Positions 1 through 50,288 of a stretch of 50,288 nucleotides of DNA are shown piece after piece (positions within the stretch are counted from its first letter, which is position 1; every line of letters begins with the position of its first letter). The stretch lies in contig DAIDIY010000025.1 of NCBI GenBank assembly GCA_027451625.1, forward strand, positions 1 through 50,288, in the 5' to 3' direction. The notes below the pieces were generated by a model. It ran no database searches, was not told the DNA's origin, and was given only the letters and a program-made list of their open reading frames with translations. This DNA is from Candidatus Daviesbacteria bacterium. GTDB taxonomy: Bacteria > Patescibacteriota > Microgenomatia > Daviesbacterales > UBA10151. The translations under genes were made by a program, and so were the position numbers.

Positions 1-414
1 ACTACCCTGGTTTACTCAAGCATTCCGCCTAAACTTCACTTAGCATGGTATAAATTCCCTTTAAGTCTAACTATCCTTTTTATATGTCTTGCCTTATCCA
101 TGCGGATAAAGGGCAAAGTAGTTCTTAATTGGCTGGCAGATATCCTAAGGTATAACTTAAGGCCTAAGTATTATGTGTTTGATAAAAATGACTCAATTTT
201 TAGGACAATAGACCTGCCTGTATTTGAAAACAAGCCTAAAAAACAAACTAAAAAATCTCTCGTTAAAGAGGAAGCAAACACTCAAGCTCCAGCTTTTTCT
301 GTTCTCGATCTAGTGGTTTTAGAATCTCTTTTAAAAAACAAAAACTACAGCTTTTCTTTAAAAACTAATTCGAAAGGAGGGTTAAATGTGGCTTTTGAAC
401 AAATCAAAAAATAA
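1..414 (+). CDS. PrgI-family T4SS membrane protein, 5' truncated
   Basis: The frame is open from base 1, so the true start lies outside the window; a start at ATG 100 would cut through the conserved part. The visible 137 residues begin with a hydrophobic segment (about residues 19-33, FPLSLTILFICLALS), followed by the motif GKVVLNWLADILRYNLRPKY, which is typical of the end of PrgI-like proteins encoded just before virB4 in Gram-positive and CPR conjugation-type systems. The rest is a charged cytoplasmic tail. The gene overlaps the next one by 29 nt, and virB4 follows, which supports the call. PrgI is thought to be part of the membrane channel. The family call is recognition from motif and context. 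Confidence 0.75.
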   Translation, partial: TTLVYSSIPPKLHLAWYKFPLSLTILFICLALSMRIKGKVVLNWLADILRYNLRPKYYVFDKNDSIFRTIDLPVFENKPKKQTKKSLVKEEANTQAPAFSVLDLVVLESLLKNKNYSFSLKTNSKGGLNVAFEQIKK

Positions 415-1018
415 AACATCATCAAGAAGGCAGATTCAAATAAAAGAGGTTAAAGATGATATTTTAGTTTTACCTAATAATAAGTACCGGGTAATCGTTG
501 AGACATCCAGTATTAACTTTGAGCTGAAAAGCTCTGATGAGCAGGATGTATTAATTGACAGCTTCCAAAATTTTCTCAACTCACTTCCCTGCTCTCTTCA
601 AATACTAATCAAAGTCAGGGAAATAGATATTGACCGATATTTGGAGCAGATATCCAAAAGCAAAGATAAGGAGAAAGAAAAAATCTATAAAGAGCAAATA
701 AATAACTATTCTGAGTTTATTAAAAATCTAGTGTCAGGCAATAAGATCCTTTCCAGAAGGTTTTATATAGTCATTCCTTACCATCATTTAGACAAGAATA
801 AAGACTTCAGGCTAATAAAAGAACAAATCCAGTTAAACCGCGATATTGTTATAAGGGGCTTAGAAAAACTTGGAATGAAAGCAAAACAACTGGATAGTTT
901 GGAAGTATTGGAACTTTTTTACAGTTTCTATAACTCCTCACAAGCCAAAACTCAGGAATTAAAAGGGCAAACTATTCAGGTTCTTTTAGAAAACAATTAT
1001 GCTAAACCTATTTTATAA
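386..1018 (+). CDS. TraC-like small protein of the T4SS cluster
   Basis: A 210-residue protein between prgI and virB4. A strong Shine-Dalgarno sequence (AAAGGAGGG, around 375-383) precedes ATG 386 inside the end of prgI. No transmembrane segment is visible. The sequence has alternating beta and alpha stretches, including a run near residues 30-75 (YRVIVETSSINFELKSSDEQ), and a lysine/glutamate-rich helix near 88-105. This resembles the N-terminal TraC/VirB4-type domain that in CPR genomes is often encoded separately upstream of the ATPase. It overlaps virB4 by 20 nt, so translation is probably coupled. Its function as a VirB4 partner is inference from position. Confidence 0.6.
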   Translation: MWLLNKSKNKTSSRRQIQIKEVKDDILVLPNNKYRVIVETSSINFELKSSDEQDVLIDSFQNFLNSLPCSLQILIKVREIDIDRYLEQISKSKDKEKEKIYKEQINNYSEFIKNLVSGNKILSRRFYIVIPYHHLDKNKDFRLIKEQIQLNRDIVIRGLEKLGMKAKQLDSLEVLELFYSFYNSSQAKTQELKGQTIQVLLENNYAKPIL

Positions 1019-2840
1019 AACTAAAATTAAAAAGACGAGAAGCAGAAAGAAGAAAGTTATTTTGCCTTCGCTTTCTAAAAAGACTGTTACCAAAAAGACT
1101 TTAAATTTTAATTTCGGAGATCAAGACCAAGTTGATTTAATATCTTATTCAGGTTTGGAAGAAAACTCTACCTACCTTCAAATGGGGGATAAGTTTGTTC
1201 GAACACTATTTATCTCCGGTTACCCATATACAGCAAGTACAGGCTGGTTAAATATGCTAGTTAACTTTAACCATAATATTGATATCTCCTACCACATTGA
1301 ACAAATAGATCCGCTTATCGCTTTGCCAAAGTTAAACAGAAAAATAACTGAGCTTGAATCAACTAAAAGAGGGATGCTTAAAGCTGGAAAAGTAATTGGT
1401 TCTGAAATAACAGATCCACTTGAATCTGCTATGGAGTTAAAAGATAAAATCCAAAGAGGGCAAGAGAAACTTTTCCAAGTTTCAATTTATATGACTATTA
1501 CTGCTGATAACTTAATTGATTTAAATAAAATCACTACCTTACTTGAAACTACATTATCAACTAGGCTTTTTTACACCAAAACTGCTACTTTCCAGCAATT
1601 AGAAGGACTTCAATCAATCTTGCCAAGAGCTGAAAACCAGTTAAACCAAAAAAGGAACTTAGATTCATCATCAACTGCCTTAACTTTTCCCTTCGTTTCA
1701 TCAGAGCTAGTCCAAGAGTCAGGGATACTTTATGGAATCAACAGGTCTAATAACTCCTTGGTTATTGTAGACAGGTTTTCTTTAAATAATGCAAACTCAA
1801 TAATCTTTGCCCAGTCAGGTTCGGGTAAATCATATACAGCAAAAGTTGAAATATTAAGGCAGCTGATGCAGGGAACCAAAGTTATAGTGATTGACCCTGA
1901 GCGGGAGTATAAACAACTGGCAAAATCAGTTAATGGGACATATATCCAACTCTCTGCTAAATCCAAAGAAAAGATTAACCCTTTTGATTTTTCAAATACC
2001 TCTTTACCTGGAGAAAACCCACTCTCTGAGCATATCCAAGATTTAACGGAGATAATCTCTTTAATGGTAGGAAATTTGTCTCCTGAGGAAAAAGCAGTCT
2101 TAGATAAAGCTATCATTCAAACATATAAAGATTGCGGCCATTATCTCCATTACGACTACCAGCCAAAAGAAACGAGAGACAACCGAGGCAGGAAAGCTAA
2201 ACCCAAAAGATCCCCACTTCTTAAAGATTTATACAAAACTCTAAAAGACCTCAAGCAAAAAGATTTGTGTGACAGATTAGAACGTTTTGTTAAAGGATCT
2301 CTTTCAACTGTCTTTGATTCTCCTACCAATATTGAGCTTGATAACAGATTAGTAATCTTTGACATTAAAGATTTAAATGAATCCTTAAGGCAAATTATGA
2401 TGATGGTTGTCGCCAACTTTGTTCACTCCCAAGTTAAATCCCATCCGCAAAAAAGGATACTTCTAATTGATGAGGGATGGATGCTGCTTCAGCATGAAGA
2501 ATCAGCGAGATTCATAGCAGGCTTAACAAGAAGAGCCAGGAAATATTACCTAGGAGTAACTATTATCTCTCAACAAGCCAATGATTTCTTATCTCAAGAT
2601 TATGGCAGGGCTATAGCTTCCCAATCAGCTCTACGGGTCTTAATGAAACAAGATACTACAACAATAAAAAAAGTTTCAGAAGAGTTTAATCTCTCAGAAT
2701 ATGAACAAAAGTTCCTGTTAACTTGTGATAGAGGGGAAGCCTTAATTATTGCTGACCAGAACCATGTGGCATTAAGAGTAGTGGCCTCTGAAAAAGAACA
2801 CCCACTTCTGACTACTGATCCTAAAGAGATATATTTATAG
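999..2840 (+). CDS. virB4: VirB4-type conjugation/secretion ATPase
   Basis: A 613-residue ATPase that powers a type IV secretion machine at the inner face of the membrane. Walker A lies at residues 274-278 (AQSGSGKSYTAK, K277). Walker B is at about 487-492 (RILLIDEGWMLL, D491/E492). After it come the arginine-rich GLTRRARKYYLG segment and the TIISQQANDFL motif seen in VirB4/TraC proteins. The N-terminal 250 residues form the less conserved domain (CagE/TrbE/VirB-like). It starts inside the end of the preceding gene, which indicates one transcript with prgI. The C-terminus overlaps a convergent GNAT gene by 6 nt. Length is shorter than proteobacterial VirB4 (about 800) but usual for CPR and Gram-positive forms. 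Confidence 0.92.
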   Translation: MLNLFYKTKIKKTRSRKKKVILPSLSKKTVTKKTLNFNFGDQDQVDLISYSGLEENSTYLQMGDKFVRTLFISGYPYTASTGWLNMLVNFNHNIDISYHIEQIDPLIALPKLNRKITELESTKRGMLKAGKVIGSEITDPLESAMELKDKIQRGQEKLFQVSIYMTITADNLIDLNKITTLLETTLSTRLFYTKTATFQQLEGLQSILPRAENQLNQKRNLDSSSTALTFPFVSSELVQESGILYGINRSNNSLVIVDRFSLNNANSIIFAQSGSGKSYTAKVEILRQLMQGTKVIVIDPEREYKQLAKSVNGTYIQLSAKSKEKINPFDFSNTSLPGENPLSEHIQDLTEIISLMVGNLSPEEKAVLDKAIIQTYKDCGHYLHYDYQPKETRDNRGRKAKPKRSPLLKDLYKTLKDLKQKDLCDRLERFVKGSLSTVFDSPTNIELDNRLVIFDIKDLNESLRQIMMMVVANFVHSQVKSHPQKRILLIDEGWMLLQHEESARFIAGLTRRARKYYLGVTIISQQANDFLSQDYGRAIASQSALRVLMKQDTTTIKKVSEEFNLSEYEQKFLLTCDRGEALIIADQNHVALRVVASEKEHPLLTTDPKEIYL

Positions 2841-3353
2841 ATCTGTAATATAGCGGATTTCTCTAAGTTCAAATTTATCTCTTTTATCTACCTTAGTTTT
2901 ACCTTCGATTCTCCAGCCTTTTGCTTCATACCATTTTTTGCTCTTTTCATTAGAATCTAAAACCCAAAGGGTAGCTTGTGTATATCCTTCAGTTTTTAGT
3001 GTATTTAATAATTGTCCCATTAATTTAGAGCCGACACCCTTATCTGTATATCCAGGGAGCACATATATACCATATAACTCTCCAATTTCCTTGTAAGCAT
3101 CTTCATCTCTACTCACCCCTCCAGTGCACCAACCGACTACCTTACCATCTATATCAGCTACATATGCAAAGCTACCTTCTATGGGATTTTCTAACTGCTT
3201 TTTCCAGCCTTCTGTTCCTTGCCCTACTGATAGATTGTCTAGGTATTCATCAGGGATTTGTCCTTTGTAAGCCTGCTGCCACATTTTTACATGGACATTA
3301 GCTATGCCTTCAGCATCTTTAACTTCTGCAGTTCTAACTACTACTTCTGACAT
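2835..3353 (-). CDS. GNAT family N-acetyltransferase
   Basis: A 172-residue GNAT enzyme that transfers an acetyl group from acetyl-CoA to an unknown amine. The N-terminal motif VRTAEVKDAEGIANVHVKMW is the usual GNAT opening. The acetyl-CoA loop is visible as YVLPGYTDKGVGSKLMGQLL at about residues 94-113, and the late motif LWVLDSNEKSKKWYEAKGW covers about 128-146. The closest general likeness is to the RimI-like GNATs with unknown substrates. It is convergent with virB4 (6-nt overlap) and separates virB4 from the M23 peptidase gene, so it looks like an insertion into the secretion cluster. Substrate unknown. Confidence 0.88.
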   Translation of the reverse strand: MSEVVVRTAEVKDAEGIANVHVKMWQQAYKGQIPDEYLDNLSVGQGTEGWKKQLENPIEGSFAYVADIDGKVVGWCTGGVSRDEDAYKEIGELYGIYVLPGYTDKGVGSKLMGQLLNTLKTEGYTQATLWVLDSNEKSKKWYEAKGWRIEGKTKVDKRDKFELREIRYITDL

Positions 3354-3445
3354 AAAAAGATTATATCAAGTAAATAATAGGTCATAAACTAATTAGCACT
3401 TATCATAGTAATCCTATATAATGCCTTTACCTGTCTACAAGGCAG

Positions 3446-4063
3446 ATGAACCCTAAATTAATATTTACTCTTTGGTCTTTTAGGAATGAACTTAAATTTG
3501 TTATTTTTGCTTTCTTAATTGTTTTATCGCTTCCAATTATCGCAGTTATCATCTTAACCAATACAGGAATCGATGTTGTTTCAGACCACCTTGCTACAGT
3601 TAATACTCAAAACAATACTGTACAAATTCATGATCCGGCAACAGGAGAGGTAGTTAAAGAGATAACACCAGTAGTTGCCTGGCCTGTAAGCGGTGTGGTA
3701 ACTTTAGACTTTGGACAAAATGACCTTCCTTACCAACCATTCCATACAGGAATCGATATAGCTGATCCATATGGGAGAGATGGATCCCCAATTCATCCAT
3801 TTATGGCTGGGAAAGTCATCTATGCTGGTGAGATATTTTGGGGATTTGGGAAACATATCATTATTGATAACGGCAATAATGTTACTTCAATTTATGCCCA
3901 TTTATTTAAAATATTTGTTTACCCTGGAGAGCAAGTAAATATAAACCAGGTAATAGGATTGGAAGGTCACACTGGTTGGGCCACAGGCCCACACTTACAC
4001 TTTCAGATTGATGTTTATGGAATACCAGTAAATCCAAGGACGTTTATATCTAATAATCCATAA
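3446..4063 (+). CDS. M23-family murein endopeptidase, membrane anchored
   Basis: A 205-residue protein with one N-terminal membrane helix (about residues 17-39, FVIFAFLIVLSLPIIAVIIL) and a LytM/M23 zinc peptidase domain. The zinc ligands are visible: H100 and D104 in FHTGIDIAD and H185 in GPHLHFQIDVYG, with H183 as the conserved second His. It probably cuts cross-links in peptidoglycan. In CPR genomes such a peptidase commonly follows virB4 and is thought to open the wall for the secretion channel; here only the GNAT gene intervenes. A -10-like TATAAT lies near 3416 and an AAGGCAG ribosome site just before ATG 3446, so it has its own leadered promoter. Confidence 0.9.
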   Translation: MNPKLIFTLWSFRNELKFVIFAFLIVLSLPIIAVIILTNTGIDVVSDHLATVNTQNNTVQIHDPATGEVVKEITPVVAWPVSGVVTLDFGQNDLPYQPFHTGIDIADPYGRDGSPIHPFMAGKVIYAGEIFWGFGKHIIIDNGNNVTSIYAHLFKIFVYPGEQVNINQVIGLEGHTGWATGPHLHFQIDVYGIPVNPRTFISNNP

Positions 4064-4175
4064 AAATATATCAATATGCAAATAAAACCCGAATATATTA
4101 CAATACTCTTACCTAAAACCTATTAATACTTTACAAATAAATAATATAAGGGTAGGGTAAATATAGAAGTTTGGG

Positions 4176-4207
4176 TGCGGATCTTTTGTCCATGACCCGC
4201 ATTTTTT
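4176..4207 (+). terminator. Probable intrinsic terminator after the M23 gene
   Basis: TGCGGATC (4176-4183) pairs with GACCCGCA (4194-4201) with one A/C mismatch, across a 10-nt loop, and is followed by six T (4202-4207). It lies about 110 nt after the M23 stop in the correct orientation. The mismatch in the stem keeps confidence moderate. Confidence 0.5.
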
Positions 4208-4446
4208 ATCTCCAATCCATCTCCCCTACGTTGAAATTAAGAAGGTTTATGGCAAGAAGAAAGATCTTATCCTAAAATAATACAGTTACAAAGATGTGAT
4301 TGTTTATTTTTGACTAAAGTTCAAGGCTTGTTGTTTTCTTTGTCTTATAGTATTATAAAGTCATCAAAATAAGTATTTTGTAATTTTACATATGTCTTAC
4401 TGGAATAACGAAAGCGGCTCTAACCGATCGGACGAGGAAAATAAAA
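4208..4446. other. Intergenic, no gene seen
   Basis: AT-rich spacer between the terminator and the glycosyltransferase gene. A short plus-strand frame from ATG 4392 overlaps the glycosyltransferase start in another frame and has no sign of being real. GAGGA at about 4434-4438 serves as the ribosome site of the next gene. Confidence 0.5.
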
Positions 4447-5586
4447 ATGAAAATTTTAACCAATATTCAAACTTCGCCATTAGCAGGAATTACACAAACA
4501 TTTGCATCTTTTATCGATTTTTCAGAGAGAAGTAAAAAAAAGAATATTCATATAACAGGAATAAACGTCGCAGGAAATACTGCTCCTACTTCAGGTAAAA
4601 ACTATCAGAAGACAAAAGGAAGATTTACTCTTGTCTCAATGAATAGGAGTTATCCGAACATTCGTGACCTCACCCAAAAAGCAACCTCACTTTCAGAGAT
4701 AGAAGATAGTTATGAAGAGATAATTGAAAAACATAGAGAGATAATTAAAACTCAAAAGCCGGATGTTATCTTGTTAAATGGTACTTATTACAAGCCATGG
4801 TGGCTATATATTGCAAGTAGAGATTTTAATATTCCAATTATTTTGCATTATCATGGGATTTTATCTAAAGAGGTTGCTCATTTAGAAGAAAAACAGCGTG
4901 TATTATTCGAACAAATGGAAAAGTCTTTCGATGAGTCAAGCCTATTTTATATTTTTCCATCTGTCTTAGCCAAGAATGTTGTAGAGAATGAGGTTTTCGG
5001 TCATCCTATAATCCGCTCAGCTATCTTACCTAATTCCATTCCCGGCTACTTTTTTAATATAAAAAGAAATAAGAATAGCCACGGTATTGGTATGGTGAGT
5101 AGATGGTCTGAAGTTAAAAATCCTTTATTTGCGAGAAAGATCGCAAATTATAATAAAAAGCATAACGGCAAATTTGACGTTAACATGGTTACTGATCTTG
5201 CGAAGAGCAATAGACACTATCAGCAAGTAAATGGGTTAGTTAATATCTTATCTCCTATGAGTAATCAACAGTTAGGTCATTTTTATGGAAAAATGAGCGT
5301 GGTGCTGAGCCCCTCAGTTTTTGAAACTTATGGCAATGTCGCTCAAGAAGCACTTGCGTGCGGAACTCCAGCACTCGTGAGTTCTAATATGGGAGTAGCA
5401 GAAACATTTAATAAAGTCGGATTACAGGACTGGATAGTTAATTTTAATTCAGTTCATAATATTTATGAAAAAATTCAAAAAGTAAGTCTCCAAGAGGTTA
5501 ACCCAAGTGTCAAGAAAATTCTTGCCGAGGAATATTCACCTGAGACTATTAATAGCAAATTATTTTCTATTTTTAGATCCATTTAG
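4447..5586 (+). CDS. GT4-type glycosyltransferase
   Basis: A 379-residue protein with the two Rossmann halves of GT-B glycosyltransferases. The C-terminal half (about residues 205-370) begins with HGIGMVSRWSEVKNP and includes SPSVFETYGNVAQEALACG at about 290-310, in which the two glutamates spaced by seven residues are the hallmark of the GT4 nucleotide-sugar site. The N-terminal acceptor domain starts MKILTNIQTSPLAGITQTF and has VILLNGTYYKPWW and IILHYHGIL. It likely transfers a sugar from a nucleotide donor to a surface glycan or lipid. No other glycan genes adjoin it, so donor and acceptor are unknown. GAGGA precedes the ATG. Confidence 0.88.
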   Translation: MKILTNIQTSPLAGITQTFASFIDFSERSKKKNIHITGINVAGNTAPTSGKNYQKTKGRFTLVSMNRSYPNIRDLTQKATSLSEIEDSYEEIIEKHREIIKTQKPDVILLNGTYYKPWWLYIASRDFNIPIILHYHGILSKEVAHLEEKQRVLFEQMEKSFDESSLFYIFPSVLAKNVVENEVFGHPIIRSAILPNSIPGYFFNIKRNKNSHGIGMVSRWSEVKNPLFARKIANYNKKHNGKFDVNMVTDLAKSNRHYQQVNGLVNILSPMSNQQLGHFYGKMSVVLSPSVFETYGNVAQEALACGTPALVSSNMGVAETFNKVGLQDWIVNFNSVHNIYEKIQKVSLQEVNPSVKKILAEEYSPETINSKLFSIFRSI

Positions 5587-5721
5587 CCAGATGTTTAATC
5601 TTAAGGATGAGTTAAGTTATGTACTGTCTAGAAAAAATTACATAAGTTAATTTTTTTAAATTACTAATTCTAAAATAAATATTTATAGTCAAATAATAGA
5701 TTCTAAATAATGACTTTTATA

Positions 5722-5740
5722 CGGTGTGACTTATACACCG
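5722..5740. repeat. Hairpin, probable remnant of an IS200/IS605 end
   Basis: CGGTGT (5722-5727) and ACACCG (5735-5740) form a perfect 6-bp stem with a 7-nt loop. On the minus strand it follows GCCCCTACC and is followed by TATAAAAGTCA. It lies downstream of the decayed transposase on the same strand, where the right-end hairpin of an IS200/IS605 element is expected. Confidence 0.4.
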
Positions 5741-5917
5741 GTAGGGGCTTTAAACGTTTCATCTGCCATTGTTAGATTAGGTGGAGCAATTAGTTCAAAG
5801 TATTAAAGTTTATAAGAATACTAAGCATGTTATTTGATCCTAATTTATCAATACTAATATTAGAAGTCTCAATTAATCAGTCTATTATAAATTTTGATTA
5901 GTCTATCAACTAAGGTG

Positions 5918-6260
5918 TTCAAAAATTACTGTCTCCGTCCCATTTGTTAACTGTTAAGGTATAATACCCATTTGATCAAAACCCTCATCTCTGAAGTTCC
6001 TTTTTACCTCTGGTACTTGTCAATAACTTCTTTCCCTGTGATACTTTTGGTTACTCGCACTGCTTTGGTTGGAAGGTACATCAGAATCGATTGGACCAAA
6101 AAATACACATGATCAAAATCTATTCCTACTTCCAAAAAGTGAATATCAGACCTTTTTGCTACCTTCAAATGAGTATCTTCGATAACCTTATCAACTAATA
6201 CTATTTTATAATGCTTAATGGTACAAAATCACATTGATATGATAGATCTTATGAATATAT
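5918..6260 (-). pseudogene. Decayed IS200/IS605 TnpA transposase
   Basis: No single frame is intact, but the minus strand, with frame changes, reads as a Y1 transposase. The segments are YHINVILYH (about 6210-6240), then after a frameshift KIVLVDKVIEDTHLKVAKRS, DIHFLEVGIDFDHVYFLVQS and PTKAVRVTKSITGKEVIDKY, and further frameshifted pieces (EGFDQMGII, then VNKWDGDSNF) down to about 5918. The expected HUH motif (HVH) reads HVY, so even the metal site is lost. It is an old relic and no TnpB partner is visible. Confidence 0.75.
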
Positions 6261-6327
6261 ATTCTTCTTTCCAGCAATATACCCCTTTTTCGAGACAAGG
6301 ACTTTAGAAGAGATCTTAAAGAACAAC

Positions 6328-6753
6328 TTAAATTTTATGGTTTGGTCGAGGAAGGGGCAATCTGTAAGCTATCTTAGGATTTTTATCAAAATCACTAACC
6401 AGATGTAATGATACAGCATATCCTACATCGGTATTGCCCAAAAAATAATCCGGATTTTGTAGATCAAGTGATAGTTTATTCCACTGCTTAAAATCATTCG
6501 TTTCAAATATCTTAGGACTGACGTCTATGCGTTTTCTGCCTCTAAAGGCTAGTAGCCATCCTGGTCGGAGAGAATAATAGACCGTAAATTCATCAGAAGA
6601 TTCTCGTTCAGGGACAAAAATTCCTAAACCTGTGAGGTATCTGTTAGCAGGGACTCTATCCCCATCAAAAGATGTTACTGTTTCAAGACTCCACGCTTGA
6701 CCTTCAAGAGGATGTCCTGTTATATGATATGATTCTATATCTAACCGAGCCAT
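6328..6753 (-). CDS. Hypothetical protein, 141 aa
   Basis: Not recognised. A soluble 141-residue protein without membrane segments, beginning MARLDIESYHITGHPLEGQA. It is rich in aromatic residues and short beta-like stretches (FTVYYSLRPGWLLAFRGRK, about residues 56-74), and ends in a proline-rich basic tail (YRLPLPRPNHKI). It lies next to the IS200/IS605 relic and stands alone on its strand, so its context gives no hint of role. The frame is complete and looks coding. Confidence 0.6.
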   Translation of the reverse strand: MARLDIESYHITGHPLEGQAWSLETVTSFDGDRVPANRYLTGLGIFVPERESSDEFTVYYSLRPGWLLAFRGRKRIDVSPKIFETNDFKQWNKLSLDLQNPDYFLGNTDVGYAVSLHLVSDFDKNPKIAYRLPLPRPNHKI

Positions 6754-6858
6754 AAGCTAACCGTAATCATACTATTTCCTATAAGACATTTCAATTCAAT
6801 TAAACATGGATTATATTTATGCTCAAGATATAAAACGATATTTCAGAAAGAAAAAGAG

Positions 6859-7206
6859 TTGTATATAATCACCAGAGTGGATGAACATTTAAAGTTAATC
6901 TTAAAGTTTATACGAAAAAGAGATTGGGAAAAATTTCACGATCCTAAAAATCTTGCTATTTCATTGGTTTTAGAGGCTTCAGAGGTTTTACAAACGTTCC
7001 AATGGACCAAGGATAATAATTTACCTGAAGATAAGCTAAATGACATTAAAGAAGAATTAGCTGATGTATATTATTGGCTACTTTTATTATCAAATAAGCT
7101 AAATATTAATTTAGATCAAGCATTTTTAGAAAAAATGAAAAAGAATAAAAAAAAGTATCCAGTAGACAAAGCTAAGGGCAAGTCCACTAAATATAACAAG
7201 TTATGA
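6859..7206 (+). CDS. MazG-type nucleotide pyrophosphohydrolase
   Basis: A 115-residue all-alpha enzyme of the MazG/dCTPase-like group that hydrolyses (d)NTPs to monophosphates and pyrophosphate. The metal-binding motif is visible as LEASEVLQTFQW (about residues 33-44, E..E) followed by KEELADVYYWLLLL (about 63-76, EE..D). The opening ILKFIRKRDWEKFHDPKNLA matches the small housekeeping form (DCTPP1/RS21-C6-like). The frame starts with TTG 6859 after AAAAAGAG; GTG 6877 is an alternative start and would give the more usual N-terminus VDEHLK. The C-terminus is lysine-rich. Confidence 0.85.
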   Translation: MYIITRVDEHLKLILKFIRKRDWEKFHDPKNLAISLVLEASEVLQTFQWTKDNNLPEDKLNDIKEELADVYYWLLLLSNKLNINLDQAFLEKMKKNKKKYPVDKAKGKSTKYNKL

Positions 7207-7375
7207 GACTATCCGTAAATTATGATATTTATAACTTCGCTTCAGAAATAAATCTGTATATTTAAATTTTGAGATATTTTCAAAATCTTATAAAATTTAA
7301 ATGTTGAATTGAATAAACCAATTAGACCGTTATGGAAAAATTGTATAAACTCAAATAGTAGTAATAATAAAATCT

Positions 7376-7948
7376 TCAAAAATTTGAGTTAACTGAGATT
7401 TTCTCTAAATCCTTTAAATATTCATTAGCAAATAATATTCCTATTTGTGTCCTTTGATCCTGAGAATCTCCATTCTTTACTTTGTTCAAAGCTTTTCCAA
7501 AAGGCATCGTTTTTAAAATAATTTTTTCAGTCTCATCATAAGATACATTATTCAACAGCTGCACATTCAATGCCAAAAAGATATATCCTTTCATATTAGA
7601 AAGTCCATTACCTAACCAATGTGAAGGCAACTCAACCCAGTCTGTGGCAACAGCCCCTGTTTCTTCTTTCAGCTCCCTTTTAGCAGCTTCTAAAGGATTT
7701 TCACCACTCTCCAAAGTCCCGCATGGAATTTCTATTGAAGACTCTTCTATGGGATATCTCCATTGTTCAACGAGAAGAATTTTATTATCAGTAGTTAATG
7801 CCACAACTGCTGCATATCCGTTATTTTCCAAAACTAAATATTCTCCTTCCTTACCTGAGGGATTGATTACCTTATCATTTCGTATTGTATAACCAAACTT
7901 ATTTTTATAAATAGCTCTCTTCTCAAGCGTTTTCCAAGGATTTTTCAC
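7376..7948 (-). CDS. Nudix hydrolase, ADP-ribose pyrophosphatase-like
   Basis: A 190-residue Nudix enzyme. The box G-x5-E-x7-RE-x2-EE-x-G is complete at about residues 77-98 (starts GTLESGENP, ends RELKEETGA). The upstream stretch YAAVVALTTDNKILLVEQWRY and the phrase SIEIPCGTLE are typical of ADP-ribose and sugar-nucleotide pyrophosphatases of the NudF type. It would clear ADP-ribose or similar toxic nucleotides. The start codon is GTG (7946-7948 on the minus strand). Exact substrate cannot be read from the sequence. Confidence 0.88.
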   Translation of the reverse strand: MKNPWKTLEKRAIYKNKFGYTIRNDKVINPSGKEGEYLVLENNGYAAVVALTTDNKILLVEQWRYPIEESSIEIPCGTLESGENPLEAAKRELKEETGAVATDWVELPSHWLGNGLSNMKGYIFLALNVQLLNNVSYDETEKIILKTMPFGKALNKVKNGDSQDQRTQIGILFANEYLKDLEKISVNSNF

Positions 7949-8084
7949 AAATTAATTATACTACTTGAGATTTCCTGAGATTAGAAATATCAAAACATAA
8001 ACAAAATCACTCAATAAGTAGCATGCCTTGACTGAAAAAGGTGTTAATATTAAACTAGTTTTTCCATAAGGTACCAAGTCTTAA

Positions 8085-9128
8085 ATGAATAATATTTTCA
8101 ATTTTGGAATAATTTCTTTCCGCCAAAAATTAAAGTATCTGTATCAAAAAAACAAAATACATTATTTCTTTACGAAGAATAGTCTTCTCGTATTAATATT
8201 ATTTTGTCTGGAAACTTTACTCCTTCCTTCTCCTGTTTCTGCTCATTTAGGGAATGGACCACCATTTTTACGAGTTAACGGAAAATTTGCTCAAACAAAT
8301 CCGTATTATCAAGGACCAGTAACTCTAAATATTCCCTTGGATCTAACTTCTAATGTAATGCTTGTAAACAAACCGTTTACTGTTTCAGTAGATATCCCAA
8401 GCTTGCAAAAACAGACATTCATGCCTCCAGGATTTTTTAATAATGTTAAATTTCGCTGGACTTATGCTACGGGAAGTAATTTTGATGCAGGATCAGGTGA
8501 ATACAAATACGGAAATAGCGCAAATTATATTTTTTCTCAGCCAGGATCTTATCTTATCACTCTTGAAGGTAGGGCTCCTCAAGATCAAGGATTTGCAATT
8601 ATAGATACAGATCAGGTAAATGTTTTACCTTCGCTAAATTATAAGCTACCAAAAGTTACTGTTTTTGCAGGAATCCCTAAATCAGCAGATAAACCTGCAG
8701 TCTTTACAGCCAAAGCGACCATTGATCCTTCTGTTCACACTGTACGCTTTTTATGGGATTTTAATAACGGAAATATCTCATCAGGGAACAAAATCCAACA
8801 TGCGTTTGCAAACGATCTTAAAACAAAAGGGATCGGATTAATCTTTACCCGTGTTGTTGATGACCATGGATTCGTTACTGATATAGGATTTAATGCTAAT
8901 GTAGAAAACAACAGACTATCTTTTGCTCCTTTTAGTACGACAGTTGGTAAAGTAAAAACACCTTTACTTATGGGAAATATATCTCAGGCGCAATCATTTT
9001 TAAATCAAATAAAATCTCCACAAAAAAATCAAAGTCAATTTCCATGGATAGGTATTATAATTGGAGGAGCTTTGCTTGCTGTAATATTTACCTTGATACG
9101 GCTTACAAGAAGATCTAAAAGTATTTAA
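8085..9128 (+). CDS. Surface protein with PKD-like domains, first gene of envelope operon
   Basis: A 347-residue exported protein. A hydrophobic segment (about residues 33-48, SLLVLILFCLETLLLP) ends in PVSAHLG, which looks like a signal peptidase site. Two PKD/Ig-like beta domains follow: about 60-175 (with FSQPGSYLITLEGRA) and 185-275 (with VRFLWDFNNGNISSG and IQHAFAND). The C-terminus has a membrane helix (about 321-340, WIGIIIGGALLAVIFTLI) and a basic tail, so the protein is held on the outer face of the membrane. It is followed after 7 nt by a cupredoxin-like gene and then by a polytopic membrane protein, one operon. Function unknown. Confidence 0.7.
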   Translation: MNNIFNFGIISFRQKLKYLYQKNKIHYFFTKNSLLVLILFCLETLLLPSPVSAHLGNGPPFLRVNGKFAQTNPYYQGPVTLNIPLDLTSNVMLVNKPFTVSVDIPSLQKQTFMPPGFFNNVKFRWTYATGSNFDAGSGEYKYGNSANYIFSQPGSYLITLEGRAPQDQGFAIIDTDQVNVLPSLNYKLPKVTVFAGIPKSADKPAVFTAKATIDPSVHTVRFLWDFNNGNISSGNKIQHAFANDLKTKGIGLIFTRVVDDHGFVTDIGFNANVENNRLSFAPFSTTVGKVKTPLLMGNISQAQSFLNQIKSPQKNQSQFPWIGIIIGGALLAVIFTLIRLTRRSKSI

Positions 9129-9135
9129 TACTCCT

Positions 9136-9501
9136 ATGTCTAAAAAAATGTTCTTTTTTATATTGGTTGTAGTCTTACTTATTGCTTTTATTTTTATTGC
9201 CCAGCCGAAAGATCAGAGTTCATCTGTTCCTAAAACAGATACAGTTAGTTTAGTTATAAAAGCGGACAAACTTGTATCCGGCCAGACAGTAATCTCTGTA
9301 AACCAAAAAGATAAAGTGATAATTAACTTTACAAGCGATTCATCTGGAACATTTCAACTGCACGGATATAATAAAGTTTGGAAGTATAAAAAAAATAAAC
9401 CAAACTCTTTTATCTTTACTGCCTCAATGTCAGGTAGATTTCCTTATGAACTCCAAAATACAGATTCGCAAATAGGAGTATTGCAGGTTTATCCTAAGTA
9501 A
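9136..9501 (+). CDS. Cupredoxin-like membrane-anchored protein
   Basis: A 121-residue protein with an N-terminal membrane helix (about residues 4-22) and a single beta-sandwich domain. The core reads VSLVIKADKLVSGQ, KVIINFTSDSSGTFQLHGYN and FIFTASMSGRFPYELQNTD followed by GVLQVYP, the strand order of cupredoxins. One histidine (HGY) is kept at the place of the first copper ligand, but the C-terminal loop has QNTDSQ where copper-binding relatives have His/Cys/Met. Copper binding is therefore doubtful. It sits between the PKD protein and the polytopic protein in a tight operon. Confidence 0.65.
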   Translation: MSKKMFFFILVVVLLIAFIFIAQPKDQSSSVPKTDTVSLVIKADKLVSGQTVISVNQKDKVIINFTSDSSGTFQLHGYNKVWKYKKNKPNSFIFTASMSGRFPYELQNTDSQIGVLQVYPK

Positions 9502-9503
9502 TA

Positions 9504-10919
9504 ATGAAAAGACTAGTTTTATTATTATTAATATTAACTTTTATCTACCCTAATCCTGTTTTTGCTCATGCTTTTGGTACCCAGTATACTCTTCCAATCC
9601 CCTTTTATCTTTACTTTTGGGGAGCCGGAGCCGCTTTAATTGCTTCTTTTGTAGTGATTGGGTTTTTTATTAGACAAACTAAAAAGGATGCCTCATACAA
9701 AAAGATAGACATCTCCAAATCTTTCTTAGGGAGTCTGATCAACAATAAATTGTTTTTGTTTGCTATTAAAATAATCGGATTTATATTTTTCATTTTAGCT
9801 ATCGCAACTGGGTTATGGGGGGTAAACGATTTTGAGTTCAATCTTAATATGACTCTTTTTTGGATTATTTTCATCCTCGGAATTACATATCTAAGCGCAA
9901 TTTTCGGAAATATCTACAGCATAATTAACCCTCTCAAAAATAGTATCGAATTTATAGAATATATCTGGAATACTCCTATAAAGGGTTTTTTCCCCTACCC
10001 TAAATGGCTTGAATATTATCCGGCCTGTCTTTTTTATTTTCTGCTTATCTGGTTTGAGCTGGTAGGTGAAACAACACCTCATAAGCTTTCGATCATTATT
10101 CTCTCCTATGCTTTTATTACTCTTATTGGAACATTAACTTTTGGGAAAAATGTCTGGTTTGAAAAAGCTGATTTCCTCAGTATCTTTTTTTCGCTTCTTA
10201 GCTTAGTCTCTCCATTTGAATATCAAAAAGGGAAACTCTATCTGCGTCCTCCATTTATAGGACTTATTACCAAAAAGACTGCATCATTTAGTTTGCTGAT
10301 ATTCATTTTATTTATGCTTTCATCTACTGCTTTTGATGGATTCAGAGAGACATTAGCATGGGGAGGAATTTCATCAGCTATTTCTGAGTCTTTAAGAAGT
10401 TTCCTTGGTTTTCAAACTGAAACTTTAATTGATACTGTATTTTTATTATTATCTCCATTTTTCTTTCTCATTATTTATCTTTTTATTCTCATTGTGACTA
10501 AACTTATAGCAAATACTACGCTTACTCTTTTAGACTCAGCTTTAGAATTTTCTTTTTCTCTAATTCCTATCGCTTTAGTCTATAACATCTCCCATTACTA
10601 TACCCTTTTTGCAATTCAAGGTCAGGATATTATCAGGCTAGCTTCTGATCCATTCGGCTTAGGTTGGAATCTCTTTCAAACTGATACATTTGTCCCGAAT
10701 ATAAATCTGCTTTCCACTAAGTTTATCTGGCAAACAGAAGTTGCATTTTTATTGGGAGGACATATTGCAGCTGTTTATATCTCACACCTTCTTGCTTTGA
10801 ATGTATTTCCATCACACAAAAAAGTCATTATCAGCCAATTTCCAATGCTTATCTTAATGGTTGCATACACAGTCCTTGGACTTTGGATTTTATCTCAGCC
10901 ACTTTCAGTAGGAAAATGA
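9504..10919 (+). CDS. Polytopic membrane protein, resembles the 'fenitrothion hydrolase' (FedA-like) family
   Basis: A 471-residue integral membrane protein with an N-terminal signal-like helix ending in FAHAFG and about 11-12 further helices. The opening HAFGTQYTLPIPFYLYFWGA and the late segments ISHYYTLFAIQGQD, ASDPFGLGWNLF and GGHIAAVYISHLLAL match my recollection of a membrane family annotated as fenitrothion hydrolase in actinobacteria. That name rests on one enzyme and need not describe this protein. Conserved histidines near membrane helices and the cupredoxin-like neighbour suggest a metal or redox role, which is inference. It starts 2 nt after the preceding stop. Confidence 0.6.
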   Translation: MKRLVLLLLILTFIYPNPVFAHAFGTQYTLPIPFYLYFWGAGAALIASFVVIGFFIRQTKKDASYKKIDISKSFLGSLINNKLFLFAIKIIGFIFFILAIATGLWGVNDFEFNLNMTLFWIIFILGITYLSAIFGNIYSIINPLKNSIEFIEYIWNTPIKGFFPYPKWLEYYPACLFYFLLIWFELVGETTPHKLSIIILSYAFITLIGTLTFGKNVWFEKADFLSIFFSLLSLVSPFEYQKGKLYLRPPFIGLITKKTASFSLLIFILFMLSSTAFDGFRETLAWGGISSAISESLRSFLGFQTETLIDTVFLLLSPFFFLIIYLFILIVTKLIANTTLTLLDSALEFSFSLIPIALVYNISHYYTLFAIQGQDIIRLASDPFGLGWNLFQTDTFVPNINLLSTKFIWQTEVAFLLGGHIAAVYISHLLALNVFPSHKKVIISQFPMLILMVAYTVLGLWILSQPLSVGK

Positions 10920-10931
10920 ATAAGTACAAAA

Positions 10932-11750
10932 TTAGACAATTACGGTAGATCTTGTTTGTAAAATCCAAATTTTGTTTTGATCATCTACCGTCCATTCTAT
11001 TGTTTGCGGATGATGATAATACTCCTCTATCTGTACTGCTATTTTAGTCAGCTCCAAAATCTTTGAATCGTCTAAGGCTGGTTTTTCTTTCAAATTATTG
11101 GGTACTGGAATCTCTTTGTTTTCTCCATCTATAAATTTCATCATAGTTTCTTGAACTTTAATATCACGCCCTTTAATCTTTAAAGTCTTTTTCTCGATCT
11201 GAAAGCTGTCGGGCGCAATAGGCCCGCGGACTAAGTACTCCCCCAACCCAAACCCAGCTTCGATTAGCACTTCATCAGATTGCCTACTCATTGGATTGAT
11301 CGTAAACATTACTCCTGAGGATACACTTTGAATCATCTTCTGAACAATAACTGCAACTAAAAGCTGATTTCCTATTAAATTTTTCTCAGCAGCATAATTT
11401 TGAGCCTCTGCTGAACGAATTGAATTCCAGCAACTAATAATTTTATTCATTAACTCTCGCTTATCAACATTAACAAATGTCTCTAGCTGTCCTGTCCATG
11501 AATCTGCTAATGCTGACGACCTAACAGCTACCAATTCTGAATTTAAGCTATTGAAGCTTGACGAAATCTGGTTTTCTAAATCCAAAGAGACCTTACCGTT
11601 TAAAAAATCCAGATAAGCCTCGGTTGTGACCACAAATCCTGCAGGCACAGAGAGGTCTTGATGAAACAGATCACCTAAAGAAACTGCTTTCCCCCCAACC
11701 ATTAAAAAATCACTTTTAGTTATATCCTCTAATTTTTGTATATATATCAT
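10932..11750 (-). CDS. Stand-alone PPDK/PEP-synthase N-terminal (ATP-grasp) domain protein
   Basis: A 272-residue protein equal to the nucleotide-binding half of PEP synthase/pyruvate phosphate dikinase. Visible motifs are MVGGKAVSLGDLF (residues 17-29), VPAGFVVTTEAY, LVAVRSSALADSWTGQLETF (about 73-92), MIQSVSSGVMFTINP and EAGFGLGEYLVRGPIAPDSF, ending with IEWTVDDQNKIWILQTR. The phosphohistidine and PEP-binding domains are absent, so it cannot catalyse the full reaction alone; it could phosphorylate a separate partner. A second, degenerate PEP-synthase-like gene lies at 43605-45053. It is convergent with the membrane gene, 12 nt apart. Confidence 0.85.
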   Translation of the reverse strand: MIYIQKLEDITKSDFLMVGGKAVSLGDLFHQDLSVPAGFVVTTEAYLDFLNGKVSLDLENQISSSFNSLNSELVAVRSSALADSWTGQLETFVNVDKRELMNKIISCWNSIRSAEAQNYAAEKNLIGNQLLVAVIVQKMIQSVSSGVMFTINPMSRQSDEVLIEAGFGLGEYLVRGPIAPDSFQIEKKTLKIKGRDIKVQETMMKFIDGENKEIPVPNNLKEKPALDDSKILELTKIAVQIEEYYHHPQTIEWTVDDQNKIWILQTRSTVIV

Positions 11751-11895
11751 TTGATCAATTTAAGGTTTTCCGGTAGTTAAACTGTTATATCTTAATTACT
11801 TGTTTTAATAAAACATAAAAAATATCCTATTGCAAGGGTTGCTTCTTTATGAATATGCGAGTATTATTGCAGCAGAAAAATCTAAAAGCCTGAAA

Positions 11896-12993
11896 ATGTT
11901 TACAGCAATCAATAAAGTTCCTAAAAAATTTTTATTTCTTGGGGCATGTTTGCTCTTGGTAGTTGTTTATTTTATATTTTTTCGACCTAAACCTGCTACT
12001 ATCGAGCTAACAACAGTTAAAAAAGAAAATTTACAACAGATTGTATCCGCCTCAGGAGTTATAACTGGAAATAACGTAGCAGATTTAACATTTCAGTCAG
12101 GAGGACTACTCTCTTTTGTAAATGTCAAAGTAGGAGATCAAGTTACACAAGGAGAAGTTATTGCAGAGCTTGACAGCCGACAGCTAGCACTTAATCTGCA
12201 ACAAGCTGAAAATACACTAAAAGATGACCAGGCAGCTGTCGACAAAGTCTTAGATGATATTCATCTTTATCAATATGGAAATGGTGGGTTTTCAAATATT
12301 GGTTCAGCTAATGAAACTCAAACCCAAAGAGCAGACAGAATAAGTGCACAAACTACCAGAGATAGCGCTTCAAATGCAGTTCAAGCCGATCAAATAGCCT
12401 TAGGTAATACAGTTTTAACATCCCCTATCAATGGCATTATTACCGCACAGGCTCCTTTAGCAGGTCAAACGGTAACTGCCACTGATACAATAGCAGAGGT
12501 TACAGACTTTTCTCAGATAGTCTTTGCCGCTGATGTAGACGAATCCGATATTTCAAAAGTGTCTTTAGGTGATCAGGCAGAGGTAACAATCGATGCATAC
12601 GGTGATAAAATATTCAAAGGTACCGTTACTGAAATAAACCCTACTACAAAGACTGCTTCAAACGGAGGTACTGTAGTTACAGTAAAGATCGCCTTAAACG
12701 ACCAAAGCATCAAGAAAATTTCCGGATTAAATGGCAGTGCTAATATAATTACAGAGAGTAAAAACAATGTTTTAGCAATACCTCAGGATGCTCTAGGAGA
12801 TAATTCAGCCGTCATACTAAAAACAGCAAACGGTTTTGAAAAAAAGATAGTCAATACAGGATTTCAATCGGACACGGATATAGAAGTTACATCAGGACTT
12901 AAAGAAGGTGAACAAATAGTTCTAAATCCTAATGATAATCAACAAATTTTAAATAAAACTAAAAATCCATTTCTTAGATTACTTGGGAGATAG
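11896..12993 (+). CDS. MacA/HlyD-type periplasmic adaptor (membrane fusion protein)
   Basis: A 365-residue adaptor for an ABC efflux system. I chose ATG 11896 because the membrane helix (KKFLFLGACLLLVVVYFIFF) then begins near residue 10; a longer frame from TTG 11830 adds 22 residues without recognisable features. After the helix come the lipoyl half-motif SGGLLSFVNVKVGDQVTQGE, a short helical hairpin rich in Q/A/D, the second half TSPINGIITAQAPLAGQTV, and the beta-barrel domain with FKGTVTEINPTTKT. Its stop is followed 1 nt later by the ATPase start. With the next two genes it forms a MacAB-like tripartite-type exporter; in a cell without an outer membrane it would act on the outer face. Confidence 0.9.
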   Translation: MFTAINKVPKKFLFLGACLLLVVVYFIFFRPKPATIELTTVKKENLQQIVSASGVITGNNVADLTFQSGGLLSFVNVKVGDQVTQGEVIAELDSRQLALNLQQAENTLKDDQAAVDKVLDDIHLYQYGNGGFSNIGSANETQTQRADRISAQTTRDSASNAVQADQIALGNTVLTSPINGIITAQAPLAGQTVTATDTIAEVTDFSQIVFAADVDESDISKVSLGDQAEVTIDAYGDKIFKGTVTEINPTTKTASNGGTVVTVKIALNDQSIKKISGLNGSANIITESKNNVLAIPQDALGDNSAVILKTANGFEKKIVNTGFQSDTDIEVTSGLKEGEQIVLNPNDNQQILNKTKNPFLRLLGR

Positions 12994-12994
12994 G

Positions 12995-13666
12995 ATGCCT
13001 CTTGTTAAATTAACGCAGGTAAATAAAATCTACAAAAATTCTTCTGGTTTAGAATTTCAAGCTCTTAAAAATATAAACTTAACAATAAACAAAGGAGAAT
13101 TCTTAGCGATCACAGGTCCTTCCGGCTCTGGTAAATCTACCTTAATGAATATACTCGGTCTTCTAGACTCCCCTTCCTCAGGTTCTTACGAATTAGACGG
13201 ATCCGATGTCTCAAAATTAGGAGAAAACGATTTAGCTACAATCCGTAATCGTAAAATCGGTTTTGTATTTCAAAGTTTTAATCTTCTTCCCCGGACATCT
13301 GCTTTGGACAATGTTTCATTGCCTTTGATTTATGCAGGAGTTACAGAAAAAGATAGACTATCCCGAGCAAAACAATCATTAGAAATCGTAGGACTGGCTG
13401 ATAAACTTGGATCGACTCCTAGTCAACTCTCTGGAGGTCAACAGCAAAGAGTAGCAATAGCCAGAGCTTTAGTTACAAACCCGGAACTAATTTTAGCAGA
13501 TGAACCCACCGGGAATTTAGACACAAAAAACAGTGAAGAGATAATGAAAATATTCCACTCCTTACACAAAAACAAAAAAACTATTATCCTAATAACGCAT
13601 GAATTAGATGTTGCAAAGAATGCACCACGAATTATTCACGTTAAAGATGGAACAGTTTTAAATTAA
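12995..13666 (+). CDS. MacB/LolD-type ABC transporter ATPase
   Basis: A 223-residue ABC ATPase. Walker A is [15 protein letters not shown] (about residues 40-54), the Q-loop is FVFQSFNLLPR, the signature is LSGGQQQRVAIARAL (about 141-155), Walker B is LILADEPTGNLD and the H-loop is ILITHELDVA. The SFNLLP and DEPTGNLD forms are typical of the MacB/LolD/FtsE group. ATG 12995 has the ribosome site GGGAG 5-10 nt upstream; a longer frame from TTG 12983 overlaps the adaptor gene and is less likely. It energises the FtsX-type permease that starts 2 nt after its stop. Confidence 0.93.
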   Translation: MPLVKLTQVNKIYKNSSGLEFQALKNINLTINKGEFLAITGPSGSGKSTLMNILGLLDSPSSGSYELDGSDVSKLGENDLATIRNRKIGFVFQSFNLLPRTSALDNVSLPLIYAGVTEKDRLSRAKQSLEIVGLADKLGSTPSQLSGGQQQRVAIARALVTNPELILADEPTGNLDTKNSEEIMKIFHSLHKNKKTIILITHELDVAKNAPRIIHVKDGTVLN

Positions 13667-13668
13667 TT

Positions 13669-14862
13669 ATGAATACAACTGAAACATTTCGTTTAGCATT
13701 TAAAGCTATTTTAGCAAATAAAACACGATCTTTTTTAACAATGTTAGGAATCATGATCGGTGTTTTATCTGTTATATTACTTACTTCTTTAGTCTCAGGA
13801 CTAAAAACGTCGATTACCAGCCAAATAGCCGGACTTGGTTCTAATTTAATTTACGTAATCCCGGGTAAAATTGGAGGAGGAAGAGGTCCAGGAGGAACTC
13901 AAGTAGATAAATTAACAGTCAGAAACTCCACCGCACTTAAATTAGGTTTGGGAAATCAAGCCAGTGTTTGTCCAGCAGTCCAAAAAGTGAGCAATATTTA
14001 TTATTTTAATAAATCAAGCAAAGAAGCAACCGTCATAGGAGTTGAGGCTAATTATCCAGATATCATCCAATCAGTTAAAATATCACAAGGCAGATTTTTT
14101 AATAACTCCGAATCTCAAGCAGGACAGAAAGTAGTAGTAATCGGCCAAACAGTACTTAAAAATCTCTTTCCAGACGGATCAGCACTTAACCGGGAAATTA
14201 AAGTTGACAATTTAAAATATAAAGTAATTGGAGTATTAGAAGCTAGAGGGTCTATCTTTGGAGCAGACCAAGATAATACCGTGGTAATTCCTTTAGTTTC
14301 AGCCCAAAGACAGTTTGGGATTACTAATTTAACAACTATTTTTATAGACGCAAAAACTCCTGAAAATGTTGATAATATAAAAAAGAAAGTCGGTGAAATT
14401 TTAGCAAAAAGTCTTTCCACTGATGATTTCTCTGTTGTTGATCAAGCTCAAACTCTATCTACAATTAACCAAATTACAGGAGTCTTAACTCTAGGACTTG
14501 GCGGTATAGCCGCTATTTCACTTCTTGTAGGCGGAATCGGAATTATGAACATTATGCTCGTATCAGTTACTGAAAGAACTCGAGAGATAGGATTGCGTAA
14601 AGCTCTTGGAGCACGGCCCAAAGACATAAGAAACCAATTCTTAATTGAAGCAATTACTTTATCTGGATTAGGAGGGCTTATGGGAATAATTCTTGGTATT
14701 CTATCTTCATGGGCTATTAATCCTATTATCCAAACTACAATTACCTGGTGGGCAATAGTGCTCTCATTTGCTTTCTCCATGTTTGTAGGAGTTATTTTTG
14801 GTGTTGCCCCCGCCTTGAGAGCATCTCGTCTTAATCCAATCGAATCTCTACGTTACGAATAA
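13669..14862 (+). CDS. MacB/FtsX-type ABC permease
   Basis: A 397-residue permease with the MacB plan: one N-terminal helix (about residues 20-45, FLTMLGIMIGVLSVILLTSL), a large extracytoplasmic MacB_PCD domain (about 46-265), and three C-terminal helices forming the FtsX domain. Family motifs are visible as GGIGIMNIMLVSVTERTREI, GLRKALGARPKDIRNQFLIE and GVAPALRASRLNPIESLRYE. It works with the adaptor and ATPase encoded upstream. Substrate (drug, peptide or lipid) cannot be read from the sequence. Confidence 0.92.
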   Translation: MNTTETFRLAFKAILANKTRSFLTMLGIMIGVLSVILLTSLVSGLKTSITSQIAGLGSNLIYVIPGKIGGGRGPGGTQVDKLTVRNSTALKLGLGNQASVCPAVQKVSNIYYFNKSSKEATVIGVEANYPDIIQSVKISQGRFFNNSESQAGQKVVVIGQTVLKNLFPDGSALNREIKVDNLKYKVIGVLEARGSIFGADQDNTVVIPLVSAQRQFGITNLTTIFIDAKTPENVDNIKKKVGEILAKSLSTDDFSVVDQAQTLSTINQITGVLTLGLGGIAAISLLVGGIGIMNIMLVSVTERTREIGLRKALGARPKDIRNQFLIEAITLSGLGGLMGIILGILSSWAINPIIQTTITWWAIVLSFAFSMFVGVIFGVAPALRASRLNPIESLRYE

Positions 14863-14939
14863 ATGATTTTTTATATATTAGTAAAATTTAGCAATACGAT
14901 GCGCTAATCTATTTTTTTTGATAAAATATACTAAATAAA

Positions 14940-15013
14940 GGGCCGCTAGCTCAATTGGTAGAGCAACTCCCTCTTAAGGAGTAGGTTTCAGGGTTCGAGA
15001 CCCTGGCGGCTCA
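14940..15013 (+). tRNA. tRNA-Lys (anticodon CUU)
   Basis: A complete cloverleaf can be folded. The acceptor GGGCCGC pairs with GCGGCTC (one G-U). The D-arm is GCTC/GAGC. The anticodon stem ACTCC/GGAGT has loop CTCTTAA, giving anticodon CTT (lysine AAG). The T-arm is CAGGG-TTCGAGA-CCCTG. The discriminator is A and CCA is not encoded (CATC follows). Immediately downstream begins the accessory island with the dispersed repeats, whose end resembles this tRNA's 3' end. Confidence 0.95.
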
Positions 15014-15070
15014 CATCAATCTCAAAATGTCTATAGTATTTCATCTTTGGGTAATTTATGAATCTAAAAT

Positions 15071-15093
15071 TGTTCGACTCCCAGGTGGTGACA
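15071..15093 (+). other. tRNA 3'-end-like fragment, possible attachment-site relic
   Basis: TGTTCGACTCCCAGGTGGTGAC has a T-loop (TTCGACT) and acceptor-like end but no matching stem upstream, so it is not a functional tRNA. It lies 58 nt after tRNA-Lys and could be a diverged copy of a tRNA 3' end left by integration. Confidence 0.3.
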
Positions 15094-15143
15094 ATTTAGC
15101 TAAATCATAAAAGACTCGCAAATATTACTTCAAAAAATATCCC

Positions 15144-15172
15144 TTGACTCATTCGTCTCATTACGATACGAT
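15144..15172 (+). promoter_or_regulatory. Promoter of the Fic gene with overlapping inverted repeat
   Basis: A near-consensus promoter: TTGACT (15144-15149), 17-nt spacer, TACGAT (15167-15172). The start codon at 15181 is only 8 nt after the -10 box, so the mRNA probably has almost no leader. TCGTCTC inside the spacer (15153-15159) is matched by GAGACGA just after the start codon (15186-15192). The encoded protein has an N-terminal winged-helix domain, so self-regulation at this site is plausible. Confidence 0.6.
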
Positions 15173-15180
15173 TTGTCAAT

Positions 15181-16233
15181 ATGAGTGAGACGATTCTTAC
15201 CCCAAGACAAAACTTGATACTAACTCTAATCAATCAATCTCAAGGAATTGGGAGAGCTGAAATTGAAGAAGGAGTGGTCAATAGATATCCATCATCTAAG
15301 CCAACCATAGCGAGGGATCTGGCCTATCTAACGCAAAAAAAATTGATAAAGATATTTGGGAAAGGGAAAAATACCCAGTATAAAGCATTTATTGAAAACC
15401 CGTTACTTCAATACGTTGATGTAAAACAATATTTTACACTTGAAGTGGATCAAAGAAATGGTGACACTGCTTTCGATTTTAGTCTGTTTGATTATATCCA
15501 TGATATTTTTTCGATAGATGAAATAGTCCAACTTTCCAAAATAAACAAAAGTTTTACTAAAGAGACTGAAAAACTTGCCAAAGATATTTTAAAACAAGAA
15601 CTAGAAAGGTTCATTATCGAGCTATCTTGGAAATCATCTAGAATTGAGGGTAATACCTATTCTCTACTTGATACTGAAACGCTGATTAAACAAAGTATTG
15701 AAGCAAAAGGACATACTAAAGAAGAAGCAGCCATGATCTTAAATCACAAAAGTGCATTTGAGACCATCTTAGCTCACAAAAACGAATTTAAAAAAATTAA
15801 TGTCTCTCAAATTACACAATTGCATAATATTTTGGTAAAAGATTTAAATATCTCCACTGGGATAAGAAATCAAGGAGTTGGTATTACTGGTACAACTTAT
15901 CGTCCTCTGGACAATAGTTTCCAAATTAGAGAAGCTTTAGATAAAGAAATTTCAGTGATAAACACCTTGACTCATCCGTTGGAAAAGGCCTTAATTGCGC
16001 TTACTTTTACTTCGTATATTCAACCCTTTGCTGATGGGAACAAAAGAACTGGAAGAATGCTTGCAAACGCCATACTATTGGCTCAAGATTACTATCCTCT
16101 GTCATATCGAAGCGTCGACGAGACAATATTCAAAGAAGCTCTGATCCTTTTTTATGAACAACACAGCCTTGTTCAATTTAAGCAAATACTATTAAGTCAA
16201 TACAGATTTGCGCTTGACACCTACTTTAAATGA
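15181..16233 (+). CDS. Fic-family protein with N-terminal HTH; catalytic His replaced by Gln
   Basis: A 350-residue protein. Residues 1-70 form a winged helix (LTPRQNLILTLINQSQGIGR through LTQKKLIKIFGKG). An inhibitory-helix motif follows at 152-158 (SSRIEGN, S-x3-E-G). The Fic core is YIQPFADGNKRTGRMLANA, where the first residue of the HPFx[DE]GN motif is Gln281 instead of His. That His is the catalytic base for AMP transfer, so the protein is either inactive as an AMPylator or belongs to a subgroup with another activity. I recall a 'QPFxDGNKRT' subgroup but cannot verify its extent. It has its own promoter and is the first unit of the repeat-bounded island. Confidence 0.85.
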   Translation: MSETILTPRQNLILTLINQSQGIGRAEIEEGVVNRYPSSKPTIARDLAYLTQKKLIKIFGKGKNTQYKAFIENPLLQYVDVKQYFTLEVDQRNGDTAFDFSLFDYIHDIFSIDEIVQLSKINKSFTKETEKLAKDILKQELERFIIELSWKSSRIEGNTYSLLDTETLIKQSIEAKGHTKEEAAMILNHKSAFETILAHKNEFKKINVSQITQLHNILVKDLNISTGIRNQGVGITGTTYRPLDNSFQIREALDKEISVINTLTHPLEKALIALTFTSYIQPFADGNKRTGRMLANAILLAQDYYPLSYRSVDETIFKEALILFYEQHSLVQFKQILLSQYRFALDTYFK

Positions 16234-16257
16234 CTTTTCTGGCAATAATAAACAGAT

Positions 16258-16336
16258 CCTAAAGCCTTGAGTTTCTTGTAAACGCTGAGTAAACTGTCAA
16301 AAATCTGGTGCCACCCATTAGACAGGTGGCTCACAA
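16258..16336 (-). repeat. Island repeat copy A
   Basis: One of five ~80-bp copies. On the plus strand it contains GTAAACGCTGAGTAAACTG, then TCAAAAATCTGGTGCCACCC and GACAGGTGGCTCACA. GCCACC and GGTGGC form a 6-bp hairpin with a 9-nt loop. Read on the minus strand it encodes SNGWHQIFDSLLSVYKKLKA and the frame stays open to a stop near 16223. It separates the Fic gene from the BrnT/BrnA unit. The last 11 nt (GGTGGCTCACA) differ from the tRNA-Lys 3' end (GGCGGCTCACA) at one position. Confidence 0.85.
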
Positions 16337-16367
16337 TACTATAAGTATAAGCTTAATAAGAGTACAG

Positions 16368-16634
16368 CTATTGGTTTCTGAATAATCCTTTTGAAATATA
16401 CTCTTTGATGAGAGATTGATAAGGAACGTTAATCTCATTTGCTCTTTCTTTTAAACGGTTGAGTAAATATTCCGGAAGTCTAATGGAAATTGATCTACTT
16501 GTTGGTTTCAGGTTGGGAAAACTAACCCGCTCCAGATCGGAAGGCTCATAATAGTCAGACAAATCAATCTTTGCCCAAAAATCCCTTTCTTCATCCTCAT
16601 TTTTAAATTTTGGTAATTTAAGCTGCTTTTTCAT
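16368..16634 (-). CDS. brnA: BrnA-like CopG/RHH antitoxin
   Basis: An 88-residue antitoxin. The N-terminal half is acidic/aromatic (KFKNEDEERDFWAKIDLSDY). The C-terminal half is a ribbon-helix-helix DNA-binding fold (SRSISIRLPEYLLNRLKERA, about residues 46-65, then NVPYQSLIKEYISKGL). A strong ribosome site (AAAGGAGG) lies before ATG 16634. It overlaps the end of the toxin gene by 17 nt, the usual brnT-brnA order, and the pair is expected to repress its own promoter upstream of brnT. Confidence 0.87.
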   Translation of the reverse strand: MKKQLKLPKFKNEDEERDFWAKIDLSDYYEPSDLERVSFPNLKPTSRSISIRLPEYLLNRLKERANEINVPYQSLIKEYISKGLFRNQ

Positions 16635-16917
16635 AGAGTGGCACCTCCTTTCGATTTACGTCTCTTGCTGAAATAATTCTTATTTTGTTATCTCTTTTAG
16701 TAAATACAATAAGTAGTAATCTTCCTTTTTTAGTTTTACCAATTATCCTAAATCGTTCTTCATTTTCTGCAGAGTGGAGAACATCTGAAAAAGTTACTTT
16801 ATTTTCATCAAAAAATACTTCTTCAGATTCTTGATCCTCAGCTTTATGTTTCTTTTTGTTTTTTCCAATATTTCCCTGATCCCACTCAAATTCCGTCTCT
16901 TTACCAAAAATTTTCAT
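16618..16917 (-). CDS. brnT: BrnT-like toxin (RelE-fold ribonuclease)
   Basis: A 99-residue toxin with the BrnT pattern: FEWDQGNIGKNKKKH at the N-terminus, SEEVFFDENKVTFSD in the middle, ERFRIIGKTKKGRLLLIVFT (about residues 55-74) and the C-terminal RIISARDVNRKEV. In BrnT the conserved basic and acidic residues of these blocks cut mRNA. The insert between the WD.GN and the EE.F blocks is short and lysine-rich. The pair forms one cassette bounded by repeats A and B. Confidence 0.87.
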   Translation of the reverse strand: MKIFGKETEFEWDQGNIGKNKKKHKAEDQESEEVFFDENKVTFSDVLHSAENEERFRIIGKTKKGRLLLIVFTKRDNKIRIISARDVNRKEVPLYEKAA

Positions 16918-16988
16918 TCTAACTTGTATATACTATATAATACATTCACAAACGGAAAGTCAAGCTATAAAAATTAATTTTATTGAAG

Positions 16989-17071
16989 GTAAGTCAAAAG
17001 ATTTTATTTTCTTGTTGACACGAAGTAAACTATCAAAAATTTGATGCCACCCATTGGACAGGTGGTTCACA
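16989..17071 (-). repeat. Island repeat copy B
   Basis: Plus-strand landmarks are GACACGAAGTAAACTATC, AAAAATTTGATGCCACCC and TTGGACAGGTGGTTCACA. The minus strand reads VNHLSNGWHQIFDSLLRVNK and continues KIKSF. It lies between the start of brnT and the start of the small membrane protein gene, that is between divergent genes, unlike copy A. Confidence 0.85.
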
Positions 17072-17134
17072 GGAATCCTATAGTCATTAAAAACTTTATA
17101 GTCATTTTTTCCACTTTCGTGCTATCATTGATTT

Positions 17135-17461
17135 ATGAATTTTAAAACTTTTAGTATTATTTTTTTTCTAGCTGTTTTCATAACTTTTCTGTCTACATTA
17201 ATACCAACTTCATTCTTTGCTTATATTCCAATCAATCCATGTGATCCGAGTGTAAATAATCTCGGGTTACCTCTCCAATTTATCCATCTAACCAAGCCGG
17301 GCACATATAATTGTCCTTTACTTATCCAACAAAGCAATTTTGAATTACTTTCTGGAAGAAGTAGGAATTTTATTATAGATGTCATTTTTTGGTTCATATT
17401 ATTATCATTAGTTGCCATCATTAAAAGAGGTCTTTATAAATATTTTATGAAATCTAGATAA
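17135..17461 (+). CDS. Small membrane protein, 108 aa, unknown
   Basis: Not recognised. Two membrane helices are visible: residues 6-31 (FSIIFFLAVFITFLSTLIPTS) and 79-96 (IIDVIFWFILLSLVAIIK), with an intervening outside loop of about 45 residues that contains two cysteines (NPCDPSVNN and TYNCPLL) and could form a disulfide. The C-terminus is basic. An extended -10 box (TGCTATCAT, 17120-17128) ends 6 nt before the ATG, so the mRNA probably lacks a leader. It is the only gene between repeats B and C. Confidence 0.65.
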   Translation: MNFKTFSIIFFLAVFITFLSTLIPTSFFAYIPINPCDPSVNNLGLPLQFIHLTKPGTYNCPLLIQQSNFELLSGRSRNFIIDVIFWFILLSLVAIIKRGLYKYFMKSR

Positions 17462-17482
17462 TTGATTTTCATAAAATATTTT

Positions 17483-17586
17483 CTACTTTTCCTCTTCAGT
17501 GCGAATCCCTAAATTTTTCAGTTTATCGTATATTCGAAATAAACTCTCAATTAGGGGGTTCCAAACACGGGACAAGTGGCCTCACA
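17483..17586 (-). repeat. Island repeat copy C, with the clearest peptide frame
   Basis: The most diverged copy at the DNA level (GTTCCAAACACGGGACAAGT in place of the usual core), but its minus-strand frame is intact: HLSRVWNPLIESLFRIYDKL, then KNLGIRTEEEK and a stop (17483-17485). The changes from the other copies keep hydrophobic and charged positions. No start codon other than TTG is available, since TGA lies two codons upstream. It lies between the small membrane protein and the VapC gene. Confidence 0.75.
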
Positions 17587-17606
17587 TATATCTTATAGAG
17601 ATATAA

Positions 17607-18017
17607 TTAATAGGGATTTATCACTTTCAAACCTTTAAATTTTTGGAAGTCTTTTATGTTGTCAGTGGCTATTTCATAATCTCCATTTGAGAATGCTGTT
17701 GCTACAAGGTATGCATCAAATATTCTATTTCCAGATAAGTTATGTTCTTCAATTAAGTCAAGAGTAATATGAATTGTAGTTTGATCTGGTGAAACAATAT
17801 TTAATACTTCAGATATTTTCTTGATTGATAATAAAGCTTCTTTAACCTTCATTGGATTTGAAAATTTATTATGGGTTAATACCCTAATAGTTTCCAAAAT
17901 ATTCTGATGAGTTATTGCTATCTTGGAGATATTCTCGTTAAGAAATTTTTTAGAAATTTCGTGCTTAGGAGAGTCAGCATTTATGGCATATATTAGAATA
18001 TTTGAATCAACAACCAT
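17607..18017 (-). CDS. vapC: VapC-like PIN-domain ribonuclease toxin
   Basis: A 136-residue PIN-domain protein. The acidic metal-binding residues are visible: D4 (MVVDSNILIYAI), a glutamate near residue 43 (ILETIRVL), D101 in RIFDAYLVATA and D118 in IATDNIKDF. PIN toxins of the VapC type cut tRNA or rRNA. The gene lies 2 nt after the stop of a putative antitoxin in the same direction, the standard vapBC layout. The cleavage target cannot be read from the sequence. Confidence 0.88.
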   Translation of the reverse strand: MVVDSNILIYAINADSPKHEISKKFLNENISKIAITHQNILETIRVLTHNKFSNPMKVKEALLSIKKISEVLNIVSPDQTTIHITLDLIEEHNLSGNRIFDAYLVATAFSNGDYEIATDNIKDFQKFKGLKVINPY

Positions 18018-18019
18018 TT

Positions 18020-18250
18020 CTAGACTTCAGGATCTGGGTAAAAATCATCTCTAGTCAGGTTATCAAGAGCTTCACCAAGGTGATGTGTCTTAAAAATTAT
18101 CCTTTTGGCTTTTTTTTTGGCCTCTTCATTCAAATAGTCTTCCAAGGCTTTATTAAAAATTTCTTGCAATGTTAAATTATCCTGAATAGCTTTCTGTTCA
18201 GCATTTCTCTTTAGTTTCTCTTCAATTCTAAGGGTAGTTCTGATTAACAT
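18020..18250 (-). CDS. vapB: VapB-like RHH antitoxin
   Basis: A 76-residue antitoxin starting at ATG 18250 (MLIRTTLRIEEKLKRNAEQK); an upstream ATG at 18310 would add 20 residues that run through the promoter region and is less likely. The N-terminus is a ribbon-helix-helix motif (TTLRIEEKL, then LTLQEIFNKALEDYL). The C-terminal tail (KTHHLGEALDNLTRDDFYPD) would bind and block the toxin. The direct repeat TGACA-N6-TGACA upstream (18261-18276) is a candidate operator. Confidence 0.82.
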   Translation of the reverse strand: MLIRTTLRIEEKLKRNAEQKAIQDNLTLQEIFNKALEDYLNEEAKKKAKRIIFKTHHLGEALDNLTRDDFYPDPEV

Positions 18251-18260
18251 ATCTTTATGA

Positions 18261-18285
18261 TGACATATATATGACAAAATGTCAA
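18261..18285 (-). promoter_or_regulatory. Candidate vapBC promoter/operator
   Basis: On the minus strand TTGACA (18280-18285) is a perfect -35 box. On the plus strand the region has TGACATATATATGACA (direct repeat of TGACA) and the dyad TGACA-AAA-TGTCA. It lies 11 nt before the vapB ATG. No convincing -10 box with normal spacing was found, so promoter function is uncertain. Confidence 0.4.
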
Positions 18286-18398
18286 TGAGTACATAGCGAT
18301 TCGAATCCACTTTGGTTCACACTTGAAGATCAGTTTGATGTAGAAATCTAAATTTACTACTAATAAGTCCCAGTATTTACTTAAGCCTTACTTAATGA

Positions 18399-20408
18399 CT
18401 ATTTTAAAATGCTTGACTTGCGGAGACTAAAGATAAACTCATCGTCGAGATGCCACGAGCTACCAGGACGAGCCCAACGTTCACCCAGCTCGAGCCCGCC
18501 CCCATCCCGGTTCAGATAGAAAACGCTCGGAAAGTCCTCGGAACCATCAATTGGATCCATGCCGATGTAATACTCGTCTCCTTCAGGTTGGTTTAGGTCT
18601 TTTAGTCTTCTGTGGACTCCAAGCTCTGCAGGGCAAAGTTCAAGTCCAAGTTCCCCAGCCCGTTTAAAGATCTGGTCAGTCGTTGGTGTCCCCCTGTCAA
18701 ATCCTAAATCTTGCAATGTTAATCTCACTGTTTGGATATCATCTTGTGTTGGAAGGGTAGTAAATTTAGGGTTATCCATCATGGATATTGCCCAATCGTT
18801 TACCCACAATGTCCCCTCATCTTCCAACAGTTTCAATTCATGCCTTAACTCCTCCTTAGTTTTTCCACCTATCTCATCAGCCTGCCTTCTAATCTTCCCT
18901 TCAGGGAATGAAGTATAGATCTGTTCAATATTGTATCTTGTAATTAAGTCAAAGATACCTGGCTCAAGCTTTCCCACATATGCTTTGGTGTCTGGCCTTA
19001 TTTCCTTTATGCTTCTGGCAATCTGCCTGTTCTCACAACCAAAAACTATCGGCATATCTTCCTCTACGTTTCTTTTTGACAGGATTTCTGCAATCCTAGG
19101 ATCTATTTCATAACCAAACCCTTCAATTGGTGAGTCTAACTCATAGAGAAACCGCAGATCATCTGTGTTTATTTCCTGGTTCCTTAGTGTTCCTTGCTCT
19201 ATCTGGGTAAGCCGTTTCATATCCGCGGTGCGTTTTTTGAACGCTTGTCCTTCTGATCCAAATTCTTCGAGTTTCTTTTCCAAAACAGGTGTGATATACG
19301 GATCAAGGTTCTGGTTGGGAGCAATGCCGCGAACTTCAGCTATTCGTGATTCCTCCATACGGATTGCTAAACGGGGAATTGGTTTACCGTTTTGGTCAAA
19401 AGAATAGTAAACTAAAAAATCTCCTCCCTCAAGCTGTGTTCGTGCCGTATCAATATCTGCGGTGCACCATTCAAGCGGATGCCCTTCTAAAGATGCAACA
19501 AGAGGTTGAGGATTTGAACCTTGACTATACTTTATCCATTCTCCTCTGGTGTCCTCAAGACCTTGGGTGGAGTATTCTGGGATTTCGGATAAAAACTGAG
19601 CATACAACTTTGAAAAGTCTTCAGTGCTTAATAGTTTTTGGTACTCCTCATCTGAAAGAGTAGTGCTTAAATTTTCTGTTGTTTGTTCTTCCATAGGTTT
19701 CCCTTTTTCCTCAAGCCGGGCATTTATTGCGCCAATTGTATTAGCTAGCGCCCGTGGGTTGAGGACTGGAAAAGAAGCAACGGTATCTTTCCTTCTGGTT
19801 GCAAACCGAGCTCTGCCGTCTTCGGTTTTCTCAAGCTTTCCCATTCTGACAATTGAGCGAAACGCCCAATACTTTGCCCACATTGAGTATTGAGCATCAT
19901 TTGAGGATAAGTAATCAACCCATTTGTCCAAGCTTTGCTCCTGGTTGGCAATAACGGTGCGTACCGCTTGTTCCTTGATCTCTTCAGGAAAGATAAATGA
20001 GCGGTTTACGTTGCTTGTGCCATCTGGGTTTTGTATGGTGTTTTCTTCGATAAAAACACCGCTACTTACTAAATCTTGCTTACGGCCTTCACTAATTGCT
20101 ATCTCTCCTTGCAAATTCCAATATGATTGGGGAATATTCTCAGGTGTTATCACATATTCTTTGTGGTAGTAGTTCTTAATCCGTTCTATAACTCTTGGAT
20201 CATCTTTATGACCCATATGCGTTTTTTCAACAACGCCAAGCCATGCTGCAATTTTGTCTGCCGGTTTTTGAGAAATCAGTTCACTTGTTTTACGGTTTGA
20301 ATTTATAGCCTCAATCCTTCTCCTCATCTGCTCATGCTCTACAGACTGGATTGTGTGAAGTTTTGGATCCTGTTTATGTAAAAATTGTTCTCCGGTATCT
20401 TCTGCCAT
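18399..20408 (-). CDS. Large hypothetical protein, 669 aa, with a PcfJ-like segment
   Basis: Not assigned to a known function. Soluble, no signal peptide. The middle (about residues 315-375) contains SLEGHPLEWCTADIDTARTQ followed by GGDFLVYYSFDQNGKPIPRL and IAEVRGI. This C..A...L..GDF..YY....G...PRLAIRM...I.EVRG pattern resembles the C-terminal region of plasmid PcfJ-like proteins and similar large CPR proteins; the likeness is from memory and weak. The C-terminal third has IDGSEDFPSVFYLNRDGG. Base composition is richer in G+C than in the neighbours, which fits acquisition. It ends about 90 nt from vapB and starts 42 nt from repeat D. Confidence 0.6.
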   Translation of the reverse strand: MAEDTGEQFLHKQDPKLHTIQSVEHEQMRRRIEAINSNRKTSELISQKPADKIAAWLGVVEKTHMGHKDDPRVIERIKNYYHKEYVITPENIPQSYWNLQGEIAISEGRKQDLVSSGVFIEENTIQNPDGTSNVNRSFIFPEEIKEQAVRTVIANQEQSLDKWVDYLSSNDAQYSMWAKYWAFRSIVRMGKLEKTEDGRARFATRRKDTVASFPVLNPRALANTIGAINARLEEKGKPMEEQTTENLSTTLSDEEYQKLLSTEDFSKLYAQFLSEIPEYSTQGLEDTRGEWIKYSQGSNPQPLVASLEGHPLEWCTADIDTARTQLEGGDFLVYYSFDQNGKPIPRLAIRMEESRIAEVRGIAPNQNLDPYITPVLEKKLEEFGSEGQAFKKRTADMKRLTQIEQGTLRNQEINTDDLRFLYELDSPIEGFGYEIDPRIAEILSKRNVEEDMPIVFGCENRQIARSIKEIRPDTKAYVGKLEPGIFDLITRYNIEQIYTSFPEGKIRRQADEIGGKTKEELRHELKLLEDEGTLWVNDWAISMMDNPKFTTLPTQDDIQTVRLTLQDLGFDRGTPTTDQIFKRAGELGLELCPAELGVHRRLKDLNQPEGDEYYIGMDPIDGSEDFPSVFYLNRDGGGLELGERWARPGSSWHLDDEFIFSLRKSSILK

Positions 20409-20450
20409 ATGATTTAGTCAGTAAAGCTGTAGATAGTATATCTCGTATCT

Positions 20451-20526
20451 TGTAAGGCGTCTATCTTGTTATACACTCTTATAAGACTTTCAAAAATCTA
20501 TTCCACCCATTGGACAAGTGGTTCAC
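20451..20526 (-). repeat. Island repeat copy D
   Basis: Plus strand: CTTATAAGACTTTCAAAAAT, then CTATTCCACCCATTGGACAA and GTGGTTCAC. The minus strand reads HLSNGWN, then, after a one-base deletion, IFESLIRVYNKIDAL, so this copy is frameshifted. It lies between the divergent 669-residue and 466-residue genes. Confidence 0.8.
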
Positions 20527-20599
20527 TTTGAAACAAAATCAGTTATTTTTATTGTCTAAAACATCACTCGTACATCAAGTTCCTCTCATAAAATAAACA

Positions 20600-20655
20600 T
20601 TGTTTTTCTTATAAGATTATGTATAATCAGCAGTAGTGATAGGTTGTTACAACCT
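20600..20655 (+). promoter_or_regulatory. Promoter with palindrome before the helical-repeat gene
   Basis: TTGTTT (20600-20605), 16-nt spacer, TATAAT (20622-20627). AGGTTGTTACAACCT (20641-20655) is a perfect palindrome with 7-bp arms, placed between the predicted transcription start and ATG 20663. It could bind a repressor or form a 6-bp RNA hairpin. Confidence 0.5.
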
Positions 20656-20662
20656 AATAATT

Positions 20663-22063
20663 ATGCCTTTAGAAAGAAGAATAAATACACCGAAAGGAGC
20701 ACTCTCCCAACAAGTACCTGTTGAAGACAGGCTTATTTTAAGTTATAAAGCCGATCAAGATTTTTTGGCAACAGCAGCTTTACTAGACGCTACTCAAGCG
20801 GGTGTACACAGAGATATTGCCACATTAAAGGTTTCAAAAGAATTAACTAGAACTGGCAGACAACCACTATTCTCACCCGATCACTTCTTTAATGTTGCAA
20901 ATCAACTAGAAAGTTGGAATAGGAGCGATATATACGAGGAGGTATCTTTATTACAAGCTGAGATGGGTGACGTTTCTTCTGCATTGTCAACGGCAGAAAG
21001 GACTTATGGTTTCTCCTGGTTTTATAATGACTTGGCAAGGGTATTAGCAAGAAAAGGATCAAATCCACAACCTGTTTTTGATAGAATTCATAATAAATTA
21101 AGAATTGACGCTGGTAGCACAAATGATGTTCGAGAGGCTGGACAGACTTTAGAAGTACAAAGAGACCTAGGATTAGCTGCACCAAAACATTTAATTGATA
21201 GGTTTCGAGTAATGGATAGAAAAAGAGATGCTTATTCAAATAGTTATAACCTTGAACTTGCTGAATCATATGCAAAGGCAGGTTTTCCAGATGATGCTTT
21301 AGATATATGGAGATTAGCAAGAGATACTGGTTATCACTATACCCATAAGGCCTCAGTGCTACCTTACATAGCATTGGCTCAAGCAAGAAATGAAGTTAAC
21401 CCTTCAGAAACTGTAGCAACTGCAATTGAATATGCAGATAGGCTTAAAACTAAGGTTGATAAAAAGCAAATACCAAGTTTTTTGGAAGCAGAAATATACT
21501 CTAATCTTAGCAGAGTTTACACTGCATATGGTTTAGACCCACGTCCTTTGATAAGTACAGCTTTACAAAGAGCATTAGAAATCTCAGATTTTGATCAAGT
21601 GGTGCTAGATAATATACGAGCTGATGCTTACACTCAAATCGCAAGAGCACAGATAGAAAGTGGTATTGATGCAAGACCAACTTTAGTATTGGCGTTACAA
21701 TGGGCTGATCAGAATGTAAAGCCAGGAGAGAATTGTAATAGCGGCTATTGTGGATCAATCCAATTATTAAATTGGGAAAATATTTATCGCGCTCAACTTG
21801 TCGGAGAATATTTTGATGATGCTAGGAAAACTCTAGACAGAATGGACAGATATCCAGACCAAGATATTAAATCAATGAAAGCAGAGTTACTAGCAGAATT
21901 AGCTAGAGAGCAAGGGAAAAAAGGACTATCATCAGAAGAAATTATAGCTTTAACGCTTATCGATATAAGAGCAATTCTTATAGGAAAAAATGAAGTTGCC
22001 AAACAAGCAGCTTTACATTTTGGATTAGATAAAAGGTTATCCCCCTTTTCCTCTAGTTTGTAG
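20663..22063 (+). CDS. Helical-repeat (TPR-like) protein, 466 aa
   Basis: A soluble all-alpha protein made of repeated helix pairs, such as YEEVSLLQAEMGDVSSALST, YNLELAESYAKAGFPDDALD and AYTQIARAQIESGIDARPTL. The A..Y...G....A spacing is TPR-like. Such solenoids bind protein partners; no enzyme motif is seen. I start it at ATG 20663; a longer frame from GTG 20636 would run through the palindrome. Function unknown. It is the cassette between repeats D and E. Confidence 0.65.
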   Translation: MPLERRINTPKGALSQQVPVEDRLILSYKADQDFLATAALLDATQAGVHRDIATLKVSKELTRTGRQPLFSPDHFFNVANQLESWNRSDIYEEVSLLQAEMGDVSSALSTAERTYGFSWFYNDLARVLARKGSNPQPVFDRIHNKLRIDAGSTNDVREAGQTLEVQRDLGLAAPKHLIDRFRVMDRKRDAYSNSYNLELAESYAKAGFPDDALDIWRLARDTGYHYTHKASVLPYIALAQARNEVNPSETVATAIEYADRLKTKVDKKQIPSFLEAEIYSNLSRVYTAYGLDPRPLISTALQRALEISDFDQVVLDNIRADAYTQIARAQIESGIDARPTLVLALQWADQNVKPGENCNSGYCGSIQLLNWENIYRAQLVGEYFDDARKTLDRMDRYPDQDIKSMKAELLAELAREQGKKGLSSEEIIALTLIDIRAILIGKNEVAKQAALHFGLDKRLSPFSSSL

Positions 22064-22088
22064 TGACAAAATTTGACATGGTAAATAA

Positions 22089-22168
22089 ATCCAAAAGTCT
22101 TTAGTTTATGGTAAACATGAAGTAAACTTTCAAAAATTTAGTGCCACCCAATGGACAGGTTGCTCACC
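22089..22168 (-). repeat. Island repeat copy E
   Basis: Plus strand: GTTTATGGTAAACATGAAGT, then AAACTTTCAAAAATTTAGTG, CCACCCAATGGACAGGTT and GCTCACC. GTTTA and TAAAC form a small dyad. The minus strand reads SNLSIGWH, a stop, then IFESLLHVYHKLKTFGF, so the coding pattern is kept but broken by TAA. It is the last clear copy in the array. Confidence 0.85.
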
Positions 22169-22275
22169 AACGTGGACATCACCATTTAAAAATACACGAA
22201 TGGATTAATACGTCGCTCCAATAGTTCTGATTAACTTTCCCGAAATGTCCTAATTAGCTTAGCTTCAAAATTCTT

Positions 22276-22302
22276 TACACCCTAACGGGATTTGAACCGA
22301 CA
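22276..22302 (-). other. tRNA 3'-end-like fragment near the island's right end
   Basis: The minus strand reads GTCGGTTCAAATCCCGTTAG followed by GGTGTA, which looks like a T-loop and acceptor 3' half of a tRNA, but no 5' half exists upstream. It may mark the other end of the island. Confidence 0.3.
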
Positions 22303-22340
22303 ATTACTTTCTATCATAAAATTTATAAAAGGGTTTGTAG

Positions 22341-22369
22341 TTGTATCATTATGGGATTTTATATATAAT
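22341..22369 (+). promoter_or_regulatory. Promoter of the 194-aa unknown gene
   Basis: TTGTAT (22341-22346), 17-nt spacer, TATAAT (22364-22369). ATG 22379 follows after 9 nt, implying a leaderless or nearly leaderless mRNA and deciding the start against a longer frame from TTG 22292. Confidence 0.55.
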
Positions 22370-22378
22370 TCCCACATC

Positions 22379-22963
22379 ATGGAACGAGAATATTTACCAA
22401 GAAGAGATTTCGCAGATCTACGACAATCAACTGATCAGAGACGAACATTTAGAGAGTTCGTTAAAGGTCTTGAAGCCATTGCCGATGTCGACAGAGTTAC
22501 ACAAAACTTTGCTTGGTGTGCCGCGCAACTTATGGGAGATCCTGATGCTGCAGCAAAAATTGGAGGCATGATTGACTTCGCATTTGCTTATCACGAAGCT
22601 GGAATAGATCAAGCTCTAGCTGCAATTGAGGAAGAAAGCGGAATTGCAGTTAGAATTACTGTTTCTGGTAGGAAGGAACAATCAGGGTTAGGACAAACAT
22701 CAAGAGTTTCACCTACCGTTACTGAGATAGAAGGTTTAGTAGTTGGCCTTATAGGTATGGAAGGAACACCAAGAGAAAGAATATTCACAGGTGTTGCTGT
22801 TGTTGAAAATATTCGCGGACAGGAGATATTTGTTCCAGTAACGCTTAATCCCGACGGACAGACCACAATGATCCACGCTGGCTTTGATTTAGAGTCTACT
22901 CAGGCTTCCAAATTTCTCCTAGAAGCTCAATATCCTCCAATTTCTAGACGAAGAGTTAGGTAA
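22379..22963 (+). CDS. Hypothetical protein, 194 aa
   Basis: Not recognised. The frame extends upstream to 22292, but the promoter at 22341-22369 favours ATG 22379 (MEREYLPRRDFADLRQSTDQ). It has a charged N-terminus, a helical centre (IGGMIDFAFAYHEAGIDQAL, about residues 61-80) and a beta-rich C-terminal half (IEGLVVGLIGMEG, FTGVAVVENIRG, EIFVPVTLNPDGQ). No membrane segment or catalytic motif is seen. It lies just outside repeat E at the right end of the island. Confidence 0.6.
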   Translation: MEREYLPRRDFADLRQSTDQRRTFREFVKGLEAIADVDRVTQNFAWCAAQLMGDPDAAAKIGGMIDFAFAYHEAGIDQALAAIEEESGIAVRITVSGRKEQSGLGQTSRVSPTVTEIEGLVVGLIGMEGTPRERIFTGVAVVENIRGQEIFVPVTLNPDGQTTMIHAGFDLESTQASKFLLEAQYPPISRRRVR

Positions 22964-23377
22964 TTTAGTTGAGTTCTTTATATCTATCATACACATCCAT
23001 TAAATTAGTTAACCATATAATAAGCGGTTCAAAAGAAAGCACAGTAGGGGTCACTGAATTGCACACCTCCTGATAAATTTGTATTTCAGTAAATCTATTA
23101 TCAATAGCATTGATATATCTGCTTACATCAATTATTGCTTTTGTTCTTTTTATCTATTTTACAGATAGCACTTTCAAAAATTTCATAGTACGATCTATTA
23201 TAAAAATTATATAAACAAAAGGTTCCTCCGAATTCATCTAGAATTTGATCATGAGCTATCTAAACGTCTGTACATTTTGAACCTAAAGATTCATTCTTAT
23301 TTAAGATTATCATCTTCTGAAGAGATTATTCTAAAAAGGATATTTTGTTTAAGAGAAGACAAGTATAAAATATATTA
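22964..23377. other. Intergenic, no gene seen
   Basis: AT-rich, with stops in all frames. The stretch around 22972-23055 (GAGTTCTTTATATCTATC, later AGTAGGGGTCACTG) may be a heavily decayed repeat copy, but the match is too weak to count. A -10-like TATAAA at 23364-23369 serves the next gene. Confidence 0.4.
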
Positions 23378-23947
23378 ATGACAGGAAGGACTCATGATCT
23401 TGCAGCTTTTACTTTACTAAATCTTGTCTATATATACTCCCAACCTTCTCATCTCGAATTTTCTACAGTATTGGTATCTGTTGGCGCAAACCTTATTGGA
23501 GGATTAACCCCTGATCTAGATCAACCGACATCTGAAATCTGGCGGAAAATCCCTGCAGGATCTTTTTTGGGTAGAGTTATTTCTCCAATCTTAGGAGGAC
23601 ATAGGTTCATATCCCACTCACTTCTCGGCTTAGCTATTTTTGGGATTCTAGGGAAATATCTCTTAGATCTTATGCACCCAGTTCTTTTAGTAAATTACAC
23701 TATAGTCTGGTGGTCATTTATGATCGGAGTTTTTTCTCATTTAGTAATGGATAGTCTAACTAAAGAAGGAGTTCCTTGGTTATTTCCATTACCATGGCGA
23801 ATTGGTTTTCCTCCATTTAAATTTTTAAGGATAAGAACTGGAGGTATAATTGAAACATTTATAGTCTTCCCTCTTTTATTATTAGCAAATATTTACCTCT
23901 TTTATTACTTTTACAATATATATCTTTCTTTTTTAAGATCTTTTTAA
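23378..23947 (+). CDS. DUF457/YdjM-like membrane-bound metal-dependent hydrolase
   Basis: A 189-residue membrane protein with about four helices. The family signature is visible: MTGRTHDLAAFTLLNL at the start (H6, D7), GANLIGGLTPDLDQPTS (about residues 37-53), HRFISHSLLGLAIFG (about 74-88) and GVFSHLVMDSLTKEGVPWLF (about 118-137). The conserved His and Asp residues are thought to bind a metal; the natural substrate of the family is unknown, probably a membrane lipid. The -10 box is 8 nt before the ATG. Confidence 0.85.
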   Translation: MTGRTHDLAAFTLLNLVYIYSQPSHLEFSTVLVSVGANLIGGLTPDLDQPTSEIWRKIPAGSFLGRVISPILGGHRFISHSLLGLAIFGILGKYLLDLMHPVLLVNYTIVWWSFMIGVFSHLVMDSLTKEGVPWLFPLPWRIGFPPFKFLRIRTGGIIETFIVFPLLLLANIYLFYYFYNIYLSFLRSF

Positions 23948-23971
23948 CGGTTTATGTATCTGCTGCTGCTA

Positions 23972-24694
23972 CTAAAGACGAGTCAACTCCAATCTCTCTC
24001 TTAATATTTTTAGCCTCAACTCTATTCTATGTCTAGGTAAAATTCCTTTTTTTCGCATCTCATTTATGGCGATATTCATCCGATTGTTAAAATAAAAATT
24101 ACAGTCTATTTGATCAATTAAACTCTTCCACTGAGTCTCTGATCGATCTTCCACTTTAGTTATTTTTAAAGTCATTCTTCCGTCATGAGTATAATCATTA
24201 ATTGATACTTCATCACAAGAGGTTAAAGGTTCACTTTTAGGTCTTACCGGAAAGATTTCCACTACACCTCCTCCCTTTGTAGTTTGAATCATCTCCCAAA
24301 GAGGTCTTTTTACATCTCGTAAATGATAAAGAAGATATATCGCAATTACTCTATCAAACATATTAGCAGCATAGGGAAGATAATTTATATCACCGGCTAC
24401 ATCTAACCGGGTTTTATTATCTGAAGACGAAAACGAATATGATATATCAGTAGGAAAAACTTTTGCTATTTTTCTGTCTTGGCAGATTCTTGCAAAATTA
24501 CTATTTCCTGATCCTACATCCAAAATTTCTTCTCCTATAAGTTCGCTTCCATCTCTGCTTAACCCTAAGAAATTGGTATATTGAGAGAATGAATAATGAC
24601 TTCGAGGCAAACGGGTGCCGTCTGCAAATTGTAATAGATCATCTCCATCTATTTTAGACGATACTCTTCCGCAAGATACATATAATTCTGGCAT
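23972..24694 (-). CDS. SAM-dependent methyltransferase (class I)
   Basis: A 240-residue protein with the Rossmann-type methyltransferase core. Motif I is EEILDVGSGNSNFARIC (about residues 55-71), an acidic residue after beta-2 lies in KVFPTDISYS, and the post-motif stretch is MFDRVIAIYLLYHLRDVKRP (about 112-131), typical of Methyltransf_11. The substrate is unknown. It is divergent from the TPR membrane protein gene. Confidence 0.85.
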   Translation of the reverse strand: MPELYVSCGRVSSKIDGDDLLQFADGTRLPRSHYSFSQYTNFLGLSRDGSELIGEEILDVGSGNSNFARICQDRKIAKVFPTDISYSFSSSDNKTRLDVAGDINYLPYAANMFDRVIAIYLLYHLRDVKRPLWEMIQTTKGGGVVEIFPVRPKSEPLTSCDEVSINDYTHDGRMTLKITKVEDRSETQWKSLIDQIDCNFYFNNRMNIAINEMRKKGILPRHRIELRLKILRERLELTRL

Positions 24695-24784
24695 TTCAGC
24701 ATTGTATATTACATGACCTGGAATTGAACAGTAAGATACTTTTTAATTGACATAATGATATTTACATTTTATTCTAAGGAGCAT

Positions 24785-26593
24785 ATGAGTCTAAATCACT
24801 CTCAAAAAAATTACATCCGAAAACACATTAAAGATCAAACAATCCCTTTAATATCTTCTTATTTAGAAGTTAATGAAAATCTAGTCTTAGAATATTTGGA
24901 GAAAAGATGGGGTAAAGATAAGCTTAAAAAATTCTTAAATAAAGATACTTATAATCCTAAAATAAAAAGAGATAATCCTACTTCCTTGAAAGAATTCTTT
25001 AAAAAATTTTGGTCTCACCTCCTTTTACTTTCTTTTCTTGTTATAATCACCTACGCAAATACATTGGGCAACGGTTTTGTATCAGACGATATCGCAGCAA
25101 TTCCTAACAACCCTGATCTGAAAAGTTTCTCTCATGTTTTATCTGATCCAAAAGTAATGTTAAGAGCTCTTATCCATTGGGCAGCATTTAGAATTGATGG
25201 AACAAACCCTTTTATCTATCATTTAATTAACCTTGTTATTCACATAGGAGCAACTCTTTCCGTATTTACTTTAATCGCATTTTTGTTTGATCCTCTTTTG
25301 GCACTTCTTACGGCAAGTATTTTTGCTGTTCATCCTGCTATCTCTGAAGCTGTCAGCTGGATCTCAGGAGGCGGCTATTCACAAACAGCTCTTTTTTTCT
25401 TATTAACATTTCTTTTTTATATTCTCTCCAAAGAAAGCTTCAAAAAATATTTAATATCTCTAATTTTTTATATCTTAACTCTAGAATCGATAGTTACCGC
25501 TCCAGTTCTATTTTTTATTTTACCTTTATACGAGATCGCTTACGGAAATTTAAGAAAAAACTGGAAAAAATTGATTCCTTTTTTGGTATTAAGTGGAGTT
25601 TGGATACTATTCGCACTAATCTTAGTTCCGCAAAGAATTAACACATTACAGACTGAGTACTATCAATCTAAAGGATTTGATAATCCGTTCCAGCAGATTC
25701 CAATTGCAATCTCTTCTTATCTATTCCTTTTTGCTTGGCCTCAAGGTTTAACAATTTACCATTCTGAACTTTCGTTTTCACCGATCGTATTTTCATTTTA
25801 TGTACTTACAGCACTTGTCTTTTTTACACTTTTAATTTGGGGATTTAAAAAAAACAAATTTATCTTTTTTTGGTTTAGCTTTTTCATTATTAGCTTACTG
25901 CCGACACTTACCCCCCTGCGGATAAGTTGGATAGTTGCTGAAAGATATGTATATCTTGGAAGCTTAGGAATATTTGTTGTTTTTTGCTACTATACTCTAA
26001 AACTTGCTAATAAATATAACCTCAAAAAGCCCTTTTATATTCTCTTTTGCATATTAATTGCCGCTCTTATGATTAGGACTTTTATAAGAAATATTGATTG
26101 GAAGAACGAAGATAATTTATGGATTGCTACTGGAAAAACATCTCCCTCAGATCCTGTGACTCATAATAATTTAGGAGACTATTATACAAGACACGGAAAC
26201 TTAACAATGGCGGCATCTGAATTTTTACAAGCAATCAGTCTTAAAAAAGATTATGCTGATGCTTATCATAATCTCGCAAATACCTATGAAAAAATGGGAA
26301 AAACTGATCTTGCAATATCTTACTACCAGCAGGCAATAAAATATAATCCGCTCCTTTGGCAGTCATACCTAAATCTTAGTGTTATCTATTTTAATGAAAA
26401 CAAAAACACTTTAGCGATAGCTGCATTAAAAAAAGGCATACTGAAAGACCCCAAAAACTATTCACTTCTTTTCAATCTTGCTAAGATATATTTAAAAAAT
26501 TCCGACAAAACACAGGCCAGAAATACTCTTGAAAATATTCTGCAGATTTATCCCCAAGACCAATCTGCCAAAAACCTATTAAAACAGACTTAA
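24785..26593 (+). CDS. Polytopic membrane protein with C-terminal TPR repeats (TMTC-like)
   Basis: A 602-residue protein. I start it at ATG 24785, preceded by AAGGAG; an upstream ATG at 24755 is possible. A charged cytoplasmic N-terminus of about 75 residues is followed by about 11 membrane helices, and then, from about residue 450, at least four TPR units (VTHNNLGDYYTRHGNLTMAA, ADAYHNLANTYEKMGKTDLA, LWQSYLNLSVIYFNENKNTL). The extracytoplasmic loop has GNGFVSDDIAAI and later WISGGGYSQTALFF, which recalls the GT-C mannosyl/oligosaccharyltransferase plan of TMTC and related bacterial proteins. Glycosyl transfer is inference. It overlaps the convergent solute-binding gene by 4 nt. Confidence 0.75.
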   Translation: MSLNHSQKNYIRKHIKDQTIPLISSYLEVNENLVLEYLEKRWGKDKLKKFLNKDTYNPKIKRDNPTSLKEFFKKFWSHLLLLSFLVIITYANTLGNGFVSDDIAAIPNNPDLKSFSHVLSDPKVMLRALIHWAAFRIDGTNPFIYHLINLVIHIGATLSVFTLIAFLFDPLLALLTASIFAVHPAISEAVSWISGGGYSQTALFFLLTFLFYILSKESFKKYLISLIFYILTLESIVTAPVLFFILPLYEIAYGNLRKNWKKLIPFLVLSGVWILFALILVPQRINTLQTEYYQSKGFDNPFQQIPIAISSYLFLFAWPQGLTIYHSELSFSPIVFSFYVLTALVFFTLLIWGFKKNKFIFFWFSFFIISLLPTLTPLRISWIVAERYVYLGSLGIFVVFCYYTLKLANKYNLKKPFYILFCILIAALMIRTFIRNIDWKNEDNLWIATGKTSPSDPVTHNNLGDYYTRHGNLTMAASEFLQAISLKKDYADAYHNLANTYEKMGKTDLAISYYQQAIKYNPLLWQSYLNLSVIYFNENKNTLAIAALKKGILKDPKNYSLLFNLAKIYLKNSDKTQARNTLENILQIYPQDQSAKNLLKQT

Positions 26594-28071
26594 AAAACAG
26601 TATCCCGGTTAACTTGAAGCGATAAAACTTTATTAAGCAAATCCTCAGATTTTTTTCTATAAACGATATTAACTTTAGGAAAGTAAAGAAAAGTTGCTGG
26701 GGCATCATTTAAAAGAACTCTTTGAAAATCAAAATATTTTTCCTGCCTTATTTTAAAATCTGTTAATTTCCTTCCTTTTTCCAAATCATCGTCAACCCTT
26801 TTTGATTGATAATCAGAGATATTTGTTTGCTGTTGAGTTGAATGCCAAAGAGCATATTGATCAGGGTCTTCTGGAATTTCCTGTAAGGTAAGCAGTGCTT
26901 GGAAATTTTGTGGTTTTCCGTTTTCGACTCTAACTATAGTTTGTATTCCATCTTTCTTCCATGAGTCAGCAATAGTATTGGCGACATCTGAGAGTCCGGA
27001 GATAGTTGTTAAAGTAATTGCATTCTTTTTTTCATCTGCTTTTACTTTTTTTAAATAACTTTGAGCTTCATCTGGATTATTTACTCCGCTGTCTACGTTT
27101 GCATTGTATCCCCAAGAGAAAGGTGGAATAGAAGTTTTAGCCCATAGCTCATTTTTAATGATAGGCGTTGAAAAACTTAGAGCTTTACGAAAATTCCTAT
27201 CCGATAAAACAGGGTCTTGAGTATTATAAAAGATAGCTACAATTTTATTGTAATCTATATATTGTTTAATTTTGACTGTTGCTTCTCTTGAGAGCTGTCC
27301 GATATCAGATATCCCAATCATACTTTCCACTTCTCCCAAAGCAAACGCTGTTTTTATAGTTTGTTCATCTTCGTAAAATCTGAAAACAATTTTTGGCAAC
27401 TTAAGCGATTTTTCAACTGGATCAGCAACAATTTTGGTAAGAAAGCTCCCGTCTGAGTTGAAAGTGATCTCAGTTGCCTTATACTCGCCTACTCCTATTA
27501 AACTATCTCCTTTAAATACTGGACTTAGAAGTAAAGTAGGAAATCTTGAGAACGAATCACCTAACTTAAAAATAATTGTTTGATCATCAGGATAAGAAAC
27601 ACTGACATCAGGCATGTTAAACTGTATATCCGACGATTTTACTTTAGTTCCATCTTGCCAATAAAGATTATTTTTCAAATGAAAAGTATATAATCTCGCA
27701 TTTTTATTAACCTCCCATCCACTAGCCAGATCAGCTTCCGGCAGCCCTGATTTATTCAATTTTACTAATGGTTTTGAGATCAAAGAAGTAATATAGTTTG
27801 GAAGATCGTTGGGCTGGTAAATTCCTATTATACCTTCTGAAATAGTCGGAGTTTTATTTGCCATCTGGATTCTATAGATAAGAATGATTAAAGCAACAAT
27901 GGCAAGAATTACCAAGATAAACCCTCTTCTTAAAAAAAAGTCCCAAGCCATCTGCCTCTTTTGATTGTTTGCAGCAGTAGGAATAGTTAGTGGAGTTTGG
28001 AAAGCCTTTTTATACCATCTTTTAATAAATATCAGAGTTACCAAAACTATAAAATTAATTTTTTTTAGCAT
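26590..28071 (-). CDS. Peptide-type ABC transporter substrate-binding protein (SBP family 5)
   Basis: A 493-residue membrane-anchored binding protein. A hydrophobic helix at about residues 50-68 (GFILVILAIVALIILIYRIQ) precedes the SBP_bac_5 domain: ADLASGWEVNKNARLYTFHL and YWQDGTKVKSSDIQFNM match the family signature, and RNFRKALSFSTP and YNANVDSGVNNPDEA are also typical. The family binds oligopeptides or similar ligands. No permease or ATPase genes adjoin, and the conserved core is shorter than in OppA. It is the last gene of the uvrA-to-secG run, 28 nt after secG. Confidence 0.85.
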   Translation of the reverse strand: MLKKINFIVLVTLIFIKRWYKKAFQTPLTIPTAANNQKRQMAWDFFLRRGFILVILAIVALIILIYRIQMANKTPTISEGIIGIYQPNDLPNYITSLISKPLVKLNKSGLPEADLASGWEVNKNARLYTFHLKNNLYWQDGTKVKSSDIQFNMPDVSVSYPDDQTIIFKLGDSFSRFPTLLLSPVFKGDSLIGVGEYKATEITFNSDGSFLTKIVADPVEKSLKLPKIVFRFYEDEQTIKTAFALGEVESMIGISDIGQLSREATVKIKQYIDYNKIVAIFYNTQDPVLSDRNFRKALSFSTPIIKNELWAKTSIPPFSWGYNANVDSGVNNPDEAQSYLKKVKADEKKNAITLTTISGLSDVANTIADSWKKDGIQTIVRVENGKPQNFQALLTLQEIPEDPDQYALWHSTQQQTNISDYQSKRVDDDLEKGRKLTDFKIRQEKYFDFQRVLLNDAPATFLYFPKVNIVYRKKSEDLLNKVLSLQVNRDTVF

Positions 28072-28099
28072 AATATGAATAATAACTCTATAGACTAAT

Positions 28100-28324
28100 T
28101 TAACCGAATATTAATGATATCAGTGATGAAACGATGAACAAAAAGGCTACTACGCCAGTCATAATAAAAAGAAGTCTTTCAATACCTCTTTTGGTCCCAT
28201 AAAAATCCAAATTCCCCCCAAATGTTGAACCGAGACCTGAGCCTTGATTCTGTAATAAAATCATAATAACCAAGATAACCGCTAGAACGATTTGAGCTAC
28301 TGTTAAAATGGTTGGATTAATCAT
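28100..28324 (-). CDS. secG: Preprotein translocase subunit SecG
   Basis: A 74-residue protein with two membrane helices (residues 5-24, LTVAQIVLAVILVIMILLQN, and 51-72). The motif LLQNQGSGLGSTFGGN is diagnostic of SecG. SecG assists SecYEG by inverting its topology during SecA cycling. Length is normal for the family. It lies 28 nt from the genes on either side in the same direction. Confidence 0.95.
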   Translation of the reverse strand: MINPTILTVAQIVLAVILVIMILLQNQGSGLGSTFGGNLDFYGTKRGIERLLFIMTGVVAFLFIVSSLISLIFG

Positions 28325-28352
28325 ATTTTAAGTTTTATTTTATTATTATACC

Positions 28353-28754
28353 CTAATCTATTAACCAATGTGTCATATGCATTATAACTGCTAAAAAAAA
28401 TGACGCAACAGCCGCCACCTGAAATGTGTTTAGATCCATCTTTGAAATTGCAAATCCACCTAAAACTGTGCCTGGAAATTGATAGTTTGCAATTGAGATC
28501 GAAGGAACGGTAATTACTAGAATATATAAGGCTAAAATATTTCCCGCCCAAGAGAAAATTCCCAAGGTCAAAAGATTAAGAGGTAATAGTAATACCTTCA
28601 TAAACGGTACTACTAGAAAATTAGCTATCATTATTCCAACAGCCGCAGTTAGCCATCCTTTAACACCTCCTGAGATTGTAAAAGTAGGCAAAAAATGAGA
28701 TATAACCATCAAAGCTCCGCAATTTATTAAAATGTTTCGAAGAAGAGGCTTCAT
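28353..28754 (-). CDS. Phage-holin family 4-like membrane protein (PF04020 type)
   Basis: A 133-residue protein with four membrane helices. The phrases LRNILINCGALMVISHFLPT, KGWLTAAVGIMIANFLVVPF and VLLLPLNLLTLGIFSW match the bacterial 'phage holin family protein/YvlD' group, which is chromosomal and not linked to phage in most genomes. Role unknown. It lies 13 nt after uvrC, in the same transcript. Confidence 0.82.
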   Translation of the reverse strand: MKPLLRNILINCGALMVISHFLPTFTISGGVKGWLTAAVGIMIANFLVVPFMKVLLLPLNLLTLGIFSWAGNILALYILVITVPSISIANYQFPGTVLGGFAISKMDLNTFQVAAVASFFLAVIMHMTHWLID

Positions 28755-28767
28755 TTATCACTCTTAA

Positions 28768-30051
28768 TTATACACTTTTTTCTAAAAACGACCGGCTGCG
28801 AAGTTGACGATGATAATTTAAGGCAAAGCGGTGGGCCTCATCGCGGATTTTTTGCACTAACCGTAAAGATAGCGATGTTTTTGGTAATTTAATGATCTCC
28901 TCAAAAGGAGTATAAAGCCATTCTCGACGCTTCGCTAAACCGAATATTGGTACACTCCAATTTTTTTTAGATATTTCATCGTATGCTGATCTTACCTGCC
29001 CTCTTCCTCCATCTATTAATATCAAATCCGGTTTTGGCCATTCTGAATGATTCAATCTCCTCCTTATCATCTCTGCCATCATCGCAAAATCATTAGGCTT
29101 CCCTGATAGATGTATTTTAAATCGGCGATACCATTTTTTATCAATCTCGCCGTGGGTTAAAACTACAAGTGAACCAACGGCCATCTTGCCTATAAGATTC
29201 GAGATATCATAACATTCAATTCTTTCAGGAATATTAGGTAGATTCAAATCTGACTTTAATCTATTTATTGATAATAAATTTTTATTTTCCAAAAAATTTG
29301 GATCTTCAAGGTAGACTTGTGCATTATTTATCTTCTGAGTCAAATATTCTATCCCTGAAATTACTTTCTTAATCCTTAAAGCTTCTTCAAACTGTTCATT
29401 TTTAGAATAATCTTCCATCTCAGATTTTAATTCTTTAATTAGTTCATCTTCTCCCCCCTCCATAAACTTTATAAATCTTCTTATAATCTTGCGATACTCT
29501 TTATCATTTATTTTGCCCGCGCATGGTCCAGGACAAAGTCCTAAATGATAATAAAAACAAGGTTTTAAGATATTTTTCCCTTGCTGTTTGGGAGGATTTT
29601 GACACCAGGGAAATACTCTTCTAATTTTTTTTAAGGTATCTTTTACAATCTTAGAAGACGGAAATGGACCGAAATAGGAAGCAGCATCTGCGAGTTCATT
29701 CTTTCGAGCAGTAGTAATTTGCGGATACGAATCTTTACTGATTTTAACATAAAGATAATCTTTATCATCAGTCAGTTTAATATTAAACGGCGGCAAAAAC
29801 TTCTTTATTAAATTAGCCTCTAAAATTAATGCCTCAATCTCCGATTCGACTATAATAGTCTCAAGGCTGCTGATATGTTCAACTAAAGCAGCTGTTTTAG
29901 TACTTATTAAATTCTTTGCAAAATATGACGAAACTCGACTGTAAAGATCTATCGCTTTGCCTACATAAAGTATATCTCCATTTGAGTCTTTGAATATATA
30001 AACTCCACTTTTATGCGGAATTAGATTTTTATCGATAAACTTCGGAATCAT
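28768..30051 (-). CDS. uvrC: UvrC excinuclease subunit, C-terminal HhH domain missing
   Basis: UvrC makes both cuts in nucleotide excision repair. At 427 residues it is well short of the usual about 600. The GIY-YIG nuclease is complete (SGVYIFKDSNGDILYVGKA, residues 15-33), the cysteine-rich stretch HLGLCPGPCAGKI is present, the UVR motif follows (KNEQFEEALRIKKVI), and the RNase H-like nuclease has its acidic residues in IECYDISN and LILIDGGRGQ and a histidine in DEAHRFALNYH. The protein stops at LRSRSFLEKSV, where other UvrC proteins continue into the helix-hairpin-helix domain. DNA binding for the 5' cut may be altered. It lies between the transglutaminase-like and holin-like genes. Confidence 0.93.
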   Translation of the reverse strand: MIPKFIDKNLIPHKSGVYIFKDSNGDILYVGKAIDLYSRVSSYFAKNLISTKTAALVEHISSLETIIVESEIEALILEANLIKKFLPPFNIKLTDDKDYLYVKISKDSYPQITTARKNELADAASYFGPFPSSKIVKDTLKKIRRVFPWCQNPPKQQGKNILKPCFYYHLGLCPGPCAGKINDKEYRKIIRRFIKFMEGGEDELIKELKSEMEDYSKNEQFEEALRIKKVISGIEYLTQKINNAQVYLEDPNFLENKNLLSINRLKSDLNLPNIPERIECYDISNLIGKMAVGSLVVLTHGEIDKKWYRRFKIHLSGKPNDFAMMAEMIRRRLNHSEWPKPDLILIDGGRGQVRSAYDEISKKNWSVPIFGLAKRREWLYTPFEEIIKLPKTSLSLRLVQKIRDEAHRFALNYHRQLRSRSFLEKSV

Positions 30052-30075
30052 AGCATCACTATTTTAAAGTATAAG

Positions 30076-31947
30076 TCAAGATGAAGATGCGGCTTTTGAT
30101 CTTTTTATATAGATATGTATATTAAGAACTAACAAATAAAATATTATAAAAACAATCCCTAGGATAAAAGGTAATATATATGGTTTTCCAAAATTCCAAG
30201 GAACAAGAGATTTTATTTGAATTTCCTTTGTTACACTGCTTCCTAAAAATGAAACCTCAACCTGTGCATTTGATTTGTTAATTTCAATTCCGGGATTTAA
30301 ATTAACAATGAAACTAAAATTTCCAAATGGAGGAATCTGAGGGACAAAGACATTCTTTTCACCAAAAAATGAAGGTACGTTGGAGCTTAGAGTTACAAAA
30401 CCTGGAGAAAAGGAGTATCCCCCTTGATTTATGACCGTCACTTTTAGCGATCCTGGTATTCCTTTCCACACTGCTTGGGGAGAATCAATCTCAAGTTTAG
30501 GAGAGATTGAATCAGGAAAAGATAGCTTGCTAGGAATAGATAAATCAAAGTTTCCATCTATCAGAGGAGAGATAGATGACTCCCCTTGAACAAAAAGGAT
30601 GATGTGTTCCAAATCTAGTCTATCAAAATAATTAATGCCCCCAGTAGTGGCTTCCCAAGTAGGATCAACCATTACCCAATGATCTTGATCATCTAAGTAT
30701 TCATCCCAATAATGAATTTGTGAATCTTTTGTTGTTGTAGGGCGTAATTTATCGTTAGTAGCAAGAGAGATACCGACCACTCTTCGGGCAGGAACTCCTA
30801 AAGCCCGAGCTAGAGTGATAAAAAGATCTGCATATTCTTGATCCAAAGAATCATTAGGATGATTTAAGGCAGTTACAGCTCCAAGCCTCTCATTTGAATT
30901 AAGTTCCCATTTTTTATAATTATATTTTAAATAACTCACCACGAAGTTGTATGCCAGGCGTGCCCTCTGAGAGCGTGTTTTATGAGGCTGATCTTTAAGA
31001 ATATTCTTTAACTCATCTGTTATCTCAGAATCTCCCGTTTCCCAAAAAAGATCACTTTTTAACTCCGTTTTCAAATCAGCAGGAGATAATTTTGATTGAG
31101 TATAGAAAGGATTATTAGCTGATATCTTTGCTTCTCCTAATAACTTAATATTTAACTCTTCTTTGTGTTTTAATCTATACCAAGCAAGATAGTTACCATC
31201 ACGATCTAAAGTCACATTTTCTGGTAAAGGTGAAATCCAGTTTATAAAAACCTGTTGAGTAGAACTGTCAGACGGTATAACGATAGACTGGAGTTTAGGC
31301 AAAAGAGATGAGGACTTCAAATGATAATGTGCCCTAAAGCTAACAAATTGATAATCACCAAAGCTTATAGATACACCTTTATTAAGGATGGTATTTTTGC
31401 TAAAACTAAAAATAATCTTACCATTATCTACAGTTTGATTATCCGCTTTAGGATATACTAATGAAGGCTCTCCAAAATCAATTGGTACCTTAAGTGTTAA
31501 ATCATATCTGTTCAACTCACTTGTGGGATAAACTCTAGGTAAATTTACTTCCCAAACTTTACCAAAACGACGAGCAAAATCTTCCGATTTGTAACTTATT
31601 GTAAATGACTGGACTTTTCCCAGACCAGAGATCTGATTGGGAAAGGTGAGAGTGATAACTGTTTTATTATCTTGAATTTGCGACCGGACTGGAATAGAAC
31701 CGTTGGAATTATTAGCTGAGACGTTCGAGATAGTAACCGATCCTATCTTAACCGTAAAATGTGAAACATAATAACGATCCGATAGATTTTTTATAGTTAC
31801 ATTATCCGTTACAGTAGTCGTTCCACTCTCTGAGACATCATAATTTACTTTATAATTTACCGAAAAAGTATTGGCTGCAGCTCTAGTATCTGTCGGGAAA
31901 AAAAGAAAGGCAAAAACTAAAATAAAAAGGCAAACTATTCGTTTCAT
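30076..31947 (-). CDS. Exported transglutaminase-like protein, catalytic Cys replaced
   Basis: A 623-residue surface protein: signal helix (residues 4-17, then TDTRAAA), a beta-rich domain (about 25-300), a transglutaminase-like domain (about 305-455), an Ig-like domain and a C-terminal membrane helix (about 592-612) with a basic tail. In the core, DQEYADLFITLARALGVPAR has Asp369 where the catalytic Cys normally stands; H412 (IHYWDEY) and D428 (VMVDPTWE) are kept with normal spacing. It is probably not an active thiol enzyme. It lies between uvrA and uvrC in one transcript, which may be only chance operon packing. Confidence 0.82.
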   Translation of the reverse strand: MKRIVCLFILVFAFLFFPTDTRAAANTFSVNYKVNYDVSESGTTTVTDNVTIKNLSDRYYVSHFTVKIGSVTISNVSANNSNGSIPVRSQIQDNKTVITLTFPNQISGLGKVQSFTISYKSEDFARRFGKVWEVNLPRVYPTSELNRYDLTLKVPIDFGEPSLVYPKADNQTVDNGKIIFSFSKNTILNKGVSISFGDYQFVSFRAHYHLKSSSLLPKLQSIVIPSDSSTQQVFINWISPLPENVTLDRDGNYLAWYRLKHKEELNIKLLGEAKISANNPFYTQSKLSPADLKTELKSDLFWETGDSEITDELKNILKDQPHKTRSQRARLAYNFVVSYLKYNYKKWELNSNERLGAVTALNHPNDSLDQEYADLFITLARALGVPARRVVGISLATNDKLRPTTTKDSQIHYWDEYLDDQDHWVMVDPTWEATTGGINYFDRLDLEHIILFVQGESSISPLIDGNFDLSIPSKLSFPDSISPKLEIDSPQAVWKGIPGSLKVTVINQGGYSFSPGFVTLSSNVPSFFGEKNVFVPQIPPFGNFSFIVNLNPGIEINKSNAQVEVSFLGSSVTKEIQIKSLVPWNFGKPYILPFILGIVFIIFYLLVLNIHIYIKRSKAASSS

Positions 31948-32007
31948 CCTTCTCTATTGTAGCTATATAATATTGTCTAAGCAAATGAAATGAAAAAATA
32001 GGATTAT

Positions 32008-34911
32008 TTAATGCACTCTCGCTAAAAATTTACCGGTAATGGAATTTGAATTTTTAATGACATCTGCGGGAGTTCCTTGGGCAACTATTCTTCCTCCTCC
32101 TTCTCCTCCTTCAGGACCTAAATCAATGATCCAATCGCTATTTTTTATAACATCTAAATTATGCTCAATGATAATTACCGTATTCCCAAAGTTAACCAGC
32201 TTACGCAAAATTTTGAGCAATCTTTCAATATCAGCAAAATGAAGCCCTGTCGTTGGCTCATCAAGGATATACAATGTTTTTCCGGTTTGTCTTTTGGAGA
32301 GTTCAGAAGAGAGTTTTATTCTTTGTGCTTCTCCACCGGAGAGAGTCGGTGCAGGCTGACCTAAGCGTATATATCCCAGCCCTACCTCATTTAATACTTC
32401 AAGCTTGTTTTTAATTGCAGGAATATTTTTAAAAAACTCTAAGGCCTCTTCTACTGTCATCTCTAAAACTTCTGCGATAGATTTATCTTTAAATCTAATC
32501 TCTAATGCTTCATGATTATACCGTTTACCTCCACAAGCTTCACAATCAACATAAACATCAGGTAAAAACTGCATTTCAATTTTAATCTGCCCTTCCCCTT
32601 CACAGACTTCACATCTACCCCCTTTAACATTAAATGAAAATCTTCCTGGACTATAACCTCTAATTTTAGCGTCTGGAGTATTCGCAAAAAGCTCACGAAT
32701 AAAAGTAAACGCCCCGGTATAGGTCGCCGGATTAGAACGGGGAGTCCTTCCAATAGGCGACTGATCAACTAAAACTACTTTATCTAAATTCTCGCTTCCT
32801 ATAATCTCCTGATGCTTACCAGGCTTCTCTTTGGAATGAAAAAATTTTGATGCTAATGCTTTGTATAAAATATCATGTACCAAAGTTGATTTTCCTGATC
32901 CTGAGACTCCGGTTATAGAAATAAACTGTCCTAAGGGAAAATCTACATCGAGGTCTTTTAAATTATGTTCAGCAGCTTTAATTATCTTCAGGTGACCAAC
33001 ATCAACATAAGGCCGTTTTAAATCCTCCTCAATCATTACCGTTTTTTTCCCTGATAAATATTTCCCGGTTAAAGAATTCTTGTCGTTCATCACCTCTTGG
33101 GGAGTACCTTGAGACACTATCTCTCCTCCATGTTCTCCTGCACCTGGTCCAAAGTCAATCAAAAAGTCAGCACTTTCCATAGTTTCCTGATCATGTTCAA
33201 CAACTACCACAGTATTACCTAAATTTTTTAATTTTTTTAAAGTTTCTATAAGTTTTGCATTATCACGTTGATGTAAACCTATTGATGGCTCATCTAAAAC
33301 ATATAAAACTCCAGATAACCCGGAGCCTATTTGAGAGGCCAAACGGATTCTTTGAGCCTCTCCTCCTGCTAAAGTATTAGAAGATCTGTTCAAAGTTAAA
33401 TAATCCAAGCCAACATCAACTAAAAACTCTAATCTAGATACAATCTCTTTCAAAATTGGAGTAGCAATAACCAAATCTCGCGGTGAAAGCATTGGAGATT
33501 CTAAAGTATTAACCCAATCAAGCAAATCTTTAATTGATTTTTGTGTAACCTGTGAAATATTTAGTTCATCAATCGTTATCGATAACGCTTCTTTTTTAAG
33601 TCTTGTTCCTAAACAGACAGGACAGAGTTCGCTCATCATATATTTTTCAATATCTTTTTTCGTAAACTCTGATTCGGTTTCACGATATCTTCGTTCTAAA
33701 TTTGCTACGAGTCCTTCAAATGTCGAGTAAAAATGAGTCATTCTTCCTTCTCTATTTCGTCCTTCAACTTTAAACTGTTCGTTTCCGGCTCCATGAAGGA
33801 GTATTTCAATAGCTTCTTTAGAAAACTCTTCCAGTCTCATTTTAAGAGAAAAACTATACTCTTTACCAACAGTCTCGAGCAATCTGCTAAACCAAGTTTC
33901 ACTCTCGCCGATATTTGACCACGGTAAAATTCCACCTTCAGCAATAGTAAGTCTTGGATTAAGAATAAGATTTGGATCAATTTTAAGCAGCATTCCTAAA
34001 CCTGTACAGTTAGGACATGCCCCATGCGGAGAATTAAACGAAAAAGTCCTTGGCTCAATTTCAGGTAAAGAGATATTGTCTACCGGACAAGCAAACTTTT
34101 CAGAATAGAGATGATCATTCATCTGGGTAGGATTTTGAGGAAATTCAAGTGCTGAGTCTAAAACTTCACTGACAATGACAAAACCCTCTCCCAACTTCAC
34201 ACCTGTCTCAATACTTTGATGAAGCCTGGAAGTTATATCCGCATCTTTATCGCTTGTATCAGTTAAGATTAAACGATCTACGACTGCATCTATAGTATGT
34301 TTATTTGTTTTAATAAGTAAAAAATCTTCGATTAGATCTCTAATATGACCATCTACTCTAATTTTAGAAAAACCTTTCTTTCTCAGATCGGTAAATACCT
34401 GAGTATGTTCTCCTTTCTTATCCTTAATTACTGGAGATAAAATCATAATTCTTTTTCCCTTTTTCCCTGAGCCTTTAGCATCTTTTAAAATTCCGGCGAC
34501 AATCTGGTCGATACTCATCCTTGAGATCTCACGGCCGCATATAGGACAATGCGGATGGCCTATTCTGGCATAAAGCAACCTTAAATAATCATATATCTCT
34601 GTTGTTGTCCCCACTGTTGACCGAGGGTTATGAGAAGCACTCTTTTGATCTATCGAGATGGCAGGAGATAACCCCTCGATATAATCAACATCAGGCTTAT
34701 CCATAATGCCTAAAAACTGTCTGGCGTATGATGAAAGAGACTCCACATATCTTCTTTGACCCTCAGCATATAAAGTGTCGAAAGCTAAAGAAGATTTCCC
34801 TGAACCGGATAGTCCTGTTAAAACTACTAAGCTGTTCTTAGGTATTATTAAATCTATATTCTTTAGGTTATGCTCACGCGCCCCTTTAATGATAATTTTA
34901 TCCGCAGCCAT
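32008..34911 (-). CDS. uvrA: UvrA excinuclease ATPase
   Basis: A 967-residue damage sensor of nucleotide excision repair with two ABC modules. Walker A sites are [15 protein letters not shown] (about residue 33) and [15 protein letters not shown] (about 665). Signatures are [20 protein letters not shown] and [18 protein letters not shown]. Zinc modules are seen as [17 protein letters not shown] and CEVCEGEGQ...CEACGGKRY. Length and order are standard. It is the first gene of a minus-strand run through uvrC to secG; no LexA box was recognised upstream. Confidence 0.97.
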
Positions 34912-35042
34912 ACAAATTTTTCCCGAAGTAAAACATCATATTTTAACTCATATCAAAAACTTTTTAAAGATTGATATTGTTGGGTTAGTTTCTGATTCTT
35001 TTTTGATTTATTTCTAATAATCTTAGAATATTATTTATACAT

Positions 35043-36077
35043 ATGACTATGAAGATTATTTTCTTAATTGTTGCAATCTTGCTGATTGTAGCCTTAATTC
35101 TTGCCTATACAAAATACCATTCAAACAGGAATAACCCAATTCCATCTCCACCCCCATCAATGCAATCTACATCACCAGATACCCCAGATTTATCTATACC
35201 CGCTTTAAAATCTAAAAATTACCCGGGGAGTAATTTAACTATCAGCGATACTCTCTCCCCAGGAGCAAATTATAACCGCTATCTGGTTTACTACTATTCT
35301 GATAATTTAAAAATTTATGGTCTGCTGACAGTTCCAGATGGTACAAAGCCTCAAGATGGATGGCCTGTAATTTTACTCAATCATGGATATATTCCTCCAA
35401 ATGAGTATTCGACAATACAAAGTTACTCATCATTTGTAGATCCTTTAGCTCAAGCAGGATTCATTGTTTTCAAGCCTGATTACAGAGGAAACGGAAACTC
35501 AGAAGGTCAGCCTTCACAGCCTTACATCTCTTCAGCTGATGTAACAGACAGCATGAATGCTCTTTCTTCAATCAGTAAATACAAAGAAGCAGATCCTAAT
35601 AGGATAGGAATTCTCGGTCATTCAATGGGGGGATTTATCACTCTAACAGAGCTCGTCATTACGAATAAATTTAAGGCCGCAGATATTCTGGCTGGAGTTG
35701 TCGGAAACCAAGAATCAATTTTGAACTGGTGGGACGAAAGAATAAAAGCTGGAACAATAGAAGGCAATGATGCACAAACAGCTACAATAATTGAACAACT
35801 AATCAAAGAACATGGTACACCAAGATCTAATCCACAGTTTTGGGAGATAATTGATCCTACTCACTTCATAGACAATATCCAAACTCCTATTGAAATTCAA
35901 GTAGGTCTAGATGATTTTGAAGTTCCTCCTAATTTTTCTGAATCCCTAAGAGCATCTCTTTTAAGATCTCACAAGACAGTTTCATACTTTGAATACCCAA
36001 ATGCAGATCATAATCTCTCTCCGGATACATCTCTTGTTTTACAAAGATCCATTACTTTTTTTAAAAAGTACCTCTAG
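35043..36077 (+). CDS. Secreted/membrane-anchored alpha/beta hydrolase (S9-like)
   Basis: A 344-residue protein with an N-terminal membrane helix (residues 4-22) and a proline/serine-rich linker. The hydrolase domain shows the oxyanion stretch VILLNHGY (about residues 109-116), the nucleophile elbow GILGHSMGGFITL (about 188-200; S193), an acidic site in VGLDDFEVPP and the final histidine in YPNADHNLS. The arrangement resembles prolyl-oligopeptidase-like esterases and dienelactone hydrolases. It would act outside the cytoplasmic membrane on an ester or peptide; the substrate is unknown. Confidence 0.87.
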   Translation: MTMKIIFLIVAILLIVALILAYTKYHSNRNNPIPSPPPSMQSTSPDTPDLSIPALKSKNYPGSNLTISDTLSPGANYNRYLVYYYSDNLKIYGLLTVPDGTKPQDGWPVILLNHGYIPPNEYSTIQSYSSFVDPLAQAGFIVFKPDYRGNGNSEGQPSQPYISSADVTDSMNALSSISKYKEADPNRIGILGHSMGGFITLTELVITNKFKAADILAGVVGNQESILNWWDERIKAGTIEGNDAQTATIIEQLIKEHGTPRSNPQFWEIIDPTHFIDNIQTPIEIQVGLDDFEVPPNFSESLRASLLRSHKTVSYFEYPNADHNLSPDTSLVLQRSITFFKKYL

Positions 36078-36127
36078 CATGATTTCCCTATTTGTCTAAC
36101 TATTATATTTAGTTATATTATTTAAAT

Positions 36128-36628
36128 ATGAGTTCACACTCACACAAAGCCAAAATTCCAATTTCGAATTATATTATTGCCTATAAGTTCTCACTCGGTG
36201 TTTTTGAAACGTTACTTGGAATAGCAATTATCCTTTTTGGTAAACAAGCGGTAATGGTTTATGAAGCATTCAAATCAAGAGAACTTTTAGAAGATCCTCA
36301 TGACCTTTTAATCCAAATCTTGCAGTCTTTAATCCCCTATCTGCTTACTCACCGGGGGCTTATCGTCCTAATTCTTTTTGGGCTAGGATTTATTAAAATT
36401 TTTGGGGCTATAGGTTTATGGTACGGTAAGCATTGGGGGTTAGATCTTCTGGTAGGGCTCACTTTTCTAGTCTTACCATTTGACCTTTATTATTTGATTA
36501 TTAATCCGTCTTTGCCTAAATTATCTTTCTTTTTAATAAACATGTTTATCGCTTTCTATTTAATCCAATTTGAACCCCGTAAGTATTTTAAAGAGTTTGT
36601 AAAAAGAAACGGATTATCAAAAAAATAA
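36128..36628 (+). CDS. DUF2127 family membrane protein
   Basis: A 166-residue protein with four membrane helices. The phrases YKFSLGVFETLLGIAIILFG, HRGLIVLILFGLGFIKIFGA and GLWYGKHWGLDLLVGLTFLV match the DUF2127 family. No enzymatic motif is visible, and the function of the family is not known. It lies 50 nt after the hydrolase in the same direction and is convergent with uvrB (2-nt gap). Confidence 0.8.
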   Translation: MSSHSHKAKIPISNYIIAYKFSLGVFETLLGIAIILFGKQAVMVYEAFKSRELLEDPHDLLIQILQSLIPYLLTHRGLIVLILFGLGFIKIFGAIGLWYGKHWGLDLLVGLTFLVLPFDLYYLIINPSLPKLSFFLINMFIAFYLIQFEPRKYFKEFVKRNGLSKK

Positions 36629-36630
36629 TT

Positions 36631-38604
36631 TTAGTTTAAAGAGAGCTCTTTAATTTGGTCTCGAAGTTTAGCTGCTGTTTCAAAATCCAAAAGTTCCGCT
36701 GCTTGTTTCATCTGAGACTCCAAATCTTTGATAATTCTTTGCCTCTCACTTTCTGGTATATCAGATACGCTAAGTACCTTCTCACCAGTCTCTGACTCTA
36801 CTTTCTCTATGAGTCTTTCCCGTAAGCCCTTTACGATAGGGGTAGGTTTTTTATGATTTTTCTTATTATATTCTTCCTGATAACTGCGTCTCCTATCTAC
36901 TTCCTCTATTGCTTCCTTCATAGATCCGGTCATAACATCAGCATACATAATTACCTTACCATTAATATGACGAGCAGCTCTTCCCATAGATTGGATTAAA
37001 GATGTTCGAGATCTTAAAAATCCTTCTTTATCAGCATCCAAGATAGCTACAAGTGACACCTCTGGTAAATCCAGTCCCTCCCGAAGGAGATTAATTCCCA
37101 CTATGACATCATATTCTCCTAATCTTAGTGCTTGGAGTATATCTGATCGTTCTAAGGTCTGCACATCAGAATGGAGATAATGAACTTTAATCTGATGGTC
37201 TTCTAAATACTCTGCAAGATCTTCAGCCATCCTCTTGGTAAGAGTTGTAACTAAAACCCTCTCTTTCTTCTCAATCCTTATTTTAATTTCTCTCATAAGA
37301 TCATCTATTTGATTCTCTGACGGTTTAACTATAATCTCTGGATCCAATATTCCCGTGGGACGAATTAGCTGCTCAGCTACACTTTGGGGTCCTGCTAAAG
37401 ATAATTCAAAATCGTTAGGAGTAGCCGAGATATAAATTGCCTGGTTAATTTTTTTCATAAACTCATCAAATTTCAGCGGTCTATTATCAAGTGCTGAAGG
37501 TAATCTAAATCCAAACTCAATCAGAGTTTCTTTTCTTGCTCTGTCTCCGTTATACATCCCTCTGATCTGAGGTAAACTCATATGAGATTCATCTAAAATT
37601 AAAAGATAATCCTTAGGAAAAAACTCTAAAAGAGAATAAGGGGTGTCTCCTGGAGCTCTTCCGTCGAAATAACGGGAGTAGTTTTCAATTCCGTTACAAT
37701 ATCCAACCTCACGAATAGATTCCAAATCATAATTTGTTCTTTGTTCTAATCGCTGAGCTTCAACTATCTTTCCTTTATCTCTTAACTCCTTAAGTCTTTT
37801 TTCTAAATCATCCTCTATCTGCTTTAAGGCAGGTTTTAGCCTCTCTTCAGGGGTAATGTAATGCTTTGCCGGATATACCACCTGTGTTTCATCAGTAGGC
37901 GTCAAAAGCCCAGTTAATGGGTCCAATATTGAAACTCGCTCAACAGTATTTCCTAAAAACTCAATACGGACAGCATTATCTTTATAGGCAGGAAATATAT
38001 CCAAAGTATCTCCGCGCAGCCGATATGTTCCTCTTGAGAAGTCAATATCGTTACGGTTATAGTACATTTTCTGCAAAATCAACAAAACCTGATTTAAAGT
38101 AGACTTTATTCCTTTTTTTACCTCTAAAATTGCTTGACCATATTCTATAGGGGAACCTAAGTTATAAATTGCGGAGACAGATGCTACTACAATCACGTCA
38201 CGCCTTGTCATAAGAGATGTTGTCGCCGAGAGCCTTAACTTTTCGATCTCTTCATTAATCTCTGTTTCCTTTTCAATATATGTATCCGAAGCAGGAATAT
38301 ATGCTTCTGGTTGATAATAATCATAATAAGAAACAAAGTATTCAACAGCATTACCAGGGAATAAAGATCTAAATTCCTGGGCAAGCTGTCCTGCTAGAGT
38401 CTTATTGTGAGAGATTATCAAGGTAGGTTTTTGAACCTTTTGTATTACATTTGCCATCGTAAAAGTCTTACCTGATCCAGTAACACCCAATAATACTTGA
38501 TGCGTTTTACCTTCATTCAGCCCACTAACAAGCTGATCTATCGCTTTCGGTTGATCACCAGTCGGAGCAAAATCAGAAACAATTTTAAATTTAGACATAT
38601 TCAA
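36631..38604 (-). CDS. uvrB: UvrB excinuclease subunit
   Basis: A 657-residue DNA-damage verifying helicase. It shows Walker A ([15 protein letters not shown], about residues 41-55), the beta-hairpin region ([17 protein letters not shown]), the helicase DEAD-like box ([20 protein letters not shown]), motif VI ([20 protein letters not shown]) and the C-terminal UVR domain ([16 protein letters not shown]) that contacts UvrC. Length is typical. With uvrA and uvrC in this window the excision pathway is complete up to the helicase UvrD. Confidence 0.97.
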
Positions 38605-38730
38605 CTATTATAAGCGAATTTTACCCGAAGATCTATGAACATATTTATAACTTTTAAGTAAGGTTAAGAGTTCAATCTTGCTTTCCATTTAATCTATTGC
38701 TAAAGTATAAATACTTTATATAATTTTTAT

Positions 38731-40089
38731 ATGGACCCTAATATCGTCCCATCAAATCCTCTACCTCCTCAATCACAGATTCCAAATGTTTCCACTCAGA
38801 TGAATGTTCCAACATTAACAGATATTCCAGAAATTCCTTCTACCCATAATTATAAAAAAGTACTGATAATATCCGCGGTGGGAATAATTTTAATCTCTCT
38901 TGTTGCAGGAAGTTACTTTATTGTGCCTAAAATATTTACTCATCAATTTGCTGTAAATTTAAAACCCCAATTAACGACTGTAACTAATGACACTAAGTCT
39001 GTCCAACAGGAAATCAATACGATGTATTACTCAATTACTAATCAGCAGTCGCCAAACTCAAATAATGGAGTGAACTCCTCAGGATTATTACTCCACCCTA
39101 ATATTTCAAGCTTACTACCAGATTCTAACGTTTTAGGCATTTCTACTCAAGGAAAAAACGGAATTCTAGAACAAGATGTTTTAGATATTGCCACCGAGCT
39201 TAAGAGCGTATCTTTATTACCGCACAATTTTAAAGCAGAAAAAAACGTAGCAGGTATAAATCTTACTGCGATTGATCCTATTACAAGTACGTTTATGGAG
39301 GTTAAAGGTGAATCGCAAAAGACTAGTTCAGATATCAATAAGTCTCAGGATGATCTGTCTTCTCTTTTAAATAAAATTAATTCTGAACCTTCAATAATAT
39401 TGACATCAAATGCCAAGCAAGAAATATTGCATAGTTCTACTTTGAACAATGAACTTAAATCTTATTTCGCTGAGGCTGCAAAAATATCAAGCTATTACCA
39501 AAATCTAGCTAGCTTAATGATTAATATGAATACCAAAATCATTTCCTTTAAGACATCTATCGATTCAGCTAATACTGTTTTAACTAAATTAAACACTCCT
39601 AATCTTTCAGCCGACCAAATTAAATCCGTGCTTGCTCAATCGCAAATATATTTAAATCAGGCCAAGCAAGATACCTCTGATATAGAAAAAATGACCAGTG
39701 ACTTTAAAAATACTCCCACTGATTCTTTACCCGCATCAGTAAATAATTATCAACAACATAATATAAAGGTATTAAATACAGTTGAAACATATTTCAAAAG
39801 TGAAACAACTGTTCTTCAAAGCGTAGTTGATGATTCAAATAATCTGATTACTAAAGCTCAATCCGGACAGGCTACACAAGCAGATGTTTTGAGTTATTTA
39901 AATAGTTTGGTTAATGCAAATAATAAGTTGGTCATAGCAGAAACTCAATTTACATCTGATATCGGTACTTTAGTTGGAGAAGAAGATGCTCTTACACTAT
40001 CTTTTTGGCAAGATAATGGAATCCTGGCAAAAGGAGCTAATATAAACAGTGACATGGGTACGCTGCAACATGATTTAAACAACTTCTAA
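38731..40089 (+). CDS. Single-pass membrane protein with helical extracellular domain
   Basis: Not assigned. A 452-residue protein: proline-rich cytoplasmic N-terminus (about 1-43), one membrane helix (about 46-67, VLIISAVGIILISLVAGSYF), then a long external region rich in Q/N/S/T with helical segments (for example ANTVLTKLNTPNLSADQIKS). The plan resembles a coiled-coil surface protein. TATAAT (38719-38724) with TTGCTA 16 nt upstream ends 6 nt before the ATG, so the mRNA is predicted leaderless. Confidence 0.65.
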   Translation: MDPNIVPSNPLPPQSQIPNVSTQMNVPTLTDIPEIPSTHNYKKVLIISAVGIILISLVAGSYFIVPKIFTHQFAVNLKPQLTTVTNDTKSVQQEINTMYYSITNQQSPNSNNGVNSSGLLLHPNISSLLPDSNVLGISTQGKNGILEQDVLDIATELKSVSLLPHNFKAEKNVAGINLTAIDPITSTFMEVKGESQKTSSDINKSQDDLSSLLNKINSEPSIILTSNAKQEILHSSTLNNELKSYFAEAAKISSYYQNLASLMINMNTKIISFKTSIDSANTVLTKLNTPNLSADQIKSVLAQSQIYLNQAKQDTSDIEKMTSDFKNTPTDSLPASVNNYQQHNIKVLNTVETYFKSETTVLQSVVDDSNNLITKAQSGQATQADVLSYLNSLVNANNKLVIAETQFTSDIGTLVGEEDALTLSFWQDNGILAKGANINSDMGTLQHDLNNF

Positions 40090-40097
40090 ATAAAGTT

Positions 40098-40622
40098 TTA
40101 TTCTTTACGCGCCTTCTTTAGCACTACATTTATAAACTCAATCTTTCTACGATAATATTCTCTGGTGCTTACTCCTGATAATTCTTCTTTAAGTTTTCTA
40201 TAGTTTTCTAAATCTTCTTTGTGAGTTTTAAGATACTCTTCAAAAACGACACTCCTTATCCAAGCAGGATGAGCTTTATTCATTAAAAATATCTCTATCT
40301 CAAAACCTTCTTTTACTTTATTCCATCTTATCCGCTCATAAGGATATATACTTCCCGGCTCTCCTAAAATCTTGATTAATTTATTAAAATAATAATCAAA
40401 CTTATCTTTATTAACCGGAATATAAATATCTATATCTCCCTTACCGGAGATACCTAAGCTTGTTGCCCCTTTATGCTCGACTGGAGCGTTCCTTAAATAT
40501 TTTTTTATCTCTTTCTTTTGATTTTCAAAAATTTGTTTTACATAAGGATCAAAGGGAACGATTTTGACGTAGTTGGTATCTGACAGATGGTTTAACCAAT
40601 CTCGATCTTTCTTTGTTAACAT
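40098..40622 (-). CDS. GrpB-like nucleotidyltransferase
   Basis: A 174-residue protein of the GrpB/UPF0157 type. The signature EHKGATSLGISGKGDIDIYI (about residues 49-68) contains the GS/TS..I..K..IDI pattern of nucleotidyltransferases, and IRWNKVKEGFEIEIFLM supplies the third acidic strand. It may transfer an AMP-like group, but no substrate is established for the family. It is convergent with the preceding membrane gene. Confidence 0.82.
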   Translation of the reverse strand: MLTKKDRDWLNHLSDTNYVKIVPFDPYVKQIFENQKKEIKKYLRNAPVEHKGATSLGISGKGDIDIYIPVNKDKFDYYFNKLIKILGEPGSIYPYERIRWNKVKEGFEIEIFLMNKAHPAWIRSVVFEEYLKTHKEDLENYRKLKEELSGVSTREYYRRKIEFINVVLKKARKE

Positions 40623-40643
40623 TTACTAGACAATCTTAGAATT

Positions 40644-41114
40644 TTAGTTATGAGATTTTAAAAATTTATTTATTAACCACCAAGCTATATATGTAGAAAC
40701 AATTGCAATAACACTGCTGCCAAGTATATCCAAAGTATGATGGACGTTTGCTAAAACTCTGGAAAAACCAACTATCAAACCTAAAATAGCAAAAATTATC
40801 CCCAATTTTCGATTATATACAAATAAAACAGATGCGATAGCCATTGCCAAAAGAGTATGGTCTGATGGAAAACCATTATTGACGGCATGAGGGATAAGAG
40901 GTTTTACATGTTCAACAACAAACGGCCGGGGATTATATATAAAATGAGCTGAGATTTTAGCAATGATATATGATAAAGGGAAAGATATAATAGCTATTTT
41001 TGCTAAATATTTTTGTTCATCTCTTTTCGCCAAAAGCACAACAACTGCCGCTAATAAAATCAACAAAAATAATAGATATTTAGCAGAAAATATAATTATA
41101 AAGTTCATTATCAA
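40644..41114 (-). CDS. PAP2-family phosphatase (undecaprenyl-PP phosphatase-like)
   Basis: A 156-residue membrane protein with about five helices. The three PAP2 motifs are visible: a basic residue plus NPRPF (motif 1), GFPSDHTLLA (motif 2, catalytic His) and SRVLANVHHTLDILGS (motif 3, nucleophile His and Asp). The PSDHT form is typical of BcrC-like undecaprenyl pyrophosphate phosphatases, which recycle the lipid carrier for peptidoglycan. Substrate assignment is inference. Confidence 0.85.
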   Translation of the reverse strand: MIMNFIIIFSAKYLLFLLILLAAVVVLLAKRDEQKYLAKIAIISFPLSYIIAKISAHFIYNPRPFVVEHVKPLIPHAVNNGFPSDHTLLAMAIASVLFVYNRKLGIIFAILGLIVGFSRVLANVHHTLDILGSSVIAIVSTYIAWWLINKFLKSHN

Positions 41115-41227
41115 TTAGTATAAAAGTTATTAAAGAGTTTTCCAAGTAGGATTATTTACCACTAAAATCTAAAAATCAGTATTTAAATTTTTTATTGATT
41201 GAGCCGATAAGACCCAATAAGATATAG

Positions 41228-41257
41228 TTGACAGTTTCGGGTTGTCTTTGGTAAAGT
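41228..41257 (+). promoter_or_regulatory. Probable lexA promoter
   Basis: A perfect TTGACA (41228-41233) is followed 18 nt later by TAAAGT (41252-41257). CGAAC at about 41261 is a half-match to the Gram-positive SOS box, but its partner half (GTTCG) is absent, so self-repression is not supported by sequence. Confidence 0.45.
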
Positions 41258-41317
41258 AAAACGAACAAAACACGAAATAACAAACGGAAAAAATAATTTA
41301 CTTTTAACCAATAAAAT

Positions 41318-41932
41318 ATGCCAATCACACTATATAAAAGACAAAAACAAATCTTAGATTTTATTAAACAGTATATTGAAAGGTATGGATATTCACCGAC
41401 TCTTGGAGAGATAGCCGAAAGTATTGGGGTTTCATCTTTAGCAACAGTTCATGAACATCTTCAAGCACTAGCACTTAAAGGTGTTATCAAAAAATTTGAA
41501 GGAGCTGTTCGTGGAATAGAAGTGATAGACAAAAAAATGTCTAGCAGCTTAAAAGGTATAGAACTTCCAGTTTTAGGATTTATTGCTGCCGGTCAGCCTA
41601 TAATGACATTTACAGATCCCGATGCAACGATCAACATACCAGCAACTATGGTCACAGGCAAAAAGAGATCATTCGTTCTTCAGGTAAAAGGCGATTCGAT
41701 GATCGAAGATGGTATTTTAGACGGAGATTATGTAATCATAGAAGAACAAAATACAGCTCATAACGGAGACATTGTAGTTGCTTTACTAGATAACGGTTTA
41801 GCTACGCTCAAGAGATTTTTTAAAGAACCGGATAGAATAAGACTGGAACCAGCCAATGCTGCTATGGAACCTATTTATGCAACCGATGTAAAGATTCAAG
41901 GTAAATGTGTCGGAGTTATAAGAAGATTCTAA
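41318..41932 (+). CDS. lexA: LexA repressor
   Basis: A 204-residue SOS repressor and self-cleaving protease. The N-terminal winged helix opens YKRQKQILDFIKQYIERYGY with SPTLGEIAESIGVSSLATVH. The cleavage site is the Ala-Gly pair in GFIAAGQPI (about residues 87-95). The catalytic Ser is in VKGDSMIEDGILDGDYVII and the catalytic Lys in GLATLKRFFKE. All key residues are present. Probable targets include the uvr genes here, but I could not recognise a shared operator. Confidence 0.95.
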   Translation: MPITLYKRQKQILDFIKQYIERYGYSPTLGEIAESIGVSSLATVHEHLQALALKGVIKKFEGAVRGIEVIDKKMSSSLKGIELPVLGFIAAGQPIMTFTDPDATINIPATMVTGKKRSFVLQVKGDSMIEDGILDGDYVIIEEQNTAHNGDIVVALLDNGLATLKRFFKEPDRIRLEPANAAMEPIYATDVKIQGKCVGVIRRF

Positions 41933-41936
41933 TAAA

Positions 41937-42161
41937 TCATTTAACGTTTTTATAACCACTTTTGTAATCCAAAATATGATAACAGTTTGCTTTATCAAAT
42001 TTTGAGGAATCTATATTTGCTGATCTAATCAAGCAATCTACTCTAAAGCTTTCAGCCCGTATATCATTATTCTGCTCAAGAAAGCTCCAGCCGATAAAAA
42101 GCAGCCCTAAACCAAGAATAAAAACGATAACTTGCCAAACAATATTAGACATCTTATTCAC
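41937..42161 (-). CDS. Small single-pass membrane protein, 74 aa
   Basis: Not recognised. One N-terminal membrane helix (about residues 8-27, VWQVIVFILGLGLLFIGWSF) and an external tail with two cysteines (RVDCLIRS and KANCYHIL) that could form a disulfide. It is convergent with lexA (4-nt gap). Coding status is likely but not certain. Confidence 0.5.
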   Translation of the reverse strand: MNKMSNIVWQVIVFILGLGLLFIGWSFLEQNNDIRAESFRVDCLIRSANIDSSKFDKANCYHILDYKSGYKNVK

Positions 42162-42223
42162 TATATTTAAATTAAAGTCGAATTATTAAACTAGCAATTA
42201 AATAATGTAAGAAAATAGAAAAA

Positions 42224-42847
42224 CTAAACCTCTCTTTTTGATGCAAATAATTTTTTATAAATATAAAAAGCTACCGCTAATACTAAAACAACCTCAAGCA
42301 ATAAGTCAAATTTATGAAAAATAGGTCCTACAGCTTGCCAATTTTTACCTAAAACAAAACCTACCCAGGCTAAAAGATAAGACCATATTAAGGAGCCAAA
42401 GAAGGTTAGAAAAATAAATCTTCCAAGAGGAAGTTGTGCAAATCCAGCCGGAAGTGATATCACCGTTCTGACCCCTGGTAAAACACGGCTTACAAGAACT
42501 ACCATATCTTTGTATTTTCTCATCAGCTTTTCAGCTAGATCCAAATCATCTTCTGTTAAAAGCATCCATTTCCCCCATCTCCTAACAAAATTTCTAACTA
42601 CTTTTTCATGCCCCCAATAGCCCAGATAATATGCTCCCAAAGAACCAATTAAATTACCGGCAGCTCCAGATAAAGCTACTAAAGGTAAACTAAAAACTCC
42701 TCTTGAAGCCAAAAAACCTGAAAAGGGCATTATTACTTCAGAAGGAAGAGGTATCATTGCCGATTCAATAGCCATAGTTATGATAATACCCGGATATCCT
42801 AAAGAAGAGATGAAATTAACTAAAAATGATGCAATGTGTTCGAGCAT
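42224..42847 (-). CDS. DedA-family membrane protein
   Basis: A 207-residue protein of the DedA/SNARE-associated (VTT) family. The signatures PGIIITMAIESAMIPLPSEV, GAAGNLIGSLGAYYLGYWGH and SRVLPGVRTVISLPAGFAQL are clear. These proteins are thought to move lipid carriers such as undecaprenyl phosphate across the membrane, which would fit the PAP2 phosphatase two genes away. Four to five membrane helices. Confidence 0.9.
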   Translation of the reverse strand: MLEHIASFLVNFISSLGYPGIIITMAIESAMIPLPSEVIMPFSGFLASRGVFSLPLVALSGAAGNLIGSLGAYYLGYWGHEKVVRNFVRRWGKWMLLTEDDLDLAEKLMRKYKDMVVLVSRVLPGVRTVISLPAGFAQLPLGRFIFLTFFGSLIWSYLLAWVGFVLGKNWQAVGPIFHKFDLLLEVVLVLAVAFYIYKKLFASKREV

Positions 42848-42926
42848 AAATAATAGAATGAAGATTTTAATTTAATTTGAAATTGAAATTTTCTACTCCT
42901 TAATACATAATACTTCTTAATAACCT

Positions 42927-43595
42927 ATGCTCTACATTGTATCAACACCCATAGGCAATTTAAAAGATATTACTTTAAGAGCTTTAGAGATCCTCACAAG
43001 CGTTGATGGCATAATCTGTGAAGATACTAGACGAACCTCCATCTTGCTTACTCATTATGAGATTAAAAAACCGCTTTTTATTCTTAATGATTTTAATGAA
43101 TCAACCCAATTACTAAAAATTATTCAAATTCTAAATGAAGGAAAAAATTTAGCCTTAGTCTCTGATGCAGGTACCCCATTAATATCTGATCCTGGTTATA
43201 AATTGGTGCGTCAGGCAATAGAATCTGGAATAGAAGTTGATCCAATACCTGGTCCATCTGCAGTCCTTACAGCTCTCACAGCTTCATCACTTCCTCCTAA
43301 CTCATTTGTATTTTTAGGATACCTTCCAGAAAAACAAGCTAAACGGAAAAAAGTTTTTAATAATATATTATTAATGTCAAAAATCGATAAATTTACATAT
43401 ATAATCTTTATTCCTCCTCATAAACTGATAAATACATTAAAAGAATTTAAAGAAACAATTGGAGACTTAGAGATAGTATTGGCTAAAGAGTTAACTAAAA
43501 TTAATCAAAGAGTTGAGCGTAAAAAAATTTCAGAATTCTTAACGGAATTTACAACACATCCTAAAGGAGAATTTGTCCTTCTTTTTAATCTATAA
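42927..43595 (+). CDS. rsmI: 16S rRNA 2'-O-ribose C1402 methyltransferase RsmI
   Basis: A 222-residue SAM enzyme of the tetrapyrrole methylase fold. The start LYIVSTPIGNLKDITLRALE, then GIICEDTRRTSILLTHYEI, LVSDAGTPLISDPGY and VDPIPGPSAVLTALTASSLP are the diagnostic RsmI motifs. It methylates the ribose of C1402 in the ribosomal P site. The C-terminal HTH-like extension found in longer RsmI is absent, which is common. Confidence 0.95.
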   Translation: MLYIVSTPIGNLKDITLRALEILTSVDGIICEDTRRTSILLTHYEIKKPLFILNDFNESTQLLKIIQILNEGKNLALVSDAGTPLISDPGYKLVRQAIESGIEVDPIPGPSAVLTALTASSLPPNSFVFLGYLPEKQAKRKKVFNNILLMSKIDKFTYIIFIPPHKLINTLKEFKETIGDLEIVLAKELTKINQRVERKKISEFLTEFTTHPKGEFVLLFNL

Positions 43596-43604
43596 ACAAA
43601 TTAC

Positions 43605-45053
43605 TTAAGCTGATAGTCTTTTTATGGCACTCATCCTTTCTATCTCATAGATCTGAGAAGGAAGAGAAAAAGCTAAAGGCTCACTTTGAACTACTACTCC
43701 CGGAGCCTGTTGATCAATTAAAAAATCTAAAATTTCTTGATTTAAAAGAAGATTTCCTTCCATTAAGATATCTTTATGAATAGTTCTTAGATATTTTAAA
43801 TAAGGATCTAAAAACTTAAATAACGCCCCAAATTCTGCTTTATAAATAATTGCCTCTTCTTTAGAAAATCCCAATAAAAGTTCAAATATTTTATCTAAAT
43901 TAATAATCAGTCCGTCTTCTTCAGCATCAATATATTCCTTTATATTTAAAAAATTCTCTGGTCGAGAAAAATTTACCCATATTTTTAAGCTGTTTTTACG
44001 AGATATACCCAATGAAGCAAGTCTTCGTTTAATCTCTAAAAGTTCTTTTACTGACCGTGGAGTAGGAATAGAAAAATGTAAATTATATAGTGCTTTCTTA
44101 TTTCTTAAGAATAGAAACGCTTTACTAAATTTCTCTAACTTTTTTGGATCATGAATCAGCCTTAGGGCTCCGGAATAATCTCCATCATCTATCTGCGGTA
44201 ACGAAAATATTATTGGTAGATGGGGATTTTTTGATGCTGTTTGAAAGCCTTTGTCTAAAATATCATCCAAATCTTCACTCCCTGAAAATGATAGTATCAT
44301 TCCATCTACACCCCCAATCTTGGCATTGAATTGATCTCCCTTTAAGTAAATTTTAGTTGCAGTCTTTAATCTTTCCTCTCCATTTAGCCTTTTAGGAGCC
44401 ACATGATCAGATGATTTAGACACAGGTAAAGTATGAGTAAATGGCTGTACCTGATATATATATATTTTCTTTTTTTCAATCCAAAGTTTGTATACTTGAG
44501 GAACCACTAATTTTTTATTGGCTAAGGTTACCAGCTGATCTGTGGCAATTAATTGATCAACAGGGAGTTTAATAGGAGATTTTACTACAAACTCTTTTAA
44601 TCCAGGATCAAAATATGATGAGATGGAAATTCCAGATGAACTAGGAAAATAAATAACAGCGGCCGGAACTCTAACTTTTTCAATAGAACTTTGTCTTAAT
44701 GCTTTATTTAAAAAGCTTCTCTGCCAAAAGAAATAAAGAGATTCAGCCAGCCTTATTTGCTTAAGATATACATCATCTCTGAAGTAATATATTTTCTTTT
44801 TAGAGAGAACTTTTTTAAATTCTTTAGTAAGAATTAAATTCAAATCAGATTTTAAGATCCTATCTACATCCCCCGCTCTCTCACCTAGTAGCGTTGCTTG
44901 TTTTTTCCATACATCTATCAACTCATCCGGGCAGGTAATAACTAAATTATCCAAGATCGGAAATTCCCCGCGTGCCAACTCACCCAAACGGATAATCTCT
45001 TCATCAATACTGTCTTTATCTTCACGAGTTGTAGATTGAGCAGGAATAATCAT
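43605..45053 (-). CDS. Degenerate PEP-synthase-like protein, 482 aa
   Basis: No exact family is claimed. The C-terminal half (about residues 235-470) looks like the PEP/pyruvate-binding barrel of PEP synthase: SIPTPRSVKELLEIKRRLAS, then KIWVNFSRPENFLNIKEYI and EEDGLIINLDKIFELLLGFS align by eye with its R..eel..m...L...G and DG..IG.NDL..L.LG.dR segments, but several catalytic residues are replaced. The middle includes WIEKKKIYIYQVQPFTHTLP, like the end of the PPDK N-domain (IWILQTR). It may be an inactive paralogue. A stand-alone PPDK N-domain is encoded at 10932-11750. It ends 9 nt from rsmI, convergent. Confidence 0.55.
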   Translation of the reverse strand: MIIPAQSTTREDKDSIDEEIIRLGELARGEFPILDNLVITCPDELIDVWKKQATLLGERAGDVDRILKSDLNLILTKEFKKVLSKKKIYYFRDDVYLKQIRLAESLYFFWQRSFLNKALRQSSIEKVRVPAAVIYFPSSSGISISSYFDPGLKEFVVKSPIKLPVDQLIATDQLVTLANKKLVVPQVYKLWIEKKKIYIYQVQPFTHTLPVSKSSDHVAPKRLNGEERLKTATKIYLKGDQFNAKIGGVDGMILSFSGSEDLDDILDKGFQTASKNPHLPIIFSLPQIDDGDYSGALRLIHDPKKLEKFSKAFLFLRNKKALYNLHFSIPTPRSVKELLEIKRRLASLGISRKNSLKIWVNFSRPENFLNIKEYIDAEEDGLIINLDKIFELLLGFSKEEAIIYKAEFGALFKFLDPYLKYLRTIHKDILMEGNLLLNQEILDFLIDQQAPGVVVQSEPLAFSLPSQIYEIERMSAIKRLSA

Positions 45054-45055
45054 GG

Positions 45056-45544
45056 CTAACTTACTAAATTAATTTTATCACCATCTTTGATGGAATGGCT
45101 GGAAACAAATCCCGCATTCACCTCTAGTACAGAATCCACTGGAACTACTGGCTCATAAATAGGTAAATCTTGGTCGCTTTGACCTGGCAGAGGTTGAGGT
45201 AAATCAGTTAAAGTATCTACTACTTTCCCCTGTCTTATAAATATCATATCTATAGAAAACTTCATACCTTTCATCCAGAATCTGTATTGATTAGGAGAAG
45301 GAAATACAAAAAGCATGCCTTGATCCCCTGGCAAGGAATCTACTCCACTTAATCCCTGAGTCCTGGTAGCTTGGGTATCAGCTACTTTTACTGTAAGTAC
45401 AGTTCCATCTATATTTATCTTTTTTTCTTGCATAGTTGCAGAGCCGCTCATAGGAAGATTAAATCCCGTTTGATTAAAAGTAAGATATAAAGATCCTCCG
45501 ATTATTAGTATTAAAGTAACAAACTGAATTATAAATTTTTTCAT
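45056..45544 (-). CDS. DUF192 family exported protein
   Basis: A 162-residue protein with an N-terminal membrane helix or signal (residues 3-21) and a DUF192 domain. The family signature is VKVADTQATRTQGLSGVDSL, then GMLFVFPSPNQYRFWMKGMK and FSIDMIFI, ending with VVPVDSVLEVNAGFVSSHSI. It belongs to a widespread small beta-barrel family of unknown function. It sits 2 nt upstream of the PEP-synthase-like gene in the same direction, so they are cotranscribed. Confidence 0.85.
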   Translation of the reverse strand: MKKFIIQFVTLILIIGGSLYLTFNQTGFNLPMSGSATMQEKKINIDGTVLTVKVADTQATRTQGLSGVDSLPGDQGMLFVFPSPNQYRFWMKGMKFSIDMIFIRQGKVVDTLTDLPQPLPGQSDQDLPIYEPVVPVDSVLEVNAGFVSSHSIKDGDKINLVS

Positions 45545-45833
45545 AGTCTAATACGAGCTTAAAAACTAAAATTTATTGAATTTATATTCATTAGTTAATA
45601 TAAAAATTATACACTATTTATGTAGTCCAACAGCAGCTCCAATCAGATTAAATCTGAGCTATAGTACAATAAACTATATATTACCTTTGATATTATTAAG
45701 TTATGATACTAAGACGAATAAAGCCTTAGCAAGTGCAATTGAAAGTTTATAAGAACAAAAGTACAAGATCTGCATTCCGAGTGCGACCGGCAGTTCATTC
45801 CCTACAATCGACATCGAACCGAGTACTCTCTTC

Positions 45834-46916
45834 CTATTTTCCGAGTCGCTGTATTAGTGCTCTTTTCAGTTTCTCGTCAGTCACAACTCTCTCTGAGGTT
45901 TTTCCCAGAATCTCATTATTTGCAATGTCTTGAGGTCGAAGATCAGGCGGCAATTTAAACAACCGGGCCGAACAGAAATCTTCCACTCCTCCATTTCTGT
46001 CAACCAGCTGTCGAAGCACAAAATCGGGATATGCGAGCACTAACGCTCTACACACTTCAGGCCCTGCCTGGAGAAGGTCTTCAATACCGCTGTGTCCACC
46101 TTCTACTTGGAAGGCAATTTTCGGCACTCTTCCCATCTTCGAGCAATAAACTGAGGCAACGGTCAGGAGTTTATCGGACATCATAAGATTACGAAAAAAG
46201 ACGTTCAATAGCTCAGGGTGCAAATGAGAATCCATTGCCACCAACCTAGCCACAATTCGCTGAACTGTGCCGTAATGGGCTTCACCTAACTCATTCAACT
46301 GGGCAAGTAAAAGTGGAGAGACGCTCCAAGCCAACGCTCCGACAGAGAAAGCCTTAACAGATTTTCTCCGCGAGATTGTCAACTCCTTCCTTCCTATCTT
46401 CTTGTAGTACCACGGAACAAACGCTGGTATGAAGGCCAATTCCCCAGCCAGACTGCCTTCACCCGCGGTCAAATCTCTGTCGATCACTAACGGAGTATCA
46501 ACGTCGCCAATCATCACCTCAGCTCCAATAATCGAAAGCCTACTAAGTATTGCATCCGGAAACACTCTACTATGACTGTGAGGATAGGTATCCAATCCCG
46601 TTCCCTCGGACCGCAGAATATCCATCTTGTTCCAAGTCATATACTCGCCATTACGCCCTATCACTTCTCTGAACAACACAGCAATATCATCAGGAATAGC
46701 TTCAGGTTTGATGCCGATATCGTGCCGCTCGTAAAGGGGGATAAACGTCCCAACTGAAGTTTTAATTCCCTCGCGTGCTTTATCGATCTCGCCCCCAATG
46801 ATGCTGCTAACTCCGTATCCAACGGCAGCACCAGCAGCAACTGTTGCTACTGATTTAACAAACTCCTTTCGGGAGAGAGTTTGAGAAGGTTGTTGTTCGT
46901 GATCATCTATACCCAT
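45834..46916 (-). CDS. Hypothetical protein with Tat-like signal, 360 aa
   Basis: Function not recognised. The N-terminus SRKEFVKSVATVAAGAAVGY (residues 15-34) looks like a twin-arginine-type signal with RK in place of RR, which would imply export of a folded protein if a Tat system exists. The rest is soluble, with segments such as VFPDAILSRLSIIGAEVMIG and AFQVEGGHSGIEDLLQAG. Base composition is clearly richer in G+C than in the flanking AT-rich genes. It is the third gene of a minus-strand foreign-looking operon whose first two genes are interrupted by the 114-bp elements. Confidence 0.65.
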   Translation of the reverse strand: MGIDDHEQQPSQTLSRKEFVKSVATVAAGAAVGYGVSSIIGGEIDKAREGIKTSVGTFIPLYERHDIGIKPEAIPDDIAVLFREVIGRNGEYMTWNKMDILRSEGTGLDTYPHSHSRVFPDAILSRLSIIGAEVMIGDVDTPLVIDRDLTAGEGSLAGELAFIPAFVPWYYKKIGRKELTISRRKSVKAFSVGALAWSVSPLLLAQLNELGEAHYGTVQRIVARLVAMDSHLHPELLNVFFRNLMMSDKLLTVASVYCSKMGRVPKIAFQVEGGHSGIEDLLQAGPEVCRALVLAYPDFVLRQLVDRNGGVEDFCSARLFKLPPDLRPQDIANNEILGKTSERVVTDEKLKRALIQRLGK

Positions 46917-47050
46917 ATGGCGGAGGGGTAATATACGGAATATAACACAATAAAGAGAGGTTGAACATCCGCCAAGGTGAACCGTAACTACTGACTACTT
47001 GTGACTTGGCTTATGCAAACCGGCACTTGCGCTACTCAAAGGTGAGACGT

Positions 47051-47164
47051 TGTTATTTTTATACGAAAAGTACTATATAGTTTTTAACTAAGAAGTATCA
47101 AAACAGGCTCAAAACTATTATTTTTTCTTTAAAAATAATTAGTACTTTTTACTTAAAAGTTACA
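47051..47164 (+). mobile_element. 114-bp MITE-like element, left copy
   Basis: AT-rich 114-bp element, identical at every position to the inverted copy at 48335-48448. Ends are TGTTATTTTT and, reversed, TGTAACTTTT (8 of 10 match). The 4-bp sequence ACGT flanks it on both sides (47047-47050 and 47165-47168), which looks like a target duplication. No open frame inside. It cuts off the 3' end of the hydrolase-like gene: removing the element plus one ACGT copy joins that frame to a further 3' part ending at 46995. Confidence 0.85.
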
Positions 47165-47793
47165 ACGTGGACCTTGATGCCCAGATTCGAAAGAATAACG
47201 AACGAAGCGCGGATCGTATCATGTATCTCGCTGAATAATGGATATGTCGGATCGCAGAGCTCTCTGAGCGGCGAAGGGAAGAAATTGTCGACGTCTGGAC
47301 ATAACTCCTTGTATTGGGCAAACAGTTCTAGTGGTGGCGTGATGGCCGGGGCAATCAAGATAATCCGAGGCAAAGCCGCAATTATGTCCGTGCGGTTCCA
47401 GCCGCCGTGTAACCGCACAACTGCCCATTGAGCTGCACCGAGCAAGGTGATTACGCCCCCGGCACTCGCTCCAACTGGTGTTATTTCAAGTCCTGGCGTA
47501 CGAGGAAGGTACCACCTTACCATGCGCTTCACAGATAGCAAGACTGACTGCCAAGTGTGCTTCCATTCGTAATGCCGACCAACACCGGAATAACTGAAGG
47601 GTCGAATAGGAAATCCGAGACGCCATTCGGACAAATGGCGGCAAAGATAAGTCTTAGAAGAAGAGTTTAGTCCATCCGTTAGCAAAACTGATCTGGGCAC
47701 CCACAATTGGCGATCGGCTATCCATTTAGAACTTGTAGGCGCTGTTGTTTGAGCCTGTTGCTTGAGTTTTTCGAAGGATTCGGCGCTATTCAC
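47149..47793 (-). CDS. Alpha/beta-hydrolase-like protein, 3' end cut by MITE
   Basis: The visible frame is 214 residues, and its last codons and stop (HVVTFK) lie in the inserted element, so the C-terminus is not original. A nucleophile elbow is visible: ITPVGASAGGVITLLGAAQW (about residues 102-121; GxSxGG), followed by IILIAPAITPPLEL. The acid and histidine expected further on are missing. If the element and one ACGT are removed, the frame continues as KVHVSPLSSASAGLHKPSHK and stops at 46995, giving 227 residues with a possible C-terminal His. The gene starts 17 nt after the stop of the preceding gene. G+C-rich, foreign-looking. Confidence 0.7.
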   Translation of the reverse strand: MNSAESFEKLKQQAQTTAPTSSKWIADRQLWVPRSVLLTDGLNSSSKTYLCRHLSEWRLGFPIRPFSYSGVGRHYEWKHTWQSVLLSVKRMVRWYLPRTPGLEITPVGASAGGVITLLGAAQWAVVRLHGGWNRTDIIAALPRIILIAPAITPPLELFAQYKELCPDVDNFFPSPLRELCDPTYPLFSEIHDTIRASFVILSNLGIKVHVVTFK

Positions 47794-47810
47794 TTTGCTA
47801 TCAAGCTATA

Positions 47811-48221
47811 CTACAATAACTGATCCCAGATGAGGGTGCGCGGCTGACCGCTACTGCAGGAATCAATACAATCCTCGTCGAATTCTCGCAAGATCTGATT
47901 ACGCAGTTGTTCTCCCTTGAGCCCGGTGTGCAGATATGCGACAATATGTGGTTCCAGTGAAAGGGCTAATTCGTTAAACGCATCCACCACAACAAAACCT
48001 ATGCTGTCTGTACTTTTTGAACGGGTACCGAGATAGAAGTCTACCACGATGCGTTGATTAGCATCTTCCCCGGAAGTGGCACCGATCCAAGTAAATGCGC
48101 GCGATTCGCGTACAGCGGCAACAAAACGTTTGGCGAGGTCGGCGGCAGTTGGTTTTCTTTGCTCAAGTTCCAACTCATCCGCAACCATTGTATCAAAAAG
48201 CCCTCGTTTTGCTTCCAGCAT
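47811..48221 (-). CDS. Unknown protein, 5' end separated by MITE
   Basis: From the first internal ATG (48221) 136 residues remain, but the frame is open upstream to the element at 48335, so the gene is larger. Removing exactly the 114-bp element joins it in frame to ATG 48467 (MRKEVQGKQGKSEFAKYCLP), for a total of 180 residues. A -10-like TAGAAT lies 10 nt before that ATG. No domain is recognised; motifs include RESRAFTWIGATSGEDANQR and TDSIGFVVVDAFNELALSL. It is the first gene of the G+C-rich operon. Whether the shortened product is still made is unknown. Confidence 0.65.
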   Translation of the reverse strand: MLEAKRGLFDTMVADELELEQRKPTAADLAKRFVAAVRESRAFTWIGATSGEDANQRIVVDFYLGTRSKSTDSIGFVVVDAFNELALSLEPHIVAYLHTGLKGEQLRNQILREFDEDCIDSCSSGQPRTLIWDQLL

Positions 48222-48334
48222 ACTGCTGATATTCTTGCACGGTTCATCAAGTAAATCAAGAACATCAACTATTGTGTGTCTGTTAGCATTCTCTGGCAGG
48301 CAGTATTTTGCGAATTCAGACTTTCCTTGCTTGC

Positions 48335-48448
48335 TGTAACTTTTAAGTAAAAAGTACTAATTATTTTTAAAGAAAAAATAATAGTTTTGAGCCTGTTTTG
48401 ATACTTCTTAGTTAAAAACTATATAGTACTTTTCGTATAAAAATAACA
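48335..48448 (-). mobile_element. 114-bp MITE-like element, right (inverted) copy
   Basis: Exact reverse complement of 47051-47164 over all 114 positions. The flanks (TTGC and CCTG) show no target duplication. Its insertion separates the ATG at 48467 from the rest of the reading frame to its left. The two copies bracket a 1,170-bp segment and could support its inversion by homologous recombination. Confidence 0.85.
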
Positions 48449-48520
48449 CCTGGACCTCCTTTCGCATCAAAACTCAGATTCTATCCAATGGAAGTTCATC
48501 CCAGCTTTTCCAATTTACCA

Positions 48521-48573
48521 TTGGGACAAAACTTTACCGTTGGGACAGAACCCGCATGTCCCATATGGGGACA
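48521..48573. promoter_or_regulatory. Cluster of GGGACA half-sites, probable operator
   Basis: TTGGGACA occurs twice in direct orientation (48521-48528 and 48540-48547; inside a longer repeat TTTACCrTTGGGACArAAC), followed by a palindrome TGTCCC-N5-GGGACA (48557-48573). Four half-sites lie between the divergent starts of the G+C-rich operon and the GNAT gene, a likely binding region for one regulator of both. Confidence 0.5.
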
Positions 48574-48601
48574 ACTTCCAATTTTTTGATATACTCTTTT
48601 C

Positions 48602-49117
48602 ATGATTGACGAAATTTTTATTCATGAAGCAAATTTGGAAAATGCTAAGGATATTTTAAAAATTCAGTCTCAGACCTGGATTACCAATTATCCAAATCCC
48701 CAGATCGGAATTACAAAGAAAGATATTGAAGAAAAGATAAAACAATGGCATAAAGAAGGTGAAGATAGAATAAAACAAATATTAACTACCCCGAACTCAC
48801 ATACTTGGGTAGCAAAGTGTGGTGATAAAGTTATTGGCTTTATTGGCGTTCTGAAAGGAGAACAATACAATAGCATTGAAGCTGTCCACATACTGCCAGA
48901 ATTCCAGGGTAAAGGAATCGGAACAAAACTAATTAAAAAGGCTTTAGAATGGCTTGGGAATAACAAACCTGTATCACTTGAGGTAGTTACCTATAATATA
49001 AACGCTCAACGGCTTTATTATAGATTAGGGTTTAAAAAGCAGAGTGATACAACCTGCTATACTATTACTTTACCAAACGGGAAACAAATACCTAAATTGT
49101 TAATGGTTAAAGAGTAG
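48602..49117 (+). CDS. GNAT family N-acetyltransferase
   Basis: A 171-residue GNAT enzyme. It opens IFIHEANLENAKDILKIQSQ and has the acetyl-CoA loop AVHILPEFQGKGIGTKLIKK (about residues 97-116), with SLEVVTYNINAQRLYYRLGF (about 126-145) as the C-terminal motif. The substrate is unknown. An extended -10 box (TGATATACT, 48587-48595) ends 6 nt before the ATG, so a leaderless mRNA is likely. It is divergent from the G+C-rich operon and shares its upstream region. It is a different sequence from the GNAT at 2835-3353. Confidence 0.88.
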   Translation: MIDEIFIHEANLENAKDILKIQSQTWITNYPNPQIGITKKDIEEKIKQWHKEGEDRIKQILTTPNSHTWVAKCGDKVIGFIGVLKGEQYNSIEAVHILPEFQGKGIGTKLIKKALEWLGNNKPVSLEVVTYNINAQRLYYRLGFKKQSDTTCYTITLPNGKQIPKLLMVKE

Positions 49118-49382
49118 CATAATCGGTCTCCAACAAAAATATATAAATTAATTGTGATCAATTATACATTACTACTTGATCACAGTTTAGATAAATTATC
49201 ATATTTATTAAAACTCTAGAATTACCTTGAGCCTAGAAAGTTTCTTCAATTTTTTTAAAATTTATACTGAACAATAAAAACAGTTTTAGTTTTTATTCTC
49301 TAGGAATTTGAACTCGAACCATTTAGGCAAATAGATAATAAATCTATAAAGGACTCGTTTAAAGTAATGATATACTTACTCC

Positions 49383-50288
49383 ATGGCTAATTCAGATTAC
49401 CAACAATATTTAGAAAAATTACATTCTAAGATTAATATCTCAGATGAAGTTTTAAATTCTATTGTCAAAGAGGCGACAGGTCTAATCCCACTTGGAAAAA
49501 ATAAAATACAATCAGGTGAAGTAAATGAGGTTTATGATTTGACTTTACAAAATGGAAACCATGTTATTGCTAGAATCTCAAGATATGAACACTTTGAATT
49601 CTCTAAAGAAAATTGGGCGATTGGTAAAGCTAAAGAAGCAGGAGTACCAACTCCTGAAATGTTAATTGTCAAAAATATTCAAATTGATGGAAAAAATGGT
49701 CAAATCTGTATTCAGAACAAACTGGAAGGCACAACATTAGAAAGAGGAGATATTGATTATCATAAAATTGACAAACATTGTTTGCGAAAAATTATTAATC
49801 AAGCAGGTGAAATTCTCGCTAAAATTCATTCCATTTCAACCGATGGGTTTGGTGATTTAGATCAAAACGGCAAAGGTAAATACCAGACTTTCAAGGAGCA
49901 GGTATCTGATCATATAGCTACATTTGACGAATTTTTTAAAGCTGCTAAAGAACTTGGGTTAGATGAAGGAGTATTCAAAGCTCAATATAAAATTATTATA
50001 CAAAAAGTTAAAACTGCTCCAAGGATTAATCCTATGCTTACTCATGGAGATTATTGTCCTAAACATTTTATGATAAAAGATTCCAAAATAGTTGGTATTT
50101 TAGATTGGGGAATCATAGAAGGTAGTTCTCCAGTCCATGATTTTGCCAAGTGGGCATTTTGGTATAAAGAGATCCCTCTGGAATGGCTACAAGAAGGTTA
50201 TACAAATAAGCTACTTTTTAATAATAATTTTCAGGACATGCTGCATTGGATGATGTTATATAACAGTTTAGACTATTTTTGGTGGTAT
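49383..50288 (+). CDS. Aminoglycoside phosphotransferase-family kinase, 3' truncated
   Basis: An open frame from ATG 49383 runs off the window after 302 codons. It shows the APH/choline-kinase fold: IQSGEVNEVYDLTLQNGNHV with IARIS as the ATP-binding lobe (about residues 40-65), the catalytic loop LTHGDYCPKHFMIKD (about 220-234; the usual N of HGDxxxxN is His) and the metal-binding IVGILDWGIIEG (IDWE-like). The substrate could be an antibiotic, a sugar or a small metabolite. An extended -10 box (TGATATACT, 49368-49376) ends 6 nt before the ATG. Confidence 0.85.
   Translation, partial: MANSDYQQYLEKLHSKINISDEVLNSIVKEATGLIPLGKNKIQSGEVNEVYDLTLQNGNHVIARISRYEHFEFSKENWAIGKAKEAGVPTPEMLIVKNIQIDGKNGQICIQNKLEGTTLERGDIDYHKIDKHCLRKIINQAGEILAKIHSISTDGFGDLDQNGKGKYQTFKEQVSDHIATFDEFFKAAKELGLDEGVFKAQYKIIIQKVKTAPRINPMLTHGDYCPKHFMIKDSKIVGILDWGIIEGSSPVHDFAKWAFWYKEIPLEWLQEGYTNKLLFNNNFQDMLHWMMLYNSLDYFWWY

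Follow-up and report, generated by a model that had tools for sequence, protein, structure and literature searches.

Gene units and repeats in the window

The window, which is the whole stretch of DNA analyzed here (50,288 nucleotides), contains a complete tRNA-Lys(CTT) gene followed by five small gene units, each of which includes one copy of a repeat. Alignment, nhmmer searches, and a map of open reading frames and Pfam domains bore out the claim of an earlier, sequence-only reading that five repeats in the same orientation lie between gene units. Copies A to E were all confirmed and their orientation was identical, and the order of the units around them was Fic, brnA-brnT, a membrane protein, vapBC with a 669-aa gene, a 475-aa helical gene, and the next gene. 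The percent identity of copies A, B, and E across 86 bp was 74 to 80%. An nhmmer model built from A, B, C, and E (D was left out) gave E-values of 1e-22 to 4e-16 for A, B, and E, 8e-17 for C, and 1.5e-7 for D, indicating that C and D are more diverged and clearly related. When copy A alone was used as a blastn query, copy B was found at an E-value of 1e-14 and two copies on another contig of the same genome, C18, at 9e-19 and 8e-16. The features are as follows.

14940..15014, + strand: tRNA-Lys(CTT), complete (ARAGORN); 3' end ..CTGGCGGCTCAC, with the edge before the next base, A; insertion anchor (attB/attL side)
15015..16334: unit 1, 1,320 bp; Fic-family gene 15181-16233 (Pfam Fic, 2.4e-13) and site A
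16249..16334, - strand: site A, integrase 3'-end remnant, minus strand reads VSHLSNGWHQIFDSLLSVYKKLKALG; outer edge 16334; in frame with the genome's own integrase
16335..17070: unit 2, 736 bp; CopG/BrnA antitoxin 16368-16634 (-), BrnT toxin 16618-16917 (-), and site B
16985..17070, - strand: site B, in frame with the genome's own integrase
17071..17585: unit 3, 515 bp; 108-aa predicted membrane protein 17135-17461 (+) and site C
17486..17585, - strand: site C, diverged (HLSRVWNPLIESLFRIYDKLKNLG); edge shifted by one base (GTGAGGCC)
17586..20526: unit 4, 2,941 bp; PIN toxin 17607-18017 (-), 96-aa putative antitoxin 18020-18310 (-), 669-aa unknown gene 18399-20408 (-), and site D
20441..20526, - strand: site D, one-base deletion, frame broken
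20527..22167: unit 5, 1,641 bp; 475-aa helical-repeat protein 20636-22063 (+) and site E
22082..22167, - strand: site E, in-frame TAA stop; 22167 is the outermost unit border

According to the open reading frame list and Pfam, the five units carry only Fic, BrnTA, PIN/antitoxin, and unknown genes, with neither an integrase nor transfer genes; the earlier statement that the window lacks an integrase was therefore correct. Pfam searches gave no match for the 108-aa predicted membrane protein of unit 3 or the 475-aa helical-repeat protein of unit 5. Read on the minus strand, the repeats encode related peptides of the form V.HLSNGWHQIF(D/E)SLL.VYKKLK.LG. An Rfam search of the repeats returned no match to them, only the tRNA and two chance matches far below gathering scores.

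Repeat edges and tRNA 3' ends

The outer edge of each window copy, which on the plus strand terminates in ..GGYTCAC, is a copy of the tRNA-Lys(CTT) 3' end. The tRNA ends in ..GGCGGCTCAC, and the five window sites end in ..GGTGGCTCAC, GGTGGTTCAC, GTGGCCTCAC, GTGGTTCAC, and GGTTGCTCAC; the antisense of the tRNA-Lys 3' end, TGTGAGCC, likewise agrees with the site edges. The sequence-only reading had noted the tRNA-Lys gene as a neighbor of the array, and it is present and complete, but its 3' end is actually the insertion anchor. That reading had also held that the repeats are not attC sites, and the match of their edges to tRNA 3' ends agrees with this.

Taking all loci together, the types of edge corresponded to types of tRNA: GTGAGCC to Lys, GCTGxxG to Gln, GTGGxC to Val, and GCGGGTCC to Asp. 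The conserved site edge, G[TC][GT]RGC., equals tRNA 3' ends, and the att core is short, about 5 to 10 bp. When a tRNA gene lay no more than 3 kb away on the element side, its 3' end faced the element at 23 sites versus the opposite orientation at 3, with the three nearest window sites tallied apart from these counts. Units lacking an integrase in other genomes sit at tRNA-Lys, Gln, Val, Glu, or Asp, and the targets overall were tRNA-Lys, Gln, Glu, Val, Arg, Asp, and Ser, with ssrA not among them. The units are thus bounded by att sites, and one border is a tRNA 3' end.

Repeats and the 3' end of a large serine integrase gene

Beyond the tRNA-like edge, the remaining ~75 bp of each repeat correspond, on the minus strand, to the final codons of an integrase gene. 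Related genomes contain large elements of 12 to 40 kb in which the intact integrase adjoins the tRNA (attL) and the repeat marks the opposite end (attR). The integrase contains Resolvase and Recombinase Pfam domains and reads antisense into the tRNA. Sites linked to a PLD-nuclease gene are the far ends of such elements, and in the six elements where the facing tRNA was found it was 12 to 40 kb away. Where the integrase was located, it lay at the end opposite the PLD-linked site. In five elements it lay at a tRNA, which in genome G291 was the closer one, tRNA-Gln(CTG); in G019 it terminates at a target that is not a tRNA, GCTGGCGG, about 13 kb from the site. The 3' end could be read for 25 integrase reading frames; 21 of them overlap a tRNA, into which they extend in antisense, and the native tail was retained in none of the 25. 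The PLD nuclease itself was considered as the recombinase because of the discrete ~1-kb PLD blocks, and was dropped when these blocks turned out to form the attR side of larger elements.

If the att core lies within the integrase gene, then joining the integrase up to the core with the site at the far end of the same element should produce a single open frame. The two were in frame in all seven elements for which this splice was made, for which the chance expectation is about (1/3)^7, and these included G011, in which a different, second family of integrase lies at tRNA-Lys(CTT). The restored integrases are 603 to 618 aa long (527 aa for the second family in G011), and the restored tail comprises about 30 to 45 codons, with the PLD gene directly after it where a PLD module is present. 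The att site thus appears to lie within the integrase gene, which would be divided upon integration, as seven of seven frames and the lack of any reading frame with its tail suggest. The site region also evolves like coding DNA (pS 0.81, pN 0.32 to 0.39), which is accounted for by the repeat being the coding 3' end of the integrase, and tails at sites without an integrase are mostly intact, with stops in 2 of 47. These comparisons indicate that the repeats are attachment sites belonging to a large serine integrase and that each is a 3' end that has become separated from the integrase gene.

Codon-like conservation would also be expected if the repeat were a translated leader peptide or a regulatory RNA preceding defense genes, and the site is often directly upstream of the PLD operon. 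We regard this as very unlikely, since many of the cargo genes adjoining sites are convergent with the site, homology stops sharply at the tRNA-like edge, the spliced frame runs on into the integrase, and Rfam contains no match to the repeats. An independent short gene was rejected on the basis of the convergent neighbors and the splice test.

Other copies and the cognate integrase in the same genome

The genome that contains the window (1.15 Mb in 51 contigs) has about 11 copies of the repeat: five on the window's contig, C25, three on C18, two on C4, and one on C8. The search of the rest of the genome that the sequence-only reading had called for thus found no genome-wide intergenic element, and a common intergenic repeat was rejected, given about 11 copies located at unit borders. 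The same reading had proposed looking for an integrase linked to such arrays, and a search with the integrase family profile recovered one, a single-copy large serine recombinase (G000:C50:3475-5208) that had been missed by a Pfam PF00239 search. A PF00239 match on contig C2 was rejected as the cognate integrase because it belongs to another subfamily.

The C50 integrase ends antisense in tRNA-Lys(TTT). When cut at GTGAGCC, it continued in frame into sites A and B of the window and into C18a and C18b, while the frame was broken in sites C (frame shift), D (deletion), and E (stop); for site C, it is the one-base shift of the edge that puts the splice out of frame. Because of the damage in these three sites, some units may be immobile relics and part of the array may be fixed. 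Contig C18 carries site C18a, PLD, a small protein, XRE, an M23 peptidase, a TraG/VirB4-like ATPase, and a TrbL/VirB6-like protein. C50 and C18 probably represent opposite ends of a single integrated element at tRNA-Lys(TTT), followed by two units that lack an integrase; we infer this linkage, since both contigs are incomplete and unjoined. Large relatives (e.g., C18/C50) contain TraG/VirB4-like ATPases, TrbL/VirB6, and an M23 peptidase, and no relaxase was identified in them. C4 carries an array of two sites at tRNA-Gln(TTG), and the single site on C8 has a tRNA-Arg facing it.

Head-to-tail units with toxin-antitoxin cargo, one site per unit, and uniform site orientation would also fit a kind of integron, with attC-like cassettes moved by a tyrosine integrase, IntI. 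It is exceedingly improbable that the array is of this kind: the edges copy tRNA 3' ends rather than RYYYAAC/GTTRRRY cores, the site is coding, and the linked recombinase is a serine recombinase rather than IntI. The genome has only two tyrosine recombinases (PF00589), both on contigs without detected sites, and they were rejected as movers of the units because those contigs are unrelated to the arrays.

Distribution and unit borders in related genomes

Of the 374 genomes of the class searched with a peptide profile, 53 had the site, mostly one to five times per genome, and wherever a contig stretch contained two or more sites, their orientation was uniform. Integrase and site co-occurred across the 374 genomes, with both present in 28, the site only in 25, and the integrase only in 20 (Fisher p 3e-15); 25 of the 53 site-bearing genomes thus lacked an integrase of this family at the threshold used. 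Genes neighboring the sites included Fic, BrnTA, PIN, RelE-type, and AbiE-type genes, a PRTase-type defense gene, and a C5 methylase, and a very frequent neighbor was a module of PLD nuclease, small protein, and opposed XRE gene. No relative of the PLD protein was found in viral contigs.

Unit borders were sharp. In PLD units of unrelated genomes, similarity starts abruptly at the site edge and ends about 1 kb on, and one RelE-type unit has identical ends (-5 to 707) in two genera and in different contexts. In G284, a site with an HTH/PIN unit is located inside a second, degraded nth gene, at a GGGCAGC edge that resembles a tRNA-Gln 3' end, and an intact nth is present elsewhere in that genome. 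On the far side of the window array is a YdjM gene (23378-23947), and a YdjM relative has the same order and orientation in G011, beyond a 29.3-kb element at tRNA-Lys(CTT). From this one comparison of gene order, what looks like the same chromosomal site would therefore hold five small units in the window's genome and a large element in G011. On the upstream side, synteny of the ABC permease yielded relatives of the permease without an adjacent tRNA. No excised or circular form (attP) was seen in the sequences examined, and no strictly empty target site was found in the genomes compared.

Had the repeats been scattered independently of gene borders, the earlier proposal of a cassette-like array built by repeated site-specific insertion would have failed. 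Instead, the sites are few, lie at unit borders, and occur at several tRNA genes, and units or elements recur in unrelated contexts with sharp ends; site edges, tRNA anchoring, and frame continuity all support the proposal. The window array is accordingly best described as five integrase-less units of 0.5 to 2.9 kb stacked at the tRNA-Lys 3' end, because the repeats appear to be integrase att sites, or detached integrase tails, with edges that copy this 3' end.

The small units could have arisen in another way, as decayed forms of complete ICE-like elements at tRNA-Lys that lost their integrase and transfer genes and left attR with some cargo, that is, by passive accretion of CIMEs. This account shares the explanation of the att sites and integrase tails and differs only in the origin of the small units. 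The frame breaks in sites C, D, and E are in its favor, C18 and C50 resemble an element of this type followed by two units that lack an integrase, and decay is the usual account of CIMEs in a review (PMC5704250). Yet the units are short, with one gene or operon reaching the borders, the toxin-antitoxin-only unit was inserted as such in the nth pseudogene, the RelE-type unit keeps identical ends in both genera and in both contexts, and the tails of integrase-less sites are mostly intact. We consider decay a realistic possibility, if not the probable one.

Discussion

We consider it very probable that the repeats are attR-type sites left by serine-integrase insertions, that five integrase-less units are stacked at tRNA-Lys(CTT), and that the C50 integrase could act in trans. 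The identity of the sites, their edges, the continuity of the frame, the tRNA anchoring, and the discreteness of the units can be read directly from the sequences; the recombination reaction, the loss of the native tail upon integration, mobilization in trans, and the order in which the units arrived are what we infer. In the circular form, the att core would lie inside the 3' end of the integrase gene and would be a copy of the tRNA 3' end, and the last ~30 to 45 codons, past the core, would be directly upstream of the PLD-nuclease/small-protein/XRE module. The serine integrase would recombine the tRNA 3' end with the att core in its own gene, leaving the tRNA intact. After integration, the integrase would lie next to the tRNA and take its new tail from the tRNA read in antisense, and the native tail, which is the repeat, would end up at the far end of the element. 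Repeated insertion would stack the five tail-ending, integrase-less units at the tRNA-Lys(CTT) 3' end, and the C50 integrase, located at tRNA-Lys(TTT), could act in trans to move units of this sort. A further suggestion, offered tentatively and with some doubt, is that this is a tRNA-anchored, integron-like cassette system in which small toxin-antitoxin and defense units with only an att site are moved in trans by a serine integrase whose own gene is divided at its att core upon integration, with the swap of the native tail for an antisense-tRNA tail serving as a built-in switch between integration and excision.

What seems to be new is that the att core of a serine integrase lies within the 3' end of its own gene and that a conserved integrase tail stays behind at attR. 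The use of this tail to mark insertions at many types of tRNA also seems new, as do the unusually small, cassette-like toxin-antitoxin and defense units. The system offers a testable account of how CPR bacteria, with their small genomes, gather such genes at tRNA genes. The integrase tail provides a search key that flags insertions and pairs each with its target tRNA, and the account may explain the tRNA-antisense peptides (GFEP..) at the C termini of such recombinases. The arrangement seems to be a bacterial equivalent, based on a serine recombinase, of the split integrases of archaea, possibly with a switch of directionality, and the large set of tRNA-targeting serine integrases is of interest for genome engineering.

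Chromosomal integrons consist of head-to-tail cargo units, each with one recombination site in one orientation, and toxin-antitoxin genes are common in them. The array shares all of these traits, but it has a serine rather than a tyrosine integrase, a tRNA 3' end rather than attI, and a coding site rather than an attC hairpin. The sequence-only reading suggested a different kind of system; the array is not an integron, but neither is it of a wholly different kind, since the accretion of integrase-less units at tRNA genes has close precedents. The open-access literature yielded nothing specific on CPR gene cassettes or integrative elements, subscription papers being outside the search.

In the archaeal SSV-type "suicidal" integrases, the att site is inside the integrase gene, which is split upon chromosomal integration; these are tyrosine recombinases and are described as exclusively archaeal (PMC8371274). 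The att site is within the integrase gene here as well, but the enzyme is a serine recombinase, and only the C-terminal ~30 to 45 residues are lost, leaving the catalytic part intact. The closest precedent is provided by the ssrA islands of Dehalococcoides. As described in the available text of that report, the 3' end of the serine integrase gene dsiB overlaps attL and reads into the complement of the RNA gene, the islands occur in tandem, and 15 of 31 lack an integration module (PMC3146451). Those islands target ssrA, whereas the present system targets several tRNA genes, with units down to 0.5 to 3 kb in size that carry toxin-antitoxin and defense genes. The same text considers it unlikely that the overlapping end codes for a functional portion of DsiB, and it describes no conserved attR tail (PMC3146451); the tail found here is conserved as coding sequence and in frame. 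CIMEs, in the available text of the review, are att-bounded units without an integrase that stand in a stack at the 3' end of a tRNA gene, a related complete element being present at another locus of the same genome, and the tRNA-targeting elements it covers use tyrosine integrases (PMC5704250). Our units share the att borders, the position at a tRNA 3' end, and the presence of a related complete element at another locus, and they differ from CIMEs as presented there in having a serine integrase and in being the size of cassettes. Taken together, the system resembles CIME accretion and the Dehalococcoides ssrA islands more than it does integrons.

Genes adjoining the attR sites

The module that adjoins the detached integrase tails at attR, the far end of the elements, is conserved at L005:9637-10522 and at approximately 30 further loci and has three parts:

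Part 1: single-HKD PLD nuclease
Part 2: protein of ~70 aa with no Pfam match
Part 3: XRE regulator, in opposed orientation

In the circular form, this module would come directly after the integrase gene, and its role may be in regulation, as an excision factor, or in immunity. The PLD gene is also preceded by tails of other families (L148, L150, L154, L156, L157, L159, L164, and L169; for example, ..YFEPLLxxLTxFxxFMEAYQAxEE), and these likewise have tRNA-like edges; among them, the frame check covered G011 only (L148/L198/L199). In one module, the PLD and small genes are separated by an insertion (L107:6829-8477) containing two genes, one of 60 aa and the other encoding an unrelated 489-aa serine recombinase.

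Cargo and a second recombinase subfamily

The TA-rich units of the window harbour both a 669-aa protein (18399-20408) and a 475-aa protein (20636-22063), neither of which had a significant match in Pfam or PADLOC, and both are candidates for unknown defence or toxin systems. At tRNA-Gln, a 40-kb element (G198:C21; L085, L191, and L192) carries many genes that, judged by sequence alone, look like heavy-metal transport genes (HMA/P-type ATPase-like) or genes for membrane/cytochrome-type proteins.

The window's own genome also encodes a 534-aa serine recombinase of a second subfamily (G000:C2:44363 to the contig end; L143). Its end, too, extends into tRNA-like sequence in antisense orientation where the contig stops, and it probably represents another tRNA-targeting element family.
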